Source of the DNA: Betaproteobacteria bacterium
GTDB lineage: Bacteria; Pseudomonadota; Gammaproteobacteria; Burkholderiales; Casimicrobiaceae
Length of the DNA: 64,000 nt
Reading direction: 5' to 3'
Assembly (NCBI GenBank): GCA_016861105.1
Contig: BOKS01000001.1
Location: 62,001 to 126,000, forward strand
The notes under the pieces were generated by a model. It did no database searches. It saw only the letters and a program-made list of their open reading frames with translations, and was not told the origin of the DNA. Shown one piece after another: positions 1 through 64,000 of the stretch (position 1 is the first letter of the stretch; the number at the start of each line of letters is the position of its first letter). A program made the position numbers and the translations under genes.

Positions 1-704
1 TCCTCCGCGAGGCGCACGAGCCGCGTCGCCGGGAGCTTCGCGCGATCCGGCGGCAGCGTGCCGTCGGCGGCGGTGACGGCGCGCGCGAAGGCGTCGAGCA
101 GCGCGCGCTCGAGCGACGCGCGGGCCTGCGACGTGGCGAACGCGTCCGGATCGCGCTCCGCCGCGGCGAGTGCCCCGAAGAGCAGTTCGACGACGGTCGC
201 GGCGGCCGGCGGCGGCGCGAGGACCGGACGGAACACCGTGCCGATCGTCGTCGACTCGCCTCCGCGCAGCGCGCCGAGCGCGTTGCCGAGGTCGACCGGC
301 GCGAACGAGACGCTCGCCCAGCGCGTCGGTCCCTTGCTCGATGCGAAGTACGTGGCGCCGGGGCCGAACATCGCGAACACGTTGCCGCTCACCACGTGCC
401 CGTTCATCCGGTAGCCGCTTGGCGCCGAGAGCGCGACGCCGAATCCGGCGATGTCGCGCGCGATGGTGCCGTACGTGAGCGAGGCCGCCGGCTCGTCGAC
501 GAACTGGACGAACCCGCGCTCGAGGGCGACGGGGAGCAGCGCCCACGGGCCGTCGGCACGGGCGCTCGGGGTGACGCGGAGCTGCGTGCCCTGGATGGCA
601 CGCGCGAGCTCCTCGGCTTCGGGGTAGGGCCGCCAGGCCGGTGCACGCGCTTCGCGCTGTGGCGCGGCGCTTGCTGCAACGTGAGTCGTCGACAGGCTGA
701 GCAT
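1..704 (-). CDS. AraC-family transcriptional regulator, C-terminus cut by window edge
   Basis: An open frame runs leftward from an ATG at 704 to the window edge (234 codons). The translated part has no signal peptide and looks like the N-terminal ligand or cofactor region of an AraC-type regulator of the EutR-like kind. It contains a sentence typical of these proteins (YRMNGHVVSGNVFAMFGPG) and ends in RLVRLAEE, where the linker into the AraC helix-turn-helix normally begins. The DNA-binding domain itself would lie outside the window, so the family call is an inference from the sensor part. No strong ribosome binding site is visible; a GATACG stretch lies 9 nt upstream of the ATG. It is divergent from the methyltransferase at 966. 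Confidence 0.6.
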   Translation of the reverse strand, partial: MLSLSTTHVAASAAPQREARAPAWRPYPEAEELARAIQGTQLRVTPSARADGPWALLPVALERGFVQFVDEPAASLTYGTIARDIAGFGVALSAPSGYRMNGHVVSGNVFAMFGPGATYFASSKGPTRWASVSFAPVDLGNALGALRGGESTTIGTVFRPVLAPPPAAATVVELLFGALAAAERDPDAFATSQARASLERALLDAFARAVTAADGTLPPDRAKLPATRLVRLAE

Positions 705-919
705 GGGACTTTCCGTATCGGGCGGATTCGGAGGCTGCGCAGGCCCATGCTGCGCGGAAACGGCAGTTCGTACGATGACCTGCGTCAAGGACCCCTCCTG
801 CCCGCGGGGCTACGCGGGGGTGCCGCCGGCATGCGGTCTCGCGCCTCGGCCGGTCGCCCGGGATGCGTGCGCGCGCACGTGCCGGGGGTGCGGTGCACGC
901 GCCCTCACCCGTCGCCGGG

Positions 920-925
920 TAGACT
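920..925 (+). promoter_or_regulatory. Putative -10 box of a leaderless promoter
   Basis: TAGACT lies 8 nt upstream of the ATG at 934, which would put the transcription start at or just before that ATG. No convincing -35 hexamer is visible. The same geometry recurs at 6410-6415 and 22646-22651. Confidence 0.3.
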
Positions 926-933
926 GCGGCGCC

Positions 934-969
934 ATGGGACCGACCGGCCTGCCGCGGCGCCGCGCGTGA
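934..969 (+). other. Possible 11-codon upstream ORF coupled to the methyltransferase
   Basis: ATG at 934 opens a mini-ORF (MGPTGLPRRRA) whose TGA stop (967-969) overlaps the GTG start (966-968) of the downstream methyltransferase in a GTGA junction. It is out of frame with the methyltransferase, so it cannot be its N-terminus. It may serve translational coupling or be a chance ORF; a similar arrangement precedes the aldehyde dehydrogenase at 22682. Confidence 0.3.
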
Positions 970-1706
970 GCGACGAGCGCGACCCCTTCGCGCGGCGCTG
1001 GCGCGTGCGCTTCGAGTCGTTCGCCGCCGCACGCGACGACGACGCCGGGATCGCCGGCTGGTCGACGAGCGGGCTCGCGACGCGCTTCCGGTTCTTCCGG
1101 CGCCTGTGCGACCCGCCGGCGCCCGGCTCGCGCTGGCTGGACGTGGGGTGCGGCGCGGGCACGTACAGCGCGTGGCTCGCGGAGGCGGGCGCCGAAGTGA
1201 CCGGGCTCGACTACTCCCTCGTCACGCTGCGCAAGGCCCGCACGCGGCTGCCGGCGTCGATCAGGCTGTGTGCGGGCGACGCCACGCGGCTGCCGTTCGC
1301 CGACGGCACGTTCGACGGCGCGCTGTGCTTCGGCGTGCTGCAGGCGGTGTCGGCCTCCGATGGCGTCGTGCGCGAGATCGCGCGCGTGCTGAAGCCCGGC
1401 GCGACGCTGTGGATCGACGCGCTGAACGGCACCGCGCTGCACGCGCGCACGCGCGAGTGGCGGCGGCGCCTCGCCGGCAAGCCGCCGCACCTGCGCTACG
1501 AGTCCGCGCGGCGGCTCGCGCGCGAGCTTCGCGCCGCGGGCCTGCGCGACGTGCGCCGTCACTGGCTGCCGATCGCGCCGTCGCGCCTGCAGGCGCTGCA
1601 GCCGTGGCTCGAGACGGCCGCCGCGCGCGCGGCGTTCGCGACGGTGCTCGGCGCGGGCGCGCTCGCCGCGCACTCGGTGCTGATGCGCGCGACCAAGCGC
1701 GCCTGA
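966..1706 (+). CDS. Class I SAM-dependent methyltransferase
   Basis: The 246-residue protein has a Rossmann-type methyltransferase fold. Motif I is WLDVGCGAGTYSAWLAEAG, followed by an acidic turn (VTGLDYS), a post-I motif (CAGDATRLPFADGTFDGALC) and a motif IV-like segment. This fits the Methyltransf_11/25 group that methylates small molecules or quinone-type substrates; the substrate cannot be read from the sequence. GTG 966 is chosen because the nearby ATG (934) is in another frame and because GTG sits in a GTGA overlap with the mini-ORF upstream. No operon partner lies within 500 bp on the same strand. Confidence 0.8.
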   Translation: MSDERDPFARRWRVRFESFAAARDDDAGIAGWSTSGLATRFRFFRRLCDPPAPGSRWLDVGCGAGTYSAWLAEAGAEVTGLDYSLVTLRKARTRLPASIRLCAGDATRLPFADGTFDGALCFGVLQAVSASDGVVREIARVLKPGATLWIDALNGTALHARTREWRRRLAGKPPHLRYESARRLARELRAAGLRDVRRHWLPIAPSRLQALQPWLETAAARAAFATVLGAGALAAHSVLMRATKRA

Positions 1707-2235
1707 GCGGCGCGCGCGCGACCCGGCGCCGCCGCGGCAGAGCACCGTCGCAGGCAGCGGTCGGTCTGACGGCGCTCGATGGCGCTCCACAGCGCGCCAC
1801 GGCGCGTTCGTCGAGGAACGCCGCGCGGTCGAGGGGGTCGCTGCTCGAAGCCAGCAGGCTGGCGATGTCCTCCGCGCGATGGTCCTCACGCTGCCCACCG
1901 TCGGCATCCGGTCCGCCTGCGCGCTTCGCGAGGCGACCGAGCGCGCCTGCGGAGTCGGCGCGGCATGCTGCTTCGTGGCGGCGCTCGCCGCGATCCTGCG
2001 AAGCCTGTCGCTCATGAGGTCACGAGCCCCGCACCGGGCCGCCACGCCGCATCGGCGGGCGTTCGTGCTCGTCATCGGACACGCGTGGCACGACCCCGTC
2101 GGCCCAACCCGCCGGACGTGCGGATGCCGCACCCGTCGGCAGAGCGCGCGCCCGCATGGCGCGAGGGCCGCTTCGCGACTATCATGACCCGCGTCGCCGC
2201 GGCGACTTCGCCGTGGCCGTCCCGTGGAGGCCACC
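1707..2235. other. Intergenic region, no gene recognised
   Basis: 529 bp separate the methyltransferase from the surface protein at 2236. The open frames here have arginine-rich, shadow-like compositions and no recognisable domain. A GACTAT stretch near 2176 could be a -10 box for the downstream gene, but no matching -35 was found. Confidence 0.5.
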
Positions 2236-3585
2236 ATGCGGCGCATCCGCTTCGCGTCGATCCGATCGATCGCTGCAGGAGCGGCACTCGCCGCGTCGGC
2301 AACGGTTGTCGAGGCGCAGATCTGCACCCCGTTCACCGACGTCGCCGCCGGGGATGGATTCTGCGGCAGCATCCAGTGGATGTACAACCGGGGCATCACG
2401 CTCGGCTGCGCCGAGAATCAGTACTGTCCCGCGCAGTTCGTGCGCCGCGACCAGATGGCGGCGTTCATGTTCCGGCTGGGCAACGTCGTGCACCAGCAGG
2501 GCGGCAACGCATTCGGCGCGACCGCCGTGCTGGGCACGACCGACGCGCACGCCATCGACGTCCGCGTCGCCAACGAGCGCGTGATGCGCTTCGAGCCGCA
2601 CGCGATCAGTCCCAACGTGATCGGCGGAAGCCAGCACAACAGCGTCGAAGCGGGGGTGCGCGGCGCAACGATTGCCGGTGGCGGCGTCGCGGCGAATGTC
2701 CCCGATCCCTTCACCCTGCCAGAGGCGCCCAATCGGGTCACGGACGACTACGGGACGATCGGGGGCGGGTTCGCGAACGTGGCCGGCAACGATGCGGGCT
2801 CCCTCCGACCGTGGGCGACAGTCGGTGGAGGGGCGCGCAACGTGGCCAGCGGAAGGTCGAGCACCATCGGAGGCGGCTACAACAACCGGGCGGACGGCGA
2901 GACAAGCACGGTCGCCGGAGGGTTCCTGAACACGGCCGTGGGCAGTTACAGCAGTAGTCCGGGCGGAGCCCGGAATGACGCGTTGGGCGACTTCAGCTTC
3001 GCCGCAGGCTACCGCGCAAAGGCCGTTTCCGACGGTTGCTTCGTCTGGGCCGATAGCGTCGAGTCCAACTTCGTCTGCGGGACGCCGAACGCCTTCATCG
3101 TCCGCGCCACCGGCGGTGTCGTCATCCGCAGCGCCGTCGCGCCGGAAGCCGGCGTCATCCTCGGTGCCGGCAGCAGCACGTGGGCGATGGGCAGCGACCG
3201 CGACGCCAAGGACAACGTCGCGCCCGTCGACCCACGCGGCGTGCTCGATCGCCTGGTCGACGTTCCGATCGCCACCTGGAACTACAGTGCGCAGCCGCCG
3301 CAGGTCCGCCACATGGGCCCGATGGCGCAGGACCTGCACGCCGCGTTCGGACTGGGCGAGTCCGATCGTCACATCACGAGCATCGACGCCGACGGCATCG
3401 CGCTCGCCGCGATCCAGGGACTGAACTCGAAACTCGAGCAGCGCGATGCTGCACTGCGCGCCGCGCAGCGAGCCGCGGATCGGGAGATCGCGGCGCTGAA
3501 GCGCGAGATTGCCGCCTTGCATCGCGCCGTGGAGGTGCTGACGGCACGGACGACGGCCGAGGGCCGGGTCGCGCACACGCGTTGA
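2236..3585 (+). CDS. Secreted SLH-like / YadA-like head / peptidase S74 protein
   Basis: The 449-residue product starts with a Sec signal peptide (about residues 1-28, ending VEAQ). Residues about 30-85 form an S-layer-homology-like module with four cysteines (FTDV, GITLGC, YCPAQFVRRDQMAAF). A glycine-rich region of GGG-N-ASG repeats follows, resembling the stacked head of trimeric autotransporters (about 130-265). A peptidase S74 chaperone domain begins at the SDRDAK motif (Ser320, Lys325) and includes HMGPMAQDLHAAFGL; a coiled coil ends the protein (about 400-440). In S74 proteins the Ser-Lys dyad cuts the chain just before the Ser after trimer folding. GGAGG 5 nt before ATG 2236 supports this start over GTG 2224. 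Close paralogues lie at 61872 and 63293. No beta-barrel anchor is visible, so surface attachment is unclear. Confidence 0.8.
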   Translation: MRRIRFASIRSIAAGAALAASATVVEAQICTPFTDVAAGDGFCGSIQWMYNRGITLGCAENQYCPAQFVRRDQMAAFMFRLGNVVHQQGGNAFGATAVLGTTDAHAIDVRVANERVMRFEPHAISPNVIGGSQHNSVEAGVRGATIAGGGVAANVPDPFTLPEAPNRVTDDYGTIGGGFANVAGNDAGSLRPWATVGGGARNVASGRSSTIGGGYNNRADGETSTVAGGFLNTAVGSYSSSPGGARNDALGDFSFAAGYRAKAVSDGCFVWADSVESNFVCGTPNAFIVRATGGVVIRSAVAPEAGVILGAGSSTWAMGSDRDAKDNVAPVDPRGVLDRLVDVPIATWNYSAQPPQVRHMGPMAQDLHAAFGLGESDRHITSIDADGIALAAIQGLNSKLEQRDAALRAAQRAADREIAALKREIAALHRAVEVLTARTTAEGRVAHTR

Positions 3586-3788
3586 TCCGACGGGCGCGCG
3601 GCAGCGCGAGGCTCGTGTCGCCGAGTTCTCGGCCAGTGCGCCTGGTCGGTCCACGGAGTTCGCAACCCCACCGCCGTTCAGGCGTGTCGCGCGCACGCTG
3701 CGGCCGGGTTCCGCTACGCTTGCGGGCGCGCGCGTCGCCCCACGACGGCGCGGCGTCGTCGACGCGCCCCTTTCAAGGAGAAACGAGC

Positions 3789-4499
3789 ATGCGCAGCGGT
3801 ACAACGTCCGGCCTTCCCGTGCGCAAGGCCGTGGCGGCAGCGATCGTGGCGGGCGGCCTCGTCGCGACCATCGCGTCGGCCAGCCACCTGTTCGCCGACG
3901 TCCCGACCTCGGCGATCTACCACGACGCCGTCGACTGGATCGCCGACCGGCTGGTGACGACGGGCTGCGCGACCGGGCTCTACTGTCCGGACGACGCCGT
4001 CACGCGCGCGCAGATGGCGCTATTCATGCAGCGGCTCGGCAACGCGCTCACGCCCACGGTGCTCACCGGCTCGGCCAACGTCCTCACCGGCGCCTTCCAA
4101 CCGCTGAGCGGCGAAGCCGTGTATTGCCAGACCGGCTCCTACACGCCGGCGTTCACGCGTCGCGTCGTCGTGCACAGCGCGTTCGGCTTCCACACCACCG
4201 CGGGGTTCAGCTTCGAGGTCGAGCCCGTGTCGAGCATCGACGGCGTCAACTGGAACGCGCTCTCCGGCCAGCCGGGGCGGGGTGGCAAGGCGTCTGCGAT
4301 GCAGGCCCACAGCGCGGGCGCGACCGACGTCGGCACGCGACTGCTGGCGGCCGGTGTCACTTACCGGTTCGGCACGCGCGTGCGCATCGTCGATGGCGCG
4401 GGGATCCTCGGCAGCGGCGGCTGCGAGGTGATGGCGACGATGTTCAACAGCGACACTCCGTTGATTCCGCTGCCGACGGACGCGAACGACGGCCTGTGA
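3789..4499 (+). CDS. Secreted protein with SLH-like module
   Basis: The 236-residue protein has an N-terminal signal peptide or anchor (about residues 11-33), then an SLH-like module (FADVPTSAIYHDAVDWIADR, TTGCATGLYCPDDAVTRAQM, FMQRLGN) sharing two of the four cysteines of the neighbour at 2236. The remaining 140 residues are a beta-rich region I do not recognise. A clear AAGGAG lies 8 nt before ATG 3789. The gene follows the S74 protein by 203 bp on the same strand, and both SLH-like modules are clearly related, so both products probably sit in the same cell-surface layer or matrix. The binding partner is unknown. Confidence 0.7.
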   Translation: MRSGTTSGLPVRKAVAAAIVAGGLVATIASASHLFADVPTSAIYHDAVDWIADRLVTTGCATGLYCPDDAVTRAQMALFMQRLGNALTPTVLTGSANVLTGAFQPLSGEAVYCQTGSYTPAFTRRVVVHSAFGFHTTAGFSFEVEPVSSIDGVNWNALSGQPGRGGKASAMQAHSAGATDVGTRLLAAGVTYRFGTRVRIVDGAGILGSGGCEVMATMFNSDTPLIPLPTDANDGL

Positions 4500-4526
4500 T
4501 CGCATCCAGTCGGGCGCCGGAAGCAA

Positions 4527-4552
4527 CGAAGGCGGGGGCCTCCCCGCCTTCG
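4527..4552. terminator. Bidirectional hairpin terminator
   Basis: A perfect 11-bp stem (CGAAGGCGGGG / CCCCGCCTTCG) with a GCCT loop lies between the convergent SLH-like gene and efp. There is no clear T-tract on either side, but position and stem strength fit a shared terminator. Confidence 0.7.
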
Positions 4553-4578
4553 CGGCGCGAGCGGCGCGCGTCCCCGCG

Positions 4579-5133
4579 CTACACGCGGCGCTTGTACTCG
4601 CCGGTGCGCGTGTCGATCTCGATGCGGTCGCCGGTGTTGACGAACAGGGGCACCGGCACCTCGAGGCCCGACGGGATCTTCGCGGGCTTCATCACCTTGC
4701 CCGACGTGTCGCCCTTGACCGCAGGCTCGGTGTAGGCGACCTCGCGCACCACCGTGGTCGGCAGCTCGACGCTGATCGCGCGGCCATCGTAGAACGTGAG
4801 CTCGCACTGCAGCCCCTCCTCGACGTAGGGGATGGCGTCGCCCATCGAGTCCTTCTCCACCTCGTACTGGTTGAAGTCGGCGTCCATGAACACGTACATG
4901 GGGTCGCCGAAGTACGAGTACGTGACCTCCTTCTTCTCGAGCTGGATCGTCTCGAACTTCTCGTCGGCGCGATACACGGTCTCGGTGCCGCTGCCCGAGA
5001 GCAGGTTCTTGAGCTTCATCTTCACGACCGACGCGTTGCGTCCGGACTTCGTGAACTCGGCCTTCTGCACGACCATCGGGTCCTTGCCGACCATGATGAC
5101 GTTGCCGGCGCGCAGTTCCTGGGCGATTTTCAT
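4579..5133 (-). CDS. efp: Elongation factor P, arginine-32 type
   Basis: The 184-residue protein is full-length EF-P: KOW-like domain I, then two OB domains, ending in the conserved [19 protein letters not shown] signature. It rescues ribosomes stalled at polyproline. The loop tip that reaches the peptidyl-transferase centre reads TKSGRNAS, with Arg32 at the modified position (Lys34 in E. coli). Arg32 EF-P is rhamnosylated by EarP, encoded directly upstream on the same strand with 90 bp between them. The start has AGGAACC upstream. Nothing is odd about length or motifs. Confidence 0.97.
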
Positions 5134-5223
5134 GACGGTTCCTGGCGTGGGCGGGGCACCGCGGCGCGGGCCCTCGCTGCCGCTGCCGGCACGCGCGACC
5201 CCGGGTCCCCGGGAAACCGTCCA

Positions 5224-6378
5224 TTATAGCCGTCCGCGAACAAAATCAACAAGCTGCGTGGCGAGATCGGGGACTGCGGCAAGGCGCGCGACCCAGTCGC
5301 GCGCGTGCGATGCGATCGCGGGAAGGCTCGCCTCCAGCGCCGGCCAGACGGCCGCCGCGGACGCGCCGTCGCCGTCGCCGAAGGCGCTGGTGAACGCCGC
5401 GAGCGCCTGCGCGGCGCCGGCGTGCAGGCCGTCGCAGTAGCGCGCGAGGAACGCGTCGCGCTTGGCGCGGTACGCGCCGCCGGACTGCGGATAGGCGTGC
5501 CACGCGAACGGTCGCGCGGCCCATTGCGCGCGCACGAACGAGTCCTCGCCGCGCACGACCGAGAAGTCGCAGGACCACAGCCGCCGGTCGAACGCGGCCG
5601 GCGCGACGAACGGCACGACGTCGAGCACGAGGCTCCCGCGGCGGTGCGACGTGCCCGCTGCGGCGGCGGTGCCGAGGAAGCCGTCGACGGCGTCGGCCGC
5701 CACCCCGTGCGGGACCAGGCAGGCGAGCGGCCGCGCACCCCCCGCCCACGCGTGCAGCAGCGGGCCGAGCGCGTCCGTCGGATAGCAGAACAGCGACACG
5801 CGCAGCGCGTGCGCCGGTGGCGGCGGCAGGCCGAGCGCGGTCCACGGCGCGTCGCGCGCGTGCGCCGCGGCGACGAACGCGTCGCGCTCGGCGAGGAGAC
5901 CGCGCTCGCGCAGCAGGCCGCCGGTGCCCGGCGTGAACCCCGGGCAGAAGAACCAGCGCGCAAGGCGCCGTCGCGGCGGCGGCGAAGGGCGTCCGTGCAC
6001 GCCCTCGACCCAGGCCTCCGCCGACAGGTACTCGAGCACGATCCACCGCGGTGGCGCGGGCGCCGCTTCGAACGCGTCGAGCCACGCGTCGGGAAGTCCG
6101 CCGCCGAACGCGTCGACGACGACCTGCGGCATCGGATCGGGTACCCGGACCCGCGCGCCGAGCGCGCGCACGCGCACGCCGTCGACGACCGCGTCGTCGC
6201 AGCGGGGGTCGTAGCCATGGAGGAAGCGCCCCAGCACGTCCGGCCGGTCGATCCACAGCGTCGCCTCGACGTCGTGCTCGTGGCGGAGCTGGCGCGCGAG
6301 CCGCCACGCGACGCCGGCGTCGCCGAAGTTGTCGACGACGTGCACGACGATCGCGGCGCGGAGCGGGGCGTCCTTCAT
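5224..6378 (-). CDS. earP: EF-P arginine rhamnosyltransferase EarP
   Basis: The 384-residue protein matches EarP (DUF2331), which transfers rhamnose from dTDP-beta-L-rhamnose to Arg32 of EF-P. The N-terminal motif VVDNFGDAGVAWRLARQL holds the two catalytic-site aspartates (Asp16, Asp20), and the C-terminal lobe has VVRGEDSFVRAQWA with the conserved Glu278 in the nucleotide-sugar site. Both lobes are complete, giving a GT-B glycosyltransferase of normal length. It is the first gene of earP-efp and divergent from the DsbA-like gene at 6423. An ATTATG/CATAAT element 9 nt before the start may be its promoter. Confidence 0.95.
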   Translation of the reverse strand: MKDAPLRAAIVVHVVDNFGDAGVAWRLARQLRHEHDVEATLWIDRPDVLGRFLHGYDPRCDDAVVDGVRVRALGARVRVPDPMPQVVVDAFGGGLPDAWLDAFEAAPAPPRWIVLEYLSAEAWVEGVHGRPSPPPRRRLARWFFCPGFTPGTGGLLRERGLLAERDAFVAAAHARDAPWTALGLPPPPAHALRVSLFCYPTDALGPLLHAWAGGARPLACLVPHGVAADAVDGFLGTAAAAGTSHRRGSLVLDVVPFVAPAAFDRRLWSCDFSVVRGEDSFVRAQWAARPFAWHAYPQSGGAYRAKRDAFLARYCDGLHAGAAQALAAFTSAFGDGDGASAAAVWPALEASLPAIASHARDWVARLAAVPDLATQLVDFVRGRL

Positions 6379-6387
6379 CGTGCGCGG

Positions 6388-6415
6388 ATTATGCGCGGCC
6401 GGCGCAGGGCATAAT
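6388..6415. promoter_or_regulatory. Symmetric divergent promoter between earP and the DsbA-like gene
   Basis: An inverted repeat (ATTATGC ... GCATAAT, 14-nt spacer) gives a CATAAT -10-like box reading outward on each strand. On the plus strand it ends 7 nt before ATG 6423, on the minus strand 9 nt before ATG 6378, so both mRNAs could be leaderless or nearly so. No TTGACA-like -35 is visible. The repeat could equally be an operator. Confidence 0.35.
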
Positions 6416-6422
6416 GCCGCGG

Positions 6423-7082
6423 ATGGACACGCCCGACATCGCCGCCGCGGGGCCGTTCACCGTGGACGTCGTCTCCGACGTGGTCTGCCCGTGGTGCTAC
6501 ATCGGCAAGCGTCACCTCGAGGCAGCGCTGGCGGGCCTCGACGGCGCCGGACCCGTGCTGGTGCGCTGGCACCCGTTCGAGCTCAATCCCGACCTGCCCG
6601 CCGGCGGCGTCGACCGGCGCGCGTACCTCGATGCGAAGTTCGGCGGTCCGCAGCGCGCGGAGGCGGTCTACGAGCGTGTGCGCGAGGCCGGGCGGCGCGC
6701 CGGCATCGCGTTCGATCTCGACGCGATCGCGCGCCAGCCCAACACGCGCGACGCGCACCGGCTCGTGGGATGGGCGCAGGCGAGCGGCGACGCGAACCCG
6801 CTGGTCGAGCGCCTGTTCCGCGCCTACTTCGTCGAAGGGCGCTTCGTCGGCGACCGCGACGTCCTCGTCGCCATCGCGCGCGAGGCCGGCCTCGATGCGG
6901 CCGCCGCGCGCGCGTGGCTCGACGCGGGCACCGGCGCCGCCGAGATCGGGCAGGCGCAGGCCCGCGCGCGCGAGCTCGGCATCACGGGCGTGCCCTTCTT
7001 CATCTTCGGCGCTCGCGTGGCGCTGTCCGGCGCGCATCCGCCGCAGGCGATGCGCGACGCGATCGCCCAGGCGCTGCGCTGA
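6423..7082 (+). CDS. DsbA-family oxidoreductase, FrnE-like
   Basis: The 219-residue cytoplasmic protein (no signal peptide) has a thioredoxin-like fold with the active-site motif CPWCYIGKRH (Cys22, Cys25) and the cis-proline segment TGVPFFIF. This matches the FrnE/2-hydroxychromene-2-carboxylate isomerase-like branch of DsbA proteins, which act as cytoplasmic disulfide oxidoreductases or isomerases in polyketide and stress contexts. ATG 6423 is taken as the start because a -10-like box lies 7 nt upstream; ATG 6414 is in frame and would add three residues. Divergent from earP. Confidence 0.85.
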   Translation: MDTPDIAAAGPFTVDVVSDVVCPWCYIGKRHLEAALAGLDGAGPVLVRWHPFELNPDLPAGGVDRRAYLDAKFGGPQRAEAVYERVREAGRRAGIAFDLDAIARQPNTRDAHRLVGWAQASGDANPLVERLFRAYFVEGRFVGDRDVLVAIAREAGLDAAAARAWLDAGTGAAEIGQAQARARELGITGVPFFIFGARVALSGAHPPQAMRDAIAQALR

Positions 7083-7209
7083 CGAGGGCGGCGCGACGGG
7101 CGCGCCCGGCGCGCCCGTCGCGCGTCTTTCCACGCGGCGGGCGCGGGAGTACAGTGGCCGCGTCGTGCGCGGGCACGGTGCCGCGCGCACCGCCTCCAGG
7201 AGCAGCGCC

Positions 7210-7659
7210 ATGAACGCTCCCGATCCGCGCGCCCCGGCCCCGGTCGCGCCGCTGCGCGATGCGCCCATGACCACGATCCTGCCGGTGCGCGACCTCGAGC
7301 GCGCGCGGCGCTTCTATGCCGACGCGCTGGGTCTTCACGCCGTCGGCGCGCGGCCGGACGGCAAGTACCTGTTCCGCACCGCGGGCGGGGCGCTGCTCGC
7401 CCTGTTCCCGAAGCCCGAGGGGACGAAGGCGGAGCACACCGCCGCGAGCTTCCAGGTCGGCGACATCGCGGCCGCCATCGCCGCCCTGAAGGCGCGCGGC
7501 GTGACGTTCCACGACTACGACCTGCCCGGGTTCCGCACGGTCGGCCACGTGTGCGTGCTCGGTTCGGAGAAGGCCGCGTGGTTCTCCGATCCGGAGGGCA
7601 ACATCCTCTGCCTGCACGAGGAGGTTGCGGGTGCGCCGCCGCCTCAGGGCGCGACGTAG
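7210..7659 (+). CDS. VOC (glyoxalase/bleomycin-resistance) superfamily protein
   Basis: The 149-residue product has a single VOC domain of paired beta-alpha-beta-beta-beta units: TTILPVRDLERARRFYADAL at the start of the first and WFSDPEGNILCLHE at the end of the second. Such proteins bind a metal or small hydrophobic ligands; the specific activity cannot be told. AGGAG 7 nt upstream of ATG 7210 supports the start. Its 3' end overlaps the 3' end of the convergent aldehyde dehydrogenase by 16 bp. Confidence 0.8.
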   Translation: MNAPDPRAPAPVAPLRDAPMTTILPVRDLERARRFYADALGLHAVGARPDGKYLFRTAGGALLALFPKPEGTKAEHTAASFQVGDIAAAIAALKARGVTFHDYDLPGFRTVGHVCVLGSEKAAWFSDPEGNILCLHEEVAGAPPPQGAT

Positions 7660-9083
7660 GCGGTCTTGACGACGGTGTGGAACTCGGCGGCGTAGCGTCC
7701 CTGCTCGCGCGGCCCGTAGCTCGATCCCTTGCGCCCGCCGAAGGGCACGTGGTAGTCGACGCCCGCCGTGGGCAGGTTCACCATCACCATGCCCGCCTGC
7801 GCGTGCCGGCGGAAGTGCGACGCGTGCTTGAGCGAGGTGGTCGCGATGCCGGCGCACAATCCGAACTCGGTGTCGTTCGCCAGCGCCAGCGCCTCGTCGT
7901 AGTCCCGGGCGCGGATCACCGCGGCGACCGGACCGAAGATCTCCTCGCGCGCGATGCGCATCGCGTTCGTCGCCTCCGTGAACAGCGCCGGCGCGAGATA
8001 GTGGCCGTCCTTGGCGCGCGCGACGCGCTCGCCGCCGGCGACGAGCCTCGCGCCCTCCGCCTGGCCGATGCCGACATAGGCGAGGTCCTGGTCGAGCTGC
8101 GTCCGGTCGACGACGGGCCCGATGTCGGTGCCGGGGGCGAGCGCGTCGTCCACGCGCAGCGCCGCCATGCGCTCGGCGAGCGCGCGCACGAAGCGGTCGT
8201 GGATGCCTTCGGTGACGATGAGCCGCGACGAGGCCGTGCAGCGCTGGCCGGTCGAGTAGTAGGCGCCCTGGACGGCCGCGGTCACGGCCGTGCCCAGGTC
8301 CGCGTCGTCGAGCACGACCAGCGGGTTCTTGCCGCCCATCTCGAGTTGCACCTTCGCCATCCGCGCCACGAGCTTCGCCGCGATCGCGCGGCCGGTGGAC
8401 ACCGAGCCGGTGAAGCTGACCCCCGCGACCTGCGGATCGGTGACGATCGCCTCGCCGACCACGGAGCCGCGGCCCATCACGAGGTTGAATACGCCCGCGG
8501 GCAGGCCCGCGCGGTGGAGGATGTCCGCGAGCGCCCACGCGCAGCCGGGCACGAGGTCCGCGGGCTTCATCACCACGGTGTTGCCGTAGGCGAGGGCGGG
8601 CGCGGCCTTCCACGCGGGGATCGCGATCGGGAAGTTCCACGGCGTGATCAGGCCGACGACGCCGATCGGCTCGCGCGTGACCTCGACGTCGACGCCCGGC
8701 CGCACCGAGGGGATGCGCTCGCCGGCGAGCCGCAGCGCCTCGCCGGCGAAGAACTTGAAGATGTTGCCCGCGCGGACGACCTCGCCCACGCCCTCGGGCA
8801 GCGTCTTGCCTTCCTCGCGCGCGAGCAGCGTGCCGAGCTCGTCGCGGCGGGCGAGGATCTCCGTGCCCGCGCGATCGAGGACGTCGAAGCGCTGCTGGAC
8901 CGGGCTCGCCGACCACGACGGAAACGCCGCGGCGGCCGCGGCAACGGCGGCGCGGGCCTGCGCTGCGTCCGCCTGCGCGTACTCGCCGACGACGTCGCCG
9001 GCGTCCGAGGGATTGCGATTGAGCGACGTGGTCGCGCCGTCGACCCACTCGCCGCCGATGCAGTTGCGGAAGATGCCTGTCAT
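7644..9083 (-). CDS. NAD(P)-dependent aldehyde dehydrogenase, ketoglutarate-semialdehyde type
   Basis: The 479-residue enzyme is a full-length ALDH. NAD-site motifs VGLITPWNFPIAIP and FTGSVSTG, the general base region LEMGGKNP, and the catalytic cysteine in YYSTGQRCTASS are all intact. The C-terminal signature VPFGGRKGSSYGPREQG and the preference for small residues resemble alpha-ketoglutaric semialdehyde dehydrogenases, the last step of pentose, glucarate and hydroxyproline breakdown; the substrate is inferred. GAGAGGAC just before ATG 9083 is a good ribosome site. No other sugar-acid pathway gene adjoins it. Confidence 0.85.
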   Translation of the reverse strand: MTGIFRNCIGGEWVDGATTSLNRNPSDAGDVVGEYAQADAAQARAAVAAAAAAFPSWSASPVQQRFDVLDRAGTEILARRDELGTLLAREEGKTLPEGVGEVVRAGNIFKFFAGEALRLAGERIPSVRPGVDVEVTREPIGVVGLITPWNFPIAIPAWKAAPALAYGNTVVMKPADLVPGCAWALADILHRAGLPAGVFNLVMGRGSVVGEAIVTDPQVAGVSFTGSVSTGRAIAAKLVARMAKVQLEMGGKNPLVVLDDADLGTAVTAAVQGAYYSTGQRCTASSRLIVTEGIHDRFVRALAERMAALRVDDALAPGTDIGPVVDRTQLDQDLAYVGIGQAEGARLVAGGERVARAKDGHYLAPALFTEATNAMRIAREEIFGPVAAVIRARDYDEALALANDTEFGLCAGIATTSLKHASHFRRHAQAGMVMVNLPTAGVDYHVPFGGRKGSSYGPREQGRYAAEFHTVVKTAYVAP

Positions 9084-9222
9084 GTCCTCTCTCCGGGAGC
9101 CTGCCCGCGCCGCGGACCCGGGCGCCGCGACGCCGCGCCCACGTCGCGCCGGCAGGGTTCGCGCCGACGATACGCGAACCGTGACGCGGCGTCGATCCGC
9201 CCCTCGCGCGTCCGGCGGCGCG

Positions 9223-11016
9223 TCAGAACGCCTCGGCCCAGGGGACCGACAGGCGGATCGCCGAGCTGATCAGACCCACCATGCTGTAGGTCTGCACGAA
9301 GTTGCCCCACTGCTCGCCGCTCGCCGGATCGATGTGCTCGGCGTAGAGCCCGAGGCGGTTGCGCGCCGCGAGCAGGCGCTCGAACAGCATGCGCGCCTCC
9401 TCGCGGCGCCCGGCCCGGGCGAGCGCGTTCACGTGCCAGAACGTGCACACGACGAACGCGTTCTCCGGCCGGCCGAAGTCGTCCTGCTCGACGTAGCGGA
9501 ACATGAAGTCGCCGCGGCGCAGCTCGCGCTCGATCGCCTGCACGGTCGACGCGAAGCGCACGTCGTCGCCGGCGACGAAGCCGAGGTCGGCAAGCAGCAG
9601 CAGGCTCGCGTCGAGCTCGCGGCCGTCGGCGGTCGCGACGTACGACCCGCGCGCGTCGTTCCAGCAGCGCTCGTGGACGAAGCGCGCGATCCGGTGCGCC
9701 TCCTCGCGCCAGGCGGCGGTGCGGCCGGGCACGCCCAGCCGGTTCGCGATGCGCGCGAGCCGGTCGCAGGCCGCCCAGCACATCACGGCCGAGAACGTGT
9801 GCACGCGCGTGGTGCCGCGCAGCTCCCACAGGCCGGCGTCCGGCCGGTCGTGCACGGCGATCGCGCGGCGGCCGAGCGCCTCGAGGCGGTGGAACAGCGC
9901 GACGTCGCCGTGCTTGTCGAGGCGCTCGTCGAAGAAGACGTGCGTCGCGGCGAGCACGGCCGAGCCGTAGACGTCGTGCTGCACCTGGCGGTAGGCGTCG
10001 TTGCCGATGCGCACCGGGCCCATGCCCCGGTAGCCGGGCAGCGCCTCCGCAACCGTCTCGGCCAGCGCGGCCTCGCCGTTGATGCGGTAGACGGGCTGCG
10101 GCGGCGGGCCGTCGTCGCCGGCGCCGAGTGCGGCGTCGACGACGTAGCGCAGGTAGCCCTCCATCGTGTCCGTCGCGTTCAGGCGGTTGAGCGCGTCGAC
10201 CACGAAGTACGCGTCGCGCAGCCAGCAGTAGCGGTAGTCCCAGTTGCGGCCGCTCGCGGGGGCCTCGGGGATCGAGGTGGTGAGCGCCGCCACGATCGCG
10301 CCGGTGTCGTCGAACTGGTTGAGCTGGAGCGTGATCGCCGCGCGGATCACCGCGGACTGCCACTCGAAGGGGATCGCGAGACGCCGCACCCAGTCGCGCC
10401 AGTAGGCGATCGTCTCGTCGACGAAGTGGCGGGCGGTCTCCGCCGGCGACGCGGGCACGGACTCGTCGGGACCGAGCAGGAAGGTCAGCGTGTCGTCGAT
10501 GAAGAACGGCCGCTCGTCGACGATGGCCGTGAGCGATGCGTCGGTCGTCAGCCGCAGCGTGTGGGCGGCGCCGACGAAGCGCAGGTGGCTGCTGCCCGTC
10601 GTCGTCGCCGGGCGCTCGGCGCCGTACGCGGACGCCGGCCGCAGCCGCACGGTGAGGCGCGGGCTGCCCGACACGCGGCGCACGCGGCGCACCAGCGAGA
10701 TCGGCTGGAACAGGCGGCCGAACTGCCGGAAGCGCGGCACGCAGTCCACGATCTCCACGCGGCCGCCGTGGCGGTCGGTGAGCGTGGTCGTGAGCACGGC
10801 GGTGTTCGGCACGTAGGCCTGCTCCGCGAAGGCGAAGTCGGCGAGCTCGATCGCGAACTGGCCGCGCGCGACGTCGTCCGGCGCGTCGTCCAGCAGCGCG
10901 CAGAACATCGGGTCGCCGTCGAAGCGCGGGAAGCAGCCCCAGACGATGCGGCCGGCGGCGTCGAGGAGCAGCCCGATGCGGCCGTTGCCGATCAGAGCGA
11001 GGTCCAGCGTGCGCAC
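9223..11016 (-). CDS. Glycoside hydrolase family 15 (glucoamylase/trehalase-like)
   Basis: The 597-residue cytoplasmic protein has the two-part layout of bacterial GH15 enzymes: an N-terminal beta-sandwich (about 1-220) and an alpha/alpha barrel (about 230-597). Barrel motifs include GRNWDYRYCWLRDAY, the first catalytic Glu region GLWELRGTTRVHT, and the second in LYAEHIDPASGEQWGNF. It starts 2 bp after otsB with a GTG at 11016, so it is the third gene of a trehalose operon. GH15 members include mycobacterial trehalase as well as glucoamylases, so it probably cleaves trehalose or a related alpha-glucan. Which sugar it prefers cannot be read from sequence. Confidence 0.85.
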   Translation of the reverse strand: MRTLDLALIGNGRIGLLLDAAGRIVWGCFPRFDGDPMFCALLDDAPDDVARGQFAIELADFAFAEQAYVPNTAVLTTTLTDRHGGRVEIVDCVPRFRQFGRLFQPISLVRRVRRVSGSPRLTVRLRPASAYGAERPATTTGSSHLRFVGAAHTLRLTTDASLTAIVDERPFFIDDTLTFLLGPDESVPASPAETARHFVDETIAYWRDWVRRLAIPFEWQSAVIRAAITLQLNQFDDTGAIVAALTTSIPEAPASGRNWDYRYCWLRDAYFVVDALNRLNATDTMEGYLRYVVDAALGAGDDGPPPQPVYRINGEAALAETVAEALPGYRGMGPVRIGNDAYRQVQHDVYGSAVLAATHVFFDERLDKHGDVALFHRLEALGRRAIAVHDRPDAGLWELRGTTRVHTFSAVMCWAACDRLARIANRLGVPGRTAAWREEAHRIARFVHERCWNDARGSYVATADGRELDASLLLLADLGFVAGDDVRFASTVQAIERELRRGDFMFRYVEQDDFGRPENAFVVCTFWHVNALARAGRREEARMLFERLLAARNRLGLYAEHIDPASGEQWGNFVQTYSMVGLISSAIRLSVPWAEAF

Positions 11017-11018
11017 GG

Positions 11019-11798
11019 TCAGGGCGCGGCGGGGGGCGCCGGCTGCGCGAAGGCCGCGAGCCAGTCGATGACGGCCGCGACGTCCGCCAGGCGGTACTGG
11101 GCCCGCGAAGCCCCCGGCCCCACCTTGATCGTCCAGCCGCGCATGCGCTCGACGACCGCGAAGCCGTGCTCGTCGCCGCGGTCGTCGCCGATGAACACCG
11201 GGCAGCGCCCCTGGAACGGCGCCTCGGCCATGAAGTCGCGGATCGCCGAGCCCTTGTCGCGCCCGTCCGGGCGCACCTCGACCAGCTCCTTGCCCGGCTG
11301 CAGCCGGTAGCCGGTCGCGCCGGCGGACTCCACGGTCTCGCGGACCGTGCGGTGCACGTGCGCGGCGAGCTGCGGCGCGCGCCGGTAGTGCAGCGCCAGC
11401 GTCGCGCCCTTGTCCTCGAGCAGCAGCCCCTCGTGGCGGCGCGCGAAATCGGTGAACAGCGCGCGCAGGCGCTGCAGCGTCGCGGTCTCGCGGGCGTGCA
11501 GGTGCAGCGTCCCGTGCGCGTCGCGCCGCTCGCAGCCGTGCTGCCCGGCGATCGGCATGCGCATGCCGGCGAACAGGCGGTCGACGTCGCTGATGCTGCG
11601 GCCGGTGACCAGCGCGACCGCGCCGCCGAGCCGGCGGCGCAGCGCCAGCAGCAGCGGCGGCAGCCCCGGCCCGACGCGCACCTTGTCCGGCGCGGAGGCG
11701 AGCTCGAGCAGCGTGCCGTCGATGTCGAGGAAGACGGCGCAGCGCTCGTTCAGCGGCGGCGGGACGCGGCGGGGTCGCGCCGGCACGGGCGCCGTCAT
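11019..11798 (-). CDS. otsB: Trehalose-6-phosphate phosphatase
   Basis: The 259-residue HAD-superfamily enzyme dephosphorylates trehalose-6-phosphate to trehalose. Motif I is FLDIDGTL (Asp25 nucleophile, Asp27 acid), motif II ALVTGRS, motif III with the lysine in KGSAIRDFM, and motif IV FIGDDRGDE. Length and motif order are normal for OtsB. Its ATG overlaps the otsA stop by 4 bp (ATGA), so the two are translationally coupled, and GH15 follows directly. Confidence 0.95.
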   Translation of the reverse strand: MTAPVPARPRRVPPPLNERCAVFLDIDGTLLELASAPDKVRVGPGLPPLLLALRRRLGGAVALVTGRSISDVDRLFAGMRMPIAGQHGCERRDAHGTLHLHARETATLQRLRALFTDFARRHEGLLLEDKGATLALHYRRAPQLAAHVHRTVRETVESAGATGYRLQPGKELVEVRPDGRDKGSAIRDFMAEAPFQGRCPVFIGDDRGDEHGFAVVERMRGWTIKVGPGASRAQYRLADVAAVIDWLAAFAQPAPPAAP

Positions 11799-14032
11799 GC
11801 GGACTCGAGCCGCTCGCGGTCGCGCGCGAAGCGCGACAGGCGGCTGCGCTGCCGCATGGCGGCCGCGTCGATCAGCATGCGGCCCGCCCAGCGATAGACG
11901 TTGAACTCGGAGACCAGCCCGCGCATGAGGCGCATGCGCGCGCGCTGCTCCTCAGGCGGCATCGTGAGCGCGAGGTGCAGCGCGGCGGCACACTGGTCGG
12001 CATCGTAGGGATTGACGATCAGCGCCTCGGGAAGTTCGCGCGACGCGCCGGCGAACTGCGAGAGCACGAGGACGCCGCGGTCGTCGTCGCGCGAGGCGAC
12101 GAACTCCTTCGCCACGAGGTTCATGCCGTCGTGCAGGCTCGACACGAAGCACAGGTCGGCCGCGCGGAAGTACTCGTAGATCGCGTCCGGCTCGTGGTGC
12201 TCGGCGAGCAGGACGATCGGCGGGTGCGCGGCTGCGGGGAAGCGCGCGTTGACCTCGTCGGCGACGGCCTTCACGCGCGCGGCGTAGTCGCGGTAGTCGC
12301 CGATCATGCCGCGCGTGGGCGCCGCGATCTGAACGAACGTGAACTTGCCCACCCACTGCGGCTCGAGCTCGAGCAGGCGGCCGACGGCGCGGAAGCGCTC
12401 CAGGATGCCCTTCGTGTAGTCGAGGCGCTCGACGCCGACGCCCAGCGCGTGGCGTTCCGGCAGCCCGAGGCGCGCGCGCACGGCGCGCCGCGCCTCCGCC
12501 ACCGGTGACTGGACGCGCATCGCCTGCGGCGGCCACTCGATGCTGATCGGGTAGCGGTGCACGGCGGTGCGCTGGCCGCGGAACGTCACGGTGAAGGTCT
12601 CGCGGTCGACGCGCGCCTCGAGCAGCCGGTCGACGGTGTCGAGGAAGTTGTTGCAGTGGAACTGCGTGTGGAAGCCGAGGATGCTGCTCCCCAGCATCCC
12701 GTCGAGCAGCTCGTTGCGCCACGGGCAGATCGCGAAGGCCTCGGGATTGGGCCAGGGAATGTGCCAGAAGGTGATGACGGTCGCGCGCGGCAGGCGGTCG
12801 CGGATCATCCGCGGCAGCAGCGCGAAGTGGTAGTCCTGCACGAGCACGATCGGATCGGCGGACTTCGCCTCGGCCTTGACGGCGTCGGCGAAGCGCGCGT
12901 TCACCGTGCGGTAGTGCTCGAAGTCGGTCGAGCGGAACGTCGGCCGCACGTGCGCGATGTGGCACAGCGGCCACAGTCCCTCGTTCGCGAAGCCGCTGTA
13001 GTAGCCGGCCTCCTCCTCCGGCGTGAGCCAGATGCGGCGCAGGCTGTAGGCCGGCGCGTCGGGCGGCACGGCGATGCGGTCGTGCGCGTCGACGGTCGTC
13101 CGGTCGGCCGAGCCGCTGCCGTGCGCGATCCACGTGCCCGAGCAGGCGCGCATCACCGGCTCGAGCGCGGTGACCAGCCCGCTCGCGGGCCTCTGCATCC
13201 GCACGCCCTCCGGCGTCTTCACGTGGATGTAGGGCTCGCGGTTCGAGACGACGATCACCTCGTGGCCGTTCAGCTCGCCCTCGAGGATCGAGCGCAGCGC
13301 CTCGGGGGACCACGTGATCTGCGAGTCGTCGCGCGGATGGTGCTGGCGCTCGAGCTGGCGCACCAGCTCGCGCACGTCGCGCGCGAGCGGCCGCAGCTCC
13401 GGCGGCGTGGCGCCCGACGCCGGCCGCACCAGCCCCTCGCCGCGCAGGATCGCGCGCAGCCCCTGCACCCAGCCGCGCCACGACAGCTGCGCGATGACGA
13501 CGGTGATCAGCGCGACGATCGTCGACAGCGCGACGAAGAACCAGAACAGGTACTGGCGCGTCTCCTCGCTGCGCCGTCCGATCCAGCTCATGTCGTGCAC
13601 GAGCACGAGCCGCATGCCGGGCGCGCGCGCCTCGTCGAGCGGCTTGACCGTGACGTGCAGGGGGCCGAGCGGCGTGCGCAGCAGGTGCAGGCTGTTCGCC
13701 TCGGCGAACGCGTCGAGCTGGTCGCAGCGCAGCGCGTCGGGGAAGTCAGGCGAGCTGAGCGGCTGCGGCAGCCCCGGCAGGCACAGGCCGACGCCGTGCA
13801 TGCGCTCGTCCTGCAGCAGCCGCGAGAAGTAGCGCGTGAGGCGGGCCGGCGAGCCCTGCTCGACCAGCCCGACGAGGGGGTCCTGCACCGCGTTGGCGAT
13901 CAGCGTCGCGCGGATGTCGAGGTCGCGCACGAACCAGCGCAGCATCAGCCGGTCGACGAGCGGGACCGTGGCGTACGCGAAGACGCCGAGCGCCAGGAGC
14001 AGCGGGATCAGGAAGCGGAGGGAGAGACGCAC
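11795..14032 (-). CDS. otsA: Membrane-anchored trehalose-6-phosphate synthase with sensor-like N-terminus
   Basis: The 745-residue protein has a standard GT20 trehalose-6-phosphate synthase domain from about residue 255 onward: [59 protein letters not shown]. It makes trehalose-6-phosphate from UDP- or another NDP-glucose and glucose-6-phosphate. The 250-residue N-terminal extension is unusual. It has a transmembrane segment (about 7-28), a roughly 130-residue presumably periplasmic stretch with two cysteines, a second transmembrane segment (about 162-185) and a HAMP-like helical region (about 185-240). OtsA of E. coli is about 470 residues and soluble. The layout suggests synthase activity tied to an external signal. 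Start is GTG 14032; no clear ribosome site. First gene of otsA-otsB-GH15. Confidence 0.9.
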
Positions 14033-14063
14033 GGGTCACGGCGTTGCCGGGGAGGGTGCCGCC

Positions 14064-14117
14064 GTCCGGCCGACGAGGGGATCGGCGGACCCGAAGGGCC
14101 ACGAGGGGGGTGGTCCC
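14064..14117 (+). promoter_or_regulatory. Tandem hairpins with shared CGAGGGG loops upstream of the SMR exporter
   Basis: Two consecutive stems lie in the divergent otsA/SMR gap. The first (14064-14090) has 9 bp with one bulge and loop CGAGGGGA. The second (14096-14117) has 7 bp with one bulge and loop GAGGGGG. Both contain ACGAGGGG across the loop. Loop sharing suggests a structured leader or a binding site. Guanidine riboswitches often precede such exporters, but the ACGR tetraloops of the mini-ykkC type are not formed here. Confidence 0.3.
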
Positions 14118-14268
14118 GCGGTGCGGACGACGGCATTCGGATTGTCACGGACGGGCCGGGCGGCAGATACCGGACGTGCGCCTACGCGATTCCGCGTATG
14201 CCACCCGACCGCGGGCGTCGACGCTCCGCGGCTTACCATGCCGGTTTCGCGAGCGCGGGGAGCCGGGC

Positions 14269-14583
14269 ATGGCGTGGCTGGTGCTGACGGTGGCGGGCCT
14301 CTTCGAGGTGGGCTGGGCGGTCGGCCTCAAGTACACCGACGGCTTCACGCGGCCGTGGCCCAGCGTGGCAACCGCCGCCGCCATGGTGGTCTCGGTCGTG
14401 CTGCTCGCGATCGCGATGCGGACGCTGCCGGTGGGCACGGCGTACGCGGTGTGGACCGGCATCGGGGCCGTCGGCACGGTGGTCCTCGGCATCGTGCTGT
14501 TCGGCGAGCCGGCGACCGTGGCGCGCCTGGCGTGCATCGGGCTGATCCTCGCCGGCATCGTGGGGCTCAAGGCCGTGGGGTGA
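14269..14583 (+). CDS. gdx: Small multidrug resistance exporter, SugE/Gdx subtype
   Basis: The 104-residue, four-helix membrane protein closely follows the SugE/Gdx pattern: [20 protein letters not shown] at the start with Glu13 as proton/substrate site, then [19 protein letters not shown] and GIVGLKA at the end. Gdx proteins work as dual-topology dimers exporting guanidinium in exchange for protons, and some export quaternary ammonium compounds. The gene stands alone, divergent from otsA and convergent with the ABC permease. ATG 14269 gives the expected N-terminus; a GGGGAG lies about 9 nt upstream. Confidence 0.9.
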
Positions 14584-14604
14584 GCGCGGCGGACCGGTCC
14601 GGCG

Positions 14605-15393
14605 TCACGCCCGCTCCAGCTCGCTCTCGTGCCAGCGCCGCAGCGCGATGCGCGAGACCCAGGCGACCGCCGCGAACATCGCCACGCCCGCCAGCGTGAT
14701 CAGCACGAGCGCGGCGAAAAGGCGCGGCACGTTGAGCTGGATGCCGGCGAGCAGGATCTGGTAGGCGAGCCCCGCGCCGGCGCCGCCGGTGCCGGCGACG
14801 AATTCCGCGACGACGGCGCCGATCAGCGCGAGCCCGCTCGCGATGCGCAAGCCGCCGAAGAACCAGGGCAGCGCCGACGGCGCGCGCAGCCGCCACAGCT
14901 GCTGCCAGCGGCTGGCGCGCGACAGGCGGAACAGGTCGAGGAGCCCGGGATCGACGCTGCGCAGCCCCAGCGTCGTGTTCGCGATGACCGGGAAGATCGC
15001 GACGACGGTCGCGCAGAGCACCAGCGCGAGCCGCGTGTCCCGCACCCAGATGATGACCAGCGGCGCGATGGCGACGATCGGCGTCACCTGCAGCAGCACC
15101 GCGTAGGGGAACAGGCTCATCTCGAGCCAGCGGCTCTGGACGAAGAGCAGCGCTGTCGCCACGCCCAGCACGACCGCGAGCGCGAGCGCCGCGAGCGCGA
15201 TGCCCAGCGTGACGCCCAGCGAGTCGAGCAGCAGCACGCGGTCGGCGACGAGCGTGCGCGCGACGACCGCGGGCGAGGGCACCAGCCACACGGGCAGCTC
15301 GCGCCAGGTGACCAGCGCCTGCCAGGCGAGAATCGCGGCCAGCAGCACCAGCACCGGCGCCGCGAGACGCCAGCCGCGCCCGGGCTCAGCCAT
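14605..15393 (-). CDS. ABC transporter permease, NMT1/nitrate-sulfonate type
   Basis: The 262-residue protein has about six transmembrane helices and the cytoplasmic EAA-like loop (DLFRLSRASRWQQLWRLRAP) of the SsuC/NrtB/ThiX permease family. It is the last gene of a three-gene transporter (binding protein 16174, ATPase 15386, permease 14605); its start overlaps the ATPase stop by 8 bp. The substrate is set by the binding protein and is not known. Convergent with the SMR exporter 21 bp away. Confidence 0.85.
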   Translation of the reverse strand: MAEPGRGWRLAAPVLVLLAAILAWQALVTWRELPVWLVPSPAVVARTLVADRVLLLDSLGVTLGIALAALALAVVLGVATALLFVQSRWLEMSLFPYAVLLQVTPIVAIAPLVIIWVRDTRLALVLCATVVAIFPVIANTTLGLRSVDPGLLDLFRLSRASRWQQLWRLRAPSALPWFFGGLRIASGLALIGAVVAEFVAGTGGAGAGLAYQILLAGIQLNVPRLFAALVLITLAGVAMFAAVAWVSRIALRRWHESELERA

Positions 15394-16216
15394 GCGCTTC
15401 GGCTCCGGCCTCGCGCACGCGGGACGCGACCCGCCGCGCGAGCTGCGCGAACGCGACCGACGTGCGCCAGTCGTCGTCGCGCGGGAACGGGGCCGCGACG
15501 GGGATGTCGGCGAGCAGGCGGCCCGGCCGCGCGCCCATCACCAGGATGCGCGTCGACAGGAACACCGCTTCGGCGATGCTGTGCGTGACGAACACGACCG
15601 TGAGCCCGCGCGCGCGCCACAGCTCCGACAGCTCGGCGTCGAGACGCTCGCGCGTGAACTCGTCGAGCGCGCCGAACGGCTCGTCCATCAGCAGCAGCGA
15701 GGGCGCGGTCACCAGCGCGCGCGCGATCGAGGCGCGCATCTGCATGCCGCCCGACAGTTCGCGGGGCAGATGGCGGTCGACGCCGGTCAGGCCGACGAGC
15801 GCCAGCGCCTCGGCGACCGCCGCGTCGGCGCGCGGCCGCGGCACGTGCGCGAGATCGAGCGGCAGCCGCACGTTGCTGGCGATCGTCGTCCACGGCATGA
15901 GCGTCGGGGCCTGGAACACGTAGCCGAAGCGGCGCGCCGGGTCGTCGGGCGGGGCGGGTTCGCCCCACCAGCGCAGCGCCCCGGACGACGGCGCGGCGAG
16001 CCCGGCGAACAGGTTCAGCAGCGTCGTCTTGCCGCAGCCCGAGGGCCCGAGCAGCGTGACGAACTCCCCGGCGCGGACCGTCGCGTCGATGCCGGCGAGC
16101 GCGGCGGTCCCGGTCCGGAACGTCTTCGCGACGCCGCGCGCCTCGAGGACGGGCGGCGCGCTTCCGCCCTGCGTCAGGGGAGCACCTTGACGTCGCGGAC
16201 GACGTCGAGCGTCCAC
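15386..16216 (-). CDS. ABC transporter ATP-binding protein, NMT1-type importer
   Basis: The nucleotide-binding domain is complete: Walker A GPSGCGKTTLLN, Q-loop FQAPTLMPW, signature LSGGMQMR, Walker B LLLMDEPFGALD and H-loop VTHS. It belongs to the SsuB/TauB family. The start is uncertain: no ATG lies near the N-terminus. GTG 16216 overlaps the binding-protein gene by 43 bp; a CTG at 16177 overlapping the upstream TGA would give a 263-residue protein with a more usual N-terminus. Both are in frame. Confidence 0.85.
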   Translation of the reverse strand: MDARRRPRRQGAPLTQGGSAPPVLEARGVAKTFRTGTAALAGIDATVRAGEFVTLLGPSGCGKTTLLNLFAGLAAPSSGALRWWGEPAPPDDPARRFGYVFQAPTLMPWTTIASNVRLPLDLAHVPRPRADAAVAEALALVGLTGVDRHLPRELSGGMQMRASIARALVTAPSLLLMDEPFGALDEFTRERLDAELSELWRARGLTVVFVTHSIAEAVFLSTRILVMGARPGRLLADIPVAAPFPRDDDWRTSVAFAQLARRVASRVREAGAEAHG

Positions 16217-17145
16217 GCGCGGCCGTAGTCGACGCCGTCCCTGGCGAGGCCTGCGCTGCGCACGAACGCGACGGTCGCGTTCCAGCGCGCGTCGGTCATC
16301 GTGAGCAATCCCAGCGTGCGCGCGTCGCCCGCGTCGACCAGTCCGTAGGCCTTCGTCTTCGCGACGCCGAAGGCCACGAGGTCTGCGCCCATCTGCGGGT
16401 TGTCCCGGCGGATCAGCGCGTTGCCCGGGGCGGGGTTGGCGAGGTAGCTCTTCCAGCCCTCGGCCGAGGCGCGCACGAACCGCACGAGCGCGTCGCGGCG
16501 CCGCTCGAGCGTGGCGCGCGTGACGATCAGCGCCTGCGAGTAGGGCGGGTAGCCGAGGTCCGCGAGCAGGAACACGGCCGGCCGAACGCCGGCCTTCTCG
16601 ATGGAGAACGGCTCGGACGTCGCGAAGCCCTGCTGCGCGAGCGACTTGTCCGCGAGGAACGGCTGCACGGAGAATCCGTAGGGACGCTTCTGGTCGTCGG
16701 TGAAGCCGTACTTCTGCCTGAGCCACGGCCAGAACGTCGTGTTGCTCGCGGCGCCGATGGCGATCGGCTTGCCCTTGAGGTCCTCGAGCTTCGCCGGGCC
16801 GGGGTGGGCGATGATCACCGTCGGGTTCTTCTGGAACGTCGCGGCGATCGCCACCAGCGGCACGTCCTGCTCGACGGCCGAGAGCACCTGCAGGCCGTCG
16901 CCCATTGCGACGTCGATCTGCCCGGCCGCGAGGAGCTGCAGCCCGTTGACCTGCGGGCCGCCCATGCGGATCGTCACGTCGAGGCCGTGGCGGCGGTACG
17001 TGCCTTCGGCGAGCGCCTGGTAGAAGCCGCCGTGCTCGGCCTGCGCGAGCCAGTCGGTCGCGAACACGATGCGCTCCAGCGGTTGGGCGTGGGCGGGGGC
17101 GGCAATGAGCAGCGCGGCGAGGAGGGCGCGAAGCGGAGTGCGCAT
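16174..17145 (-). CDS. NMT1/THI5-like periplasmic substrate-binding protein
   Basis: The 323-residue protein has a Sec signal peptide (about 1-20, ending AHAQ), followed by the NMT1/THI5 fold: FATDWLAQAEHGGFYQA near the start, then GDGLQVLSAVEQ, and FQKNPTVIIAH. This family captures thiamine pyrimidine precursors, riboflavin, sulfonates, nitrate and similar small molecules for SsuBC-type transporters. The ligand here cannot be assigned, and no riboswitch or biosynthetic neighbour points to one. It is the first gene of the transporter and divergent from alkA. An in-frame ATG at 17178 is the alternative start. Confidence 0.85.
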   Translation of the reverse strand: MRTPLRALLAALLIAAPAHAQPLERIVFATDWLAQAEHGGFYQALAEGTYRRHGLDVTIRMGGPQVNGLQLLAAGQIDVAMGDGLQVLSAVEQDVPLVAIAATFQKNPTVIIAHPGPAKLEDLKGKPIAIGAASNTTFWPWLRQKYGFTDDQKRPYGFSVQPFLADKSLAQQGFATSEPFSIEKAGVRPAVFLLADLGYPPYSQALIVTRATLERRRDALVRFVRASAEGWKSYLANPAPGNALIRRDNPQMGADLVAFGVAKTKAYGLVDAGDARTLGLLTMTDARWNATVAFVRSAGLARDGVDYGRAWTLDVVRDVKVLP

Positions 17146-17287
17146 GGCGGGTCGTGGCGGGGGCCGGAACCGCATTATGCCGCCCCGCTGCGCGCGGGAC
17201 GCACCTGCCCTCGCGCGCGCGGGCGCGGCGCACACCGATGTCCGATAATGGCGAGCCCGCGTCCGCCCGCGGCGCGACAATCGCCGC

Positions 17288-18727
17288 ATGCCGCTCGACC
17301 CCGACGCCTGCTACCGCGCGCTGCTCGCGCACGACGTGCGCTTCGACGGGCGCTTCTTCGTCGGCGTGCGCTCGACGCGCATCTACTGCCGGCCGGTGTG
17401 CACGGTGCGCGCGCCGCGCCGCGAGCAGTGCCGCTTCTTCCCGAGCGCGGCGGCGGCCGAGGCGGGCGGGTTCCGTCCGTGCCTGCGCTGCCGCCCGGAG
17501 CTCGCGCCGGGGTACGCGACGGTCGATGCCGGCCGGCGGCTCGCGAACGCGGCGATCCAGCTGATCGAGGACGGGTTCCTCGAAGGCCACACGCTTGCGG
17601 ACCTGGCGCGGCGCCTCGGCATCACGCCGCGCCACCTGCGCCGCGTGTTCGAGGCGGAGTTCGGCGTCGCACCGGTGGCCTACGCGCAGACGCAGCGGCT
17701 GCTGCTTGCGAAGCGCCTGCTGACCGACACGGCGCTGCCGGTCACCGAGGTCGCGTTCGCCAGCGGATTCGCGAGCGTGCGGCGCATGAACGCGCTGTTC
17801 GCCGCCCGTTATCGCATGCCGCCCACGCGGCTGCGCGCCCGCGCCGCCGGCGCGCGCGCGGACACGCTGGCGTTCGCGCTGGGCTACCGGCCGCCGTACG
17901 CGTGGGAGGCGATGCTCGCGTTCCTGGACGCGCGCGCGATCCGCGGCGTCGAGCGGCGCGACGGGCGCGGGTTCGTCCGCGCGCTCGCGATCCGCCACCG
18001 CGCGGAGCGCCACGTCGGGTACGTCCGCGTGACGCAGGCGGCGCGCCGGCACGCGCTGCTGGTCGAGGTGTCGCCGTCGCTCGTGCGGGCGCTCCCGCAG
18101 GTGCTCGCGCGCGTGCGGCACGTCTTCGACCTGGGTTGCGATCCCGCGGAGGTGGCGCGCGTGCTCGGGCCGCTCGCCGCACCGGCGCCGGGCCTGCGCA
18201 TTCCCGGCGCGTTCGACGGCTTCGAGATCGCCGTGCGCGGCATCGTCGGCCAGCAGGTCTCCGTCCGCGCGATGACCACGCTGGTCGGCCGCTTCGCCGC
18301 CGCGTTCGGCGCGCCGGTCGGCGATGCGCCCGACGGCATCACGCACGTGTTCCCGGAGCCCGGCGACGTCGCGCAGCAGGCGCCGGAGGCGATCGCCGCG
18401 CTGGGCATGCCGCTGGCGCGCGCCCGCTCGATCGTGGCGCTCGCGCACGCGGTGGAGGCGGGGCTGGACCTGTCGCCGGCGGCCGATGCCGCGGCCACGA
18501 TCGAGCGGCTGCAGGCGCTGCCCGGCATCGGGCCGTGGACCGCGCAGTACGTCGCGCTGCGCGGCCTCGGATGGCCGGACGCGTTTTTGCACACCGATCT
18601 CGGCGTCGCCCGCGCACTGGCGCCGGCGCGGCCCGCCGACGTGCTCGCGCACGCGCAGCGCTGGCGACCCTGGCGCGGCTACGCCGTGCTGCACCTGTGG
18701 CACGGCCACGGAAAGGACACGACATGA
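17288..18727 (+). CDS. alkA: Ada-type/AlkA hybrid: DNA-3-methyladenine glycosylase II with Ada N-terminus
   Basis: The 479-residue protein joins four modules. An Ada zinc domain (about 1-75) has Cys34, Cys38, Cys65 and Cys68 in the places of Ada's zinc ligands; Cys34 matches the methyl-phosphotriester acceptor. An AraC helix-turn-helix (about 85-180) follows, then the AlkA N-terminal domain (about 190-290) and an HhH-GPD glycosylase domain ending LPGIGPWTAQYVALRG with the catalytic Asp in FLHTDLGV. It should sense methylated DNA backbone, activate transcription and excise alkylated purines. It overlaps ogt by 4 bp. A GACAAT box lies 6 nt before ATG 17288. Confidence 0.92.
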   Translation: MPLDPDACYRALLAHDVRFDGRFFVGVRSTRIYCRPVCTVRAPRREQCRFFPSAAAAEAGGFRPCLRCRPELAPGYATVDAGRRLANAAIQLIEDGFLEGHTLADLARRLGITPRHLRRVFEAEFGVAPVAYAQTQRLLLAKRLLTDTALPVTEVAFASGFASVRRMNALFAARYRMPPTRLRARAAGARADTLAFALGYRPPYAWEAMLAFLDARAIRGVERRDGRGFVRALAIRHRAERHVGYVRVTQAARRHALLVEVSPSLVRALPQVLARVRHVFDLGCDPAEVARVLGPLAAPAPGLRIPGAFDGFEIAVRGIVGQQVSVRAMTTLVGRFAAAFGAPVGDAPDGITHVFPEPGDVAQQAPEAIAALGMPLARARSIVALAHAVEAGLDLSPAADAAATIERLQALPGIGPWTAQYVALRGLGWPDAFLHTDLGVARALAPARPADVLAHAQRWRPWRGYAVLHLWHGHGKDTT

Positions 18728-19221
18728 ACGACAGCATGTGGCACCGGACGATCGCCTCGCCGGTCGGGCCGCTGCGCGCCAGCACCGACGGCCGGGCGCT
18801 GGTGGCGCTCGCGTTCGACGGTGCGCCGGTCGATGGCGGCACGGCGCCGCCGGCGCCCGCGGCCGCGGTTCTCGACCGCGCGGCGTCGCAGCTCGCCGAG
18901 TGGTTCGCCGGCGCGCGGACGACGTTCGAGCTGCCGCTCGCGCCGCGCGGCACGCCGTTCCAGCGAGCGGTCTGGGACGCGCTGCTCGCCATCCCCTACG
19001 GAACGACCGCGAGCTATGCCGACGTCGCTCGCCGCGTCGGCCGCCCGGCCGCGACGCGCGCCGTGGGGGCGGCGAACGGGCGCAATCCGATCGCGATCGT
19101 CGTGCCCTGCCATCGCGTCATCGGCGCCGACGGGACGCTGGGCGGCTACGCGGGAGGGCTCGCGCGCAAGCAGGCCCTGCTGGCGCACGAGGCGCGGCAC
19201 GCGTTCGCGCTGGCGCCGTGA
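18724..19221 (+). CDS. ogt: Methylated-DNA-[protein]-cysteine S-methyltransferase
   Basis: The 165-residue protein has the MGMT/Ogt fold, with the DNA-binding segment GTTASYADVARRVGRP and the active-site motif IVVPCHRVIGADG (Cys129). It removes O6-methyl groups from guanine in a suicide reaction. ATGA overlap with the upstream Ada/AlkA gene makes an alkylation-repair operon, probably induced by the Ada module of its partner. The DMT transporter follows with another GTGA overlap. Confidence 0.95.
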   Translation: MNDSMWHRTIASPVGPLRASTDGRALVALAFDGAPVDGGTAPPAPAAAVLDRAASQLAEWFAGARTTFELPLAPRGTPFQRAVWDALLAIPYGTTASYADVARRVGRPAATRAVGAANGRNPIAIVVPCHRVIGADGTLGGYAGGLARKQALLAHEARHAFALAP

Positions 19222-20123
19222 CGCTCCGCCCCGCCGACGTCGCCCGGCTCGTCGCGCTCGCGGGGATCTGGAGCGTGTCGTTCGTGTTCATCAAGGTGCT
19301 CGTGCCCGTGCTCGGCGCCGTGCCCACCGCGGCGTTCCGCGTGTCGATCGCGGGGGCGGCGCTGGTCGCGTGGCTCGCGGCGACGGGGCGGCCCGCGGAC
19401 GTCCGGCGCCACTGGCGGGCGTACCTGTTCGTCGGCATCACCGCCTCCGCGATCCCGTTCGTGCTGTTCTCGTACGCGGCGCACACGCTGCCGGCGTCGA
19501 TCATGGCGATCCTCAATGCGGCGACGCCGCTGTTCGCCGCGTTGCTCGCCGCGCGCTGGCTCGACGAGCCGCTGGACGCGCGCAAGCTCGCGGGCATCGC
19601 GCTGGGTGCGGCAGGCGTCGCGCTGGTCACCGGCGGCGGCGCGATCGCGCCCACCGCACAGGCGTGGCTCGCCGTCGCCGCGAGCCTCGGCGCCACGCTG
19701 TGCTACGCGGTGTCGGGCGTGTGGCTCAAGCGGCGCGGCGCCGCGCTCTCGCCGTACGCCGTCGCCGGCTGGAGCCAGCTCCTCGCCGGGGCCGTGCTGC
19801 TGCCCGGCGTGGCCTTCCTGCCGCCGCCGGGCCCGATCTCGCCATCCGTCGTCGCGAACGTGCTCGGTCTGGCGCTGCTGTGCAGCGCCGTCGCCTACCT
19901 GCTCTACTACCGCCTGATCCGCGACATCGGCCCGACGCGGACGATGACCGTGACGTTCCTCATTCCGGCGTTCGGCCTGCTGTGGGGTGCGCTGCTGCTC
20001 GGCGAGCGCGTCACGGCGACGATGGTCGGCGGAATGCTGCTGATCGTCGGCGGCACCTGGGCGACGCTGCGCGGCGGCGCCGCGGCGGGAACGCCGGCGC
20101 GCGCGGGATCATCGAATGGGTGA
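19218..20123 (+). CDS. DMT-superfamily EamA-type transporter
   Basis: The 301-residue protein has ten hydrophobic segments forming two EamA repeats; the second starts near residue 150 (ACYAVSGV-like segment) and ends with TMVGGMLLIVGGTW. EamA proteins export amino acids or metabolites; no substrate can be assigned. GTG 19218 overlaps the ogt stop (GTGA), so it is co-transcribed with the repair genes, though a functional link is unclear. Confidence 0.85.
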   Translation: MTLRPADVARLVALAGIWSVSFVFIKVLVPVLGAVPTAAFRVSIAGAALVAWLAATGRPADVRRHWRAYLFVGITASAIPFVLFSYAAHTLPASIMAILNAATPLFAALLAARWLDEPLDARKLAGIALGAAGVALVTGGGAIAPTAQAWLAVAASLGATLCYAVSGVWLKRRGAALSPYAVAGWSQLLAGAVLLPGVAFLPPPGPISPSVVANVLGLALLCSAVAYLLYYRLIRDIGPTRTMTVTFLIPAFGLLWGALLLGERVTATMVGGMLLIVGGTWATLRGGAAAGTPARAGSSNG

Positions 20124-20137
20124 GACCGCCGATTGCC

Positions 20138-20884
20138 ATGGTTCCCATGCCGCCTGCCGCCACGCGCTTCGCCGAAGACCCTGATGCCGACGTGGCCCGC
20201 CGCGTCGCCGCGAGCGACTGGGACGCGCTCGAGCGGTTGATGCGAAGCCACAACCAGACGCTGTTCCGCACGGCGCGCAGCATCCTGCGGGATGACGCCG
20301 AGGCGGAGGATGCGGTGCAGGATGCCTTCGTCGCCGCCTATCGCGCGATCGGGACGTTCCGCGGCGAGGCGAAGCTGTCCACGTGGCTGGTGCGCATCGT
20401 CGCGAACGAGGCCCTGCAGCGGCTGCGCCGTCGCGGCCGCACGGCGGAGGTGATCCGCATCGAGGCGGATGCGGCGGAGGCGGACGTCGACGCGGATACG
20501 CTCGACGCGACGCCCGCCGCCGCGGACGGGCCCGAGCGCTCGGCGATGCGCACGCAGACGCGACGGATGATCGAGGCGGGCATCGACCGGCTGCCCGACG
20601 CGTTCCGCACCGTGTTCGTCCTGCGCGCCGTCGAGGAACTGTCGGTCGAGGAGACCGCGGCGGCGCTCGGCATTCCGGAGGCGACGGTGCGCAGCCGTCA
20701 CTTCCGCGCGCGCTCGATGCTGCGCGAGTCGCTCGCGCGCGAACTCGACATCGCGCTCGACCGCGCCTACGCGTTTGCCGGCGAACGATGCGACCGCATC
20801 GTCGACGGCGTCTTCGCGCGGCTCTCGGCCTGGGCAGGCTGGCAGTGCCTGCTCGACCGCCGCGCACCCACCCAGGAGAGCTGA
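20138..20884 (+). CDS. ECF-type RNA polymerase sigma factor
   Basis: The 248-residue protein has sigma region 2 (LERLMRSHNQTLFRTARSIL, DAEDAVQDAF-type helix, KLSTWLVRIVANEAL) and region 4 (LPDAFRTVFVLRAVEELS, AAALGIPEATVRSRHFRARS). About 50 extra C-terminal residues follow region 4. ATG 20138 is taken; ATG 20147 is in frame. One base separates its stop from the ferritin-like gene, so it heads a three-gene unit sigma / ferritin-like / cytochrome c. No anti-sigma factor is nearby, so control may lie in the C-terminal extension or elsewhere. Confidence 0.88.
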   Translation: MVPMPPAATRFAEDPDADVARRVAASDWDALERLMRSHNQTLFRTARSILRDDAEAEDAVQDAFVAAYRAIGTFRGEAKLSTWLVRIVANEALQRLRRRGRTAEVIRIEADAAEADVDADTLDATPAAADGPERSAMRTQTRRMIEAGIDRLPDAFRTVFVLRAVEELSVEETAAALGIPEATVRSRHFRARSMLRESLARELDIALDRAYAFAGERCDRIVDGVFARLSAWAGWQCLLDRRAPTQES

Positions 20885-20885
20885 C

Positions 20886-21464
20886 ATGTCGTTTCTCACG
20901 ATCGGCGGGGCGCCGGGCGCCCCGTCCACCCGGCGCTCGTTCGTCGTTCGCTCGGGCGCACTGCTGTCCGGCGCGGCCGTGGCGCTGCTCGCCGGACGCG
21001 ACGCGCTCGCCGCGCGCGCCGCGTCGCCCGCGGAGGGCGACGTCCGCGTTCTGAACGCCGCGCTCGCCGCCGAGTTCGAGGCCGTGGCGGCCTACGGCCT
21101 CGGCGTCGCCAGCGGGCTGCTGCAGCCGCCGGTGCGCGCGCTCGCGCAGACGTTCCAGGGCCATCACCGCGAACACGCGGACCTGCTGGCGAAGACCGTC
21201 GCCAGGCTCGGCGGCGCGCCCGCGGCCGCGAAGGCGGAGTACGCGTTTCCGACGGAGTCGCTCGCCACGCAGGCCGACGTCCTGCGCTTCGCGGCGAAGC
21301 TCGAGCAGGGCGCCGTGAGCGCCTACCTTGGCGCCGTGCCGCTGTTCGCCGATCGCGACCTCGCGAAGGCGGCGGCCAGCATCCTCGGCGACGAGGCGAT
21401 GCACTGGGCCGTTCTGCGGCAGGCGCTCGGCGAGGTGCCCGTGCCGTCGGCCTTCGTCGCGTGA
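20886..21464 (+). CDS. Tat-exported ferritin-like domain protein
   Basis: The 192-residue protein begins with a twin-arginine-like signal (TRRSFVVRSGALLSGAAVAL, about 17-45). The mature part is a four-helix bundle with ferritin-like carboxylate/histidine pairs: an early helix AALAAEFEAVAAYG, then HHREHADLLAK, KLEQGAVSAYLGAV and DEAMHWAVLRQAL. It resembles the DUF4439/Ferritin_2 group of periplasmic proteins. AGGAG sits 8 nt before ATG 20886. It is coupled to a sigma factor (1 bp) and a cytochrome c (GTGA overlap), suggesting a periplasmic metal or oxidative-stress role. Iron binding is inferred from the ExxH pairs. Confidence 0.8.
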   Translation: MSFLTIGGAPGAPSTRRSFVVRSGALLSGAAVALLAGRDALAARAASPAEGDVRVLNAALAAEFEAVAAYGLGVASGLLQPPVRALAQTFQGHHREHADLLAKTVARLGGAPAAAKAEYAFPTESLATQADVLRFAAKLEQGAVSAYLGAVPLFADRDLAKAAASILGDEAMHWAVLRQALGEVPVPSAFVA

Positions 21465-21862
21465 ACGCCGGCGCCGCAACCGGCGCCATGCTGGCCGCCG
21501 CGCTGGCGTGCGCGCCGCTCCACGGTGCGGGCGGCGATGCAAGTGCCGGGGAGGCGATCTACGCGCGCTGCGCGGCGTGCCACGCGCTGGCGTACGACCG
21601 CAGCGGCCCGCGGCACTGCGGGCTGATCGGCCGTCGCGCGGGAAGCGTTCCGGGCTTCGCGTATTCCGAGGCGATGCGGCGCTCCGGCATCGTCTGGGAC
21701 GCACCCGCCCTCGACCGCTTCCTCGCCGACCCGATGCGCACCCTGCCGGGGACGTCGATGGCCTACGCCGGCATCGCCGATGCCGGGGAGCGCGCCGACC
21801 TGATCGCGTTCCTCGCGATCGCCACGGCATCGGCGGCGTGCCGGGGCAGCGCCGGTCGCTGA
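21461..21862 (+). CDS. Class I c-type cytochrome
   Basis: The 133-residue protein has a signal peptide (about 1-22), the haem-attachment motif CAACH (Cys37, Cys40, His41) and a likely axial methionine in LPGTSMAYAG (Met100). This is the size and pattern of soluble periplasmic cytochromes of the c2/c552 type. GTG 21461 overlaps the ferritin-like stop, so it is the third gene of the sigma-ferritin-cytochrome unit and may pass electrons to or from the ferritin-like protein (inference). Confidence 0.88.
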   Translation: MNAGAATGAMLAAALACAPLHGAGGDASAGEAIYARCAACHALAYDRSGPRHCGLIGRRAGSVPGFAYSEAMRRSGIVWDAPALDRFLADPMRTLPGTSMAYAGIADAGERADLIAFLAIATASAACRGSAGR

Positions 21863-21923
21863 CGGCCGCGCCCGGCGTTCCCCCCTCGCCGACGCGAACC
21901 CGCGGGGCGCCGCTGCCGCGACG

Positions 21924-22581
21924 TCACGCGGCGCTTCCGTCGACCCCGACGTCGATGACGAGGTCCGGCACGAACCGGGCGTTCTCGTCCAGGCCGTCCA
22001 CGGCGTAGCCGCGGGGATTGCACACGACGCGCGCGCCGTTGCGCTGGTAGTCGAAGCTGTCGTGCATGTGCCCGTGGATCCACAGGCAGGCCCGCTCCGC
22101 GCCGAGCAGGTGGTCGGCATCGGAGGCGTAGCAGGGGTTGAGCGGCGAGCCCGCGAAGCGCGGGTGCACGCTCGCGCGCGACGGGGCGTGATGCGTGATC
22201 ACGACCGTCGGCCCGTCGTGAGGCGCAGCGAGGCGATCGCCGAGCCAGCGCACGTGTCGCCGGAAGCGTTCCGCGGCATCGGCCGGTGCGAAAGGGGCGT
22301 CGCCGGCGTCGTGGCGGATGCGGCTGAAGTCGCGCATGCGCAGGCGCGCCTCGCGCATTGCGGCCTCGCGCCGCTCGCCGTCGCCGTCGAGACGGAAGTC
22401 GGTCCACAGCGTGCTGCCGAGGAAGCGCACGCCGCCGAGCGTGACCTCGTCGTCGTCGAGGACGGTCACGTTCGTGCCCCGGGCGAGGCGGTGCAGTTCG
22501 GCCATCGTGCCCGCGGGGGTTCCGCCGTAGCAGCGGCGCTCCGCACGACAGGTGCAGGTCGGAGAGCACGTGGATGCGCAC
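21924..22581 (-). pseudogene. Metallophosphoesterase, broken by internal deletion and frameshift
   Basis: A GTG at 22581 opens a perfect calcineurin-like N-terminus (MRIHVLSDLHLS), but after about 15 codons the reading frame shifts. The rest of the protein continues in another frame from CYGGTPAGTMAELHRLARG to the stop at 21924. The C-terminal part is well conserved (FLGSTLWTDF, VVITHHAPS, LWIHGHMHDSFDY, VVCNPRGY). The middle stretch of roughly 45-50 residues that should carry the GD and GNHE metal motifs is missing, and the join is out of frame. It is therefore a pseudogene, unless an assembly error created the deletion. Confidence 0.8.
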
Positions 22582-22645
22582 GGACCGACGCTACCACGCT
22601 GCCGGCGCCGCCGCGAGCTTGCCGGATCGCGGCAGCGCCGCCCGC

Positions 22646-22651
22646 TATACT
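22646..22651 (+). promoter_or_regulatory. Putative -10 box of a leaderless promoter
   Basis: TATACT lies 7 nt upstream of the ATG at 22659, so transcription would start at or next to that ATG. A TTGCCG lies upstream, but with 21-nt spacing it is a poor -35. Confidence 0.4.
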
Positions 22652-22658
22652 GGACCGC

Positions 22659-22685
22659 ATGCCTTCGTCCGCCTGCTCGCCGTGA
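22659..22685 (+). other. Possible 8-codon upstream ORF coupled to the aldehyde dehydrogenase
   Basis: ATG 22659 opens MPSSACSP, whose TGA (22683-22685) overlaps the GTG start (22682) of the aldehyde dehydrogenase, out of frame with it. The geometry is the same as at 934-969: -10 box, 7-8 nt, ATG, short ORF, GTGA. Confidence 0.3.
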
Positions 22686-24115
22686 ACGCACCCGAGGCCT
22701 CTGCCGCCACGCTCGTGCGACTTCACGAACTGGTGGCGCGCCAGCGCGCCGCGTTCGAGCGCGAGCGCCATCCGCCGCTCGACGTGCGTCGCGACCGCCT
22801 GCGGCGGCTGCTGGCGCTGGTCCGCGAGCACGAGGACGCGATCGCGGCGGCGATCGACGCCGACTTCGGCGGGCGCTCGCGGCACGAGACGCGGCTGGCC
22901 GAGCTGATGGTCGCGGCCAACGGCGTGCGCGACGCGCTGCGCGACCTGCCGCGCTGGATGAAGCCGCAGCGCGTGCGCACGCCGCTGTCGCTGCTGCCGG
23001 GCCGCGGCGAGATCCGGCCGCAGCCGCTCGGCGTGGTCGGCATCATCAGCCCGTGGAACTACCCGTTCCAGCTCGCGATCGTGCCGGCCACCGGGGCGCT
23101 CGCCGCCGGCAACCGCGTGCTGCTCAAGCCGTCGGAGCTCACGCCCCGCACGGCGGCGCTGATGGCCGACCTGGTGGCGAAGCACTTCGCCGAGGACGAG
23201 TTCGCCGTGGTGCTGGGCGACGCCGACGTGGGCCGCGCGTTCGCCGCGACACGCTTCGACCACCTGTTCTTCACCGGGTCCACCGCCGTCGGGCGCCAGG
23301 TCGCTCGCGCTGCCGCGGAGAACCTCGTTCCGGTCACGCTGGAGCTCGGCGGCAAGAGCCCCGCGCTCGTCGACGAGGACGCGGACTTCGACGTCGCCGT
23401 GCCGCGGCTGGTCGCCGGGAAGCTGTTCAACGCCGGCCAGACGTGCATCGCGCCCGACTACGCGCTCGTGCCCGAGCACCGGCTCGAGGCGTTCGTCGCG
23501 GCCGTGCAGGCGGCGATCGCGCGCTTCTATCCCGCGCTGGCCGACAATCCCGACTACACCGCCATCGTGAACGCGCGCCATTACCGGCGCCTCGCGGGGC
23601 TGGTCGCGGACGCCCGGGCGCAGGGCGCCGCGGTGATCGAGGTGAACCCGGCGCGCGAGACGCTCGACGAGGCGCGGCGCAAGTTCGCGCCGACGCTGCT
23701 GACCGGCGTCACGCCGTCGATGGCGGTCATGCAGGAGGAGATCTTCGGCCCGCTGCTGCCGGTCGAGACCTGGCGCTCGCTCGACGAGGCGCTCGCGCGC
23801 ATGAACGCGCGCCCGCGGCCGCTCGCGCTCTACTACTTCGGCGAGCGCGGCGCGCGTCGCGACCGCGTGCTGCGCGAGGCGACCGCCGGCGGGGTCACGG
23901 TCAACGACACGCTGTACCACTTCGCGCACGAGGACCTGCCGTTCGGCGGCGTCGGCGACTCGGGGCACGGCGCCTACCACGGCGAGCGCTCCTTCCTGAC
24001 GTTCAGCAACGAGATGGGCGTGTTCCACCAGTCGAGGCTTTCGCCCGCGAGGCTGCTGTGGCCGCCGTACGGCGGCACGTTCGACCGGCTGCTCGCGCTG
24101 CTGAAGCGGCTGTAG
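22682..24115 (+). CDS. Aldehyde dehydrogenase, coniferyl-aldehyde (CalB) type
   Basis: The 477-residue ALDH has NAD-site motif IISPWNYPFQLAI, FFTGSTAVGR, general base region LELGGKSPALV and catalytic cysteine in FNAGQTCIAPDY. IAPDY after the cysteine and the C-terminal FGGVGDSGHGAYHG region are typical of the coniferyl aldehyde dehydrogenase (CalB) group, which acts on aromatic and long-chain aldehydes; the substrate is inferred. GTG 22682 gives a normal N-terminus and overlaps the mini-ORF stop. Convergent with the dioxygenase gene. Confidence 0.88.
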   Translation: MNAPEASAATLVRLHELVARQRAAFERERHPPLDVRRDRLRRLLALVREHEDAIAAAIDADFGGRSRHETRLAELMVAANGVRDALRDLPRWMKPQRVRTPLSLLPGRGEIRPQPLGVVGIISPWNYPFQLAIVPATGALAAGNRVLLKPSELTPRTAALMADLVAKHFAEDEFAVVLGDADVGRAFAATRFDHLFFTGSTAVGRQVARAAAENLVPVTLELGGKSPALVDEDADFDVAVPRLVAGKLFNAGQTCIAPDYALVPEHRLEAFVAAVQAAIARFYPALADNPDYTAIVNARHYRRLAGLVADARAQGAAVIEVNPARETLDEARRKFAPTLLTGVTPSMAVMQEEIFGPLLPVETWRSLDEALARMNARPRPLALYYFGERGARRDRVLREATAGGVTVNDTLYHFAHEDLPFGGVGDSGHGAYHGERSFLTFSNEMGVFHQSRLSPARLLWPPYGGTFDRLLALLKRL

Positions 24116-24116
24116 G

Positions 24117-24142
24117 CGCGCCCGCCCGCCGGCGCGGGCGCG
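24117..24142. terminator. Hairpin between convergent genes
   Basis: An 8-bp stem (CGCGCCCG / CGGGCGCG) with a 10-nt loop fills the gap between the aldehyde dehydrogenase and the thiol dioxygenase. It has no T-tract on either strand, so terminator function is inferred from position. Confidence 0.45.
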
Positions 24143-24721
24143 TCAGTGCGGAAGCCAGAGGTTCGGGACGGCGTCGTTGTGGTAGCCCGAGACGAACTCG
24201 CGCGCCGTCCCCGCCTGCGGGTCGAAGACGTGGCGGCGGACGGTGCCGATGTTCGCGCCGTAGACGTGGACGCTGACCGACGTGCCGGCCGACGCGTTGC
24301 TCACCGCGTGGACGTCGCCGAGCGTCGGCGACACGCGGTCGATCGCGCCGGCGCGCATCCGGTGCTCGCCGGTGCGCACGAGCGTGCCGTGCGCGTCGCA
24401 CGCGTACTCCTCGCAGCGCTCCTCGCCGCGCAGCTGCCCGACGAGCCCCCAGGTCAGGTGGTCGTGCACCGGCGTGCGCTGCCCCGGCTGCCAGACGAAG
24501 CTGACCACGCAGAAGCGCTCGCGCGGGTCGCAGTGCAGCAGGTACTGGCGGTAGCTGTCGTCGGACGGCACGGCGCACGCCCCGGGCAGCCAGTCGTCGT
24601 GCTGCAGCAGCGCGCCCAGCAGGCGCGCGCCGCCGTCGAGCAGCGTCGCCTCGTCGCCGTCCCGGTCGACCAGCGCCGTCATCTGCTGCACGTAGGCCTT
24701 CAGTCGCGCGAGGTTCGCCAT
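24143..24721 (-). CDS. Thiol dioxygenase, Gln-type (probable 3-mercaptopropionate dioxygenase)
   Basis: The 192-residue cupin has the iron ligands of cysteine-dioxygenase-family enzymes: PVHDHLTWG (His86, His88) and GDVHAVSN (His138). In cysteine dioxygenase an arginine binds the cysteine carboxylate in a Y-x-R motif; here the segment reads YRQYLLHCDP with Gln59 in that position. This is the feature used to separate Gln-type 3-mercaptopropionate dioxygenases from Arg-type cysteine dioxygenases. The product would be 3-sulfinopropionate. Its start overlaps the CoA-transferase stop by 22 bp, so the two are co-transcribed and could act in sequence. Confidence 0.85.
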   Translation of the reverse strand: MANLARLKAYVQQMTALVDRDGDEATLLDGGARLLGALLQHDDWLPGACAVPSDDSYRQYLLHCDPRERFCVVSFVWQPGQRTPVHDHLTWGLVGQLRGEERCEEYACDAHGTLVRTGEHRMRAGAIDRVSPTLGDVHAVSNASAGTSVSVHVYGANIGTVRRHVFDPQAGTAREFVSGYHNDAVPNLWLPH

Positions 24722-25875
24722 CGTTCCAGCTCCTCCAGGATCTCCTGCGTGTGCTCGCCGAGCGCCGGCGGACGCCGCCGCACGGGGGCATTGAGCGCAA
24801 GCGGATCGCCGAACGTCCGCGTCCTGCCGCCGCCCGGCAGCGCGAGCGGCTGCACCCAGCCGTAGTGCCCGACCTGGGGGTCGGCCAGCGCCTCGGAGTA
24901 GCGGTTGATCGGCGCGCACGGGACGCCGGCCGCACGCAGCCCGTCGAGGCACGCGGCGACGGTGCGCGCGTGCACCGCATCCTCGACGATCGCCGCGAGC
25001 GCTCCCTGGTGCGCGGAGCGCAGCGCTGTCGACGCGAAGCGCGGGTCGTCCGCGAGGTCCGCGCGTCCCATCCACGCGCAGGCGCGGCGGAACAGGTCGT
25101 CGGTGCCTGCGGCCATCACGAAGTGCCCGTCGGCGCAGCGGAACGCCTGGTAGGGCGCGTTGCGCGGGTGGGCGGAGCCCAGTCGCGCCGGGTCGCGCCC
25201 CGTGCCGAAGTACTCGCTGGTCTGCAACGCGGCGACGGCGAGGGTGGTCCCGAGCATCGGCACGTCGATCGCGGCGCCGCGCCCGGTCCGGCGCGCCTCG
25301 TGCAGCGCCGACACGACGGCGAGCGCGGCGTAGAGGCCGGCGGCGAAGTCGGTGAACGGAACGCCGGACTTGACCGGGCCGCCGCCCGGCTCGCCGGTGA
25401 CGCTCATCACCCCGCCGATCGCCTGCAGCGTCACGTCGAAGCCGCCCTCGCCGGAGCGCGGCCCCTGCTGGCCGAAGGCCGAGATCGAGCAGCGCACGAG
25501 GCGCGGGTTGCGCGCGGCCAGCACCTCGTCGCCGAGGCCGAGCCGGCGCATCACGCCGGGGCGGAAGTTCTCGATCACGGCGTCCGCCGTGTCGCACAGG
25601 CGCAGCGCGACGCCGACCTGCGCCGGGTCCTTGAGGTCGAGCACGATCGAGCGCTTGTTGCGGTTGATCGACGCGAAGTTCTCCGAGTCGGCGCCCGTCA
25701 GCGGCGGCCAGGTGCGCATGCCGTCGCCGGACGGCGGCTCGACCTTGACGACGTCGGCGCCCTGGTCGGCGAGCAGCATGCCGCAGAACGGACCCGCCGC
25801 GATCTGGCAGAACTCGACGACGCGCACGTCGCGCAGCGGCAGCCGCGGCTCGTCCGGGGAAGCGCCCGTGCTCAC
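24700..25875 (-). CDS. Class III CoA-transferase (CaiB/BaiF family)
   Basis: The 391-residue protein is a full-length family III CoA-transferase: VVEFCQIAAGPFCGMLLADQGADV near the start, INRNKRSIVLDLK, and the catalytic Asp147 in GGFDVTLQAIGG. It moves CoA between acyl donors and carboxylic acids. The overlap with the Gln-type thiol dioxygenase suggests the acceptor may be 3-sulfinopropionate, as in the Act step of dithiodipropionate and mercaptopropionate breakdown; this is inference. GTG 25875 gives a natural N-terminus; an ATG at 25935 would add 20 arginine-rich residues. Confidence 0.85.
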   Translation of the reverse strand: MSTGASPDEPRLPLRDVRVVEFCQIAAGPFCGMLLADQGADVVKVEPPSGDGMRTWPPLTGADSENFASINRNKRSIVLDLKDPAQVGVALRLCDTADAVIENFRPGVMRRLGLGDEVLAARNPRLVRCSISAFGQQGPRSGEGGFDVTLQAIGGVMSVTGEPGGGPVKSGVPFTDFAAGLYAALAVVSALHEARRTGRGAAIDVPMLGTTLAVAALQTSEYFGTGRDPARLGSAHPRNAPYQAFRCADGHFVMAAGTDDLFRRACAWMGRADLADDPRFASTALRSAHQGALAAIVEDAVHARTVAACLDGLRAAGVPCAPINRYSEALADPQVGHYGWVQPLALPGGGRTRTFGDPLALNAPVRRRPPALGEHTQEILEELERWRTSRD

Positions 25876-26284
25876 GGAACGACCCGTGCCGGCGCGCTCC
25901 GGGGCGATGCGCGCTCGGGGCGGCCTTTGGCGCAACGCGCGCGGCAGCCACCGACGCGCAGCAGCGGCCTGCGGAGCGACGGATCGGAGCGCGCCCGATC
26001 GACTGCGACGCGCGGCGCGTCGGCCGGCGCCGCGGACGGCGTGCTCGCGCTGCCCGGCGGCGCGAGCACGGTCGCCGCGAGGCCCTCCTGCGCCGTGGCG
26101 GGAACAAGGGTCGCGGAGTCGCTCTTCGCCGTGGTGTCCGCTCGTGCGACGCGGCCGGAATGACGCATTGCCATGCCGTGTGGTAGAACGTGCACCCTAC
26201 CGGCGCGGCGCGCCCGCTGTCAAACCACGGCGAGCGGTCGCCGACGCGCCCCACGCTGGCCCACCGAGGATCCGCCGCCCGCCG
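25876..26284. other. Divergent intergenic region, no gene recognised
   Basis: 409 bp lie between the divergent CoA-transferase and GST genes. Open frames here are Ala/Arg-rich and show no domain. Promoters for both genes probably lie here; no clear -10/-35 pair, operator or repeat was seen. Confidence 0.5.
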
Positions 26285-26893
26285 ATGAAGCTCTTCCACG
26301 CCCCCACGTCCCCCTACGTCCGCAAGGTCCTGATCGCCGCCCGCGAGCTCGCGCTCGCCGACCGCCTCGAGCACGTGACGGTCACCGCGATGCCGCAGGC
26401 GCCGGCGCGCGAGATCGCGCCGCACAATCCGCTGATGAAGATCCCGACGCTCGTGCGCGACGACGGGACGTCGCTGTACGACTCGATCGTGATCTGCGAG
26501 TACCTCGACGCGCTCGGCGGCGGCGCGCTGTTCCCGCCGGCGGGCGAGCCGCGCTGGCGGGCGCTGCGGCTCAACGCGCTCGCCGACGGCATGATGGACG
26601 CCTCGGTGCTCCTCCGCTACGAGACCGTGATGCGCCCCGAGGCGATGCGCTGGCAGCCGTGGATCGACGGCCAGTTCGCGAAGGTGGACGGTGCGCTCGA
26701 CGAGGCCGAGCGCGAGGCCGCGACGTTCCCCGCGGCTTTCGACATCGGCCAGATCGCGCTCGTCTGCGCGCTGGGCTACCTCGACTTCCGCTACGCCTCG
26801 CGGCCGTGGCGCCCCGGGCGGCCGCAGCTCGAGCGCTGGTTCGCGCAGCGCTGCGAGCGCGAGTCGGTGCGCGCCACCGCACCGGTGGGCTGA
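26285..26893 (+). CDS. Glutathione S-transferase family protein
   Basis: The 202-residue protein has the thioredoxin-like N-terminal domain (MKLFHAPTSPYVRKVLIAAR, then PLMKIPTLVRDDGTSLYDS with the cis-proline and the SNAIL-like DS) and an all-helical C-terminal domain. It belongs to the plant-type/beta-like bacterial GSTs that conjugate or reduce small electrophiles with glutathione. ATG 26285 gives the full fold. It is a single gene, divergent from the CoA-transferase. Confidence 0.85.
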   Translation: MKLFHAPTSPYVRKVLIAARELALADRLEHVTVTAMPQAPAREIAPHNPLMKIPTLVRDDGTSLYDSIVICEYLDALGGGALFPPAGEPRWRALRLNALADGMMDASVLLRYETVMRPEAMRWQPWIDGQFAKVDGALDEAEREAATFPAAFDIGQIALVCALGYLDFRYASRPWRPGRPQLERWFAQRCERESVRATAPVG

Positions 26894-27156
26894 ACGCCGC
26901 GTCGGACCGCGCACGCCGGCCCACGGCAGGCGCCGACGGCGATGCGTGAGCGCGGCGCCGACCGCCCCCGGGGGCGCGCGCACGCGACGCGGCGTTCGAT
27001 CCTCTCCCCCCGACGCCGCGCCGGGCATTGCGGGCATCGCAGCGCATGGGTTAATTTCGCGGCTGTCGCGTCCATCGCGTCGTCGCCGTGCGGCCAGCGG
27101 CCGGGCGCGCGAGCCTGCCGACGGATGCGACGGCAAAAGTGCCCGCCCAACTGACG

Positions 27157-27909
27157 ATGCTGCGCCGCACGGCCCTGATCCTCGCGCCCTGGGCGGTGAT
27201 CGTGCTCGTCTGGTACGCGATCCACTACAGCGGGATCGTCAACCCGGCGCTGGTGCCGACGCCGCACTCCGTGCTGCGGCGCTTCGGCGAGCTCGCGGGG
27301 GACCGCCTGCCGCAGGACGTGTGGGTGTCCACCCGCCGCGTCTTCCTCGGCGTGATGTTCGGGATCCTGCTCGCCGTCCCCGTCGGCTTCGTCCTCGGCT
27401 GGTACCCGGAGGTGCGCCGCTTCGTCGACCCGCTGCTCAACTTCTTCCGCGCCCTCCCGCCGATCGCGCTGATCCCGCTCGTGATCGTGTACTTCGGCAT
27501 CGGCGAGATGGCCAAGGTGGTGATCCTGTTCTACGCGTCGTTCTTCGCCGGCGTCATCGTCATGTACGAGGGGATCGCCCAGATCAGCCCGATCTACGTG
27601 CGCGTCGCGCGGACCCTCGGCGCCCGCGACGACGAGATCTTCCTCAAGGTCATCCTGCCGCTGGCCGTGCCGCACATGCTCACCGCCCTGCGCGTCGCGC
27701 TCGGCGTGGCGTGGGCGACGCTCGTCGCCTCCGAGCTCATCGCCGCCCAGACGGGGCTGGGCTCGCTCATCCAGAACGCGGCCGCGTTCTTCCAGCTCGA
27801 CATCATCTACGTCGGCATCATCGGCATCGGCTTCATCGCGCTGGCGATGGACCTCGGCCTTCGCGCCGTGGCGCGGCGGCTCGTCGCGTGGCAGGAGCGG
27901 ATCGCGTGA
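27157..27909 (+). CDS. ABC transporter permease of a hydroxy/sugar-acid-linked importer
   Basis: The permease (250 residues from ATG 27157) has six transmembrane helices and the EAA loop VARTLGARDDEIFLKVILPL typical of SsuC/TauC proteins. It is the first gene of a six-gene plus-strand operon (27157-33157) with its ATPase and binding protein next. A GTG at 27139 is also in frame. The substrate is unknown but is probably related to the downstream LarA-like racemase and dehydrogenase. Confidence 0.85.
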   Translation: MLRRTALILAPWAVIVLVWYAIHYSGIVNPALVPTPHSVLRRFGELAGDRLPQDVWVSTRRVFLGVMFGILLAVPVGFVLGWYPEVRRFVDPLLNFFRALPPIALIPLVIVYFGIGEMAKVVILFYASFFAGVIVMYEGIAQISPIYVRVARTLGARDDEIFLKVILPLAVPHMLTALRVALGVAWATLVASELIAAQTGLGSLIQNAAAFFQLDIIYVGIIGIGFIALAMDLGLRAVARRLVAWQERIA

Positions 27910-28727
27910 GCGCGAGCGAGTCCGCGCGCGAGCGCATCGCGTTCGAGCGGGTCTCCGTCGAGTTCCAGACCCGGTCGGGTCCGCTCCGCGTCGTCGACGA
28001 CGTCTCCTACCGGGTCCACGACGGCGAATTCGTGTCCATCATCGGCCCGTCGGGCTGCGGCAAGACGACGATGATGAACCTCGTCGCGGGATTCGTGCAG
28101 CCGACGGCGGGCGCGGTGCTGCTGGATGGCAAGCCGGTGGTGGCGCCCGGACCCGATCGCGGCGTGATCTTCCAGGAGTACGGCGTCTTTCCGTGGCTGA
28201 CGGTGCGGCAGAACATCGCCTTCGGCCTCAACCTGCGCGCGAGCCGCGTGCCCGAGGGCGAGCGCCGGGCGATCTGCGAGCGCTACATGCGCCTGATGGG
28301 GCTCGCGGACTTCGCGGACGCCTGGCCGAAGACGCTCTCCGGCGGCATGCGCCAGCGGCTGGCGATCGCGCGCGCGTACGCGGTCCGCCCGGAGTTCCTG
28401 CTGATGGACGAGCCGTTCGGCGCGCTCGACGCGCAGACGCGAAGCGCCATGCAGGACCTGCTGATCGAGGTATTGCACGCCGAGGGCAAGACCGTCATGC
28501 TGATCACCCACTCGGTCGAGGAGGCGGTCTACCTCTCCGACCGGATCGTCATCATGACCGCGCGTCCCGCCCGCATCCGCGAGATCGTCCGGGTTCCCTT
28601 CGGGCACCCGAGGACGGAGTCGCTGCACGAGAAGTCCGAGTTCGGCGAGCTCAGGTCGCACGTGCGCGAGCTCGTCATGAAGGAGTACGCCGAGCAGGCA
28701 CGGCAATCGGTGCACGTGCCCGTCTGA
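27906..28727 (+). CDS. ABC transporter ATP-binding protein
   Basis: The 273-residue ATPase has Walker A GPSGCGKTTMMN, Q-loop FQEYGVFPW, signature LSGGMRQR, Walker B FLLMDEPFGALD and H-loop ITHSVEEAVYLSDR. It is a TauB/SsuB-type protein with an extended C-terminal tail (PFGHPRTESLHEKSEF). GTG 27906 overlaps the permease stop in GTGA. It energises import for the operon's binding protein. Confidence 0.9.
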   Translation: MSASESARERIAFERVSVEFQTRSGPLRVVDDVSYRVHDGEFVSIIGPSGCGKTTMMNLVAGFVQPTAGAVLLDGKPVVAPGPDRGVIFQEYGVFPWLTVRQNIAFGLNLRASRVPEGERRAICERYMRLMGLADFADAWPKTLSGGMRQRLAIARAYAVRPEFLLMDEPFGALDAQTRSAMQDLLIEVLHAEGKTVMLITHSVEEAVYLSDRIVIMTARPARIREIVRVPFGHPRTESLHEKSEFGELRSHVRELVMKEYAEQARQSVHVPV

Positions 28728-28744
28728 ACCACCAGGAGGAGCGC

Positions 28745-29749
28745 ATGAGCATGGACCGACGCAGTTTTCTGCAGGGAGCTGGCGCGGCACTCGGGCTGGC
28801 GGCGGCCGGCGCGCCGGCGATCGCGCAGGGCCGCACGAAGGTCAAGGTCGGCTACCTGCACACGCTGGCCGTGGACGGGCAGATCTGGACGGGCGTGGAC
28901 CGTGGCAGCTTCGCGAAGGCCGGGGTCGACCTCGACCTCGTCCAGTTCACGACCGGCCTCGAGATCTTCCAGGCGATGATCGGCGGGAGCATCGACATGC
29001 TCGCCACCGGTGCCGTCCTCTCCAACTTTCCCGCGCGCGGGCAGGGCAAGGCCTTCCTCATCAACAACGTCGAGTTCGCCACCGCGCAGCTCTGGGTGCG
29101 CCAGGACCAGGGCGTCAGGAGCTTCGCCGATCTCAAGGGCAAGAAGATCTCGACGACGACGGGCACCACCGCGCACGTGTTTCTCGACAACGCGCTGCGC
29201 GCGAACGGCGTCGACCCGACCAGGGACGTCGAGATCGTCAACCAGAGGATGGCCGAGGCGGTGACGTCGTTCGTGTCCGGCGCCGTGCCCGCGGTGGCGC
29301 TCTGGGTCCCGTTCAACATCATCGTGCGCGACAAGGTGCCGGGCGCGAGGATGCTGGTCGACGCCTCGGCCTACTATCCGCAGGCGGCGATCGTGGGAGG
29401 CTGGGCGACGCGTGCCGACTACTACGAGAAGAACTACGACGTGATCCCGCGCGTGATCCGCGGCTGGGTCGACGCCAACGACTACATCGTCGCCAATCCC
29501 GACGCCGCGCTGGAGGCCCTGCAGAAGAACCACTACCAGCAGGTGCCGCTCGCCGACCTCAAGGAGCAGTACAGGGCGCAGAAGATGTTCACCTCCGGCG
29601 AGTGGCGCCGCATGTATGCCGACGGCACCGTGACGAAGTGGCTGCAGCAGGTCACCGACTTCTTCGTGCGCTTCGGCGGGATCCAGAATCCCACCCCGGC
29701 GTCGAAGTACTTCGAGACCAAGCCTTACCTCGACACGGTGAAGGCCTGA
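28745..29749 (+). CDS. NMT1-type periplasmic substrate-binding protein, twin-arginine signal
   Basis: The 334-residue protein has a twin-arginine-like leader (MDRRSFLQGAGAALGLAAAG) followed by an NMT1/SsuA-like binding fold: VKVGYLHTLAVDGQIWTG, IGGSIDMLATGAV, DLKGKKISTTTGTTAH and AVALWVPFN. It is the substrate-selecting part of the importer encoded at 27157-28727; the ligand is not evident. AGGAGG 4 nt before ATG 28745 is a strong ribosome site, suggesting higher expression than the transporter core. Confidence 0.88.
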   Translation: MSMDRRSFLQGAGAALGLAAAGAPAIAQGRTKVKVGYLHTLAVDGQIWTGVDRGSFAKAGVDLDLVQFTTGLEIFQAMIGGSIDMLATGAVLSNFPARGQGKAFLINNVEFATAQLWVRQDQGVRSFADLKGKKISTTTGTTAHVFLDNALRANGVDPTRDVEIVNQRMAEAVTSFVSGAVPAVALWVPFNIIVRDKVPGARMLVDASAYYPQAAIVGGWATRADYYEKNYDVIPRVIRGWVDANDYIVANPDAALEALQKNHYQQVPLADLKEQYRAQKMFTSGEWRRMYADGTVTKWLQQVTDFFVRFGGIQNPTPASKYFETKPYLDTVKA

Positions 29750-29810
29750 CGGTGTGCCGAAGCGCGCCCGCGGTCCGCGGCGCGCTGCCCCTGGAAGGCG
29801 CGGAGGCAGG

Positions 29811-30728
29811 ATGCGGGTGCTGGTGACCGGCGGCGCGGGGTTCATCGGGTCGTACCTCGTCCCCGCGCTGCTGGAGCGGGGGGACGAGGTGGCCGTGTTC
29901 GACCTCGCGGAGGAACCGCTGACGCTGGCACGCCACCGCGACCGCATCGGCTACGTCCGCGGCGATCTCGGCGCACCGGCGGATCTCTACCGGGCGATGA
30001 TGATGTGCCGGCCCGAGGGCGTCCTCCATCTCGGCGCGATGCTCGCCGGGCCGTGCGAGGAGAATCCGGGACGCGGCTTCCGGGTGAACTTCGGCTCGAC
30101 GCAGGCGCTTCTCGACGCCTGCGTCGCCCAGCAGGCGCGCAAGTTCTTCATGGTCAGCTCGATCGCGGTGTTCGGCCGCGACGTGCCGGAGCCGGTCCGC
30201 GACGACGCGCCGAAGAATCCGGAGACGGTCTACGGCCAGACGAAGCTCGCCTGCGAACACCTGCTGCAGTGGTACGCGCGAAAGCGCGCGCTGGATGCCT
30301 GCGCCTTGCGCTTCACCTGGGTCTTCGGGCCGGGCCGAACGACGGGGATCACGGCCACGTACTCGTCGCTCGTGCTCGATGCCATCGCGCGCGGGGAGCC
30401 GGTCGCGATTCCCAATCCGGGGGAGCGGGGCGACTGGCTCTACGTGCGGGACGCCGTCCGGGCCATCCTCGCGGTGTGGGACCAGGGCGGCCTCGCGCAG
30501 CGCATCTTCAACGTCGCCGGCGGCGTGCACTCGATCCGCGACGTCGTCGACATCGCGCTGAGGATCCGCCCGGGGGCGCGGGTCGACTTCGGCGGGAGCA
30601 CCGCGCCGCTGTCGCCCTATCCGGCGGCGTACGACGACGCCCCGGCGCGCAGCCAGTTCGGCTGGCGGCCGGGCTACACCATCGAAGCCGCCGTCGCCGA
30701 GCACCTCCGCGTGGTGGCCTCCGGCTGA
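29811..30728 (+). CDS. NAD-dependent epimerase/dehydratase (extended SDR)
   Basis: The 305-residue protein has the extended-SDR Rossmann motif VTGGAGFIGSYL, an acidic turn (VFDLAEE), FMVSSIAVFG and the catalytic pair in VYGQTKLACEH (Tyr, Lys). Members act on nucleotide sugars or on free sugar and hydroxy acids; its place between an importer and a LarA-type racemase favours a catabolic role. GGAGGCAGG lies just before ATG 29811. An ATG-less upstream extension to 29754 looks less natural. Confidence 0.85.
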   Translation: MRVLVTGGAGFIGSYLVPALLERGDEVAVFDLAEEPLTLARHRDRIGYVRGDLGAPADLYRAMMMCRPEGVLHLGAMLAGPCEENPGRGFRVNFGSTQALLDACVAQQARKFFMVSSIAVFGRDVPEPVRDDAPKNPETVYGQTKLACEHLLQWYARKRALDACALRFTWVFGPGRTTGITATYSSLVLDAIARGEPVAIPNPGERGDWLYVRDAVRAILAVWDQGGLAQRIFNVAGGVHSIRDVVDIALRIRPGARVDFGGSTAPLSPYPAAYDDAPARSQFGWRPGYTIEAAVAEHLRVVASG

Positions 30729-30755
30729 CGGGCGAACGGACTGCGAGGAAACGAG

Positions 30756-32195
30756 ATGCAGGAAGTCCTCCTTGACTACGGCGACGGGCGCATGCGGGTG
30801 GAGCTTCCGGACACCGCGGTCGTCGTGCGGTACGGCGAGACGTACTCGGATCCGCCCGGCGTGGACCCCGTGGAGGCGACGCGCGCCGCCCTTGCGGCGC
30901 CGCTGGGCACCGCGCCGTTGCGCGAACTGGCCGGCCCGGGCAGGAAGGCGGTCATCGGCTTTCCCGACCGCGTGAAGGGCGGAGCGCATCCGAAGAGCCA
31001 TCGCCGGGTCGCCATTCCGCTCATCGTCGAGGACCTGCTGGCGGGCGGCACGAGGCTCGAGGACATCACGCTGCTGTGCGCGATGGGGCTCCACCGCAAG
31101 AACACGCTCGAGGAGTGGTACGCGTACCTGGGCGCGGACATCGTCGAGCGCTTCTGGCCCGGGCGGCTCGTGAACTACGACGCCGAAGCGCCCGATCTCG
31201 TCGATCTCGGAACCGACGCGATGGGCAACCGGGTCCAGTGCAACCGGCTGATGGCCGAGGCGGACGTGCCTGTGGTCGTCGGGCACGTGACCGGCAATCC
31301 GTACGGCGGCTACAGCGGCGGCTACAAGATGATCGTCACCGGCATGTCCGGCTGGCAATCGATCGCGTCGCACCACGTGCCGTCGACCATGCATCGGCGC
31401 GACTGGCTGGGTGCGAGCACGACGTCGCACATGCGCAAGCAGTTCGGATCGATCGGGCGGGCGATGGAGCAGGGGATCGGCAAGCGCTTCTTCGCCGTGG
31501 ATGCCGTGCTCGGCCAGCACGCGCAGGTGCTGGACGTCAAGGCCGGGGTGCTCGACCTGGTTGAGCAGGCCACGTGGCCGCTCGCCGACAGGCGCACGAA
31601 CATCGCGCTCGACATGGACGAGCCGGCCGACATCCTCGTGATCGGGCTGCCGCGGAACTTCCACTACGGCCCGGGGATGGGAACGAATCCGATCCTGATG
31701 AGCCTCGCCATCGGGGGCCAGTTCTCGCGATGCTGGAACGCCCTGCGCGAGGGGGCGGTCGTGATCGCGGCCTCGGTGTGCGACGGGTGGTTCAACGCCC
31801 ACTGGTTCCCGTCGTACGAGGAAACCTACGCCGCGCTGCAGCGCTTCACGGATGCCGCCGACTTCCTGAAGTCCGGCGACGCCGCGGCGATCGTCGGCGA
31901 CTACGACTACCGCTGGCAGTACTCGAACCGCTACACCTATCACCCCTTCCACGCGATGAGCATGATCAGCGGCGGGAGCGCGGCGCTCCTCTGGACCTCG
32001 TCGGTGTTCATCGTCGGCCCGAAGGCGCCGCAGTACGCGCGCGGCATGGGGTTCGTCCCCGTGCGCGATTTCGCGGAGGCGATGCGGCGGGCCGAGAAGA
32101 TCGTCGGCCGCAATCCGCGCGTCCTGTGCACCCCCGAGTGCTTTTCCGGCGGCGCGGCCGTCCACCTGCACCGCAGGAACGCCGCGCACGCGTGA
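30756..32195 (+). CDS. LarA-family nickel-pincer racemase/epimerase homologue
   Basis: The 479-residue protein matches the lactate racemase (LarA) family, whose members racemise 2-hydroxy acids using a covalently bound nickel-pincer nucleotide. Visible key residues are Asp71 (FPDRVKGG), His113 (AMGLHRKNT), His177 (VVGHVTGNPYGG), Lys191 (GGYKMIVTG), which should bind the cofactor, and His206/207 (SIASHH) near the nickel site. The cofactor makers LarB, LarC and LarE are not in the window. It is cotranscribed with an importer, an SDR and a hydroxyacid dehydrogenase, so it probably inverts an imported hydroxy or sugar acid before oxidation. Confidence 0.85.
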   Translation: MQEVLLDYGDGRMRVELPDTAVVVRYGETYSDPPGVDPVEATRAALAAPLGTAPLRELAGPGRKAVIGFPDRVKGGAHPKSHRRVAIPLIVEDLLAGGTRLEDITLLCAMGLHRKNTLEEWYAYLGADIVERFWPGRLVNYDAEAPDLVDLGTDAMGNRVQCNRLMAEADVPVVVGHVTGNPYGGYSGGYKMIVTGMSGWQSIASHHVPSTMHRRDWLGASTTSHMRKQFGSIGRAMEQGIGKRFFAVDAVLGQHAQVLDVKAGVLDLVEQATWPLADRRTNIALDMDEPADILVIGLPRNFHYGPGMGTNPILMSLAIGGQFSRCWNALREGAVVIAASVCDGWFNAHWFPSYEETYAALQRFTDAADFLKSGDAAAIVGDYDYRWQYSNRYTYHPFHAMSMISGGSAALLWTSSVFIVGPKAPQYARGMGFVPVRDFAEAMRRAEKIVGRNPRVLCTPECFSGGAAVHLHRRNAAHA

Positions 32196-32254
32196 TGTCG
32201 CGGCCGGTCGGGTCGGCCGACCGGCGGTGGAGCGAAGACTTCCCGGAGACGACG

Positions 32255-33157
32255 ATGGCGATCGTTGGAGTGATCGGGGCCGGCGTGATGGGCGGCCGCG
32301 CCGCCGAGACCCTGGCGGCGGCGGGTCACGCGGTGTGCGTGTTCGACGTCGTGGCGGCGGCCGCCCGGCGGCTGGCAGGCGCCGGCATTGCGGCGCTGCC
32401 GTCGCCCGCCGAGGTTGCGCGGACGGCGGACGTCGTCCTCATGTACCTGCCCGGCCCGCGGGAGGTCGCGGAGTGCGTCGCCGGTGCCGGCGGTCTCCTG
32501 ACGACGGCCCGGGCAGGCACGGTCGTCGTGGATCAGAGCACCGTGGATCCCGAAACGTCGAAGCGCATGGCAGCGATCGCGCGCGCGACGTCGGTCGGCT
32601 ACCTCGATGCCCCGGTGCTCGGTCGGCCGGCGATGGTGGGAAAGTGGGCGCTGGTCGTCGGCGGGCACGCGGACGACGTCGCGACGTGCGCGCCGGTGCT
32701 CCAGGCCCTGGCGGCCAACGTCTTCCACATCGGCCCATCGGGCGCCGGCAACCAGGTCAAGCTGCTCAATCAGCTGATGTTCGGCGCGATCAACGCGATG
32801 ACCGCGGAGATGATGGCGATCGCGGAGCGGGTCGGCGTCCCTCCGAAGCTCCTCTACGAGACGATCACGGCGAGCCAGGCGGGCACGGTGAGCAACCTGT
32901 TCAGGGAACTCGGCGCGAGAATCGCGGCGGACGACTACCGCGATCCGACGTTCTCGGTCGACCTGCTCGTCAAGGACGTGAGCCTCGCCGCGGAGATGGC
33001 CCGCGTGCACGGCGCACCGCCGATCCTGGCGCGGAGCGTCGAGTTCCTCAACGAGGCGGCGCGCGCGCAGGGGCTCGGCTCGCTCGACACCGCGGTGATG
33101 TGGAAGTGCTACGCCCGGTTCTGGGAACGGTCGGACCCCGTTTCGCGCGCCAGCTAG
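32255..33157 (+). CDS. 3-hydroxyisobutyrate dehydrogenase-like NAD(P)-dependent oxidoreductase
   Basis: The 300-residue beta-hydroxyacid dehydrogenase has the dinucleotide motif VIGAGVMGGRAAE, a substrate motif (DAPVLGRPAMVGKW) and the catalytic lysine in GNQVKLLNQLMFG. It oxidises 3-hydroxy acids such as hydroxyisobutyrate or tartronate semialdehyde derivatives. ATG 32255 is chosen for its Rossmann start and the GGAGA upstream; ATG 32195 overlaps the LarA stop (TGATG) and is a coupled alternative. Last gene of the operon. Confidence 0.85.
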   Translation: MAIVGVIGAGVMGGRAAETLAAAGHAVCVFDVVAAAARRLAGAGIAALPSPAEVARTADVVLMYLPGPREVAECVAGAGGLLTTARAGTVVVDQSTVDPETSKRMAAIARATSVGYLDAPVLGRPAMVGKWALVVGGHADDVATCAPVLQALAANVFHIGPSGAGNQVKLLNQLMFGAINAMTAEMMAIAERVGVPPKLLYETITASQAGTVSNLFRELGARIAADDYRDPTFSVDLLVKDVSLAAEMARVHGAPPILARSVEFLNEAARAQGLGSLDTAVMWKCYARFWERSDPVSRAS

Positions 33158-33212
33158 CTGGCCGCCGCAGGCGTCGGATCGGCGCAGCGCCCGCTGCCGG
33201 CCGTCGAGCGCC

Positions 33213-33231
33213 CCTCGACCCGACGTCGAGG
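33213..33231. terminator. Hairpin between convergent operons
   Basis: A 7-bp stem (CCTCGAC / GTCGAGG) with a 5-nt loop, followed at 33237-33252 by a second 6-bp stem (GCGCAC / GTGCGC), lies between the hydroxyacid dehydrogenase and the convergent GTPase. No T-tract is visible. Confidence 0.45.
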
Positions 33232-33252
33232 CCGGCGCGCACTTGCGTGCGC

Positions 33253-34773
33253 TCACCCGCCACCGGGCTGCGCGCCTGATTCGCTCGCGGCGTCCCGGCC
33301 CGAGGCGCGCGCCGGCAGTGTCCCCGGGTAGAGCCGCTCGAGCGTCGCGCGCGCGACGTCGTCCAGCAGGTCGCGCACGCGGCCCTCCAGCGCGTCCCGG
33401 TCGCAGCCCGGCGCGCGGTCGGACCACAGCGCCCGCAGCGCGTCCGCGCGCGCGTCGACGATCTCCGCGACGAGCGGCTGCCAGAACGGCGGGTACTCGG
33501 TCTCGACCCAGCCGCCCCGCCCGCGGCCGTAGTGCGCGACCGCGAGGTAGCGGAGCACGGCGGAGCGCACGAGCCCGGTGAGCACTTCGTCGTTCCAGCG
33601 CACGACGATGCCGGACTGCCCGCGCACCGCGTTCATGCCGCGCGCGATGCCCGCGCCGCCGAGCGCGCCCATCAGCGCGCCCGCGAGCACGCCAGCGCCG
33701 AACGTGAGCCCGCCGGCCGCGAGGTCGGCCGCCAGGCCGGTCACCGCGCCGGACAGCACGCCGCCCATCACGGCCGCCTTGCCCTCGCTGAGCGGCGCCT
33801 CGGCCGTCGCGCTCGCGGCGAGGCGCGCGAGCACCTCCTGCGCCGCGTGCCCCTCGAGTTCGTGCAGCGCGATCATGCGGTCGGTGCTCTCGCGCAGGCC
33901 GGCGTCGAGCCGAGCCGCCAGCGCCTCGGACGCCTTGCGCTTCGCCGCGTCGCCGTCGTCGCGCGTCAGGCCGAGGCTGCGGCCGAGCTCGCGCAGCGCG
34001 CCCTTCACGCCGGGATCGGGCAGCACCTCGCGGTCGCAGGCCGCGGCGGCGATCGGCGCGGCGAGCGCGGCCATCGAGGCGTCGAACTGCGCAAGCCGCC
34101 GGGCCTGCCACGCCGCGGCGAGCCGCGCGAACGCCGCCCTTTGCTCGTCGGGCAGCGCGTCGCCGACGACGTCGAGCAGCGCGAGCTCCTGCACCCAGCA
34201 GCGCGCGAACGCGTCGAGCGTGACGACGGCGCGCACGAAGGGACGCTCGCCGAGCGCCGCGCGCCAGCGCGCCTCCTCCGAGCGCTCCTCGCCGTGCGGC
34301 CGCGGCCGGCCCGTCTGGTTGAGCAGCACGACGACCGGCTTGCCGATCCAGGCGAGCACCCGCATCTCCGGATCGAGGTAGCCTGCGTCCGCCGGTGCCT
34401 CGGCCGCGTTGACGAGATACAGGACGACGTCGGCCTCGTCGCGCACGTTGCGCACGGCGAGCTGCGACAGGTAGAAGGCGCGGTCGCGGAAGCGGTCCCA
34501 GACCTCCGAGAGGAACCAGCCGATCGGGTTGCCCTGCTGCTCCAGCCGCCTCGCGAGCCGCGTGCTGTCGCCGAAGCCGGGCGTGTCCCACAGCGTCAGC
34601 GCGTCGCCCTCGGGCGTGTCGATCATCGGGTAGGGGGTGGCCTCGGCGGTCACGTGCGCGGCATCGCGCACCTCGCCGACGTCGCGGCCGAGCAGCGTGC
34701 GCGCCAGCGTCGTCTTGCCTGCGTTCGTGTGCGAGATCAGCGACAGCGCGATCTGCGTGCCCGCCGCGCTCAC
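33253..34773 (-). CDS. GTPase with DUF3482
   Basis: The 506-residue protein has an N-terminal Era-like G domain: P-loop ISHTNAGKTTLARTL (Lys20), G3 LWDTPGFGDS (Asp63) and G4-like VVLLNQTG. The C-terminal DUF3482 half contains a glycine-rich amphipathic stretch (about 350-390) that could touch membrane. Its GTG start overlaps the DUF2868 stop in GTGA. The DUF2868/DUF3482 pair is a recurrent proteobacterial neighbour pair of unknown function; a membrane-linked GTPase role is inferred. Confidence 0.88.
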   Translation of the reverse strand: MSAAGTQIALSLISHTNAGKTTLARTLLGRDVGEVRDAAHVTAEATPYPMIDTPEGDALTLWDTPGFGDSTRLARRLEQQGNPIGWFLSEVWDRFRDRAFYLSQLAVRNVRDEADVVLYLVNAAEAPADAGYLDPEMRVLAWIGKPVVVLLNQTGRPRPHGEERSEEARWRAALGERPFVRAVVTLDAFARCWVQELALLDVVGDALPDEQRAAFARLAAAWQARRLAQFDASMAALAAPIAAAACDREVLPDPGVKGALRELGRSLGLTRDDGDAAKRKASEALAARLDAGLRESTDRMIALHELEGHAAQEVLARLAASATAEAPLSEGKAAVMGGVLSGAVTGLAADLAAGGLTFGAGVLAGALMGALGGAGIARGMNAVRGQSGIVVRWNDEVLTGLVRSAVLRYLAVAHYGRGRGGWVETEYPPFWQPLVAEIVDARADALRALWSDRAPGCDRDALEGRVRDLLDDVARATLERLYPGTLPARASGRDAASESGAQPGGG

Positions 34774-36173
34774 GTGCGGGCTCCGAGCGCGTCCTCCAGC
34801 ACGGTTTCGACGGCCGCGAGGTCGGGTGCGCGCAGGTCGACGAACACGACCGGCACGCCCGCGTGGCCGAGGACCTCGCGCCACGCGGCGCGGCGCGCTT
34901 CCAGCCGCGTCGCGTCGAGACCCTGCGCGACGAGCGGCGACTCGTCGACCAGCGCGACCGTCTCGGCGCGCGCGAGCGCGGCGAGGAAGCGCCCGTGCAG
35001 CTCGGGCTCCGGCGTCGCGGCGCCGCCGAACACGACGAACGTCGCGGCGTGCGGCTCCGCCGCGGCCGCCGGCGCTTCGCCGCCGTACGGGACCGACGCG
35101 GCCACGTGCAGCGCGGCGCTCCCGCCGAAGCCGCGCGCGACGATCGCCTCGAGGCCCTCGTCGGCCTTCGGAGGCAGCGCGTAGCTGTAGGGCACCGCGT
35201 ACACGCGCGCCGGGCCGCCGCGGTAGCCGCGCAGCAGCCGGCGGAAGTACGGCGCGTCGAGCGGCAGGCGCAGGTGGCGGGCACGATGGCGCTCGACCGC
35301 GCCGGCGAGCAGCGCGAGCAGGAGCCGCGGGGCGACGACGAGCAGGCCGACGGTGGCGGCCATCAGGTGCAGCCAGCGCGCGGCGTTCTCGCCGCCGGGC
35401 GCACGGATCGCGGCGATCGCCTGCGCGTCGGGGATCGCGATGCCGCTGACCGCCGCGCCCGGCGCGTACGCGATCCGCGCGATCTCGTGCACGGCCTGCG
35501 GCGCGAGGAACGTGCTCTCCCAGGCCGCCTGGTACTCGTAGGCGAGGCCGCGCACGTACAGTCCGGCGAGGACGCCGAGCGCCAGCGCGGCCGCCGCGAG
35601 GTGCAGGATGCGCGACGCGCGGACGGCGTACAGCGGCGCGGCGAGCTGCGCCCACGCCGCGCCGAGCGCGCCGAGCGCCTCGCCGAGGTCGCCGCCGCGG
35701 CCGCGCACGGCGCCTCCGGCGACGCGTGCGATCGCGCGCCGGAGCGGGCCGAGCGGCGGCGGCTCGCCGAAGCGCACGACGTAGCCGACGGCCAGGACCA
35801 CGTACACGGCGAGGTTCCAGGCGATGAGGCCGAGCACCGGCGGCGCGAGGATGTTCACGCGGCCGCCGTCGCCGATGCGGTCGAGCGCGAAGCCGAGCAC
35901 GAACGCCGCGAGGACGATCGCGGTGCCGATCCAGCCGCGCCAGTGCAGGGAACGCACGGCGCGCGGCAGCGTCTTCGCGCGCTCGCCCAGCCGCTCGAGC
36001 ACGAAGCCCGCCCGGCGCGCGAGGAAGGCTTCGGGCGAAGCCTGCGCGCCGACGACCTCGGCGGCGGCGCGGCTCGCCCACGCGCGGTCGGCGTCGCTCC
36101 ACAGGGTGCGCGCGCGATCGGAGGTCTCGATCGCGCGCACGGCGGTCACGTCGAGGGCGGCACGCTCGTCCAT
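34770..36173 (-). CDS. DUF2868 membrane protein, partner of the DUF3482 GTPase
   Basis: The 467-residue protein has four hydrophobic helices (about 82-100, 108-132, 190-210 and 268-292) with a large soluble C-terminal domain (about 300-467). The latter has a Rossmann-like pattern (AATFVVFGGAATPEPELHG, VPVVFVDLRAPDLAA). It is the DUF2868 family and directly precedes the DUF3482 GTPase with a 4-bp overlap, so the two probably form one membrane-associated complex. No catalytic motif is recognised. Confidence 0.85.
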   Translation of the reverse strand: MDERAALDVTAVRAIETSDRARTLWSDADRAWASRAAAEVVGAQASPEAFLARRAGFVLERLGERAKTLPRAVRSLHWRGWIGTAIVLAAFVLGFALDRIGDGGRVNILAPPVLGLIAWNLAVYVVLAVGYVVRFGEPPPLGPLRRAIARVAGGAVRGRGGDLGEALGALGAAWAQLAAPLYAVRASRILHLAAAALALGVLAGLYVRGLAYEYQAAWESTFLAPQAVHEIARIAYAPGAAVSGIAIPDAQAIAAIRAPGGENAARWLHLMAATVGLLVVAPRLLLALLAGAVERHRARHLRLPLDAPYFRRLLRGYRGGPARVYAVPYSYALPPKADEGLEAIVARGFGGSAALHVAASVPYGGEAPAAAAEPHAATFVVFGGAATPEPELHGRFLAALARAETVALVDESPLVAQGLDATRLEARRAAWREVLGHAGVPVVFVDLRAPDLAAVETVLEDALGART

Positions 36174-36209
36174 GGAGGCGCCGATTCTACGCGGGCCGCG
36201 ACCCGTCGC

Positions 36210-36968
36210 TCACGGGCTCCGCAGGCGCGGGATCGTGATGCGCTCCGGCCTCGCGGGGGGCGGTGGAGGCGGCGGAGGCGGCGCGTAGAGCGCGAGGAAC
36301 TGCTCGACCAGCGCGACGTAGGCCTGCGTCTCGGGGAACGGCGGGATCGAGCGCGCGTAGCGCTCGACGGCGCCCTCGCCCGCGTTGTAGGCCGCGAGCG
36401 CGAGGCGCAGGTCGCGGTCGAAGCGCTCCATGAGGTCGGAGAGGTAGCGCGTGCCGATGCGCACGTTCGTCGCCGGGTCCTTCAGCTTCTGCTCGACGCT
36501 GCGCCTCGCATCCGCGGCGAGCCCGTAACGCTCCGCGGTGGCCGGCACGACCTGCATCAGGCCGACGGCGCCCTTCGGCGACACCGCGGCCGGCTCGTAC
36601 GCGGACTCGACGGCGACGACGGCGCGCACGAGCGCGGGGTCGAGCCCCTGACGCTTCGCCTCGCGCTCGATCAGCGGCGCGAAGCGCTCGACGTTCGGAT
36701 GGTCCGCGACACGCTGGTAGATGATCGCCGCCGCCCCCTCCGCCGGCGGGAGCACCGGCGCAGCGGCGGCGGGCGGCGCGACGTCGAGGCTCGTCGGGCC
36801 CCTGTAGAACAGCTTGTAGCGCTCGTCGAGCCGCTCGGTCGCGAAGTGCGCCTTGCCGGTCTCGTCGACGTAGGCCCACAGGTCGGCACGCGCCGGGCCC
36901 GCGGCACCCAGCGCGGCGGCGAGCAGGGCGAGGGCGATCGCGCGGGACACGGCGGCTCGGTCAGGCAC
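36210..36968 (-). CDS. Soluble lytic transglycosylase (SLT family) with DUF4124
   Basis: The 252-residue protein has a signal peptide (about 1-28), a short DUF4124-like segment (LWAYVDETGKAHFATERLDE) and an SLT/lysozyme-like domain with catalytic Glu121 in VVAVESAYEPAAVSPKGAVG, LMQVVPATAERYG and ALAAYNAGEGAVERY. It cleaves peptidoglycan glycan strands in the periplasm. The C-terminus is proline-rich (APPPPPPPPP). Its start overlaps the stop of the ketopantoate reductase gene by 8 bp. Confidence 0.9.
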   Translation of the reverse strand: MPDRAAVSRAIALALLAAALGAAGPARADLWAYVDETGKAHFATERLDERYKLFYRGPTSLDVAPPAAAAPVLPPAEGAAAIIYQRVADHPNVERFAPLIEREAKRQGLDPALVRAVVAVESAYEPAAVSPKGAVGLMQVVPATAERYGLAADARRSVEQKLKDPATNVRIGTRYLSDLMERFDRDLRLALAAYNAGEGAVERYARSIPPFPETQAYVALVEQFLALYAPPPPPPPPPARPERITIPRLRSP

Positions 36969-37914
36969 GCGGCGCGGCCTCGAGGAGCTTGACCAGCGCG
37001 TGCAGCGTCCGGTTGACCGGCACGGGGACGCCGCGTTCGGCGCCGCGCCGGACGACGTAGCCGTTCAGCGCGTCGATCTCGGTGGCCTTGCCGCGCTGGA
37101 CGTCCTGCGCCGTGGACGAGAACTGCTGGCCCATGGCGGCGGCGACGTCCCACACGGCGCGCATCAGCGCCGCCTCGTCGAGCGCGACGTCGTCGGCGCG
37201 CGCGACGGCGATCGCCTCGCGCACCGCGTCCTCCATCACCGTCCGCACCCCGGCGCTCGCCGCCATGCGGGCGTAGCGCGCGCGGCCGAGCGCCGAGACC
37301 GCGTTGAAGGCGCAGTTGATCACGAGCTTCGTCCACAGCGCGGCCTCGACGTCGGGCGAGAGCGGGCAGGGCACGCCGGCGCGCTCGAACGTGGCCGCGA
37401 TCGCGGCGAGGTCGCCGCTCGCGTCGCCGCGGCCGCGCGCCGCGCGCGGCACGCCGAGCACCAGGTCGCCGCGCCCGACGTGACGCACGCGCCCGGGCCC
37501 CTCCATGATCGTGCCGACGTAGACGACGGCGGCGTACACCGGTTGCGGCAGCACGGCAGCGAGGCGCGCGCCGTTGTCCACGCCGTTCTGCAGGGACACG
37601 ACGCGCGCGGCGGGGTCGAGCGGCGCGGCGATCGCGCGCGCCGCGGCTTCGGTGTCGGTCGACTTGACGCAGAACAGCACGAGGTCCGCGTCGCGAACGG
37701 CGTCGTCGTCGGTCGTCGCGGCGACCCGGATGCGTGTCTCGCCGCTGTCGCGCACGACGACCAGGCCGTCGCGCGCGATGGCCTCGACGTGCGCCGGGCG
37801 TCCGATCAGCGTGACGCGCGCGCCGGCGCGCGCGAGCATGCCGCCGAAGTAGCAGCCGACGGCCCCGGCGCCGAGGACGGCGACGTGGCGCGGGAACGGG
37901 GCGGGAGCGTTCAT
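36961..37914 (-). CDS. panE: 2-dehydropantoate 2-reductase
   Basis: The 317-residue protein has the ketopantoate reductase Rossmann start VAVLGAGAVGCYFGGMLARA, LVLFCVKSTDTEAA, SLQNGVDN, KLVINCAFNAVSAL (catalytic Lys) and the C-terminal substrate segment GKATEIDALNGYVVR. It reduces ketopantoate with NADPH in pantothenate/CoA synthesis; many bacteria carry several paralogues, so a different 2-oxo acid is possible. The gene overlaps the lytic transglycosylase. Confidence 0.88.
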   Translation of the reverse strand: MNAPAPFPRHVAVLGAGAVGCYFGGMLARAGARVTLIGRPAHVEAIARDGLVVVRDSGETRIRVAATTDDDAVRDADLVLFCVKSTDTEAAARAIAAPLDPAARVVSLQNGVDNGARLAAVLPQPVYAAVVYVGTIMEGPGRVRHVGRGDLVLGVPRAARGRGDASGDLAAIAATFERAGVPCPLSPDVEAALWTKLVINCAFNAVSALGRARYARMAASAGVRTVMEDAVREAIAVARADDVALDEAALMRAVWDVAAAMGQQFSSTAQDVQRGKATEIDALNGYVVRRGAERGVPVPVNRTLHALVKLLEAAPRA

Positions 37915-37954
37915 GCACGGGGCCTTCGCGAGCGCGCCTCGCGGCGCGGGCGCC

Positions 37955-37974
37955 GCGGCGGCTTCGGCCGCCGC
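37955..37974. terminator. UUCG-loop hairpin downstream of the BMP-family gene
   Basis: A perfect 8-bp stem (GCGGCGGC / GCCGCCGC) closed by the very stable TTCG tetraloop lies 22 bp past the stop of the binding-protein gene on the minus strand. No T-tract follows, so it may stabilise or attenuate mRNA rather than end it. Confidence 0.5.
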
Positions 37975-37995
37975 ACCCGCGCTGCGCTCGCGGCG

Positions 37996-39093
37996 CTACT
38001 TCGGCAGCTTCCCCTGCACGCCCTCGACGTAGTAGTCCATCTTGTTGAGGGTGGCGTCGTCGATCGTCCTGCCCGCGGCGATGCGCTCCTTGCCCGCGTT
38101 GTCCTTCACCGGCCCGGTGAACGGGTGGAACGTGCCGGCCCTGATGCCGGCTTCGGTCCTGCGCACGAGGTCCTGCACGTCCTGCGGCACGGCCTTGCTG
38201 AACGGCGCCATGCGGATCACGCCCTCCTTGATCCCCATCCACGGCGACTCGCTCTTCCACTTGCCGTCGAGCGCGGCCTGCGCCGTGCGGGTGTAGTACT
38301 CGCCCCAGTTGTGCGTGACCGCGGTCAGGTGCGCGTTCGGGCCGTACTTCGACATGTCGGAGTGGTAGGCGACGGCGTACACCTTCTTCGCCTCCGCCGC
38401 CTGCACGGCGGCGGTCGAGTCCGTGTGGTGCGTGACGACGTCCGCGCCCTGCGAGATCAGCGTGTCCGCGGCCTCGCGCTCGCGGCCCGGGTCGTACCAC
38501 GAGTTCACCCACACCACCTTGACCTCGGCCTTCGGGTTGACGCTCCGCATCCCGCGCGCGAACGCGTTGATCCCCATCACCACCTCGGGGATCGGGAACG
38601 CGGCGACGTAGCCGGCGGTGTTGGTCTTCGTCATCCTCCCGGCGACGATGCCGGCGAGGTAGCGGCCCTCGTAGAAGCGCGCGTTGTAGGTGCCGACGTT
38701 CTTCGCGGTCTTGTAGCCGGTGGCGTGGTTGAACATCACCTTCGGGAAGGTCTGCGCCACCTTGATCGTCGGGTTCATGTAGCCGAACGACGTGGTGAAC
38801 ACGAGCTGGTGGCCCGACTGGGCGAGCTCGCGGATCACGCGCTCGGCGTCCGCCCCCTCGGGCACGCTCTCGACGTACTTCGTCGCGACGCGGCCGCCCA
38901 GCGCCTTCTCCATCTCCTTGCGCCCCACGTCGTGCTGGTAGGTCCAGCCGGCGTCGCCGATCGGGCTCACGTACACGTAGCCGATCTTCAGCGGTTCGCC
39001 GGGCTTCGGCTGGACGGTGGCGGGCAGGGCGGCGGCAAGCGCGGCGCAGGCCGCGAGCGCGACCAGCGACCTGCGGCGGAAGGCGAGGGACAT
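37996..39093 (-). CDS. BMP-family (PnrA-like) periplasmic binding protein
   Basis: The 365-residue protein has a signal peptide (about 1-27) and the BMP/Med fold of PnrA/TmpC-type ABC binding proteins: KIGYVYVSPIGDAGWTYQHD, GHQLVFTTSFGYMNP, FYEGRYLAGIVAGRMT and DVVTHHTDSTAAVQ. Family members bind purine nucleosides. AGGAG 7 nt before ATG 39093 supports the start. No permease or ATPase lies beside it, so it is an orphan binding protein or works with a transporter elsewhere. Confidence 0.87.
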   Translation of the reverse strand: MSLAFRRRSLVALAACAALAAALPATVQPKPGEPLKIGYVYVSPIGDAGWTYQHDVGRKEMEKALGGRVATKYVESVPEGADAERVIRELAQSGHQLVFTTSFGYMNPTIKVAQTFPKVMFNHATGYKTAKNVGTYNARFYEGRYLAGIVAGRMTKTNTAGYVAAFPIPEVVMGINAFARGMRSVNPKAEVKVVWVNSWYDPGREREAADTLISQGADVVTHHTDSTAAVQAAEAKKVYAVAYHSDMSKYGPNAHLTAVTHNWGEYYTRTAQAALDGKWKSESPWMGIKEGVIRMAPFSKAVPQDVQDLVRRTEAGIRAGTFHPFTGPVKDNAGKERIAAGRTIDDATLNKMDYYVEGVQGKLPK

Positions 39094-39221
39094 GGGGGCT
39101 CCTGGAGGGGAACGCGGCGGTGGGCGGCCCGCGGCCCGCGGGCTCGGGTCGCGATTGTACGCCGCCGCGGCGGCGCGCAGCCTGCGCCCGCGCCCGCCGC
39201 GGGTCCGCGCGGGGGCCGCGG

Positions 39222-39893
39222 TCAGCGCGACGTCCCGCTGGCGTTGCGACGGGCCAGGGCGGCCAGCTGGCGGTCGTGCGCGCGCGCGAGCGTGGCCAGT
39301 GCCGCGCTCGCCCCGACCAGTGCGAGGAACATGTCGGACTGCGTGTCCCACTCGTCGCCCTGCGTGCCGAGGAACTCGTGCGCCCCCTGGCCCAGCGCCA
39401 GCGCCGCGGCCCACTCGACCAGCTCGTAGCTGGCGCTGATCGCCAGTACAACGCACACGACGAGGAAGGCGAGCATGCGCGCTCCGTTCACGAAGCGGCC
39501 GCGCACCAGGATCTCGCGGGCCACGATCGCCGGCGCGAAGCCCTGCATGAAGTGCCCGATCTTGTCGTAAGGGTTGCGGTCCAGCCCGAGCCAGGCCTGC
39601 AGCTCGAAGCCGAGCGGGACGCGCGCGTAGGTGTACATCCCGCCCAGCATCAGCACCGCGCCGTGCAGGAAGACGAGCACGTAGAGCAGCGTCGTCAGCG
39701 GATAACGCCGGTAGGTCCACCACAGCAGCGGGAGCGCCACGATCACCGGCAGCACTTCCATCAGCCACGTGAGGCGGTCGTGGGGCCGCCACCCGGTGAC
39801 CGCGAGCATCGCCACCGTCCCCGCGGCGAGCGCCAGCAGGAAGGGGCCGCGCGAGGGGGCGTCGCTCGCGTCGCGGGAGGCGGATCCGTGCAT
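39222..39893 (-). CDS. DUF2238 membrane protein (YjdF-like)
   Basis: The 223-residue protein has about six transmembrane helices and the DUF2238 signatures YPLTTLLYVLVFLHGAVLML, NPYDKIGHFMQGFAPAIVAR and ASYELVEWAAAL, with GDEWDTQSDMFLALVG near the end. Conserved acidic and histidine residues within the helices suggest a membrane enzyme or metal site, but the function is unknown. ATG 39893 is the natural start. A second small membrane gene lies 11 bp upstream. Confidence 0.85.
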   Translation of the reverse strand: MHGSASRDASDAPSRGPFLLALAAGTVAMLAVTGWRPHDRLTWLMEVLPVIVALPLLWWTYRRYPLTTLLYVLVFLHGAVLMLGGMYTYARVPLGFELQAWLGLDRNPYDKIGHFMQGFAPAIVAREILVRGRFVNGARMLAFLVVCVVLAISASYELVEWAAALALGQGAHEFLGTQGDEWDTQSDMFLALVGASAALATLARAHDRQLAALARRNASGTSR

Positions 39894-39904
39894 GGTGGGC
39901 AACG

Positions 39905-40324
39905 TCAACGGGCGCGGCGCATCGCGATGCCGCGCCGCCGGCGCCCGGCGTACCACGGCGCGAGCGCACAGACGGCGAGGCTCGCGTAGAAGGCGAGCCC
40001 CGCCACCGGATCGCGTTCGGTGAACACCTGCGCGACCGTCATGCCCCGCAGGGCGACGCCGACGGCGACGTCGGCGGCGAGGACCAGCGCCGTCGCGAGG
40101 ACGCCGACGCCAAGCCGGCCGCTCGCGTGCAGGTCCGGGGCCACGCGGCGGGCGATCCACGCCGCCGCGAGCGCGATGACGGCGAGCATCACGGGCATCT
40201 CCAGCAGCTCCGCGGCGCGCCTGCCGACGCGGGGCTCGAGCAGCAGCACGCGCAGCGGGCCGAGCAGCAACCCGGCGCCGAACACGCAGCCGAAGTAGAC
40301 CAGAGCGAGCCACACGGTGCGCAT
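39905..40324 (-). CDS. Small integral membrane protein of unknown function
   Basis: The 139-residue protein has four predicted transmembrane helices (about 3-25, 42-60, 72-92, 108-125) and an arginine-rich tail (AGRRRRGIAMRRAR). I do not recognise a family. It lies 11 bp upstream of the DUF2238 gene on the same strand, so the two are probably cotranscribed. Confidence 0.6.
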   Translation of the reverse strand: MRTVWLALVYFGCVFGAGLLLGPLRVLLLEPRVGRRAAELLEMPVMLAVIALAAAWIARRVAPDLHASGRLGVGVLATALVLAADVAVGVALRGMTVAQVFTERDPVAGLAFYASLAVCALAPWYAGRRRRGIAMRRAR

Positions 40325-40346
40325 CGTCGCGCCGGCGGACGGGCCG

Positions 40347-40922
40347 TCAGCGCGGCGGCACGGCGCCGCCCTCCGGCCAGTCCGTGTCGCCGACGCGCTG
40401 CAGCCTCGTCTCGATCATGCGCACCGCCGGCTGGCCGTCCGCCAGCCGCTCGCTGATCTCGGTCCACGTGCCGTCGCGGATCGTGGCCGTGTGGCGGATC
40501 GTCACCGGCCCGTGGCGCTGGGTCCAGCTGAAGCCGTCGTCGCGCACGTCGAGCGGATAGTCGCCCTGACGCCCGCGCGTGTAGGTGCGCAGCGAGTAGC
40601 TGCGCTCCTGCGGCGAGTACGAGATCACGCCGATGGCGTGGAACTCGAGGCGGCCGTCGGCCGCATATCCGCGCCCCTCGACGAAGCGCAGCGTGCCGTC
40701 GAGCGCCGCGCCGGAGCGCTCGGTCTGCACGAGCTCGCGGCGCGTGCCGTCGGCCAGCGCGACGCTCGCCGTTCCGCGCCACGTGCCGTCGAGCATCGCC
40801 AGCCGCCGCATCGCCGCCTTCTGCGCGTCGACGACGGCGTTGCCCGCGGACTGCGCGCCGGACTGCCCTGCGGCGGCGAGCAGTAGCACGATCGCGGCGG
40901 CGAGGCGGAAGGCGCGGCGCAT
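40347..40922 (-). CDS. Secreted DUF1579-like protein
   Basis: The 191-residue product has a signal peptide (about 1-23, ending SGAQ) and a lipocalin-like beta barrel: LAMLDGTWRGTASVALADG, ERSGAALDGTLRFVEGRGY and YDSY-like repeats ending TWTEISERLADGQPA. It resembles DUF1579 and related periplasmic proteins without known activity. ATG 40922 gives a good signal peptide; an upstream ATG at 41060 would add arginine-rich residues. Confidence 0.65.
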   Translation of the reverse strand: MRRAFRLAAAIVLLLAAAGQSGAQSAGNAVVDAQKAAMRRLAMLDGTWRGTASVALADGTRRELVQTERSGAALDGTLRFVEGRGYAADGRLEFHAIGVISYSPQERSYSLRTYTRGRQGDYPLDVRDDGFSWTQRHGPVTIRHTATIRDGTWTEISERLADGQPAVRMIETRLQRVGDTDWPEGGAVPPR

Positions 40923-41046
40923 GGTCGACTCCGCAGCGGGCATCCCGGCGCGGGGGCGCGGCGGCGAGCGCGATGCTACCGCGATCGCGGACATCCTGCG
41001 CGGCGACGGCACGGCGTCCCCGGGATCCTGCGTCCGGCGCCCGGCG

Positions 41047-41487
41047 TCACTGGTCGGCATAGCCGTCGTCCCAGGTCCGCTGCGCGTCGTGGTTGCGCAG
41101 GTCGACGCCGTGGTCGACGTACGCCTTGAGCGGGAACAGCACGTTCAGCCAGCCGGCGTGCACCTCGTTCCAGTGCCCGTCGTCCACGCCGTCGTGCCTC
41201 AGCGCGAGGTCCGTGCCTCCGTGGCCATCGCCGGCGAGCTCGATCGTCACGCGGCCGGCGAAGTAGTCGACGACGAAGCGCCGCGGACGCTCGCGCGCGA
41301 CGATCGGCGCGACGACGCGCGCGCCGTTGGCGAAGCGGAACCGGATCGCGCGGTGGTCCTCCACCGCCTCCTCGGCCCAGAACGCCGCCCGCCCCGCGTC
41401 CGAGTCGATCGCGTCGTAGACGCGCTCCGGCGCCGCGCGCAGGTGCAGCCGCCAGCGGATCGGGCCTCCCGGCGCGTCACCGCGCAT
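41047..41487 (-). CDS. SRPBCC (START/Bet v1-like, AHSA1) protein
   Basis: The 146-residue protein has an AHSA1-type helix-grip fold: IRWRLHLRAAPERVYDAIDS at the start, RAAFWAEEA, and a long C-terminal helix (WNEVHAGWLNVLFPLKAYVD). Such proteins hold small hydrophobic ligands in a deep cavity. Nothing points to a specific ligand. Neighbours are unrelated small genes on the same strand. Confidence 0.8.
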   Translation of the reverse strand: MRGDAPGGPIRWRLHLRAAPERVYDAIDSDAGRAAFWAEEAVEDHRAIRFRFANGARVVAPIVARERPRRFVVDYFAGRVTIELAGDGHGGTDLALRHDGVDDGHWNEVHAGWLNVLFPLKAYVDHGVDLRNHDAQRTWDDGYADQ

Positions 41488-41523
41488 GCGCGACGGCCCG
41501 TGCGGTCCGCGGACGCCCGGACG

Positions 41524-42061
41524 TCATCCGACGACCGCCTCCGCGCGTGCGAGCAGCCTGGCGGGCACGTCGATGCCCAAGGCGCGCGCGGTCCTCACGT
41601 TGACCGCGAGCGTGAACGGCGAAGGAAGCTCGATCGGCAGCTCGTCCGGGCGCGCCCCGCGCAGGATGCGGTCGACGTACCCGGCGGAGCGCTGCGGAAG
41701 GTCGGGGAACTCGGCCGCGTAGGCCATGAAGCCGCCGCGGTCGGCGAAGCGCCGCATGCCGGAGATCGCGGGGATCCCGTGGGCGAACTGCAACTGCACG
41801 ATCGCGTCGCGCTTCGCGTCGTCGAGGATCAGGATCGGCTGGACGATCGCACCGTGCACGCCGCGGCGCGACCTCGACTTCGCGTCCGTCACGCCAGCCC
41901 CTCGCGGCGAGTGCCGTGCGGAATCGGCTCGCGAACGGCTCGGGCGTTCCGAAGACGAGCAGTCCGACCCGGCGCGGCGGACTGCGCGCGAACGAGGGCG
42001 GGCCACGCCAGAGCAGCGGCGGCACCGGCCATCACCCGGCGGCGGTTGCTGGTCGGCACGG
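41524..42061 (-). pseudogene. ABC_sub_bind (TrpX-type) binding protein, degraded
   Basis: Pieces of a TrpX/ABC_sub_bind periplasmic protein occur in three frames in a row. A leader near 42032 (RRRVMAGAAAALAWPALVRAQ) is followed after a frame change by RRVGLLVFGTPEPFASRFR and GWRDGREVEV. After a second change comes the conserved C-terminus (IVQPILILDD, HGIPAISGMRRFADRGGFM, AGYVDRILRGARPDELPIE, LAVNVRTARALGIDVPARLL). The middle of the protein (roughly 150 or more residues) is missing. Two frame changes plus the deletion make it a pseudogene. Confidence 0.8.
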
Positions 42062-42064
42062 ATC

Positions 42065-42508
42065 CTACTCGCGCGCGGGGCTGTCGACCCGCTTCACCAT
42101 CAGGTACTTGACGATGTCGTCCGGGAACCCGCGCAGCTCGAAGCGCACCTCGTAGCCGAGGCCGAGGTAGAGCGCAGGCGCCTGGAAGCTGAACGTCTCG
42201 AGGTAGAAGGTCGTGCAGCCGCGTTCGAGCGCTCCATCCTCGAACTGCTGCATCAATCGCCGGCCGATGCCCTGGCGCCGGTGCGCGCGGTCGACCCACA
42301 GCTGCTGCAGCTCGCAGCACTCGCCCCACGTGCGGCCCACCGCGCCGCCGACGACCTCGCCGGTCGGCAGCCGCGCGAAGCACGAGAGGCGCTCGACCTC
42401 GAGCAGCGGCGCCGCCTCGTCGTTGGCGGCGCCGAGGCCGGAATCGACCAGCCGGCCGGCCTCGTGCGGAATGTCGTCGTGGACGGTGAACGTGAGCGTC
42501 GGCTTCAT
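42065..42508 (-). CDS. GNAT-family N-acetyltransferase
   Basis: The 147-residue protein has the acetyl-CoA-binding motif of GNAT enzymes (LQQLWVDRAHRRQGIGRRLM) and the following beta-strand TTFYLETFSFQAPALYLGLG. ATG 42508 gives a full single-domain GNAT. The acceptor is unknown. It is one of six GNAT genes in the minus-strand block 33-57 kb. Confidence 0.85.
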   Translation of the reverse strand: MKPTLTFTVHDDIPHEAGRLVDSGLGAANDEAAPLLEVERLSCFARLPTGEVVGGAVGRTWGECCELQQLWVDRAHRRQGIGRRLMQQFEDGALERGCTTFYLETFSFQAPALYLGLGYEVRFELRGFPDDIVKYLMVKRVDSPARE

Positions 42509-42578
42509 CGTGGCCTCGCGGGGCGTCGGGCGCGATGCGGTCAGTGTAGCGACGAGGGGCGCCCGTGGACACCGCGGA

Positions 42579-43244
42579 TCACGGGGCCGCCGCGTCGGCC
42601 TTCGGCGCGCGGGGCGCGGCCGTGCGCGGGCGGCGCTCGAAGGTCTCGGCCTCGCGGAACGCGAGGATGGCGCGATCGCGCTCGCGCGCGTACGCCTCCG
42701 CGAAGGCCTGCGGGGACGCGTACGGTCCGGCCACGTGCCCGGGGCGCGCCGAGTCGGCGAAGACGTAGTAGCCACCGCCGCGGCGGAAGCCCGCCACCCA
42801 GTGCAGGCGCAGCGTCTCGCCGCCCACGCTGACCGGCGCGAACTCGATCATCAGGTAGTGTGGGCGAAGCCCCGGATCGATGGCGCGCAGCGTCTCCACG
42901 CCGAAGCGGGCGACGTCGACGCACACGCCGGTCGGCGCCGCGAAGAACTCCGCCGGCGTGCGGATCTGCGGCGTCGCGCCGCGTGCGCGCGCCGACGCCG
43001 ACAGCAGCAGCGCGCGCGAGCGGTCGTAGCCGAAGCGCGCGCCGATCCACGCGTTCACGTCCTCGGGCGTGCGCCAGGCGTGCAGCGCGTCCGCGTACGA
43101 CGGCGCATCCACGTACGCGCCCGGGCGCGGCCAGCCGGCCGGCGGCGCGTCCGGCGGCGTCGCGGCTTCGCGCGCAGGTCCGGTCGCGGCGCACGCCCCG
43201 AGCCAGGCGGCGAGGGCGAGCCCGGCGACGCGCGCGCGCGTCAT
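42579..43244 (-). CDS. Lipoprotein with transglutaminase-like domain
   Basis: The 221-residue product has a lipoprotein signal with lipobox LGAC (Cys at about 18). A papain/transglutaminase-like core follows: a cysteine in PTGVCVDVARFG, a histidine in LRLHWVAGFRRGG and an aspartate in YYVFADSARP, in the Cys-His-Asp order of bacterial transglutaminase-like proteins (DUF1460/BTLCP-like). It would sit in the outer membrane or periplasm and may cut or cross-link peptide bonds. The start overlaps the upstream GFA stop (TGATG). Confidence 0.65.
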   Translation of the reverse strand: MTRARVAGLALAAWLGACAATGPAREAATPPDAPPAGWPRPGAYVDAPSYADALHAWRTPEDVNAWIGARFGYDRSRALLLSASARARGATPQIRTPAEFFAAPTGVCVDVARFGVETLRAIDPGLRPHYLMIEFAPVSVGGETLRLHWVAGFRRGGGYYVFADSARPGHVAGPYASPQAFAEAYARERDRAILAFREAETFERRPRTAAPRAPKADAAAP

Positions 43245-43756
43245 CACGCGGGCCCCCTGTCGCGGTCGCGCAGCCTCGCGCGCAGCGCCTCGCGGCGCGC
43301 CTGGCTCGCCGGCGGCCAGTGCTGGCGCAGGTCGTAGTACTCGGGCACCGCGTTGGCGAGCGGCGGCAGCACGACCCACGGCTGCTTCGACGACGTGAAG
43401 ATGTGGATGTCGGGCGGCAGGTGGTCGGGCGCGTCGAGCGTGCCGACGCGCACGAACGCGACCGCGTCGCCGGCGCCGGCGTAGTGGCTCCACACCGCGA
43501 TGCGGCAGCGCGGGCAGCGGACGATCCGCTGGCCGCGGCCGCTCGGCGAGGGGGTGTCGACGGCCTCCGGCGTGCCGTGCAGCAGCGTGACGCGGTCCGC
43601 CTCGATGAGCGCGTTGAGCGCGAACGACGAGCCGGTCTCCCGCTGGCACCAGCGGCAGTGGCAGCAGTGCACGTACAGCGGCGGCGTGTGCATGCGATAG
43701 CGCACTTCACGGCAGTCGCAGCCACCGTCGAGCGGAAAGACCGGGTCGTCGGGCAT
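43244..43756 (-). CDS. GFA-family (glutathione-dependent formaldehyde-activating) protein
   Basis: The 170-residue protein has the GFA zinc-binding pattern: GGCDCREVRY, VHCCHCRWCQRETGSSF and IVRCPRCRIAVWSHY, giving the cysteine pairs of the fold. Proteins with this fold include glutathione-dependent formaldehyde-activating enzymes and uncharacterised paralogues; the substrate is unknown. It overlaps the transglutaminase-like gene by 1 bp, and a second GFA gene lies at 46429. Confidence 0.85.
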   Translation of the reverse strand: MPDDPVFPLDGGCDCREVRYRMHTPPLYVHCCHCRWCQRETGSSFALNALIEADRVTLLHGTPEAVDTPSPSGRGQRIVRCPRCRIAVWSHYAGAGDAVAFVRVGTLDAPDHLPPDIHIFTSSKQPWVVLPPLANAVPEYYDLRQHWPPASQARREALRARLRDRDRGPA

Positions 43757-43890
43757 CGCGTGCAGCGGCAGACGGGAGGACCGCCCATGGTCGCACCGCC
43801 GCCGCGCGGCGTCCATCCTCGGCCGGCGCACCCGGCGGCGGTGCTTCGCGGTCGACGCGACGCTTCGCAGCGCGCCGGCAGCACGTCGGA

Positions 43891-44244
43891 TCAGGCGAGG
43901 AGCAGCGCCAGCGCGACCGCCGCCGGAAGCGCCTGCACGAAGAGGATCGCGCGGCTCGCCGTGACGCCGCCGAAGATCCCCGCGACGATGGCGCAGCCGA
44001 GGAAGAACGCCTTGATCGCCGTGCCGGCGGGACCCAGCGCGAGCCCCCACGCGAGGCCGGCGGCCAGGAAGCCGTTGTAGAGCCCCTGGTTGGCCGCGAG
44101 CACCTTCGACGCGCGCGCCGCCTCCGGCGAGTGCCCGAACACGCGCAGGCCGAGAGGCTTGTCCCAGAGGAACATCTCCAGCACGAGGAAGCCTGCGTGC
44201 AGCAGCGCGACCAGCGCGACGGCGGCGTCGGCGACCGGCGTCAC
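43891..44244 (-). CDS. DUF1304 membrane protein
   Basis: The 117-residue protein has four transmembrane helices and the DUF1304 signatures LHAGFLVLEMFLWDKP, ANQGLYNGFLAAGL and IFGGVTASRAILFVQALPA. Function is unknown. Length and helices are normal for the family. Confidence 0.85.
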   Translation of the reverse strand: MTPVADAAVALVALLHAGFLVLEMFLWDKPLGLRVFGHSPEAARASKVLAANQGLYNGFLAAGLAWGLALGPAGTAIKAFFLGCAIVAGIFGGVTASRAILFVQALPAAVALALLLA

Positions 44245-44281
44245 GCCGCGCCTCCGCGCGCGAGAAGGGGCGCCGAAGTCT

Positions 44282-44704
44282 TCACGGCGCCGGCATGCTG
44301 TGCCACCACAGCCGGCATTCCCGGCACGCGACGGCGTCGAAGGTGGCCTGCAGTACGCCGTCGAGCACCATCCGCGGCAGCGGATCGCCGGGCTTGCGCG
44401 CGACGAGGTTCGTGCCTGTCGACGCTGCCCAGATGCGGAACAGCTCCTCGGAGGCGACCTGGTAGGTGACGTGCCAGTGCGCGATGCCGCCGCCGGGCGT
44501 CGCGGCGAGCACCTCGTAGCTCACGCGGACGTCCTCCTGCAGCTTGACGCGCTGCCAGTATGCGCCGAGCTGCGCGTGACCGCGCTGCTCGGCGAACGGG
44601 GTGTTGCGGTAGACGCCGTCGGGGACGAACAGCGCGCAGAACGCGCGCTCGTCGCGCGCTTCCCACGCGGCCTTGTAGCCGCGCATGAACTCGTCGATGG
44701 TCAT
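44282..44704 (-). CDS. SnoaL-like (NTF2-fold) protein
   Basis: The 140-residue protein has an NTF2-like cone: an N-terminal helix (FMRGYKAAWEARDERAFCAL), LFVPDGVYRNTPFAEQRGHA and a beta sheet ending LWWHSMPA. SnoaL-like proteins include polyketide cyclases and many uncharacterised ligand-binding proteins. Several cysteines cluster near the end (VACREC). The function cannot be assigned. Confidence 0.7.
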   Translation of the reverse strand: MTIDEFMRGYKAAWEARDERAFCALFVPDGVYRNTPFAEQRGHAQLGAYWQRVKLQEDVRVSYEVLAATPGGGIAHWHVTYQVASEELFRIWAASTGTNLVARKPGDPLPRMVLDGVLQATFDAVACRECRLWWHSMPAP

Positions 44705-44768
44705 CGTGACGGATCCTCCGCGCGTCGCGCGGCGTCGGGCCGAGCCTACGCCGGGGTCGCGCCGCTCG

Positions 44769-45335
44769 TCAACGACGGCCACGGCCGCCGGCGTCCGGCC
44801 GCGCCGCGTCGAGACGCCTGACCCAGATCGCGCCGTCGACCGGCGTGCCGTCCGGCGCCAGCGAGTCGTGCGGGATCACGCCGGCGAGCGTCCAGCCGAG
44901 CGCCCGGTAGAGGCGCTCGCTCGCGCTGCCGTGGCGCGTCATCAGCGTCAGCACGGGACGGCTCATGCGGCGCGCTTCGTCCTCGGCCGCGCGCATCAGC
45001 GCCGCCCCGATCCCGCGTGCGCGCGCGCGCCGGTGGACGATCAGCTTGGCCACCTGCGCGCGGTGCGCCTGGAACGCGGCGTGGAGCGGCTGCACCACGA
45101 CCACGCCGGCCACGCCCTCGGCATCCTCCGCGACGATCACCGCGCTGTCCTGTGCGGACGCGGCGAGGTCGCGCCAGTGGCGCGTGGCCTGCTCCGGCGT
45201 CAGGCCGGCGAGGAAGCCAAGCGACGCGCCTTCGGCGACCGCCGCGGCGAGCAGGGCGCCCAGCGCGGCGGCGGCGGCATCGATGGCCTCCGCGTCGAGG
45301 CGTCGCAGCTGCGCCGGCGGGGCGTTCGCGTCCAC
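44769..45335 (-). CDS. GNAT-family N-acetyltransferase
   Basis: The 188-residue GNAT protein has the motif A segment VAKLIVHRRARARGIGAALM and a second half RPVLTLMTRHGSASERLYRA. A GTG at 45335 starts the gene, 7 bp after the phasin-like gene, so it is the last gene of a GFA/VOC/phasin/GNAT unit. The acceptor is unknown. Confidence 0.85.
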   Translation of the reverse strand: MDANAPPAQLRRLDAEAIDAAAAALGALLAAAVAEGASLGFLAGLTPEQATRHWRDLAASAQDSAVIVAEDAEGVAGVVVVQPLHAAFQAHRAQVAKLIVHRRARARGIGAALMRAAEDEARRMSRPVLTLMTRHGSASERLYRALGWTLAGVIPHDSLAPDGTPVDGAIWVRRLDAARPDAGGRGRR

Positions 45336-45342
45336 GCGCGCG

Positions 45343-45741
45343 CTATCGCGCCCGGCGCAGCCGCCTCGCGTTGGCGCGCGCGGTCCGGTGCAGCGGCCGC
45401 AGGCCCTGCCCGAGCACGTCGGCCAGCGCGCCGTCGCGCTGCCTGCGCAGGCGCCGGGCCAGCGACGGCCAGTTCCACGGCGACCACGCCATCGCCGCAC
45501 ACGACCACGCGAAGGCCTGCTGCGCGAGCACCGCCCGCGTCACCATCGCCATCCACGCCTCGGCGAACGCGGCCGGCTTCTCGGCGACCATGCGCGCGAA
45601 CTCGCGCCGGTCGCGCGCGTCGGGCACGGGACCCGACTGCAGCATGCGGGCCGCGCGCAGCGCGATCACCTGCGGGGCAGCGAGCGCGAGGCCCGCGGCG
45701 TGGCGCGTCACGGCGGCGGGTCGGCGGCGGGAACGGGGCAT
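45343..45741 (-). CDS. Phasin-like polyhydroxyalkanoate granule-associated protein
   Basis: The 132-residue protein has the features of short betaproteobacterial phasins: a helix-rich Ala/Arg composition, ALAAPQVIALRAARMLQSGP, DRREFARMVAEKPAAFAEAW and a basic tail (HRTARANARRLRRAR). Phasins coat PHA granules and regulate their size. The match is by composition and motif only, so the call is moderate. ATG 45741 lies 8 bp after the VOC stop. Confidence 0.6.
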   Translation of the reverse strand: MPRSRRRPAAVTRHAAGLALAAPQVIALRAARMLQSGPVPDARDRREFARMVAEKPAAFAEAWMAMVTRAVLAQQAFAWSCAAMAWSPWNWPSLARRLRRQRDGALADVLGQGLRPLHRTARANARRLRRAR

Positions 45742-45748
45742 GGAACGC

Positions 45749-46432
45749 TCAACGAAGGTCGCCGGGGGAAGGGGCCGAGCCGCGCAGCACCAGCGGCAGC
45801 GCGGGGTGGAGGTCGTGCACGACGTCGCCGTCTGCCGCGAAAGCGAGCGCGAGGGCGTGGCTGCCGTCACGATACCCGATCACGCACGCGTCGCGCAGGC
45901 ACCGCGACGCCGCGGAGAGCTGCCCGGCTGCCGGCGTGCACACCTCCACGCGCCGCAGCGAGCGCAAGACGGCCCCGCGGCCGGGCGTCGCGGCTGCAGG
46001 TTGGCGCGGGCGGGGCAGCGCGGGGAGCACGGCGATCAGCGGCTCGGCCAGCGGGACGCCGTCGGCCAGCGCGATGGCGGATCCCGCCGGCAGGTACGCG
46101 GGGCGGTACTCGCGCGCCGCGAACGGCAGCGCTGCACGTTCGTCCATCCTGCGCAGCACGAGGCCGAACGGACTGGCGCCGCCGTCGCGCAGCGTCCACC
46201 GTTCCCACAGCTGCGTGACGCGCGCGCTCGCACCGCGGGCGGCCTTCGCGTCGTCCACCCAGAGGAGCTCGAGGTAGACGTCGTCGAAGAAGAAGCGCCG
46301 GTTCGCGGTGCCCTGCCCGGGGTGCGCGTTGCGCGGCCCTTCGGCGAATCCCCGGCGCAGCAGCGCCTCGGCTTCGGGCGCGCCCGGCGCGCACAGGACG
46401 AACACGTGGTCGAGCTGCAGCGCGCCCGTCAC
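45749..46432 (-). CDS. VOC/glyoxalase-like protein
   Basis: The 227-residue protein opens with a VOC motif (LDHVFVLCAPGAPEAEALLR) and NRRFFFDDVYLELLWVDD, giving one glyoxalase-like half followed by a longer, degenerate second half. It resembles the Glyoxalase-like_domain group (PF13468). GTG 46432 overlaps the GFA stop in GTGA. Function unknown. Confidence 0.7.
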   Translation of the reverse strand: MTGALQLDHVFVLCAPGAPEAEALLRRGFAEGPRNAHPGQGTANRRFFFDDVYLELLWVDDAKAARGASARVTQLWERWTLRDGGASPFGLVLRRMDERAALPFAAREYRPAYLPAGSAIALADGVPLAEPLIAVLPALPRPRQPAAATPGRGAVLRSLRRVEVCTPAAGQLSAASRCLRDACVIGYRDGSHALALAFAADGDVVHDLHPALPLVLRGSAPSPGDLR

Positions 46433-46875
46433 TCCCAGGGGTCCCAGAACGACTGCGGCGGGAACGCGGCGAACTGCGGCAGCCCGTCGGTGATCGTGTG
46501 CCACGGGGCCTTCGAGCCGACGTGGACGTGCACGATCGGCCGCACCAGCGGGTCGTCGTCGAGCGTGCCGGCGGGAACGATGACGTGCGCGCCCGCGTCC
46601 TCCAGCACCGGCACGTTCGAGCCGCAGGTCGCGCAGAACGCGCGCACGTTGCCGGGCGACGACGGATAGCGGGTCACGTTCTCCTCGCCCGCGATCCAGC
46701 GGAAGCGCGTGCCGTCGGCGTGCAGGAAGCTGCCGAATGCCGCCGCGTGCGCCTTGCGGCACATCGCGCAGTGGCAGTGGTTGATGAACCGGGGCACGCC
46801 GTCCAGCTCGTAGCGGACGCGCCCGCAGAGGCAGGAGCCGCGGATCACGGCGACCTCGACGGATCGGGCCGCCAC
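46429..46875 (-). CDS. GFA-family protein
   Basis: The 148-residue protein has the GFA zinc motifs GSCLCGRVRYEL, HCHCAMCRKAHAAAF and VRAFCATCGSNVPV. It is a paralogue of the gene at 43244. It heads the GFA/VOC/phasin/GNAT unit with a 4-bp overlap onto the VOC gene. A GTG three codons before IRGSCLCG is an alternative start. Substrate unknown. Confidence 0.85.
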   Translation of the reverse strand: MAARSVEVAVIRGSCLCGRVRYELDGVPRFINHCHCAMCRKAHAAAFGSFLHADGTRFRWIAGEENVTRYPSSPGNVRAFCATCGSNVPVLEDAGAHVIVPAGTLDDDPLVRPIVHVHVGSKAPWHTITDGLPQFAAFPPQSFWDPWE

Positions 46876-47002
46876 CCGGGCCGGACCGCGCGTGGCGCTC
46901 TCCGCCCCGCGTGCGCCGGCGCGTCGAGGTTCGCGCCGGCGCCCTCCGCGGCCAGCGTCGACGCCGCGGGCACTAAGTCCTCGTCGGGGGGGCGGCGCAC
47001 GG

Positions 47003-47680
47003 TCAGCGCCGCGTGACGACGCGGACCACCGCTTCGGCGTGGTCGACGAAGCCCATGCGCCGGTAGAGCGCCCGGGCGCGCTCGTTGTCGCGCATCACGT
47101 GCAAAAAGGGCGTTTCGCCGCGCGCGAGCTGGCGCCGCACGAGGATGGTCATCAGGCGCCGCGCCCAGCCGCGTCCCTGCCACGCGGGGAGCGTGCACAC
47201 GCCGCTGATCTCGCGCCACGGACCGGCCGACATGCGCTCGCCCGCCATCGCCACCAGCGTCGGGCCGTCGAACACGCCCACGTAGTCGCCCAGCTCGATC
47301 GTGCGCGGCCCGAACGGCCCGGGCCGCGTCGCCGTCGCGAGATCGAGCGCCTGCGCGGCGTGCCCGCGCCCGAGCGCGACGGCCTCCGGCAGCGGGTCGC
47401 CGGGAGGCGGGGGCGCGTCCCACACCATCTTGAACATCGTGGTCTCGACGTCGACGGTCCAGCCGTCGGGCGCGGGGCCCTGCCATCCGTCGGTGTAGAA
47501 GTGCTCGCCGGGCGTGCAGAACGGCGCGAGCGCCGCGAAGTCGGGCTCGCGCTGGTCGGCGAAGCCCAGGATCGGCGAGAAGCCGCGCGCATAGCGGCGC
47601 GCCGTGGCCGTGCCTTCCGCGAAACGCGACTGGCGCCCGGACAGCGCGTGCCACACGACGTTGTCGAGCAGGCGCCTCAC
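47003..47680 (-). CDS. GNAT-family N-acetyltransferase
   Basis: The 225-residue protein is a two-part GNAT protein: an N-terminal half of unknown role and a C-terminal FR47-like acetyltransferase (CTLPAWQGRGWARRLMTIL, then FLHVMRDNERARALYRRMGF). Such proteins acetylate amines or antibiotics; the acceptor is unknown. It stands between the GFA unit and the ferritin-like gene. Confidence 0.82.
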   Translation of the reverse strand: MRRLLDNVVWHALSGRQSRFAEGTATARRYARGFSPILGFADQREPDFAALAPFCTPGEHFYTDGWQGPAPDGWTVDVETTMFKMVWDAPPPPGDPLPEAVALGRGHAAQALDLATATRPGPFGPRTIELGDYVGVFDGPTLVAMAGERMSAGPWREISGVCTLPAWQGRGWARRLMTILVRRQLARGETPFLHVMRDNERARALYRRMGFVDHAEAVVRVVTRR

Positions 47681-47793
47681 GCGCGTGGCGCATCAGCGCT
47701 GCGCCGCACGCTCACGCGAACACGCGTGCGCGACCGGCGGCGCGTGGATCGTGCCGACCGGAGCGCGGGCAGCGTGCGGCACGGGCGTGGCCG

Positions 47794-48084
47794 TCACGGG
47801 TGGTGGGCGATCTCGCCGTCGGTGAACAGGTAGTCCTTCAGCTCCTTGCCGAAGGTCGCGTCGCGGCGGCGGATCCACTCGAGCACCATCGCCGCGTGTT
47901 CCTTCTCCTCGTCGCGATTGTGCTCGAGGATCGCCTTGAGCTCGGGATCGCGGCACGCGTCGGCGCGCTGGTTGTACCAGTCCACCGCCTCCAGCTCCTC
48001 CATCAGCGAGACGATCGCGCGATGCATGTCCCGCGTGGCGTCGGACAGCTCGCCGACGGGCTCGTGGTATCCGACGCTCGACAT
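47794..48084 (-). CDS. Encapsulated-ferritin (EncFtn)-family protein without C-terminal tag
   Basis: The 96-residue protein follows EncFtn of Rhodospirillum rubrum closely: HRAIVSLMEELEAVDWYNQR (Glu29, Glu30, Glu32, Trp36, Tyr37) and RDEEKEHAAMVLEWIRRRDA (Glu60, His63). These include the ferroxidase-centre residues. EncFtn proteins form annular decamers that oxidise Fe(II) and are loaded into encapsulin shells through a C-terminal tag. Here the chain stops after YLFTDGEIAHHP; the extension carrying that tag is absent, and no encapsulin shell gene lies in the window. GAGGA 8 nt before ATG 48084 supports the start. Confidence 0.88.
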   Translation of the reverse strand: MSSVGYHEPVGELSDATRDMHRAIVSLMEELEAVDWYNQRADACRDPELKAILEHNRDEEKEHAAMVLEWIRRRDATFGKELKDYLFTDGEIAHHP

Positions 48085-48162
48085 CCTGTGTCCTCCTCGT
48101 GAGTGCGGCGGCAGGCCGGCCGGCAAGGATGCCACAGCTCCGGGCGGGCCGGCGCGGAGCGG

Positions 48163-48711
48163 TCAGAGCGGGCGCAGCACGCGGCAGGGGTTGCCCGCGG
48201 CGAAGACGCCGTCGGGCACGTCGCGCGTCACCACGCTTCCGGCGCCGACGACCGCGCGCGCGCCGATCGTCACGCCGGCCAGGATCAGCGCGCCGCCGCC
48301 CACCCACACGTCGTCGCCGATGTTGATCGGCCTGCCGTACTCGCGCGCGCGGCGCGCGGGCGCGTCCAGCGGATGCAGGGGCGTCAGGATCTGGACGCCG
48401 GGGCCGAACAGCGCGTGGTCGCCGATGCGGACCTCGCAGACGTCGAGCACCACGCAGTTGAAGTTGAAGAACACGTTCCGGCCGAGGTGCAGGTGCGCGC
48501 CGTAGTCGCAGCGGAACGGCGGCTGGACGTTGGCCGTGTCGCCGCCGCTGCCGAGCAGCTCGCACAGGATGCGGCGCCGCGCCCCGTCGCCCTCCGCCGT
48601 GTCGTCGAGCGCACGGCACAGCGCACGCGCGCGGGCGCGCGCTGCGACCAGGTCCGGGTCCAGGGGGTCGTAGAGCTCGCCCGCGAGCATCCTCTGGCGT
48701 TCGGTGGGCAT
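48163..48711 (-). CDS. Sugar O-acetyltransferase, Maa/LacA type
   Basis: The 182-residue protein has the N-terminal maltose acetyltransferase helix region (MPTERQRMLAGELYDPLDPD) and the left-handed beta-helix hexapeptide repeats (NVFFNFNCVVLDVCEVRIGD, VWVGGGALILAGVTIGARAV, VVTRDVPDG). It acetylates sugars such as maltose or galactosides with acetyl-CoA. Length is full. Single gene between the EncFtn and NUDIX genes. Confidence 0.88.
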   Translation of the reverse strand: MPTERQRMLAGELYDPLDPDLVAARARARALCRALDDTAEGDGARRRILCELLGSGGDTANVQPPFRCDYGAHLHLGRNVFFNFNCVVLDVCEVRIGDHALFGPGVQILTPLHPLDAPARRAREYGRPINIGDDVWVGGGALILAGVTIGARAVVGAGSVVTRDVPDGVFAAGNPCRVLRPL

Positions 48712-48818
48712 CGTTGACGTGGCGGCGGCGGTGGGCGGGTCGTTCGCGCGGCACGCGAACGACGGGTGCGATGCGCAACGTAGCACGACGCGGCGCGGGA
48801 CCGCCCGGCCGGCAAAGG

Positions 48819-49325
48819 TCACGCGGCCGGTGGCCGCCACGTCGGCGGATCGAAGCGGGCGCGCTCGCCGCCGGCGAACGCGGCGTCGAGCATCGGCGCC
48901 ACGTGCGCCTTGCAGGGGAGCACGCGCACCTCGTCGCGGGCGAGGAACCGGGCCTCGAGCGTTTCCACGCCGTCCGGCCGCGGCACGCCGCCCAGCGCGC
49001 GTGCCGCGAACGCCGTGGCGACCCACGAGACCCGGTCGCCGTTCGCGTACGTGCCGGAGCACTGCCGGCCGCCGAACACGCCGACGATGCGCTCCAGTTC
49101 CACGCCGATCCCCGTCTCCTCCCACGTCTCGCGGACGGCCGCGTCGGCCGGCGTCTCGTAGGGCTCGACCATGCCGCCGGGCGTGGTCCACAGGTTGCCC
49201 TCGACGTGGCGCACGAGCAGCACGCGCTTCGCGTCGTCGAAGGCGAGCACCGCGACGGTCGGGATCTCCAGCACGGTGCTGCCGATCAGTGCGCGCAGGT
49301 GCCGGACGTAGTCGGACATCGACAT
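48819..49325 (-). CDS. NUDIX hydrolase
   Basis: The 168-residue protein has a complete Nudix box (GGMVEPYETPADAAVRETWE, then ETGIGVEL) that binds Mg2+ and the diphosphate of nucleoside-diphosphate-X substrates. The C-terminal EARFLARDEVRVLPC segment is common in nucleotide-cleaning members. Two further in-frame ATGs (MSMSDY) follow within three codons; either may be used. Confidence 0.87.
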   Translation of the reverse strand: MSMSDYVRHLRALIGSTVLEIPTVAVLAFDDAKRVLLVRHVEGNLWTTPGGMVEPYETPADAAVRETWEETGIGVELERIVGVFGGRQCSGTYANGDRVSWVATAFAARALGGVPRPDGVETLEARFLARDEVRVLPCKAHVAPMLDAAFAGGERARFDPPTWRPPAA

Positions 49326-49346
49326 CGGGGTCTCCGCCGCGGCCCG

Positions 49347-49607
49347 TCACCGGTGCCCGGGCAGCATCCGCGGCGCCGCCACGTCCACGATCCGGCCGCC
49401 GCTCGCGATCACCAGCACGGCGTCGCCGGACGCGACGTGGCGGAAGACGAGCGACTTCGCGATCTGCCGCACCGCGCAACCGAGCGCGGCCGCGGCGTCC
49501 GCGGCCGTCCGCGCCGACTGCGGAAGCTCGACGATGCGCGACGCCAGGCCGGCCGCCGCCAGCGCGTCGCGGACGCGGCGGGCGGATCGGGGCAGGGCGT
49601 CGTTCAT
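49347..49607 (-). pseudogene. YbaK/EbsC-family aminoacyl-tRNA deacylase, truncated
   Basis: The frame encodes the N-terminal half of a YbaK-type trans-editing deacylase (LPRSARRVRDALAAAGLASR, VELPQSARTAADAAAALGC, VRQIAKSLVFR, VLVIASG). It then ends after 86 residues in an unrelated tail (AAPRMLPGHR), whereas family members have about 155. The C-terminal half of the active-site pocket is gone, and only 21 bp separate the stop from the next gene. Probably a pseudogene by deletion. Confidence 0.72.
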
Positions 49608-49699
49608 CGTGCTCGCGCTCGCGACGTGGCGGCGGGACGCGCCGGCTGCGGCGCGCGCCGACTATACGTCACGTCGCGAGCGCGCGGGGGCGCCGTGCG

Positions 49700-50167
49700 T
49701 CAGCGGTAGCGTGCGGCAGTGATGAACTGGCCGAACGACTCGCACCAGACGACCACGGTGTCGTAGCGCGACGGATCGACGGTGTCGGGCACGGGAACGA
49801 CGAAGTTCTCGAAGGTCCGCACGTCGCCCACGCGCACCATGCGCGGCCTGACCCGCGCGAACGCGGCCTCGGTCTCGACGAACTCCGGCGAGAGGTAGAG
49901 CTTGTAGTCCGGCCCCGGCGCCAGCCGGCCGGCGAGCGCGATGGCGCGCCGGGACACGTGGACCGCGCCCTCGCCCCAGTGCAGCGCGTCGCTGTCGGCG
50001 AGGTCGCGGCGGAACGTGCCGCGCCACTGCGCGGCCTCCGCGACCGCCGCGACCTGCGCTGCCGCCGGCGCGTCGGGCGCCGTGAGGATCGGCAGCGCGT
50101 AGATGCCGAGCGCGAACCCGATGGCCGCGGCCAGCGCGTGGGTCACGACGAGAAGCGGAGCCCTCAT
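49700..50167 (-). CDS. Membrane-anchored DM13-domain protein
   Basis: The 155-residue protein has an N-terminal transmembrane anchor (about 8-30) and a DM13 domain: WRGTFRRDLADSDALHWGEG, YKLYLSPEFVETEAAF and YDTVVVWCESFGQFITAARY. DM13 domains bear a conserved cysteine/tryptophan pair and are proposed to take part in redox reactions at the cell surface. Function here is unknown. Confidence 0.75.
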   Translation of the reverse strand: MRAPLLVVTHALAAAIGFALGIYALPILTAPDAPAAAQVAAVAEAAQWRGTFRRDLADSDALHWGEGAVHVSRRAIALAGRLAPGPDYKLYLSPEFVETEAAFARVRPRMVRVGDVRTFENFVVPVPDTVDPSRYDTVVVWCESFGQFITAARYR

Positions 50168-50206
50168 GCGCGTACTGTCGCGCCCCGGCCCGCGGCCTTA
50201 CGCCCG

Positions 50207-50782
50207 TCAGCCGGCTGCCTCGTAGGCCGCGCGCAGCCACGCGAGCAGCGCTTCGTCGACCTCGTCCGCCGAGCCCACGCGCACCTTGTAGTTGCACATC
50301 TGCCCGGGCGGCACCGCCTGCAGGCGGTCGCCGCCGGCGAGGTCCTTCGCGTTGAGGCCGACCTCGACGCTCGTCCTCGTCGCCGGCCCGATCATCGCGA
50401 ACTGGCGCTTGCGGCGGTAGCTGACGTACGTCTTCTTCGGCGCCTCCTCGAAGGGGCCGAACGTCCGCAGGGCCGCGAGCAGCCGGTCGTGGATGGGGCG
50501 CAGCGCGGCCTTCGGTCCGGCGTAGAGGTCGTCGAGCGCCTGCGCGGCGGAGGGTGCCGGCGCTCCCGCGCCGTCGCCGCCGGAGGACTTGCGGACCATG
50601 TGCACCAGCGTGTTCGCGTCCCCGTGACCCATGCCGAGCGTGGTCTTCAGCATCGCCACCAGTTCGCCGTGCTTCGCGAGCCCGCTCGCGCGCACGATCG
50701 CCGCCAGCTCGGCGAGCGTCCGGCCGGTGCGCTTCTCGATGTTCGCGAGCTGCGTCGCGAGCGCCTTGTCGGGATCCGCCAT
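50207..50782 (-). CDS. DUF4287/DUF5655 protein
   Basis: The 191-residue protein has a DUF4287 N-terminus (LATQLANIEKRTGRTLAELA, HGELVAMLKTTLGMGHGDAN) and a DUF5655-like C-terminus (LLAALRTFGPFEEAPKKTYV, SYRRKRQFAMIGPATRTSVE, MCNYKVRVGS). Both families are uncharacterised and often occur fused. The gene has a normal length for the fusion. Confidence 0.8.
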   Translation of the reverse strand: MADPDKALATQLANIEKRTGRTLAELAAIVRASGLAKHGELVAMLKTTLGMGHGDANTLVHMVRKSSGGDGAGAPAPSAAQALDDLYAGPKAALRPIHDRLLAALRTFGPFEEAPKKTYVSYRRKRQFAMIGPATRTSVEVGLNAKDLAGGDRLQAVPPGQMCNYKVRVGSADEVDEALLAWLRAAYEAAG

Positions 50783-50812
50783 CGCGTTCTCCTCCGCGTC
50801 GTGTGCCAGCCG

Positions 50813-51220
50813 TCACGACGCCGCGCGCGCGCTGCCGTCCGGCGTCTCGTTGGTGAGGTCGTACGCGCTGGCGCGCTTCGTCTCGACCGGCCGCACCTCG
50901 TAGGCGAGGCCGCACGCCAGGCACGGGTTCTGCGCGGCCAGCGCGGCGGCCTCGTCGAGGCTGCGCGCGACGAAGAACCAGTAGCCGCCGACGATCTCCT
51001 TGGTCTCGGCGAACGGGCCGTCGGTGACCCCGTCGCGCGACACCGTGCGGCCTGCGCGCGCGAGGCGCTGCCCCGGCTTGATCCTGCCCTCCGCCAGGAG
51101 CCGCTCGTACCAGCCGTAGAAGCGGTCGATGGCGTCCTGGATCTCCGCGGGGGAGCGCTCCGCGTCCCACTGTCCGCGGGAGAGCACGAGATAGTCGTGC
51201 AGCGGTGCCTGTTCGTCCAT
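50813..51220 (-). CDS. YCII-family protein
   Basis: The 135-residue protein has the YCII dimeric alpha-beta barrel pattern: HDYLVLSRGQWDA, GWYERLLAEGRIKPGQRLAR, TVSRDGVTDGPFAETKEIVG, GYWFFVARSLDEAAALAAQN, with the Asp/His region typical of these small enzymes. Function unknown. ATG 51220 is the natural start. Confidence 0.82.
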   Translation of the reverse strand: MDEQAPLHDYLVLSRGQWDAERSPAEIQDAIDRFYGWYERLLAEGRIKPGQRLARAGRTVSRDGVTDGPFAETKEIVGGYWFFVARSLDEAAALAAQNPCLACGLAYEVRPVETKRASAYDLTNETPDGSARAAS

Positions 51221-51249
51221 GGCGCGAGCGCGTCGTGTCTCGGCGTCGC

Positions 51250-51918
51250 TCACGCGACCGGTCGCAGCCGCACGACCGGCCGCGTCGGCCGGCGGCGCGC
51301 GACCTCCTCGAACCCGGCGGCGTCGAACATCGACTTCGCGCCGAACCACATCGCGTCGGCCGACGCACCGGGCGCGCGGTCCACCGGATAGCCTTCGAGC
51401 ACCTGCGCGCCGGACTTCCGCGCGTAGGCGATCGCGCCGCGCAGCAGCGCCCGCGCGACGCCCTGCCCGCGGTACGCCGACGGCACGACGAAGCAGACGA
51501 CCGACCACACCGGCGCGTCGTCGACCGGCTTCATGACCGGCGAGCGCGCGAGCCTGCGGAAGTCCTCGCGCGGCCCGAGCGCCACCCAGCCGACGGGCGT
51601 CGCGCCGCGGTAGGCGATCAGCCCCGGCGGTCGCGGGCCACGCGCGAGCGTGCGCAGCGCCGCCCGGTTCGCCTGCGCCTGCGAGGCGCCGGCCGGCACC
51701 GGCGCGGCGGGGCCGCTGCGCCGGTAGTACATGCACCAGCACCAGCGCGCCACCGAGCAGCCGCGTGCGCGGAACAGCGTCTCGAGGTCGTCCCAGCGGG
51801 CGGACGTGAGCGGCCGCACCGCGAGCCTGGGTACCTGCGTGCGGAGCTTCGCCCCCTCGCCGGTGCGCTCGGCCGCGGCGGCCGCCGGCCGTGCCGGAGC
51901 GTTGCGTGCAGCGTTCAT
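51250..51918 (-). CDS. GNAT-family N-acetyltransferase
   Basis: The 222-residue GNAT protein has motif A in VCFVVPSAYRGQGVARALLR and a following AMWFGAKSMFDAAGFEEVAR. The N-terminus is Ala-rich (MNAARNAPARPAAAAAERTG) and may be disordered. It has a cysteine-rich segment (GCSVARWCWCMYYRRSG), as in a known subset of these acetyltransferases. Acceptor unknown. Confidence 0.85.
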   Translation of the reverse strand: MNAARNAPARPAAAAAERTGEGAKLRTQVPRLAVRPLTSARWDDLETLFRARGCSVARWCWCMYYRRSGPAAPVPAGASQAQANRAALRTLARGPRPPGLIAYRGATPVGWVALGPREDFRRLARSPVMKPVDDAPVWSVVCFVVPSAYRGQGVARALLRGAIAYARKSGAQVLEGYPVDRAPGASADAMWFGAKSMFDAAGFEEVARRRPTRPVVRLRPVA

Positions 51919-52007
51919 GCGATCGGCGCGCGCGCGGCGGGAAGGCGGGGTCGGTTCGCGGGGCACGGTCGTCCCGGGTGCGCGCGCGCCGGCGGGCGCG
52001 TCGCGCT

Positions 52008-52394
52008 TCAGCGGCCCGCGGGCGGCTCCCACAGCTCGACCTTGTGCCCCTCGGGATCGACGACCCACGCGAACGTCCCGTACTCGGACGCTTCGATCCG
52101 GTCGACGACGTCGCAGCCCTCGTCCTTCAGCGCCGCCACCAGCGCGCGCACGTCCGCGACCCGGTAGTTGACCATGAAGGGCGCGCTTCCCGGAGCGAAG
52201 GCGTCGCCGGCCGCAGGGCCGATCGACCAGATCGTCGTGCCGCCCGCCGGCTTCCCGTCCGCGTCCGTCCACGCGAAGGCCGCGCCGCCCCAGTCCTGCA
52301 CGTCGATCCCGAGGTGCCGGGCGTACCAGTCGCGCAGCGCCGCGGGATCGCGCGCCGTGAAGAAGATGCCGCCGATGCCCGTGACGCGCTTCAT
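52008..52394 (-). CDS. VOC-family protein (glyoxalase-like)
   Basis: The 128-residue protein is a single VOC domain: GGIFFTARDPAALRDWYARH, FMVNYRVADVRALVAALKDE, WVVDPEGHKVELWEPP. The His/Glu at the strand ends suggest a metal site. Function unknown. Confidence 0.82.
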   Translation of the reverse strand: MKRVTGIGGIFFTARDPAALRDWYARHLGIDVQDWGGAAFAWTDADGKPAGGTTIWSIGPAAGDAFAPGSAPFMVNYRVADVRALVAALKDEGCDVVDRIEASEYGTFAWVVDPEGHKVELWEPPAGR

Positions 52395-52470
52395 GGCGTG
52401 GTTTCCGCCCGCTGGCCGAGTGTCGTGCTGCAGGACGTCGTTGCGCGGATGGAACCGCCGCCGGACGCGG

Positions 52471-52776
52471 TCAGCCCGGCTGCGGGCCGTCGTAGCCCTC
52501 GACGATCACCAGGTCCGCCGTCGACACGGGCTCGCGCAGCGCCAGCGCCGCCTGGTACTCGGGCGACCGCCAGCAGTCGACCGCGGCCTGATAGGAGGGA
52601 AACTCGATCACGGCGTTGCGCTCGCGGCTCGTGCCTTCCATCGTCTCGTAGCGGCCGCCGCGCACCAGGAAGCGCGCCCCGTGCTTGCGGAACGGCTCGG
52701 CGTTCGCGGCGATGTAGCGCTTGTACTGCTCCATGTCGCGGATGTCGACGCGGACGATCCAGTAGCCCTTCGCCAT
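52471..52776 (-). CDS. DUF1330 protein
   Basis: The 101-residue protein has the DUF1330 pattern: KGYWIVRVDIRDMEQYKRYI, FLVRGGRYETMEGTSRERNA, VIEFPSYQAAVDCWRSPEYQ. These dimeric alpha-beta barrel proteins are uncharacterised. Confidence 0.85.
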   Translation of the reverse strand: MAKGYWIVRVDIRDMEQYKRYIAANAEPFRKHGARFLVRGGRYETMEGTSRERNAVIEFPSYQAAVDCWRSPEYQAALALREPVSTADLVIVEGYDGPQPG

Positions 52777-53110
52777 GGACGACGCTCCTCCCCCAACGCA
52801 CCGCGCGCTCGCGCATCGCGGCTCGCGGGACCTCGCGGCCGCAGGCGCTTCCTGCCGAGCCCCGAGCCGGAACCGGCGAGCGCGTAGCGTACACCGCGGC
52901 GCCGCCGCGCGGAACCGCTGCGCAGCGCCGCCGCGGGCGCCCGCGTCCCGCGGCGAGGCGCCTGCCGAACGCCAAGCGACGGGCGGAGGCCGGCACTCAT
53001 TCCACCGGCACGCGCACCGCCGCGCCGCCCGAGGCAGGAGGCGGCGGCCCTTGCGGCCGGGATCGCGACGATCGCGACGCCGACGACGGGCAGCGCCCGC
53101 GCGGCGCGAC
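52777..53110. other. Intergenic region, no gene recognised
   Basis: 334 bp between the DUF1330 and DUF488 genes hold only short arginine-rich frames without a domain. No repeat, terminator or RNA was recognised. Confidence 0.5.
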
Positions 53111-53503
53111 TCAGCCCGCCGCCAGGCTCGCGCCGTGCGCCGCGAGCAGCTCGCGCAGCACGGAGCGGTGGCACCGCGATTCGTCCTCGCAGTAGCAGCC
53201 GACGGAGAAGCTGCTGCGCCGCGAGAGCGCCGCGAGGAGGGCGATGGCGTGCGCCGCCGCCGGCGTCGCCATCTCCGCGCGGTAGCGGCGCGCGAACGCG
53301 GCCCACGCCGCGGGCGTGCGCGCCTCCCGGCCGAGCTTCATGGTCTCGAGGCTCGGCGCCAGCGTGGGGAACCACACGTCGTACCAGTCGCGGCGCGCGA
53401 ATTCCGCCCTCGGCACGCCGCGCGGCGGGCGCCGCACCGTGCCGATCCGCACGCCTTCGCCCGGCGCGCGCGGGGTACCCAGTCGGACGATCCGGATGGC
53501 CAT
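53111..53503 (-). CDS. DUF488-family protein
   Basis: The 130-residue protein has the DUF488 (YeaO-like) pattern: IRIVRLGTPRAPGEGVRIGT, RDWYDVWFPTLAPSLETMKL, and the end SFSVGCYCEDESRCHRSVLR with the Cys-x-C and His/Arg residues conserved in the family. It is uncharacterised; the conserved Cys-rich tail suggests a nucleic-acid or phosphate site. Confidence 0.82.
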   Translation of the reverse strand: MAIRIVRLGTPRAPGEGVRIGTVRRPPRGVPRAEFARRDWYDVWFPTLAPSLETMKLGREARTPAAWAAFARRYRAEMATPAAAHAIALLAALSRRSSFSVGCYCEDESRCHRSVLRELLAAHGASLAAG

Positions 53504-53553
53504 GGCGGCGGACTCCGCAGTTGCAAGGCGCAAGGGTGCGGGCGCGCGGTTCC

Positions 53554-53790
53554 TCAGGGCAAGGGGCCGACGCGCGAGACCAGCGAACGCGTGCCGCGCG
53601 CGGCTGCGACCAGCGCATCGACGCCCGGCGCTCCCGTCGCGAGCGCTGCGACGAGCCGCCACGGCCCCGCACCGGCGGTCGACGCGAGGGCGGCCGCGAC
53701 GGCGACCCCGACGAGCAACGCGCCCAGCAGCGCGTCGGCGATCCGCTGGCCGCGCCGCATCGCTGCGGGGTGTCGACCGTGGCGGCTCAT
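53554..53790 (-). CDS. Small membrane protein, DUF2892-like
   Basis: The 78-residue frame has two hydrophobic stretches (about 19-40 and 44-62) within GQRIADALLGALLVGVAVAA, loosely matching DUF2892 membrane proteins. It lies 13 bp after the next minus-strand gene and is likely to be translated, but the family call is weak and a chance ORF cannot be excluded. Confidence 0.4.
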   Translation of the reverse strand: MSRHGRHPAAMRRGQRIADALLGALLVGVAVAAALASTAGAGPWRLVAALATGAPGVDALVAAARGTRSLVSRVGPLP

Positions 53791-53803
53791 CGCATCGTGC
53801 CGG

Positions 53804-54151
53804 CTACGCGCTCGCGCCGATCCACCGGACGAGGACGAACGCGAGCCCTGCGGCGTAGAGCGTGCCGAAGATCGCCTTGTTGCGGGCGGCGAGCCAGCGC
53901 GGCAGGTAGATGTCGAAGTTGGGCGCGCGGTCGCTGGTGTGCTTCGCCGCCAGCGGCGTGAGCGGGCAGGTCATGCCGTTGGCGAGCAGCACCGCGACCT
54001 CCGCCAGCACCACGACCGCGAGCACCGCGGCCACGTCGTAGCGATCGTGCCAGGCGGCCACCGGCATCGCGAGGATGCACGTCGCGAAGAACGCCCAGAT
54101 CACGGTGTGGGCGAGCTTGATCGCGCGCAGCCGCGATGCGCCGGCCGCCAT
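53804..54151 (-). CDS. Small membrane protein of unknown function
   Basis: The 115-residue protein has three to four hydrophobic segments and a conserved-looking middle (LAEVAVLLANGMTCPLTPLA, NFDIYLPRWLAARNKAIFGT). I recognise no named family. Start ATG 54151 is the first base of an inverted repeat (54151-54225); GTG 54166 inside that repeat is in frame. The repeat directly abuts the coding start. Confidence 0.6.
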   Translation of the reverse strand: MAAGASRLRAIKLAHTVIWAFFATCILAMPVAAWHDRYDVAAVLAVVVLAEVAVLLANGMTCPLTPLAAKHTSDRAPNFDIYLPRWLAARNKAIFGTLYAAGLAFVLVRWIGASA

Positions 54152-54225
54152 TAGGGCCTTGTTCACGCTATGGACCTGCGGGCGCGACCCTTCGCGCATG
54201 CGGCCATGGCGTGAACAGGCCCTAG
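54151..54225. repeat. 75-bp inverted-repeat element
   Basis: Two arms of about 22 bp (TTAGGGCCTTGTTCACGCTA... at 54151-54173 and its near-complement at 54204-54225) pair with one bulge and one mismatch around a 30-nt spacer. The right arm holds the TAG stop of the upstream GNAT gene and the left arm abuts the ATG of the next gene. It looks like a small palindromic (REP/MITE-like) insertion; its copy number in the genome cannot be judged from one copy. Confidence 0.65.
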
Positions 54226-54779
54226 CGCCCGGCCGCGGGCGCGCCGTCGCCGGACGGGGCGGGGACGGGAATGTGGAACACGTCGCGCTCGACGCCGTCG
54301 GGAAACACGCGCCGGTCGACCCTCGTCGCGCCCAGCCGCAGCGCGAGGCCGCGCGCCGCCGCATTGGCGTCGGGCATGTACGTCTCGACCGACGTCCATC
54401 CGTAGGCCGCGCCGGCGTGCGCGAGGACGGCGCGCGAGGCCTCGAGCGCGAGGCCCTGCCCGCGGGCCCCGGGCAGCAGCCACCAGGTGAGCTCGCACGG
54501 CCACCCGCGCGCCTGCCAGAATCCGGCGGTCCCCACGAGGTCGTCCTCGCGCAGCCTGCGGACGGCCCACACGCCGAAGCCGCGCAGCTGCCAGGTGCCG
54601 ACGTCCGCCGCCAGCCGCATCCACGCCGCGCGCGGCGTGAGCGGCCCGCCGTAGCTCCGCGAGGCCTCCGCATCGGTGTAGAAGCGCTCGTAGAGCGCCT
54701 CGCACCGGCGCGACGGCGGCTCCAGCACGAGACGCTGCGTGTGCAGCGCGGGGATGCGCACGCGCGCGCCCTCAGCCAT
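54222..54779 (-). CDS. GNAT-family N-acetyltransferase (RimJ-like)
   Basis: The 185-residue GNAT protein has the RimJ/RimL-like N-terminus (LHTQRLVLEPPSRRCEALYE), the acetyl-CoA loop LPGARGQGLALEASRAVLAH and a DANAAARGLALRLGATRVD tail. Its stop codon lies inside the inverted repeat. It overlaps the DUF3592 gene by 8 bp. Acceptor unknown. Confidence 0.83.
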   Translation of the reverse strand: MAEGARVRIPALHTQRLVLEPPSRRCEALYERFYTDAEASRSYGGPLTPRAAWMRLAADVGTWQLRGFGVWAVRRLREDDLVGTAGFWQARGWPCELTWWLLPGARGQGLALEASRAVLAHAGAAYGWTSVETYMPDANAAARGLALRLGATRVDRRVFPDGVERDVFHIPVPAPSGDGAPAAGR

Positions 54780-55188
54780 GCGAGAGCACGAACAGCCCGG
54801 CCACGAGGAACGGCAGGCTCGCGAGCGACGCGAGCAGCGGGAACGCCCAGGTCGCCGCGAACGTCGCGAGCCGCGCCCGCGCCGGATGCTGCGGATCGTA
54901 GGCGACGGGCACCGCGGTGCCGAGGGGCGCGGGCGCCAGCCGGCCGGTCGCTGCCCGGAATGTCGCCACTTCGCCGGACGCCGTCCTGAACTCGATCACC
55001 GGGAAGTGGAAGCGCCGCGGCGCGCCCTTCGCGCGCTCCACCATCGCCTCGTGGTGGCCCACGATGCGCCCGACGGCCCGCCCGCCGCGGGCGAGCTCGC
55101 GCAGCGCGCGCCGCGCGAGCACCAGCCCGACCGCCTGGCCGGCGCCGCCGGCGGCGACCAGCGCCCAGCCCAGTGCGGGGTCGGCCAT
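54772..55188 (-). CDS. DUF3592 membrane protein
   Basis: The 138-residue protein has two transmembrane helices flanking a small beta-barrel-like middle: AVGRIVGHHEAMVERAKGAP, PVIEFRTASGEVATFRA, VAYDPQHPARARL, then the second helix (about 113-135). This is the DUF3592 pattern, of unknown function. Confidence 0.78.
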   Translation of the reverse strand: MADPALGWALVAAGGAGQAVGLVLARRALRELARGGRAVGRIVGHHEAMVERAKGAPRRFHFPVIEFRTASGEVATFRAATGRLAPAPLGTAVPVAYDPQHPARARLATFAATWAFPLLASLASLPFLVAGLFVLSHG

Positions 55189-55271
55189 GGGCGCGCATCG
55201 TACGCGATCGCGGCAGCCGCAGGCAGCCGCAGGGCGACGGACGGCGGCGCGCGGCGCTCCGCCGGCGGCGG

Positions 55272-55952
55272 TCACGCGCGGAGCTCCTCGCGCAGCAGCG
55301 CGTAGTGCAGCCGGTAGGTGGCGTCGACCACGTCGGTCGCGCCGCGCGCGTGCAGCGCGCGTGCCCCGACGCCTGCCTCCGCGACGCGCTCCAGCGCATC
55401 CTCGTCGTGACCGGTCACGAGGATGGCGCAGCCGAGTTCGGCATCCGCGCCGCGGATCCGCTGCTCGCGCGTCATCGCCGGTGCGGCCGCCGGCTCGAAG
55501 AGGTGCGCGCTTCCCAGCCCGGCGCGCGCGGCGAGCGCCGGCAGCGCTGTCCGCACGAGCCAGTCCCGCAGACCCTCCGCGCCAGCCGCGGGCGGCGCGA
55601 AGCGGATCAGCCGGCCCGTGCCGCCGAGGCCGTGCCCGGCGCTGCCGGCGACCGTGCAGAACGCCCTGCGCATGCCGCGGTAGGAGGCCATGACCGTCGA
55701 CGTCCACGGCGTCGGATGGTTCAGCCGCTCGAGATAGGCGGGCGAGGACAGCGTCGCCAGCGACGCCACCTCGTACACGACCAAGTAGCGCGGCGCGCCG
55801 CGCAGCGCCGTCCAGCGCGTGCCGCGCAGGAAGCCGGGGATCGAAAGCCGCTCCGGCAGGTGCTCGCGCGTGTGCCAGTCGTCGTGCCCGGCGATCGCCT
55901 CGGGCGCGACGTCGAACGACAGCAGCAGCGCGGCGGGTCCGAGAAGTGCCAT
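55272..55952 (-). CDS. Conserved protein of unknown function, DUF4286/EthD-like
   Basis: The 226-residue protein has an EthD-like or DUF4286-like beginning (FDVAPEAIAGHDDWHTREHL, PERLSIPGFLRGTRWTAL, YLVVYEVASLATLSSPAYLE), suggesting an alpha-beta barrel. The C-terminal half is Ala-rich and not recognised. ATG 55952 is chosen; an ATG at 55970 adds six residues. Function not assigned. Confidence 0.55.
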   Translation of the reverse strand: MALLGPAALLLSFDVAPEAIAGHDDWHTREHLPERLSIPGFLRGTRWTALRGAPRYLVVYEVASLATLSSPAYLERLNHPTPWTSTVMASYRGMRRAFCTVAGSAGHGLGGTGRLIRFAPPAAGAEGLRDWLVRTALPALAARAGLGSAHLFEPAAAPAMTREQRIRGADAELGCAILVTGHDEDALERVAEAGVGARALHARGATDVVDATYRLHYALLREELRA

Positions 55953-55979
55953 GCGGCGATTGTGCCGCACGGCGTACGC

Positions 55980-57023
55980 TCACGCCGGACCTGCCGCGGG
56001 GCGAGCGAAGTCGGGAATGCGGAACCGACGCCGGTAGGCGCCGGGCGCCATGCCCGTCGTGCGCCGGAACAGGCGGCGGAAGAACGCCGGATCCTCGTAG
56101 CCGACGCGCCAGCTGATCTCGTCGACCGACGCCTCGGTCCGCTCGAGCCGCCGCTTCGCGTCCTCGATGCGCAGCCGCTGGACGTAGGCGATCGGCGTCA
56201 GCCCCGTGGCGGCGGCGAAGCGCCGCTTGAACGTGCGCCCCGCGAGCGTCGAGCGGGCGATCATCGCCTCGACGGGACGGGCCTGCGCGAAGTGGCGCGC
56301 GAGCCACTGCTGCGCGCTCGCGATCTCGCCGTCGCCGTGGTCGGTGCGCCCCTCGAACACCATGTAGGGCGCGAGCCCGTCCTGGTGCCACTGCAGCGCG
56401 AACATGCGCGCCACGTCCTGCGCGGTCGTGGCGCCGGCGTAGCGGGCGATCAGGTAGAGCACGAGGTCGTGCCAGGTGGACGACGCGCCCGAGCACACGA
56501 GCTCCTCGCGCCTCCCGGCGATGACCAGCACGCGCTCCGGATGGATCCGCACGCCCGGGTGCACGGCCGCGAAGTCCCGCGCGTAGCCGTAGTGCACGGT
56601 CGCGTCCTTCCCCTCGTACAGGCCGGTCTCGGCCAGCAGGAAGATGCCGGAACACGCCGAGCAGAGGACGGCGCCGCGCTCGTGCATGGCGCGCAGCCAG
56701 GCGACGAGGCGCGGATAGCGGCCCGTCGTCCAACCCTTCGCGCGCAGCAGCACGGACGGGACGATCACGATGTCGGTGGACGCGATCGCGTCGATCGCGC
56801 GCTCGACGTCGACGGCCACGCCGCTCGCCAGTCCCATCCGTCCCGTGGACGCGCCGGCGATCTCCACGTGGAACGGCGGTGCCGCGCCAGGCGTCGGGCC
56901 CATCAGCGCGAACGCGTTCATCACGTCGTAGATGCCGTAGAGCGTCGAGACGACCGCATCGGGCAGCGCGACGAGGCTCACGTGCGCGGGACGCGATCCC
57001 CGAGCGATGGTCGGCACGGTCAT
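55980..57023 (-). CDS. GlxA-family transcriptional regulator (DJ-1/PfpI + AraC HTH)
   Basis: The 347-residue protein has an N-terminal DJ-1/PfpI-like domain with a nucleophile-elbow-like cysteine (VLCSACSGIFLLAETGLYEG, about residues 120-140) and a C-terminal AraC DNA-binding domain (STLAGRTFKRRFAAATGLTP, RVGYEDPAFFRRLFRRTTGM). GlxA-type regulators respond to small metabolites. It is divergent from the methyltransferase at 57189, which it may control (inference from position). Confidence 0.88.
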   Translation of the reverse strand: MTVPTIARGSRPAHVSLVALPDAVVSTLYGIYDVMNAFALMGPTPGAAPPFHVEIAGASTGRMGLASGVAVDVERAIDAIASTDIVIVPSVLLRAKGWTTGRYPRLVAWLRAMHERGAVLCSACSGIFLLAETGLYEGKDATVHYGYARDFAAVHPGVRIHPERVLVIAGRREELVCSGASSTWHDLVLYLIARYAGATTAQDVARMFALQWHQDGLAPYMVFEGRTDHGDGEIASAQQWLARHFAQARPVEAMIARSTLAGRTFKRRFAAATGLTPIAYVQRLRIEDAKRRLERTEASVDEISWRVGYEDPAFFRRLFRRTTGMAPGAYRRRFRIPDFARPAAGPA

Positions 57024-57188
57024 GCCGCGAGGTCTCCTCGAACGGACGCCGCGCGATGCGTGCTCCGGAGCGTGGCACGAAAGAACCGGTCGCGGGCGCG
57101 TCCGGCTCTCCCCGCGCTGCGGCGTCGCCGCGATTATGCGGCCCGTGTCCCCATCGCGCGACCAGCGCCTCAACAGGAGAACCGCACC

Positions 57189-58256
57189 ATGGATGCCCCC
57201 GTCGTGGACCAAGCGAAGCTCGACGCCGTCCTCGCCCGTGCCGTCGGCGACCTGTCCGCCGGGTACGGCGGCGTGATGATCAGCCTCGGCAGCAAGCTCG
57301 GGCTGTACAAGGCGATGGCCGGGGCCGGCCCGGTCAGCGCGAGGGAGGTCGCCGGGCGCTCGGGCTGCGCCGAGCGCTACGTGCGCGAGTGGCTCAACGC
57401 GCAGGCCGCCGGCGGCTACGTCGTCTACCACGCGTCCAGCGACACCTACGAGCTCACGCCCGAGCAGGCGATGGTGATGGCCGACGACGAGAGTCCCGTC
57501 TACATCCCGCACGCGTGGCAGGTGCCGGCGTCGATGTGGTTCGACGAGGCGAAGGCGCTCGAGGCGTTCCGCACGGGCAAGGGCATCCCGTGGGGCGACC
57601 ACGACGGCCGCCTGTTCTGCGGCGTCGCCGCGTTCTACCGCAACGCCTACCGCGGGAGCCTCGTGTCGCAGTGGCTGCCGGCGCTGGACGGCGTCGTCGA
57701 GCGGCTGCGCGAGGGCATCGACGTGGCCGACGTCGGCTGCGGCCACGGCCACTCGACGATCCTGCTCGCGCAGGCGTTCCCGCGCTCGCGCTTCCGCGGC
57801 TTCGACGTGCACGCCGCCTCGATCGCGGAGGCGCGGCGCAACGCCGAGGCGCTGGGCCTGGGTTCGCGGGTCCGCTTCGACGTGGCGCGCGCCGCCGACT
57901 ATCCCGGCCGCGGCTACGGGCTCGTGTGCTTCTTCGACTGCCTGCACGACCTCGGCGACCCGATCGCCGCCGCGCGGCACGCCGCCGAGGTGCTGGCGAG
58001 CGGCGGCACGGTGATGCTCGTCGAGCCGTTCGCCAACGACCGCGTCGAGGACAACCTCTCGCCGGTGGCGCGCCTGTACTACGCCGCGTCCACGACGCTG
58101 TGCTGCGCGCACGCCATCTCCGAGGGCGGGCACCTCGTGCTCGGCGCGCAGGCGGGCGAGCGGCGGCTCGCGGAGGTCTTCCGCAAGGCGGGCTTCACGC
58201 ACTTCAGGCGCGCGGCCGAGACGCCGTTCAACCTCGTGCTCGAGGCCCGGCGCTGA
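57189..58256 (+). CDS. SAM-dependent methyltransferase with winged-helix N-terminus
   Basis: The 355-residue protein has a winged-helix-like N-terminal segment (SREVAGRSGCAERYVREWLN) as in Rv2258c-type methyltransferases, and a SAM domain: VADVGCGHGHSTILLAQAFP, FRGFDVHAASIAEARRNAEA and FFDCLHDLGDPIAAAR. A CAACAGGAG ribosome site precedes ATG 57189. The gene is divergent from the GlxA-type regulator. Substrate unknown. Confidence 0.85.
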   Translation: MDAPVVDQAKLDAVLARAVGDLSAGYGGVMISLGSKLGLYKAMAGAGPVSAREVAGRSGCAERYVREWLNAQAAGGYVVYHASSDTYELTPEQAMVMADDESPVYIPHAWQVPASMWFDEAKALEAFRTGKGIPWGDHDGRLFCGVAAFYRNAYRGSLVSQWLPALDGVVERLREGIDVADVGCGHGHSTILLAQAFPRSRFRGFDVHAASIAEARRNAEALGLGSRVRFDVARAADYPGRGYGLVCFFDCLHDLGDPIAAARHAAEVLASGGTVMLVEPFANDRVEDNLSPVARLYYAASTTLCCAHAISEGGHLVLGAQAGERRLAEVFRKAGFTHFRRAAETPFNLVLEARR

Positions 58257-58531
58257 CGGCACGCTGCACGCGGCGTGGGCGAACCCCGTTGCGCCGCGTG
58301 CCGGCGGGTGCGGTCGCCCGGGCGCGCGCGGGGCGCGGGACGGTGCCCCGGGTCGCCGGCCTCCGCGGGCGGCGCGCGGCGGTGCGTCCCGACGGCGCGG
58401 AGGCAACGCGCATGTGCTTGATTCGATGGGGCGATCGTCCGGCGCCCGGCGCTTGTCACGCCCTGGGCGCGTAGGCACCATAGACGGACTGCGGAGCGAA
58501 CCCGGCCGCGCCCTCGAGTCACCCGCCGCGG

Positions 58532-59125
58532 ATGCCCGAGCGACAACCTGACGTGGACGTCGACGACGCTGCGGACGCCGCCACCGTCGCCGGGCTGATC
58601 ACGGCGGCCGAAGGCGGCGACCGGGTCGCTGCATCGGCGCTGTTCGACAGCCTCTACCGGGAGTTGCACCGGGTCGCGAAGCGCCAGCTGCGCAGCGGCG
58701 GGTCGAGTCCGCCGCTGTCCCCGACGACGCTGCTGCACGAGTGCTACCTCAACATGACGAGGAGCAGCGCGTCGTTTCCGGATCGCGCGCGCTTCGTCGC
58801 CTACGCGGCCCGCGCGATGCGGGGCCTCGTCGTCGACGCGCTGCGCGAGCGACGCGCGATCAAGCGCGGCGGCGCTTTCTTCCTGACCTCGCTCGACACG
58901 GACATCGGGGACTCGGTACCCGAGACGGAGGCGATTCGCCTCGGCGATGCGCTCGATCAGCTCGCCGCCGTGGACGCCGCCCTCGCGGAGCTCGTCGAGC
59001 TCAAGTTCTACTGCGGCTTCTCGTTCGTCGAGATCGCGGGGATGCGCGGCGTGTCCGAGCGCACCGTGCAGCGCGACTGGCGGAAGGCCCGCCTTCTGCT
59101 CCATCGCGAGCTCGCTCCGGACTGA
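58532..59125 (+). CDS. ECF sigma factor (Sig-70_X6 type)
   Basis: The 197-residue protein belongs to the group of ECF-like sigma factors paired with kinases: SLYRELHRVAKRQLRS, SPTTLLHECYLNM, YAARAMRGLVVDALRERRAI and the region 4 helix LKFYCGFSFVEIAGMRGVSE with TVQRDWRKARLLL. It is directly upstream of the Ser/Thr kinase at 59166 (40 bp gap, same strand). Its target promoters are unknown. Confidence 0.88.
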   Translation: MPERQPDVDVDDAADAATVAGLITAAEGGDRVAASALFDSLYRELHRVAKRQLRSGGSSPPLSPTTLLHECYLNMTRSSASFPDRARFVAYAARAMRGLVVDALRERRAIKRGGAFFLTSLDTDIGDSVPETEAIRLGDALDQLAAVDAALAELVELKFYCGFSFVEIAGMRGVSERTVQRDWRKARLLLHRELAPD

Positions 59126-59165
59126 CGGCGTCGGGTTCGGGCGCGCGATTCCGATACGCGCATCG

Positions 59166-61847
59166 ATGACGAGCATCCTGACGTCGCGCTGGCAGGTGGC
59201 GAGCCCGTTGCTCGACGAGCTGCTCGAGCTCGACGTTCCGCAGCGCGACGCGCGGCTCGCCCGTCTGCGCGGCGAGGATCCGGCGCTTGCGGACGCGCTC
59301 GCCGCGCTCCTCGCCGTCGAGCCTGCGATCGAGCGGTCGGGCTTCCTCGAAGGATGGGCGCTGGACGCGCAGGCGGATCCGGCCGAGCCGCTCGCCGGCA
59401 AGCGCATCGGACCCTACGCCCTCGAGCGTCCGCTAGGGCAGGGCGGGATGGGCAGCGTGTGGCTCGCGCGACGCGTCGACGGCCGCTACGAGGGGCAGGT
59501 CGCGATCAAGCTCCTGAACCTCGCCTTGATCGCCCGCGGCGGCGCCGAGCGGTTCCGCCGCGAGGGCCAGGTGCTCGCGAAGCTCGCGCATCCGGGCATC
59601 GCGCGCCTGCTCGACGCGGGCGTCGCGGAGGGCGGCCAGCCGTTCCTCGTGCTCGAGTACGTCGACGGCGAGCCGATCGACCGCTGGTGCGAGCGACGCG
59701 CCCTGGCGCCCGAGGCGCGCGTCCGGCTCTTCCTCGACGTGCTGGCGGCGGTCGACCACGCGCACGGCAGCCTCGTCCTGCATCGCGATCTCAAGCCGGG
59801 CAACATCCTGGTGACGCGCGACGGCGGGGTCAAGCTGCTCGACTTCGGCATCGCGAAGCTCCTCGACGCGAGCGAGCGCAGCGCCGGCGCGACGGAGCTG
59901 ACCCGCGCGGCGGGCCGGGCCTTCACGCCCGAGTACGCGGCGCCGGAGCAGGTTCGCGGCGAGGACCTCACGACCGCCACCGACGTCTATGCGCTGGGCG
60001 TGCTGCTCTACCGGCTGCTGAGCGGCGAGCATCCGACGACGAAGCCCTCCAGCAACCCGGTCGACGCGCTGCGGGCCGTCGTCGACGCCGAGCCGGCGCC
60101 CGTGTCGCAGGCGGCATCGCGCACGGGAGCCGCGTCGCGGACCGCGCTCTCCGGCGGCGACCTGGACAACATCGTCGCGAAGGCGCTCAGGAAGGCGCCG
60201 CGCGAGCGCTACGCCAATGCCGCCGCCTTCGCCGACGACCTCGGCCGCTACCTGCGGCGCGAGCCGGTGTCGGCGCGGCCGGACTCGCGCGGCTACCGGC
60301 TGCGCAAGTTCGTCGAGCGGCACCGGTGGGGGGTCGGCGCGGCCTCGGCCACGCTGCTTGCGTTGCTCGCCGGCGTGGTCGCCACGACCTGGCAGGCGAT
60401 CGAGGCGCGGCGCGAGCGCGACCAGGCGCTCTTCCAGGCCGAGCGGGCGCTCGCCAGGGGAAGCCTCGTCGAGCTGATGCTCGGCGCCATGGGGTCGGCC
60501 GAGCGGGCGCTGACGCAAAGCGAGGTGCTCGACCGCAGCGTGGCGATCGTCGAGAAGCGGTTCATGCGCGACCCGCGCATCGCGGTCGACCTGCTGCTGC
60601 CGATCGCCGGCCAGTACATGTCGCTCGGCAACACGACCAGGGAGTACGAGGTGATGCAGCGCGCGGCGAGCGTCGCGAGGGCCAGCGGCGACGCGCGGCT
60701 GATCGCGTCGGTCGCCTGCAACACCGTCGAGACCGAACTCTACCGCGGGCGGCGCGACCTCGCCCGCGAGCAGCTCGAGCTCGGGCGCCGCGCGCTGGCG
60801 GAGCTTCATCGGCCGCCGCTCGGCACGGTGCTGTCGTGCTCGTTCGCCGAGGCGGAGATCGCGCGCCGCGACGAGGACTACGAGCGGTCGGTCGCGCTCG
60901 CCCGCGCAAGCCTCGCCCTCGCCGAGCGCGAGCGGTACACGCAGGGCAACCTGTACCCCAAGCTCCTCGGCTTCCTGAGCGTCGTGCAGCAGGGCGCGGG
61001 CGACGTGGCCGCAAGCCACGCGACGCTGAAGCGCCTGCAGGCGTTCCAGGAGAAGCTCGGCCGAAGCGGAACCGTCGACGAGCTGGGCCAGCTTCGTGCC
61101 GAGGCCGTGCTGCTCGCGGCGATGGGCGAGCACGCGGCCGCCCGGCGGATGATCGACGAAATTGTCGTGCAGTGGCCCGCGCGCAGCGGCGGCGACACCG
61201 CGCCGCCGCCGATCACGCTCACGCAAGCCACGCTCGCGCACCGCCTGGGCGATCTCGACACGGCGCATCGCGTCGTCGAGGAGACGATCGCGCGCTGGCA
61301 CGCGCTCGGGGGCACCCAGGACGTCGTCAGCGCGCAGTTCGCGCTGGCCCGCGTCCTCGTGCACCAAGGCCGCCTCGACGAGGCCGAGCGCGTGCTCGCC
61401 CCCATCGAGGCCGCGGGGGCGCGGGTGCGCCGGTCCTCGCAGTTCACGGTCCCCACGGCCAGGGCGGAGCTGCTGCTCGCGCGCGGAGCCCTGCGCGAGG
61501 CCGCGCAGACCATCGAGCGCGAGGTCGCGCTCCTCGGCGGGAAGGACGCGCCGCACCTCGCCAGCGCGCTGCGCGTGGCCGCCTCCGTGCACCTCGCGGC
61601 CGGCGACGCCCTGCTCGCGCGGGAGCGAGCCGCCAGCGCCGCTGCGGTCGCCGAGCGGGTCGCCCGCGATCCGGCGCGAAGCGGCGACGTCGGCGAAGCG
61701 CTGCTGCTCGCGGCGCGCGCGCTGCAGGCGCTCGGCGAGCACGCTGCCGCGGTCGACGGCGCGCGCCGGGCACTGCCGCGCCTCGCGGCCGGGCTGGGCG
61801 AAGGACACGCGCTGACGCGCGAGGCACTGGCGCTTTCGCAGCGCTGA
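59166..61847 (+). CDS. Membrane Ser/Thr protein kinase with helical-repeat C-terminus
   Basis: The 893-residue protein has a complete kinase domain: GQGGMGSVWLARR, VAIKLL (Lys115), LHRDLKPGNILVTRDGG (Asp208), LLDFGIAKLL (Asp226) and FTPEYAAPEQVRGED. A transmembrane segment lies at about 387-409 (WGVGAASATLLALLAGVVAT), and a roughly 480-residue helical-repeat (TPR-like) extracellular or periplasmic domain follows. The layout (sigma factor then kinase) suggests kinase control of the sigma factor; the repeat domain may sense a ligand. Convergent with the S74 gene at 61872. Confidence 0.85.
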   Translation: MTSILTSRWQVASPLLDELLELDVPQRDARLARLRGEDPALADALAALLAVEPAIERSGFLEGWALDAQADPAEPLAGKRIGPYALERPLGQGGMGSVWLARRVDGRYEGQVAIKLLNLALIARGGAERFRREGQVLAKLAHPGIARLLDAGVAEGGQPFLVLEYVDGEPIDRWCERRALAPEARVRLFLDVLAAVDHAHGSLVLHRDLKPGNILVTRDGGVKLLDFGIAKLLDASERSAGATELTRAAGRAFTPEYAAPEQVRGEDLTTATDVYALGVLLYRLLSGEHPTTKPSSNPVDALRAVVDAEPAPVSQAASRTGAASRTALSGGDLDNIVAKALRKAPRERYANAAAFADDLGRYLRREPVSARPDSRGYRLRKFVERHRWGVGAASATLLALLAGVVATTWQAIEARRERDQALFQAERALARGSLVELMLGAMGSAERALTQSEVLDRSVAIVEKRFMRDPRIAVDLLLPIAGQYMSLGNTTREYEVMQRAASVARASGDARLIASVACNTVETELYRGRRDLAREQLELGRRALAELHRPPLGTVLSCSFAEAEIARRDEDYERSVALARASLALAERERYTQGNLYPKLLGFLSVVQQGAGDVAASHATLKRLQAFQEKLGRSGTVDELGQLRAEAVLLAAMGEHAAARRMIDEIVVQWPARSGGDTAPPPITLTQATLAHRLGDLDTAHRVVEETIARWHALGGTQDVVSAQFALARVLVHQGRLDEAERVLAPIEAAGARVRRSSQFTVPTARAELLLARGALREAAQTIEREVALLGGKDAPHLASALRVAASVHLAAGDALLARERAASAAAVAERVARDPARSGDVGEALLLAARALQALGEHAAAVDGARRALPRLAAGLGEGHALTREALALSQR

Positions 61848-61871
61848 GGAGTGCGGGTCGTGCGGATGCCG

Positions 61872-63224
61872 TCACCGCGCATCCGGGCTGACGTCGCGCG
61901 TCCCGAGCAGGTGCGAGACCACGCGGCGAAGCTCGGCGATCTCGCGCGCCTGGGCGGCGACCTTCGCGTGCAACCCCTGGAGGGCGGCGAGCGCGACGCC
62001 GTGCATGTTGTTGGTCGCGATGGTCTTCGCGTCGGTGCCGAGGCGGAACGCCGCGTGGAAGTCCTGGGCGGTGGGGCCGAGCTGGCGCGGGGCCGGGTCG
62101 GCCCCCTTCAGCGTGTACGAGTACATGGGCATCGCCGCGAGGCGCTCGAGGATCTCCTCGCCGTTCGCCGGCTCGAAGTTCTCCTTGCCGTCGCGGTCGC
62201 TGTTGCAGATCCAGCCGACCTGTCCGGGATCGAGCCTGCAGAGGTTCGTGCCCAGCCCGGCAGCGTTGATCGCGGTGGTGAAGTTGACGCCGCCGGTGGC
62301 GCGCACGCCGAACAGGTTGTCGTCGAGGAACTCGAAGACCTGCGATCTCGAGTCCGCCCAGATGAACGATCCGTCCCCGGTCGCGCGCGCGTTGTGGCCG
62401 GCGGCGAAGCTGAGTTGGCCGCTCGCAACGTTGTTGAGGCCGCCAGCAACCGTGCTGAGTTGGCCACTCGCGAGGTTGTTGCCGCCACCGACCACCGTGC
62501 TGAGCCCGTTGCTCGCCTCGTTGTCCGTGCCTCCGGCGACGGTGCTCCGGGCGCCACTGGCGACGTTGTTGCCGCCTCCGGCAACGGTGCTGCGGTCGCC
62601 ACTTGCGCGGTTGTTCGCTCCGCCTGCAACGACGCTGTAGCTGCTGCTCGCAGTATTGCCCAGCCCCCCGGAGACCGTCGCGCCCGGGACGTCGGCCACG
62701 GTCCCCGCGGCGTCGCCGGCCAGGTTGCCCTGTCCGCCCGCGACCGTCCCGAAATCGTCGGTGACCCGGTTGGGCAGGTTCGTGCTGCCCCCGCCGGAAA
62801 TCGTCGCCCCGAAGACGAAAGGAGCTACCGAATTGGCCGCCTTTCCTCCGATCACGTTCGGAGTGTTCGAGCTGGGCTCGTACCGCATCACCCGGCTTCC
62901 ACCGACCCGGATGTCGAGGGGCTGGAATTCGCTCGTACCCAGCACGCCGGGTCCACCGAACGCGTTGCCGCCCTGCTGGAACACCGTCTTGTCGGCCAGG
63001 CGATTGAGGAACGCCGCCATCTGGTCGCGCCGCACGAACTGTCCGGGGCAGTACTGCGTCGCGGTGCACCCCAGCGTCACGCCGCGGTTGAGCAGCCACT
63101 GGATGCCGGGGCAGAACGGATCGTCCGCCCCGACGTCGTCGAACGGCGTGCAGGTCTGGGCGCGCGCCGGGAGGGCGGCGGAGGCGACGGCGAGCGCGAG
63201 GACCATCAGCAGGTGACGGCGCAT
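61872..63224 (-). CDS. Secreted SLH-like / YadA-like head / peptidase S74 protein
   Basis: The 450-residue paralogue of the 2236 protein has a signal peptide (ending PARAQ), an SLH-like module with four cysteines (TPFDDV, GVTLGC, QYCPGQFVRRDQM), and a head built of 15-residue units of the form STVAGGGNNVASGAR, at least five in a row. The S74 chaperone begins at SDRDGK (Ser342, Lys347) and contains LGPTAQDFHAAFRLG; a coiled-coil end follows (VAAQAREIAELRRVVSHLL). The Ser-x4-Lys dyad is intact. GAGGAG precedes ATG 63224. Its end is convergent with the kinase gene, 24 bp away. Confidence 0.82.
   Translation of the reverse strand: MRRHLLMVLALAVASAALPARAQTCTPFDDVGADDPFCPGIQWLLNRGVTLGCTATQYCPGQFVRRDQMAAFLNRLADKTVFQQGGNAFGGPGVLGTSEFQPLDIRVGGSRVMRYEPSSNTPNVIGGKAANSVAPFVFGATISGGGSTNLPNRVTDDFGTVAGGQGNLAGDAAGTVADVPGATVSGGLGNTASSSYSVVAGGANNRASGDRSTVAGGGNNVASGARSTVAGGTDNEASNGLSTVVGGGNNLASGQLSTVAGGLNNVASGQLSFAAGHNARATGDGSFIWADSRSQVFEFLDDNLFGVRATGGVNFTTAINAAGLGTNLCRLDPGQVGWICNSDRDGKENFEPANGEEILERLAAMPMYSYTLKGADPAPRQLGPTAQDFHAAFRLGTDAKTIATNNMHGVALAALQGLHAKVAAQAREIAELRRVVSHLLGTRDVSPDAR
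62400..62655 (-). repeat. 45-bp tandem repeat encoding the protein head
   Basis: About five to six copies of a 45-bp unit, each beginning with a GTTGTTG-like block on the plus strand, encode consecutive 15-residue GG-N-ASG units within the S74 gene. The units vary, mostly at third codon positions, so the array is an old protein repeat and not a recent DNA duplication. Confidence 0.75.
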
Positions 63225-63292
63225 GGCGGACTCCTCTTCGTGCATCGGAACCTGCCCGGGGATATCGCGAAACGACGACCGATTCCGACACG

Positions 63293-64000
63293 TCACCGTC
63301 GCGAACGTGCGAGCTCCGCCACCTGCCGCCGCAACGCCGCGAGCTCCCGCTGCTGGGCCTGCAGCGCCTGCTCGAGGGCGGTGTTGCGCGCCTCGAGCTT
63401 CGCGTTGAGCCCCTGGATCGCTGCGAGGGCCACGCCGTCCAGGTTGAGCGTCGCGACCATGCGCCGGTCCCCACCGAGGCCGAACGCCGCGTGGAAGTCC
63501 TGTGCCGTCGGTCCGAGCATGCGCGGCGCGTCGTCGATGCCGCGGACGGTCCAGCTGTAGAGCGGCATCGACGCGAGCCGGTCGAGAACGTCGCGGCTGT
63601 CCACGGGCCGGTAGTTCTCCTTGCTCTCGCGGTCGCTGAAGCACTGCCAGCCGACCACGCCCGGTGCGAGATCGCAGTACTGCAGCGGAGCACCCGAGCC
63701 GGCCCCGATCGCCGCGACGAACCTGATGCCGCCGGTGGCCCGGACGTGGAAGCTGTTCGCCGTCGACGTGCCGAAGTCGAAGCTCCGGTGGTCGGACCAC
63801 ACGAACGCGCCGTCCGCCGTCGCCTTGGCGCGCTGGCCGGCCGCGAAGCTGAAGACCCCGCTCGCGAGGTTGTCCTGGCCGCCTGCCACGGTGCTGGCCG
63901 TGCCCGTGGCCCTGTTGATGTTGCCGCCTGCGATGCTGCTGAACGCTCCGCTCGCGAAACCGGCGTTGCCCCCGGCGATGGTGCTTCGGTCGCCCGTCGC
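63293..64000 (-). CDS. Second head/S74 protein, N-terminus cut by window edge
   Basis: The frame is open to the window edge, so the N-terminal part is missing. The visible 235 residues hold head repeats (RSTIAGGNAGFASGAFS, TVAGGQDNLASGVFS), a VRATGG link, the S74 domain (FSDRESKENYRPVD with the Ser-x4-Lys dyad, LGPTAQDFHAAFGLGGDRRM) and a coiled coil (LEARNTALEQALQAQQRELA). It is a neighbour and close paralogue of the 61872 gene, 68 bp upstream of it on the same strand. Confidence 0.8.
   Translation of the reverse strand, partial: ATGDRSTIAGGNAGFASGAFSSIAGGNINRATGTASTVAGGQDNLASGVFSFAAGQRAKATADGAFVWSDHRSFDFGTSTANSFHVRATGGIRFVAAIGAGSGAPLQYCDLAPGVVGWQCFSDRESKENYRPVDSRDVLDRLASMPLYSWTVRGIDDAPRMLGPTAQDFHAAFGLGGDRRMVATLNLDGVALAAIQGLNAKLEARNTALEQALQAQQRELAALRRQVAELARSRR

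Follow-up and report, generated by a model that had tools for sequence, protein, structure and literature searches.

A 449-residue protein of a betaproteobacterium carries, from one end to the other, a signal peptide, a single S-layer homology (SLH)-type module with four cysteines, a head of the UspA1/YadA type and a peptidase S74 domain. The reading preferred here, in which we place a little more than even confidence, is that of a trimeric fibre which cleaves its own chains before Ser320 and is anchored to a pyruvylated polysaccharide of the surface, each chain supplying one SLH module. The module order, a near-invariant catalytic dyad, the predicted S74 and UspA1-like folds, and the linkage of SLH genes to a polysaccharide island in two genomes are computed results.

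The features are collected in the table below. "The window" denotes the whole 64,000-nucleotide stretch of DNA that was analysed.

Features of the window, with residues of the encoded proteins where these apply
Feature	Position	Strand	Basis or remark
Gene of the SLH-head-S74 protein	2236..3585	+	449 aa and stop
Signal peptide, residues 1-27	2236..2316	+	Basic start, hydrophobic core, VEA before Gln28
Single four-cysteine SLH-type module, residues 30-81	2323..2478	+	Pfam, 13-row profile, Gly57/Arg71
Conserved cap/neck (QGGNAFGA ... NVIGG ... GATIAGGG), residues ~87-168	2494..2739	+	Paralogue alignment, model
UspA1/YadA-type head, 15-residue repeats, residues 166-271	2731..3048	+	3PR7, 3NTN, CbpF and BoaA matches
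S74 intramolecular chaperone/autoprotease and C-terminal helix, residues 320-449	3193..3582	+	Pfam, MyRF ICA 7DC3, model
Ser320-Asp-Arg-Asp-Ala-Lys325, predicted catalytic dyad, predicted cut before Ser320	3193..3210	+	39-row alignment
Neighbour with signal-peptide-like start and one SLH module (Cys pair 3-4 only)	3789..4499	+	Pfam, cysteine reading
Complete paralogue, 450 aa, SLH-head-S74, SDRDGK	61872..63224	-	Window sequence
Second paralogue, 3' part (head and S74, SDRESK)	63293..64000	-	Start at 64583; SLH part beyond window, in other frame

Modules of the 449-residue protein

A preliminary description of the sequence had placed the gene at 2236-3585 and read its product as a secreted, self-maturing trimeric fibre with a signal peptide, an SLH-like module with four cysteines, YadA-like head repeats and an S74 domain bearing Ser320-x4-Lys325. 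The gene and its coordinates are correct on re-reading, an in-frame GTG at 2224 being an alternative start. The combination of modules is confirmed as real and the outline reading as correct: the idea of such a fibre, the module order and the dyad find support in family profiles, in a structure model and in catalytic residues that hardly vary. The signal peptide, read by eye, would end at Ala27, and the other seven paralogues with a complete in-frame 5' end start alike. No NCBIfam model reaches its cut-off for this protein, the complete window paralogue or the neighbour at 3789-4499. An Rfam scan of window positions 1-6000 gave no matches, nor did promoter and terminator scans.

The SLH-like module, with its cysteines at positions 30, 43, 58 and 64, is indicated by two profiles. 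The Pfam SLH model matches residues 32-75 at E 0.004 with 17.5 bits, under its cut-off of 20.8. A second profile, made from 13 of these modules and run against PDB sequences, matches SbsB (3.6e-7) and Sap (1.9e-4). The Pfam model finds nothing at E 0.01 in the complete window paralogue; its cut-off is reached by two of the ten S74 paralogues, and also by the neighbour at 3789-4499. Modelled alone, from three sequences, the module has two helices and a pLDDT of 55.0, too low to serve as the query of a fold search.

The head repeats are real, and they are of the UspA1 type. A phmmer comparison with the Moraxella UspA1 head 3PR7 gives 8.4e-18, and identity at a lag of 15 over residues 161-275 is 27; shuffled sequences average 9.1, and none of 2000 was as high. 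Pfam YadA_head has no match in the protein and is matched in four of 39 aligned relatives. No C-terminal membrane anchor of the YadA type was found with Pfam, the chain ending in the S74 domain and a long helix. Membership among the trimeric autotransporters was not adopted, there being no barrel.

The S74 domain is matched by Pfam Peptidase_S74 over residues 320-371 (E 2.2e-9, 37.9 bits against a cut-off of 22), and Ser320, Asp321, Arg322 and Lys325 stand where they had been placed. An alignment of 39 rows was made from two window proteins and 37 of 80 kept loci on genome contigs. All 39 rows match the Pfam model; Asp321 and Lys325 never vary, and at least 90% of the rows keep Ser320. SDRxxK is found in all ten S74 genes of the genome itself. 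Among 126 distinct S74 sites at loci outside it, gathered with a profile made from the window's own paralogues, 122 have S-x4-K and 114 have SDx3K. The four sites that lack S-x4-K comprise two with Cys for Ser, one with the Lys lost and one whose match stops short of the site. The Cys-for-Ser pair (L064 and L070, in records named Phycisphaerae and Planctomycetota) reads CDRxxK, with Cys in place of the catalytic Ser. A decayed S74 domain was ruled out because the dyad is kept in paralogues and relatives.

Structure prediction, which had been suggested as a check, returns the S74 fold. An AlphaFold2 monomer model of residues 28-449, built on the 39-row alignment, has a mean pLDDT of 83.4 and a long C-terminal helix at residues 382-448; its SLH region is poor, with block means of 40-64. 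In a Foldseek search the UspA1 head structures 3PR7 and 3NTN take ranks 1-3, with CbpF and BoaA also matching the head. Chains of the MyRF ICA structure 7DC3 match at probability 1.00, with E values of 0.06-0.19 for this multi-domain model, and the endosialidase endoNF (3GW6) matches weakly.

In MyRF, as described in PMC8326128, S587 and K592 are required for cutting, which takes place only in the trimer. The fibre Bd3182 of Bdellovibrio is described in PMC10769870 as cleaving itself at Ser, an ability lost in the S782A mutant. By comparison, we infer that the 449-residue protein forms a trimer and cleaves itself before Ser320.

SLH genes and a CsaB-like polysaccharide island

The SLH module is used widely in this genome (G000) and rarely elsewhere. 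PF00395 is found in two of 64 family genomes, G000 and G245, the latter of the same genus. The 13-row profile matches 55 places in G000 and 26 in G245; among the 52 genomes of the same search, three others have four, two and one matches. Two S74-bearing genomes of the same genus (G241 and G247) have no match to the profile. In a sample of 300 genomes of the order, with at most 22 candidates scored per genome, the profile matched only the genome under study.

By a hand count, 11 of the 55 places in G000 lie in four frames with two or three modules, 42 occur one per frame, and two share a 996-codon frame that spans two genes. The S74 genes hold 11 of the 55, and several of the other SLH genes encode short proteins with a signal-peptide-like start. 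With so many places in both genomes, the module therefore serves many proteins there.

A candidate source of the ligand lies on the same contigs as SLH gene clusters. The pyruvyl transferase family PF04230 is found in seven of 64 family genomes, with the best matches in G245 and G000 and weaker or partial ones in the other five; the other 20 genomes of the genus have none. In both G000 and G245 the gene shares a contig with an SLH gene cluster. It matches TIGR03609 (CsaB) over nearly its full length, at 161 bits in G245 and 149 in G000, under the equivalog cut-off of 213 (E 1.9e-43). TIGR03609 matches of any strength occur in four of 64 family genomes and in 48 of the 300 genomes of the order; having a CsaB-like gene is thus no guide by itself to the presence of SLH modules. 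Two order genomes (G285 and G369) even outscore G000 on this model, though in the order sample SLH was found only in G000.

Near the CsaB-like gene lie genes for glycosyl transferases and for Wzt with a Wzt_C domain, along with Wzm, which was scanned in G245, and WecB, which was scanned in G000. A frame-by-frame comparison of contig C18 of G000 (L258, L259, L260) with contig C36 of G245 (L261-L263) found the two islands largely collinear. Both hold a putative mtnA-like gene, SLH genes, a large SLH protein, WecB, a glycosyl transferase, the CsaB-like protein, Wzt and Wzm. Identities are 88% for WecB, 77% for the glycosyl transferase, 52% for the CsaB-like protein, 65% for Wzt and 75% for Wzm; the arrangement of Wzt and Wzm differs between the two. 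Since both genomes belong to one genus, their agreement does not represent two independent events. The first 54 kb of C18 and the window have a tetranucleotide correlation of r 0.998.

WecB makes UDP-ManNAc. According to PMC6801904 and PMC6081394, the SLH ligand of Gram-positive bacteria is formed when CsaB adds pyruvate to ManNAc. With WecB, a CsaB-like protein and Wzm/Wzt present, the gene content is what one would expect of an island making a pyruvylated ManNAc-type polysaccharide, which is the classical ligand of SLH modules. A search of the open-licence PMC literature found, among the matches listed, no SLH display with a pyruvyl transferase in Proteobacteria.

The island bears on where the fibre would sit. 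It could instead be a periplasmic trimer, with its SLH modules on peptidoglycan as in OmpM and SlpA and its head turned toward periplasmic partners or the outer membrane. Such an arrangement is consistent with a signal peptide in a protein in which Pfam finds no outer-membrane anchor family, and with the diderm proteins OmpM and SlpA, whose SLH modules are described as binding periplasmic peptidoglycan (PMC10628300, PMC9388160). It is nevertheless unlikely: the SLH genes are paired with a Wzm/Wzt exporter whose Wzt has a Wzt_C domain, which suggests a polymer on the surface, a UspA1-like head is typical of surface adhesins, and OmpM is reported absent from Gracilicutes (PMC10628300). Linkage to the polysaccharide island therefore makes an outer-surface location likelier than it would be from the gene alone.

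Whether the module could still bind such a ligand was judged from its residues. SpaA is described as contacting its ligand through SLH-Trp13, Gly29 and Arg43 (PMC6081394). When these are mapped by the G-x3-G spacing and an alignment with Sap, they correspond to Gly41, Gly57 and Arg71. The equivalents of Gly29 and Arg43 are kept in 13 of 13 modules. The Trp13 equivalent is never Trp, being Gly, Pro, Ala or Ser, and the adjoining Phe42 is kept in 13 of 13. The ligand site may thus be altered in these modules.

Of the four cysteines, paralogue C2_216k is without the third and fourth, which are missing together, and the neighbour at 3789-4499 is without the first and second. This joint loss in two cases suggests pairs 1-2 and 3-4.

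Two such putative cysteine pairs are unusual for SLH. Together with the loss of the Trp13 position and the weak SLH models, they would fit a module that no longer binds polysaccharide and has become a disulphide-stabilised cap for oligomerisation or export, the CsaB-like island serving other proteins. This is improbable, for the binding-site Gly and Arg are invariant in 13 of 13 modules, and a module that fronts many other proteins of the genome fits an anchor better than a fibre-specific cap.

Paralogues, relatives and exchange of front ends

The genome holds ten S74 genes on five contigs, and in eight of them the SLH module lies in the S74 reading frame. The preliminary description counted two paralogues at the other end of the window. 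One is indeed complete; the other is cut by the window end and has its SLH part in a different frame. A third copy lies just outside, making the right-edge array one of three. The cut paralogue, at 63293-64000 and beyond, has its SLH part and head in different frames and is a pseudogene or an assembly error. Another S74 gene is cut by a contig end inside its SLH module. That contig (C28, L014) is 3972 bases long and each of its ends has an S74 start region, which may reflect a tandem array or a collapsed repeat.

In the neighbour at 3789-4499, SLH is the only Pfam match, the C-terminal part having none; several look-alikes of this protein occur elsewhere in the genome. An ECF sigma factor gene and a large Ser/Thr kinase-TPR gene at 58532-61847 are convergent with the S74 array.

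Exported fibres with a head and an S74 domain are already known from many phyla; what is uncommon here is a front end made of one SLH module. The suggestion that an exported chromosomal S74 fibre is in itself special does not survive. A scan of genome contigs matched 116 relatives, of which 80 were kept, in records named Chloroflexota, Planctomycetota, Hydrogenedentota, Myxococcota and others, and Bdellovibrio is described as having 13 S74 fibres, one of them shown to cleave itself (PMC10769870). At the kept loci 68 S74 frames reach 300 codons or more; by a simple test 56 of them have a signal-peptide-like hydrophobic start, and seven of the remaining 12 are cut at a contig start. Fifteen plasmid records were also matched, including by name one Allomeiothermus, one Herpetosiphon and two haloarchaea. 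The two haloarchaeal plasmids (NZ_CP087722.1 and NZ_CP101160.1) have head-S74 matches over residues 174-399 and 252-399.

The S74 domain occurs in 14 of 185 class genomes, nine of 150 order genomes and 22 of 64 family genomes. The mapping of the SLH-S74 combination across genomes, proposed earlier, was carried out with the SLH profile over 201 loci, taken with some kilobases each way, 153 of which have a recognised S74 frame. Among these loci, the combination in one frame was found outside the genome under study only in the two S74 genes of G245. In the open-licence PMC literature, no paper was found with both "peptidase S74" and "S-layer homology".

Other relatives have other front ends. Six S74 fibres of a related genus (L119, L120, L124, L134, L136 and L138) have a dockerin-like front, and the one scanned matched Dockerin_1 at E 0.008, under cut-off. 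Further S74 fronts in the family are of an LLTIDQNRATV type, which has no Pfam match, and there are other kinds besides.

These front ends were compared on a tree of the S74 region, which is short. Its rows were chosen by hand from family proteins whose front end is legible, leaving out S74 matches weaker than 1e-20 and proteins whose N-terminus lies off the contig. The 12 SLH-bearing proteins require seven label changes, at least five of them forced by well-supported branches. A single SLH clade is rejected, with p-AU 1.5e-9 for 34 rows and 4.4e-8 for 32 rows, the smaller set omitting L150 and the second L165 row, both of them truncated by a contig end. The label is somewhat clustered, 19 of 500 shuffles being as low. 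Because the SLH-bearing proteins do not form one clade, front ends have been exchanged. One SLH-S74 fusion followed by duplication was ruled out by the AU tests. Recombination within genes can also give such a tree, and is itself an exchange of modules.

The S74 domain is common in phage fibres and PHROGs tail-fibre and virion-structural families match (best 2e-9), yet a captured phage tail fibre, or a prophage or tailocin part, is hardly credible: the protein has a signal peptide, 11 of 12 matched phage records cover the S74 part only, at 34-37% identity, the twelfth is a protein with three SLH modules, six of seven viral-contig matches are limited to the S74 region or a part near it, the neighbours scanned, those in the window, are a methyltransferase, EF-P and EarP, and there are ten copies on five contigs. 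A prophage origin was rejected on the evidence of the phage records, viral contigs and window neighbours. The 13-row SLH profile found no relatives among viral contigs. The twelfth record (MT835650.1, L176), filed as phage, has its three SLH-like repeats at the end of the protein and is probably bacterial DNA.

A proposed fibre and its known counterparts

In the preferred reading, that of a self-cut fibre held on polysaccharide, the process would start with export by the signal peptide. The C-terminal coiled coil and S74 domain would then nucleate a homotrimer, and the beta-roll head would fold against the S74 chaperone. Next, the Ser320-Lys325 dyad would cut before Ser320 and residues 320-449 would be shed. 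The base of the mature trimer would retain three SLH modules, one per chain, which could jointly form a three-SLH unit, as in the trimers of OmpM and SlpA, and bind an anionic polysaccharide. The likeliest ligand would be a pyruvylated ManNAc-type polymer from the linked WecB/CsaB-like/Wzm-Wzt island, and the polymer-bound fibre would sit on the cell surface with its adhesin-like head. Several results weigh against this reading: the low Pfam SLH scores and poor models of the SLH region, the replaced Trp13 equivalent, CsaB-like scores under the cut-off, the higher-scoring CsaB-like genes of G285 and G369, the PF04230 matches of five further family genomes, and a Pfam scan that finds no outer-membrane anchor. 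We infer the SLH ligand, the outer-surface location, the adhesive role and the route across the outer membrane. A trivalent SLH anchor reached by trimerisation would be, by analogy with OmpM and SlpA, what ties the S74 and SLH parts into a single mechanism.

A broader model concerns the genome as a whole. It proposes a betaproteobacterial CsaB-type display, in which a Wzm/Wzt-exported pyruvylated ManNAc-type polymer holds dozens of proteins with a single four-cysteine SLH module. The S74 fibres would have been re-fitted with SLH several times, trimerisation making a multivalent three-SLH anchor. This model is tentative, and we give it somewhat less than an even chance.

The presence of SLH and S74 in one protein suggests that a fibre could be built and anchored in one step. 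If so, three SLH copies would be supplied by an autoproteolytic trimerisation domain, which would couple correct assembly to anchoring. Likewise, a betaproteobacterium would be using SLH display on a pyruvylated polymer, which the literature consulted describes in Gram-positive bacteria and deep-branching diderms. Since front ends differ within one family, they are natural replicates for comparing anchors. The fibre type being known, it is the anchor combination and its genomic link to the CsaB-like island that are worth testing.

Several known systems share parts of this design. Autotransporters end in a membrane barrel. The heads of Moraxella UspA1/YadA-type autotransporters (3PR7, 3NTN) are alike in sequence and in the model, whereas here the chain finishes in an S74 chaperone and the predicted anchor lies at the opposite end. 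The S74/ICA domains of phage endosialidase (3GW6) and MYRF (7DC3) share the Ser-x4-Lys dyad and the predicted fold with its C-terminal helix, and differ in cargo, host and compartment.

OmpM of Veillonella and SlpA of Deinococcus also have one N-terminal SLH module per chain, and those proteins form trimers (PMC10628300, PMC9388160). Their chains finish in an outer-membrane barrel, which the SLH part links to peptidoglycan.

Gram-positive SLH/CsaB display, as in Sap and SpaA, likewise combines an SLH-type module with a genome-linked CsaB-like transferase, and here WecB could supply ManNAc. The Gram-positive proteins usually carry three tandem SLH modules per chain on a peptidoglycan-linked polymer; the betaproteobacterium has one per chain, with two putative cysteine pairs, and a Wzm/Wzt exporter.

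The S74 group of the Bdellovibrio MAT (mosaic adhesive trimer) fibres, for instance Bd3182, is similar in its signal peptide, in its trimeric state, which is predicted for the protein described here, and in its terminal S74 domain with SDxxxK, as described in PMC10769870. Also shared are a set of paralogues per genome, mosaic exchange of modules and self-cleavage before Ser, which is shown in the MATs and predicted here. MATs begin with a conserved beta-rich domain of about 130 residues and vary at their tips (PMC10769870), whereas here one SLH front end precedes a UspA1-type head and it is the front end that varies among relatives. Membership in the MAT superfamily was not adopted, as SLH and the head cap replace the N-terminal domain of about 130 residues. 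The 449-residue protein would work like a MAT even though it is not filed as one.
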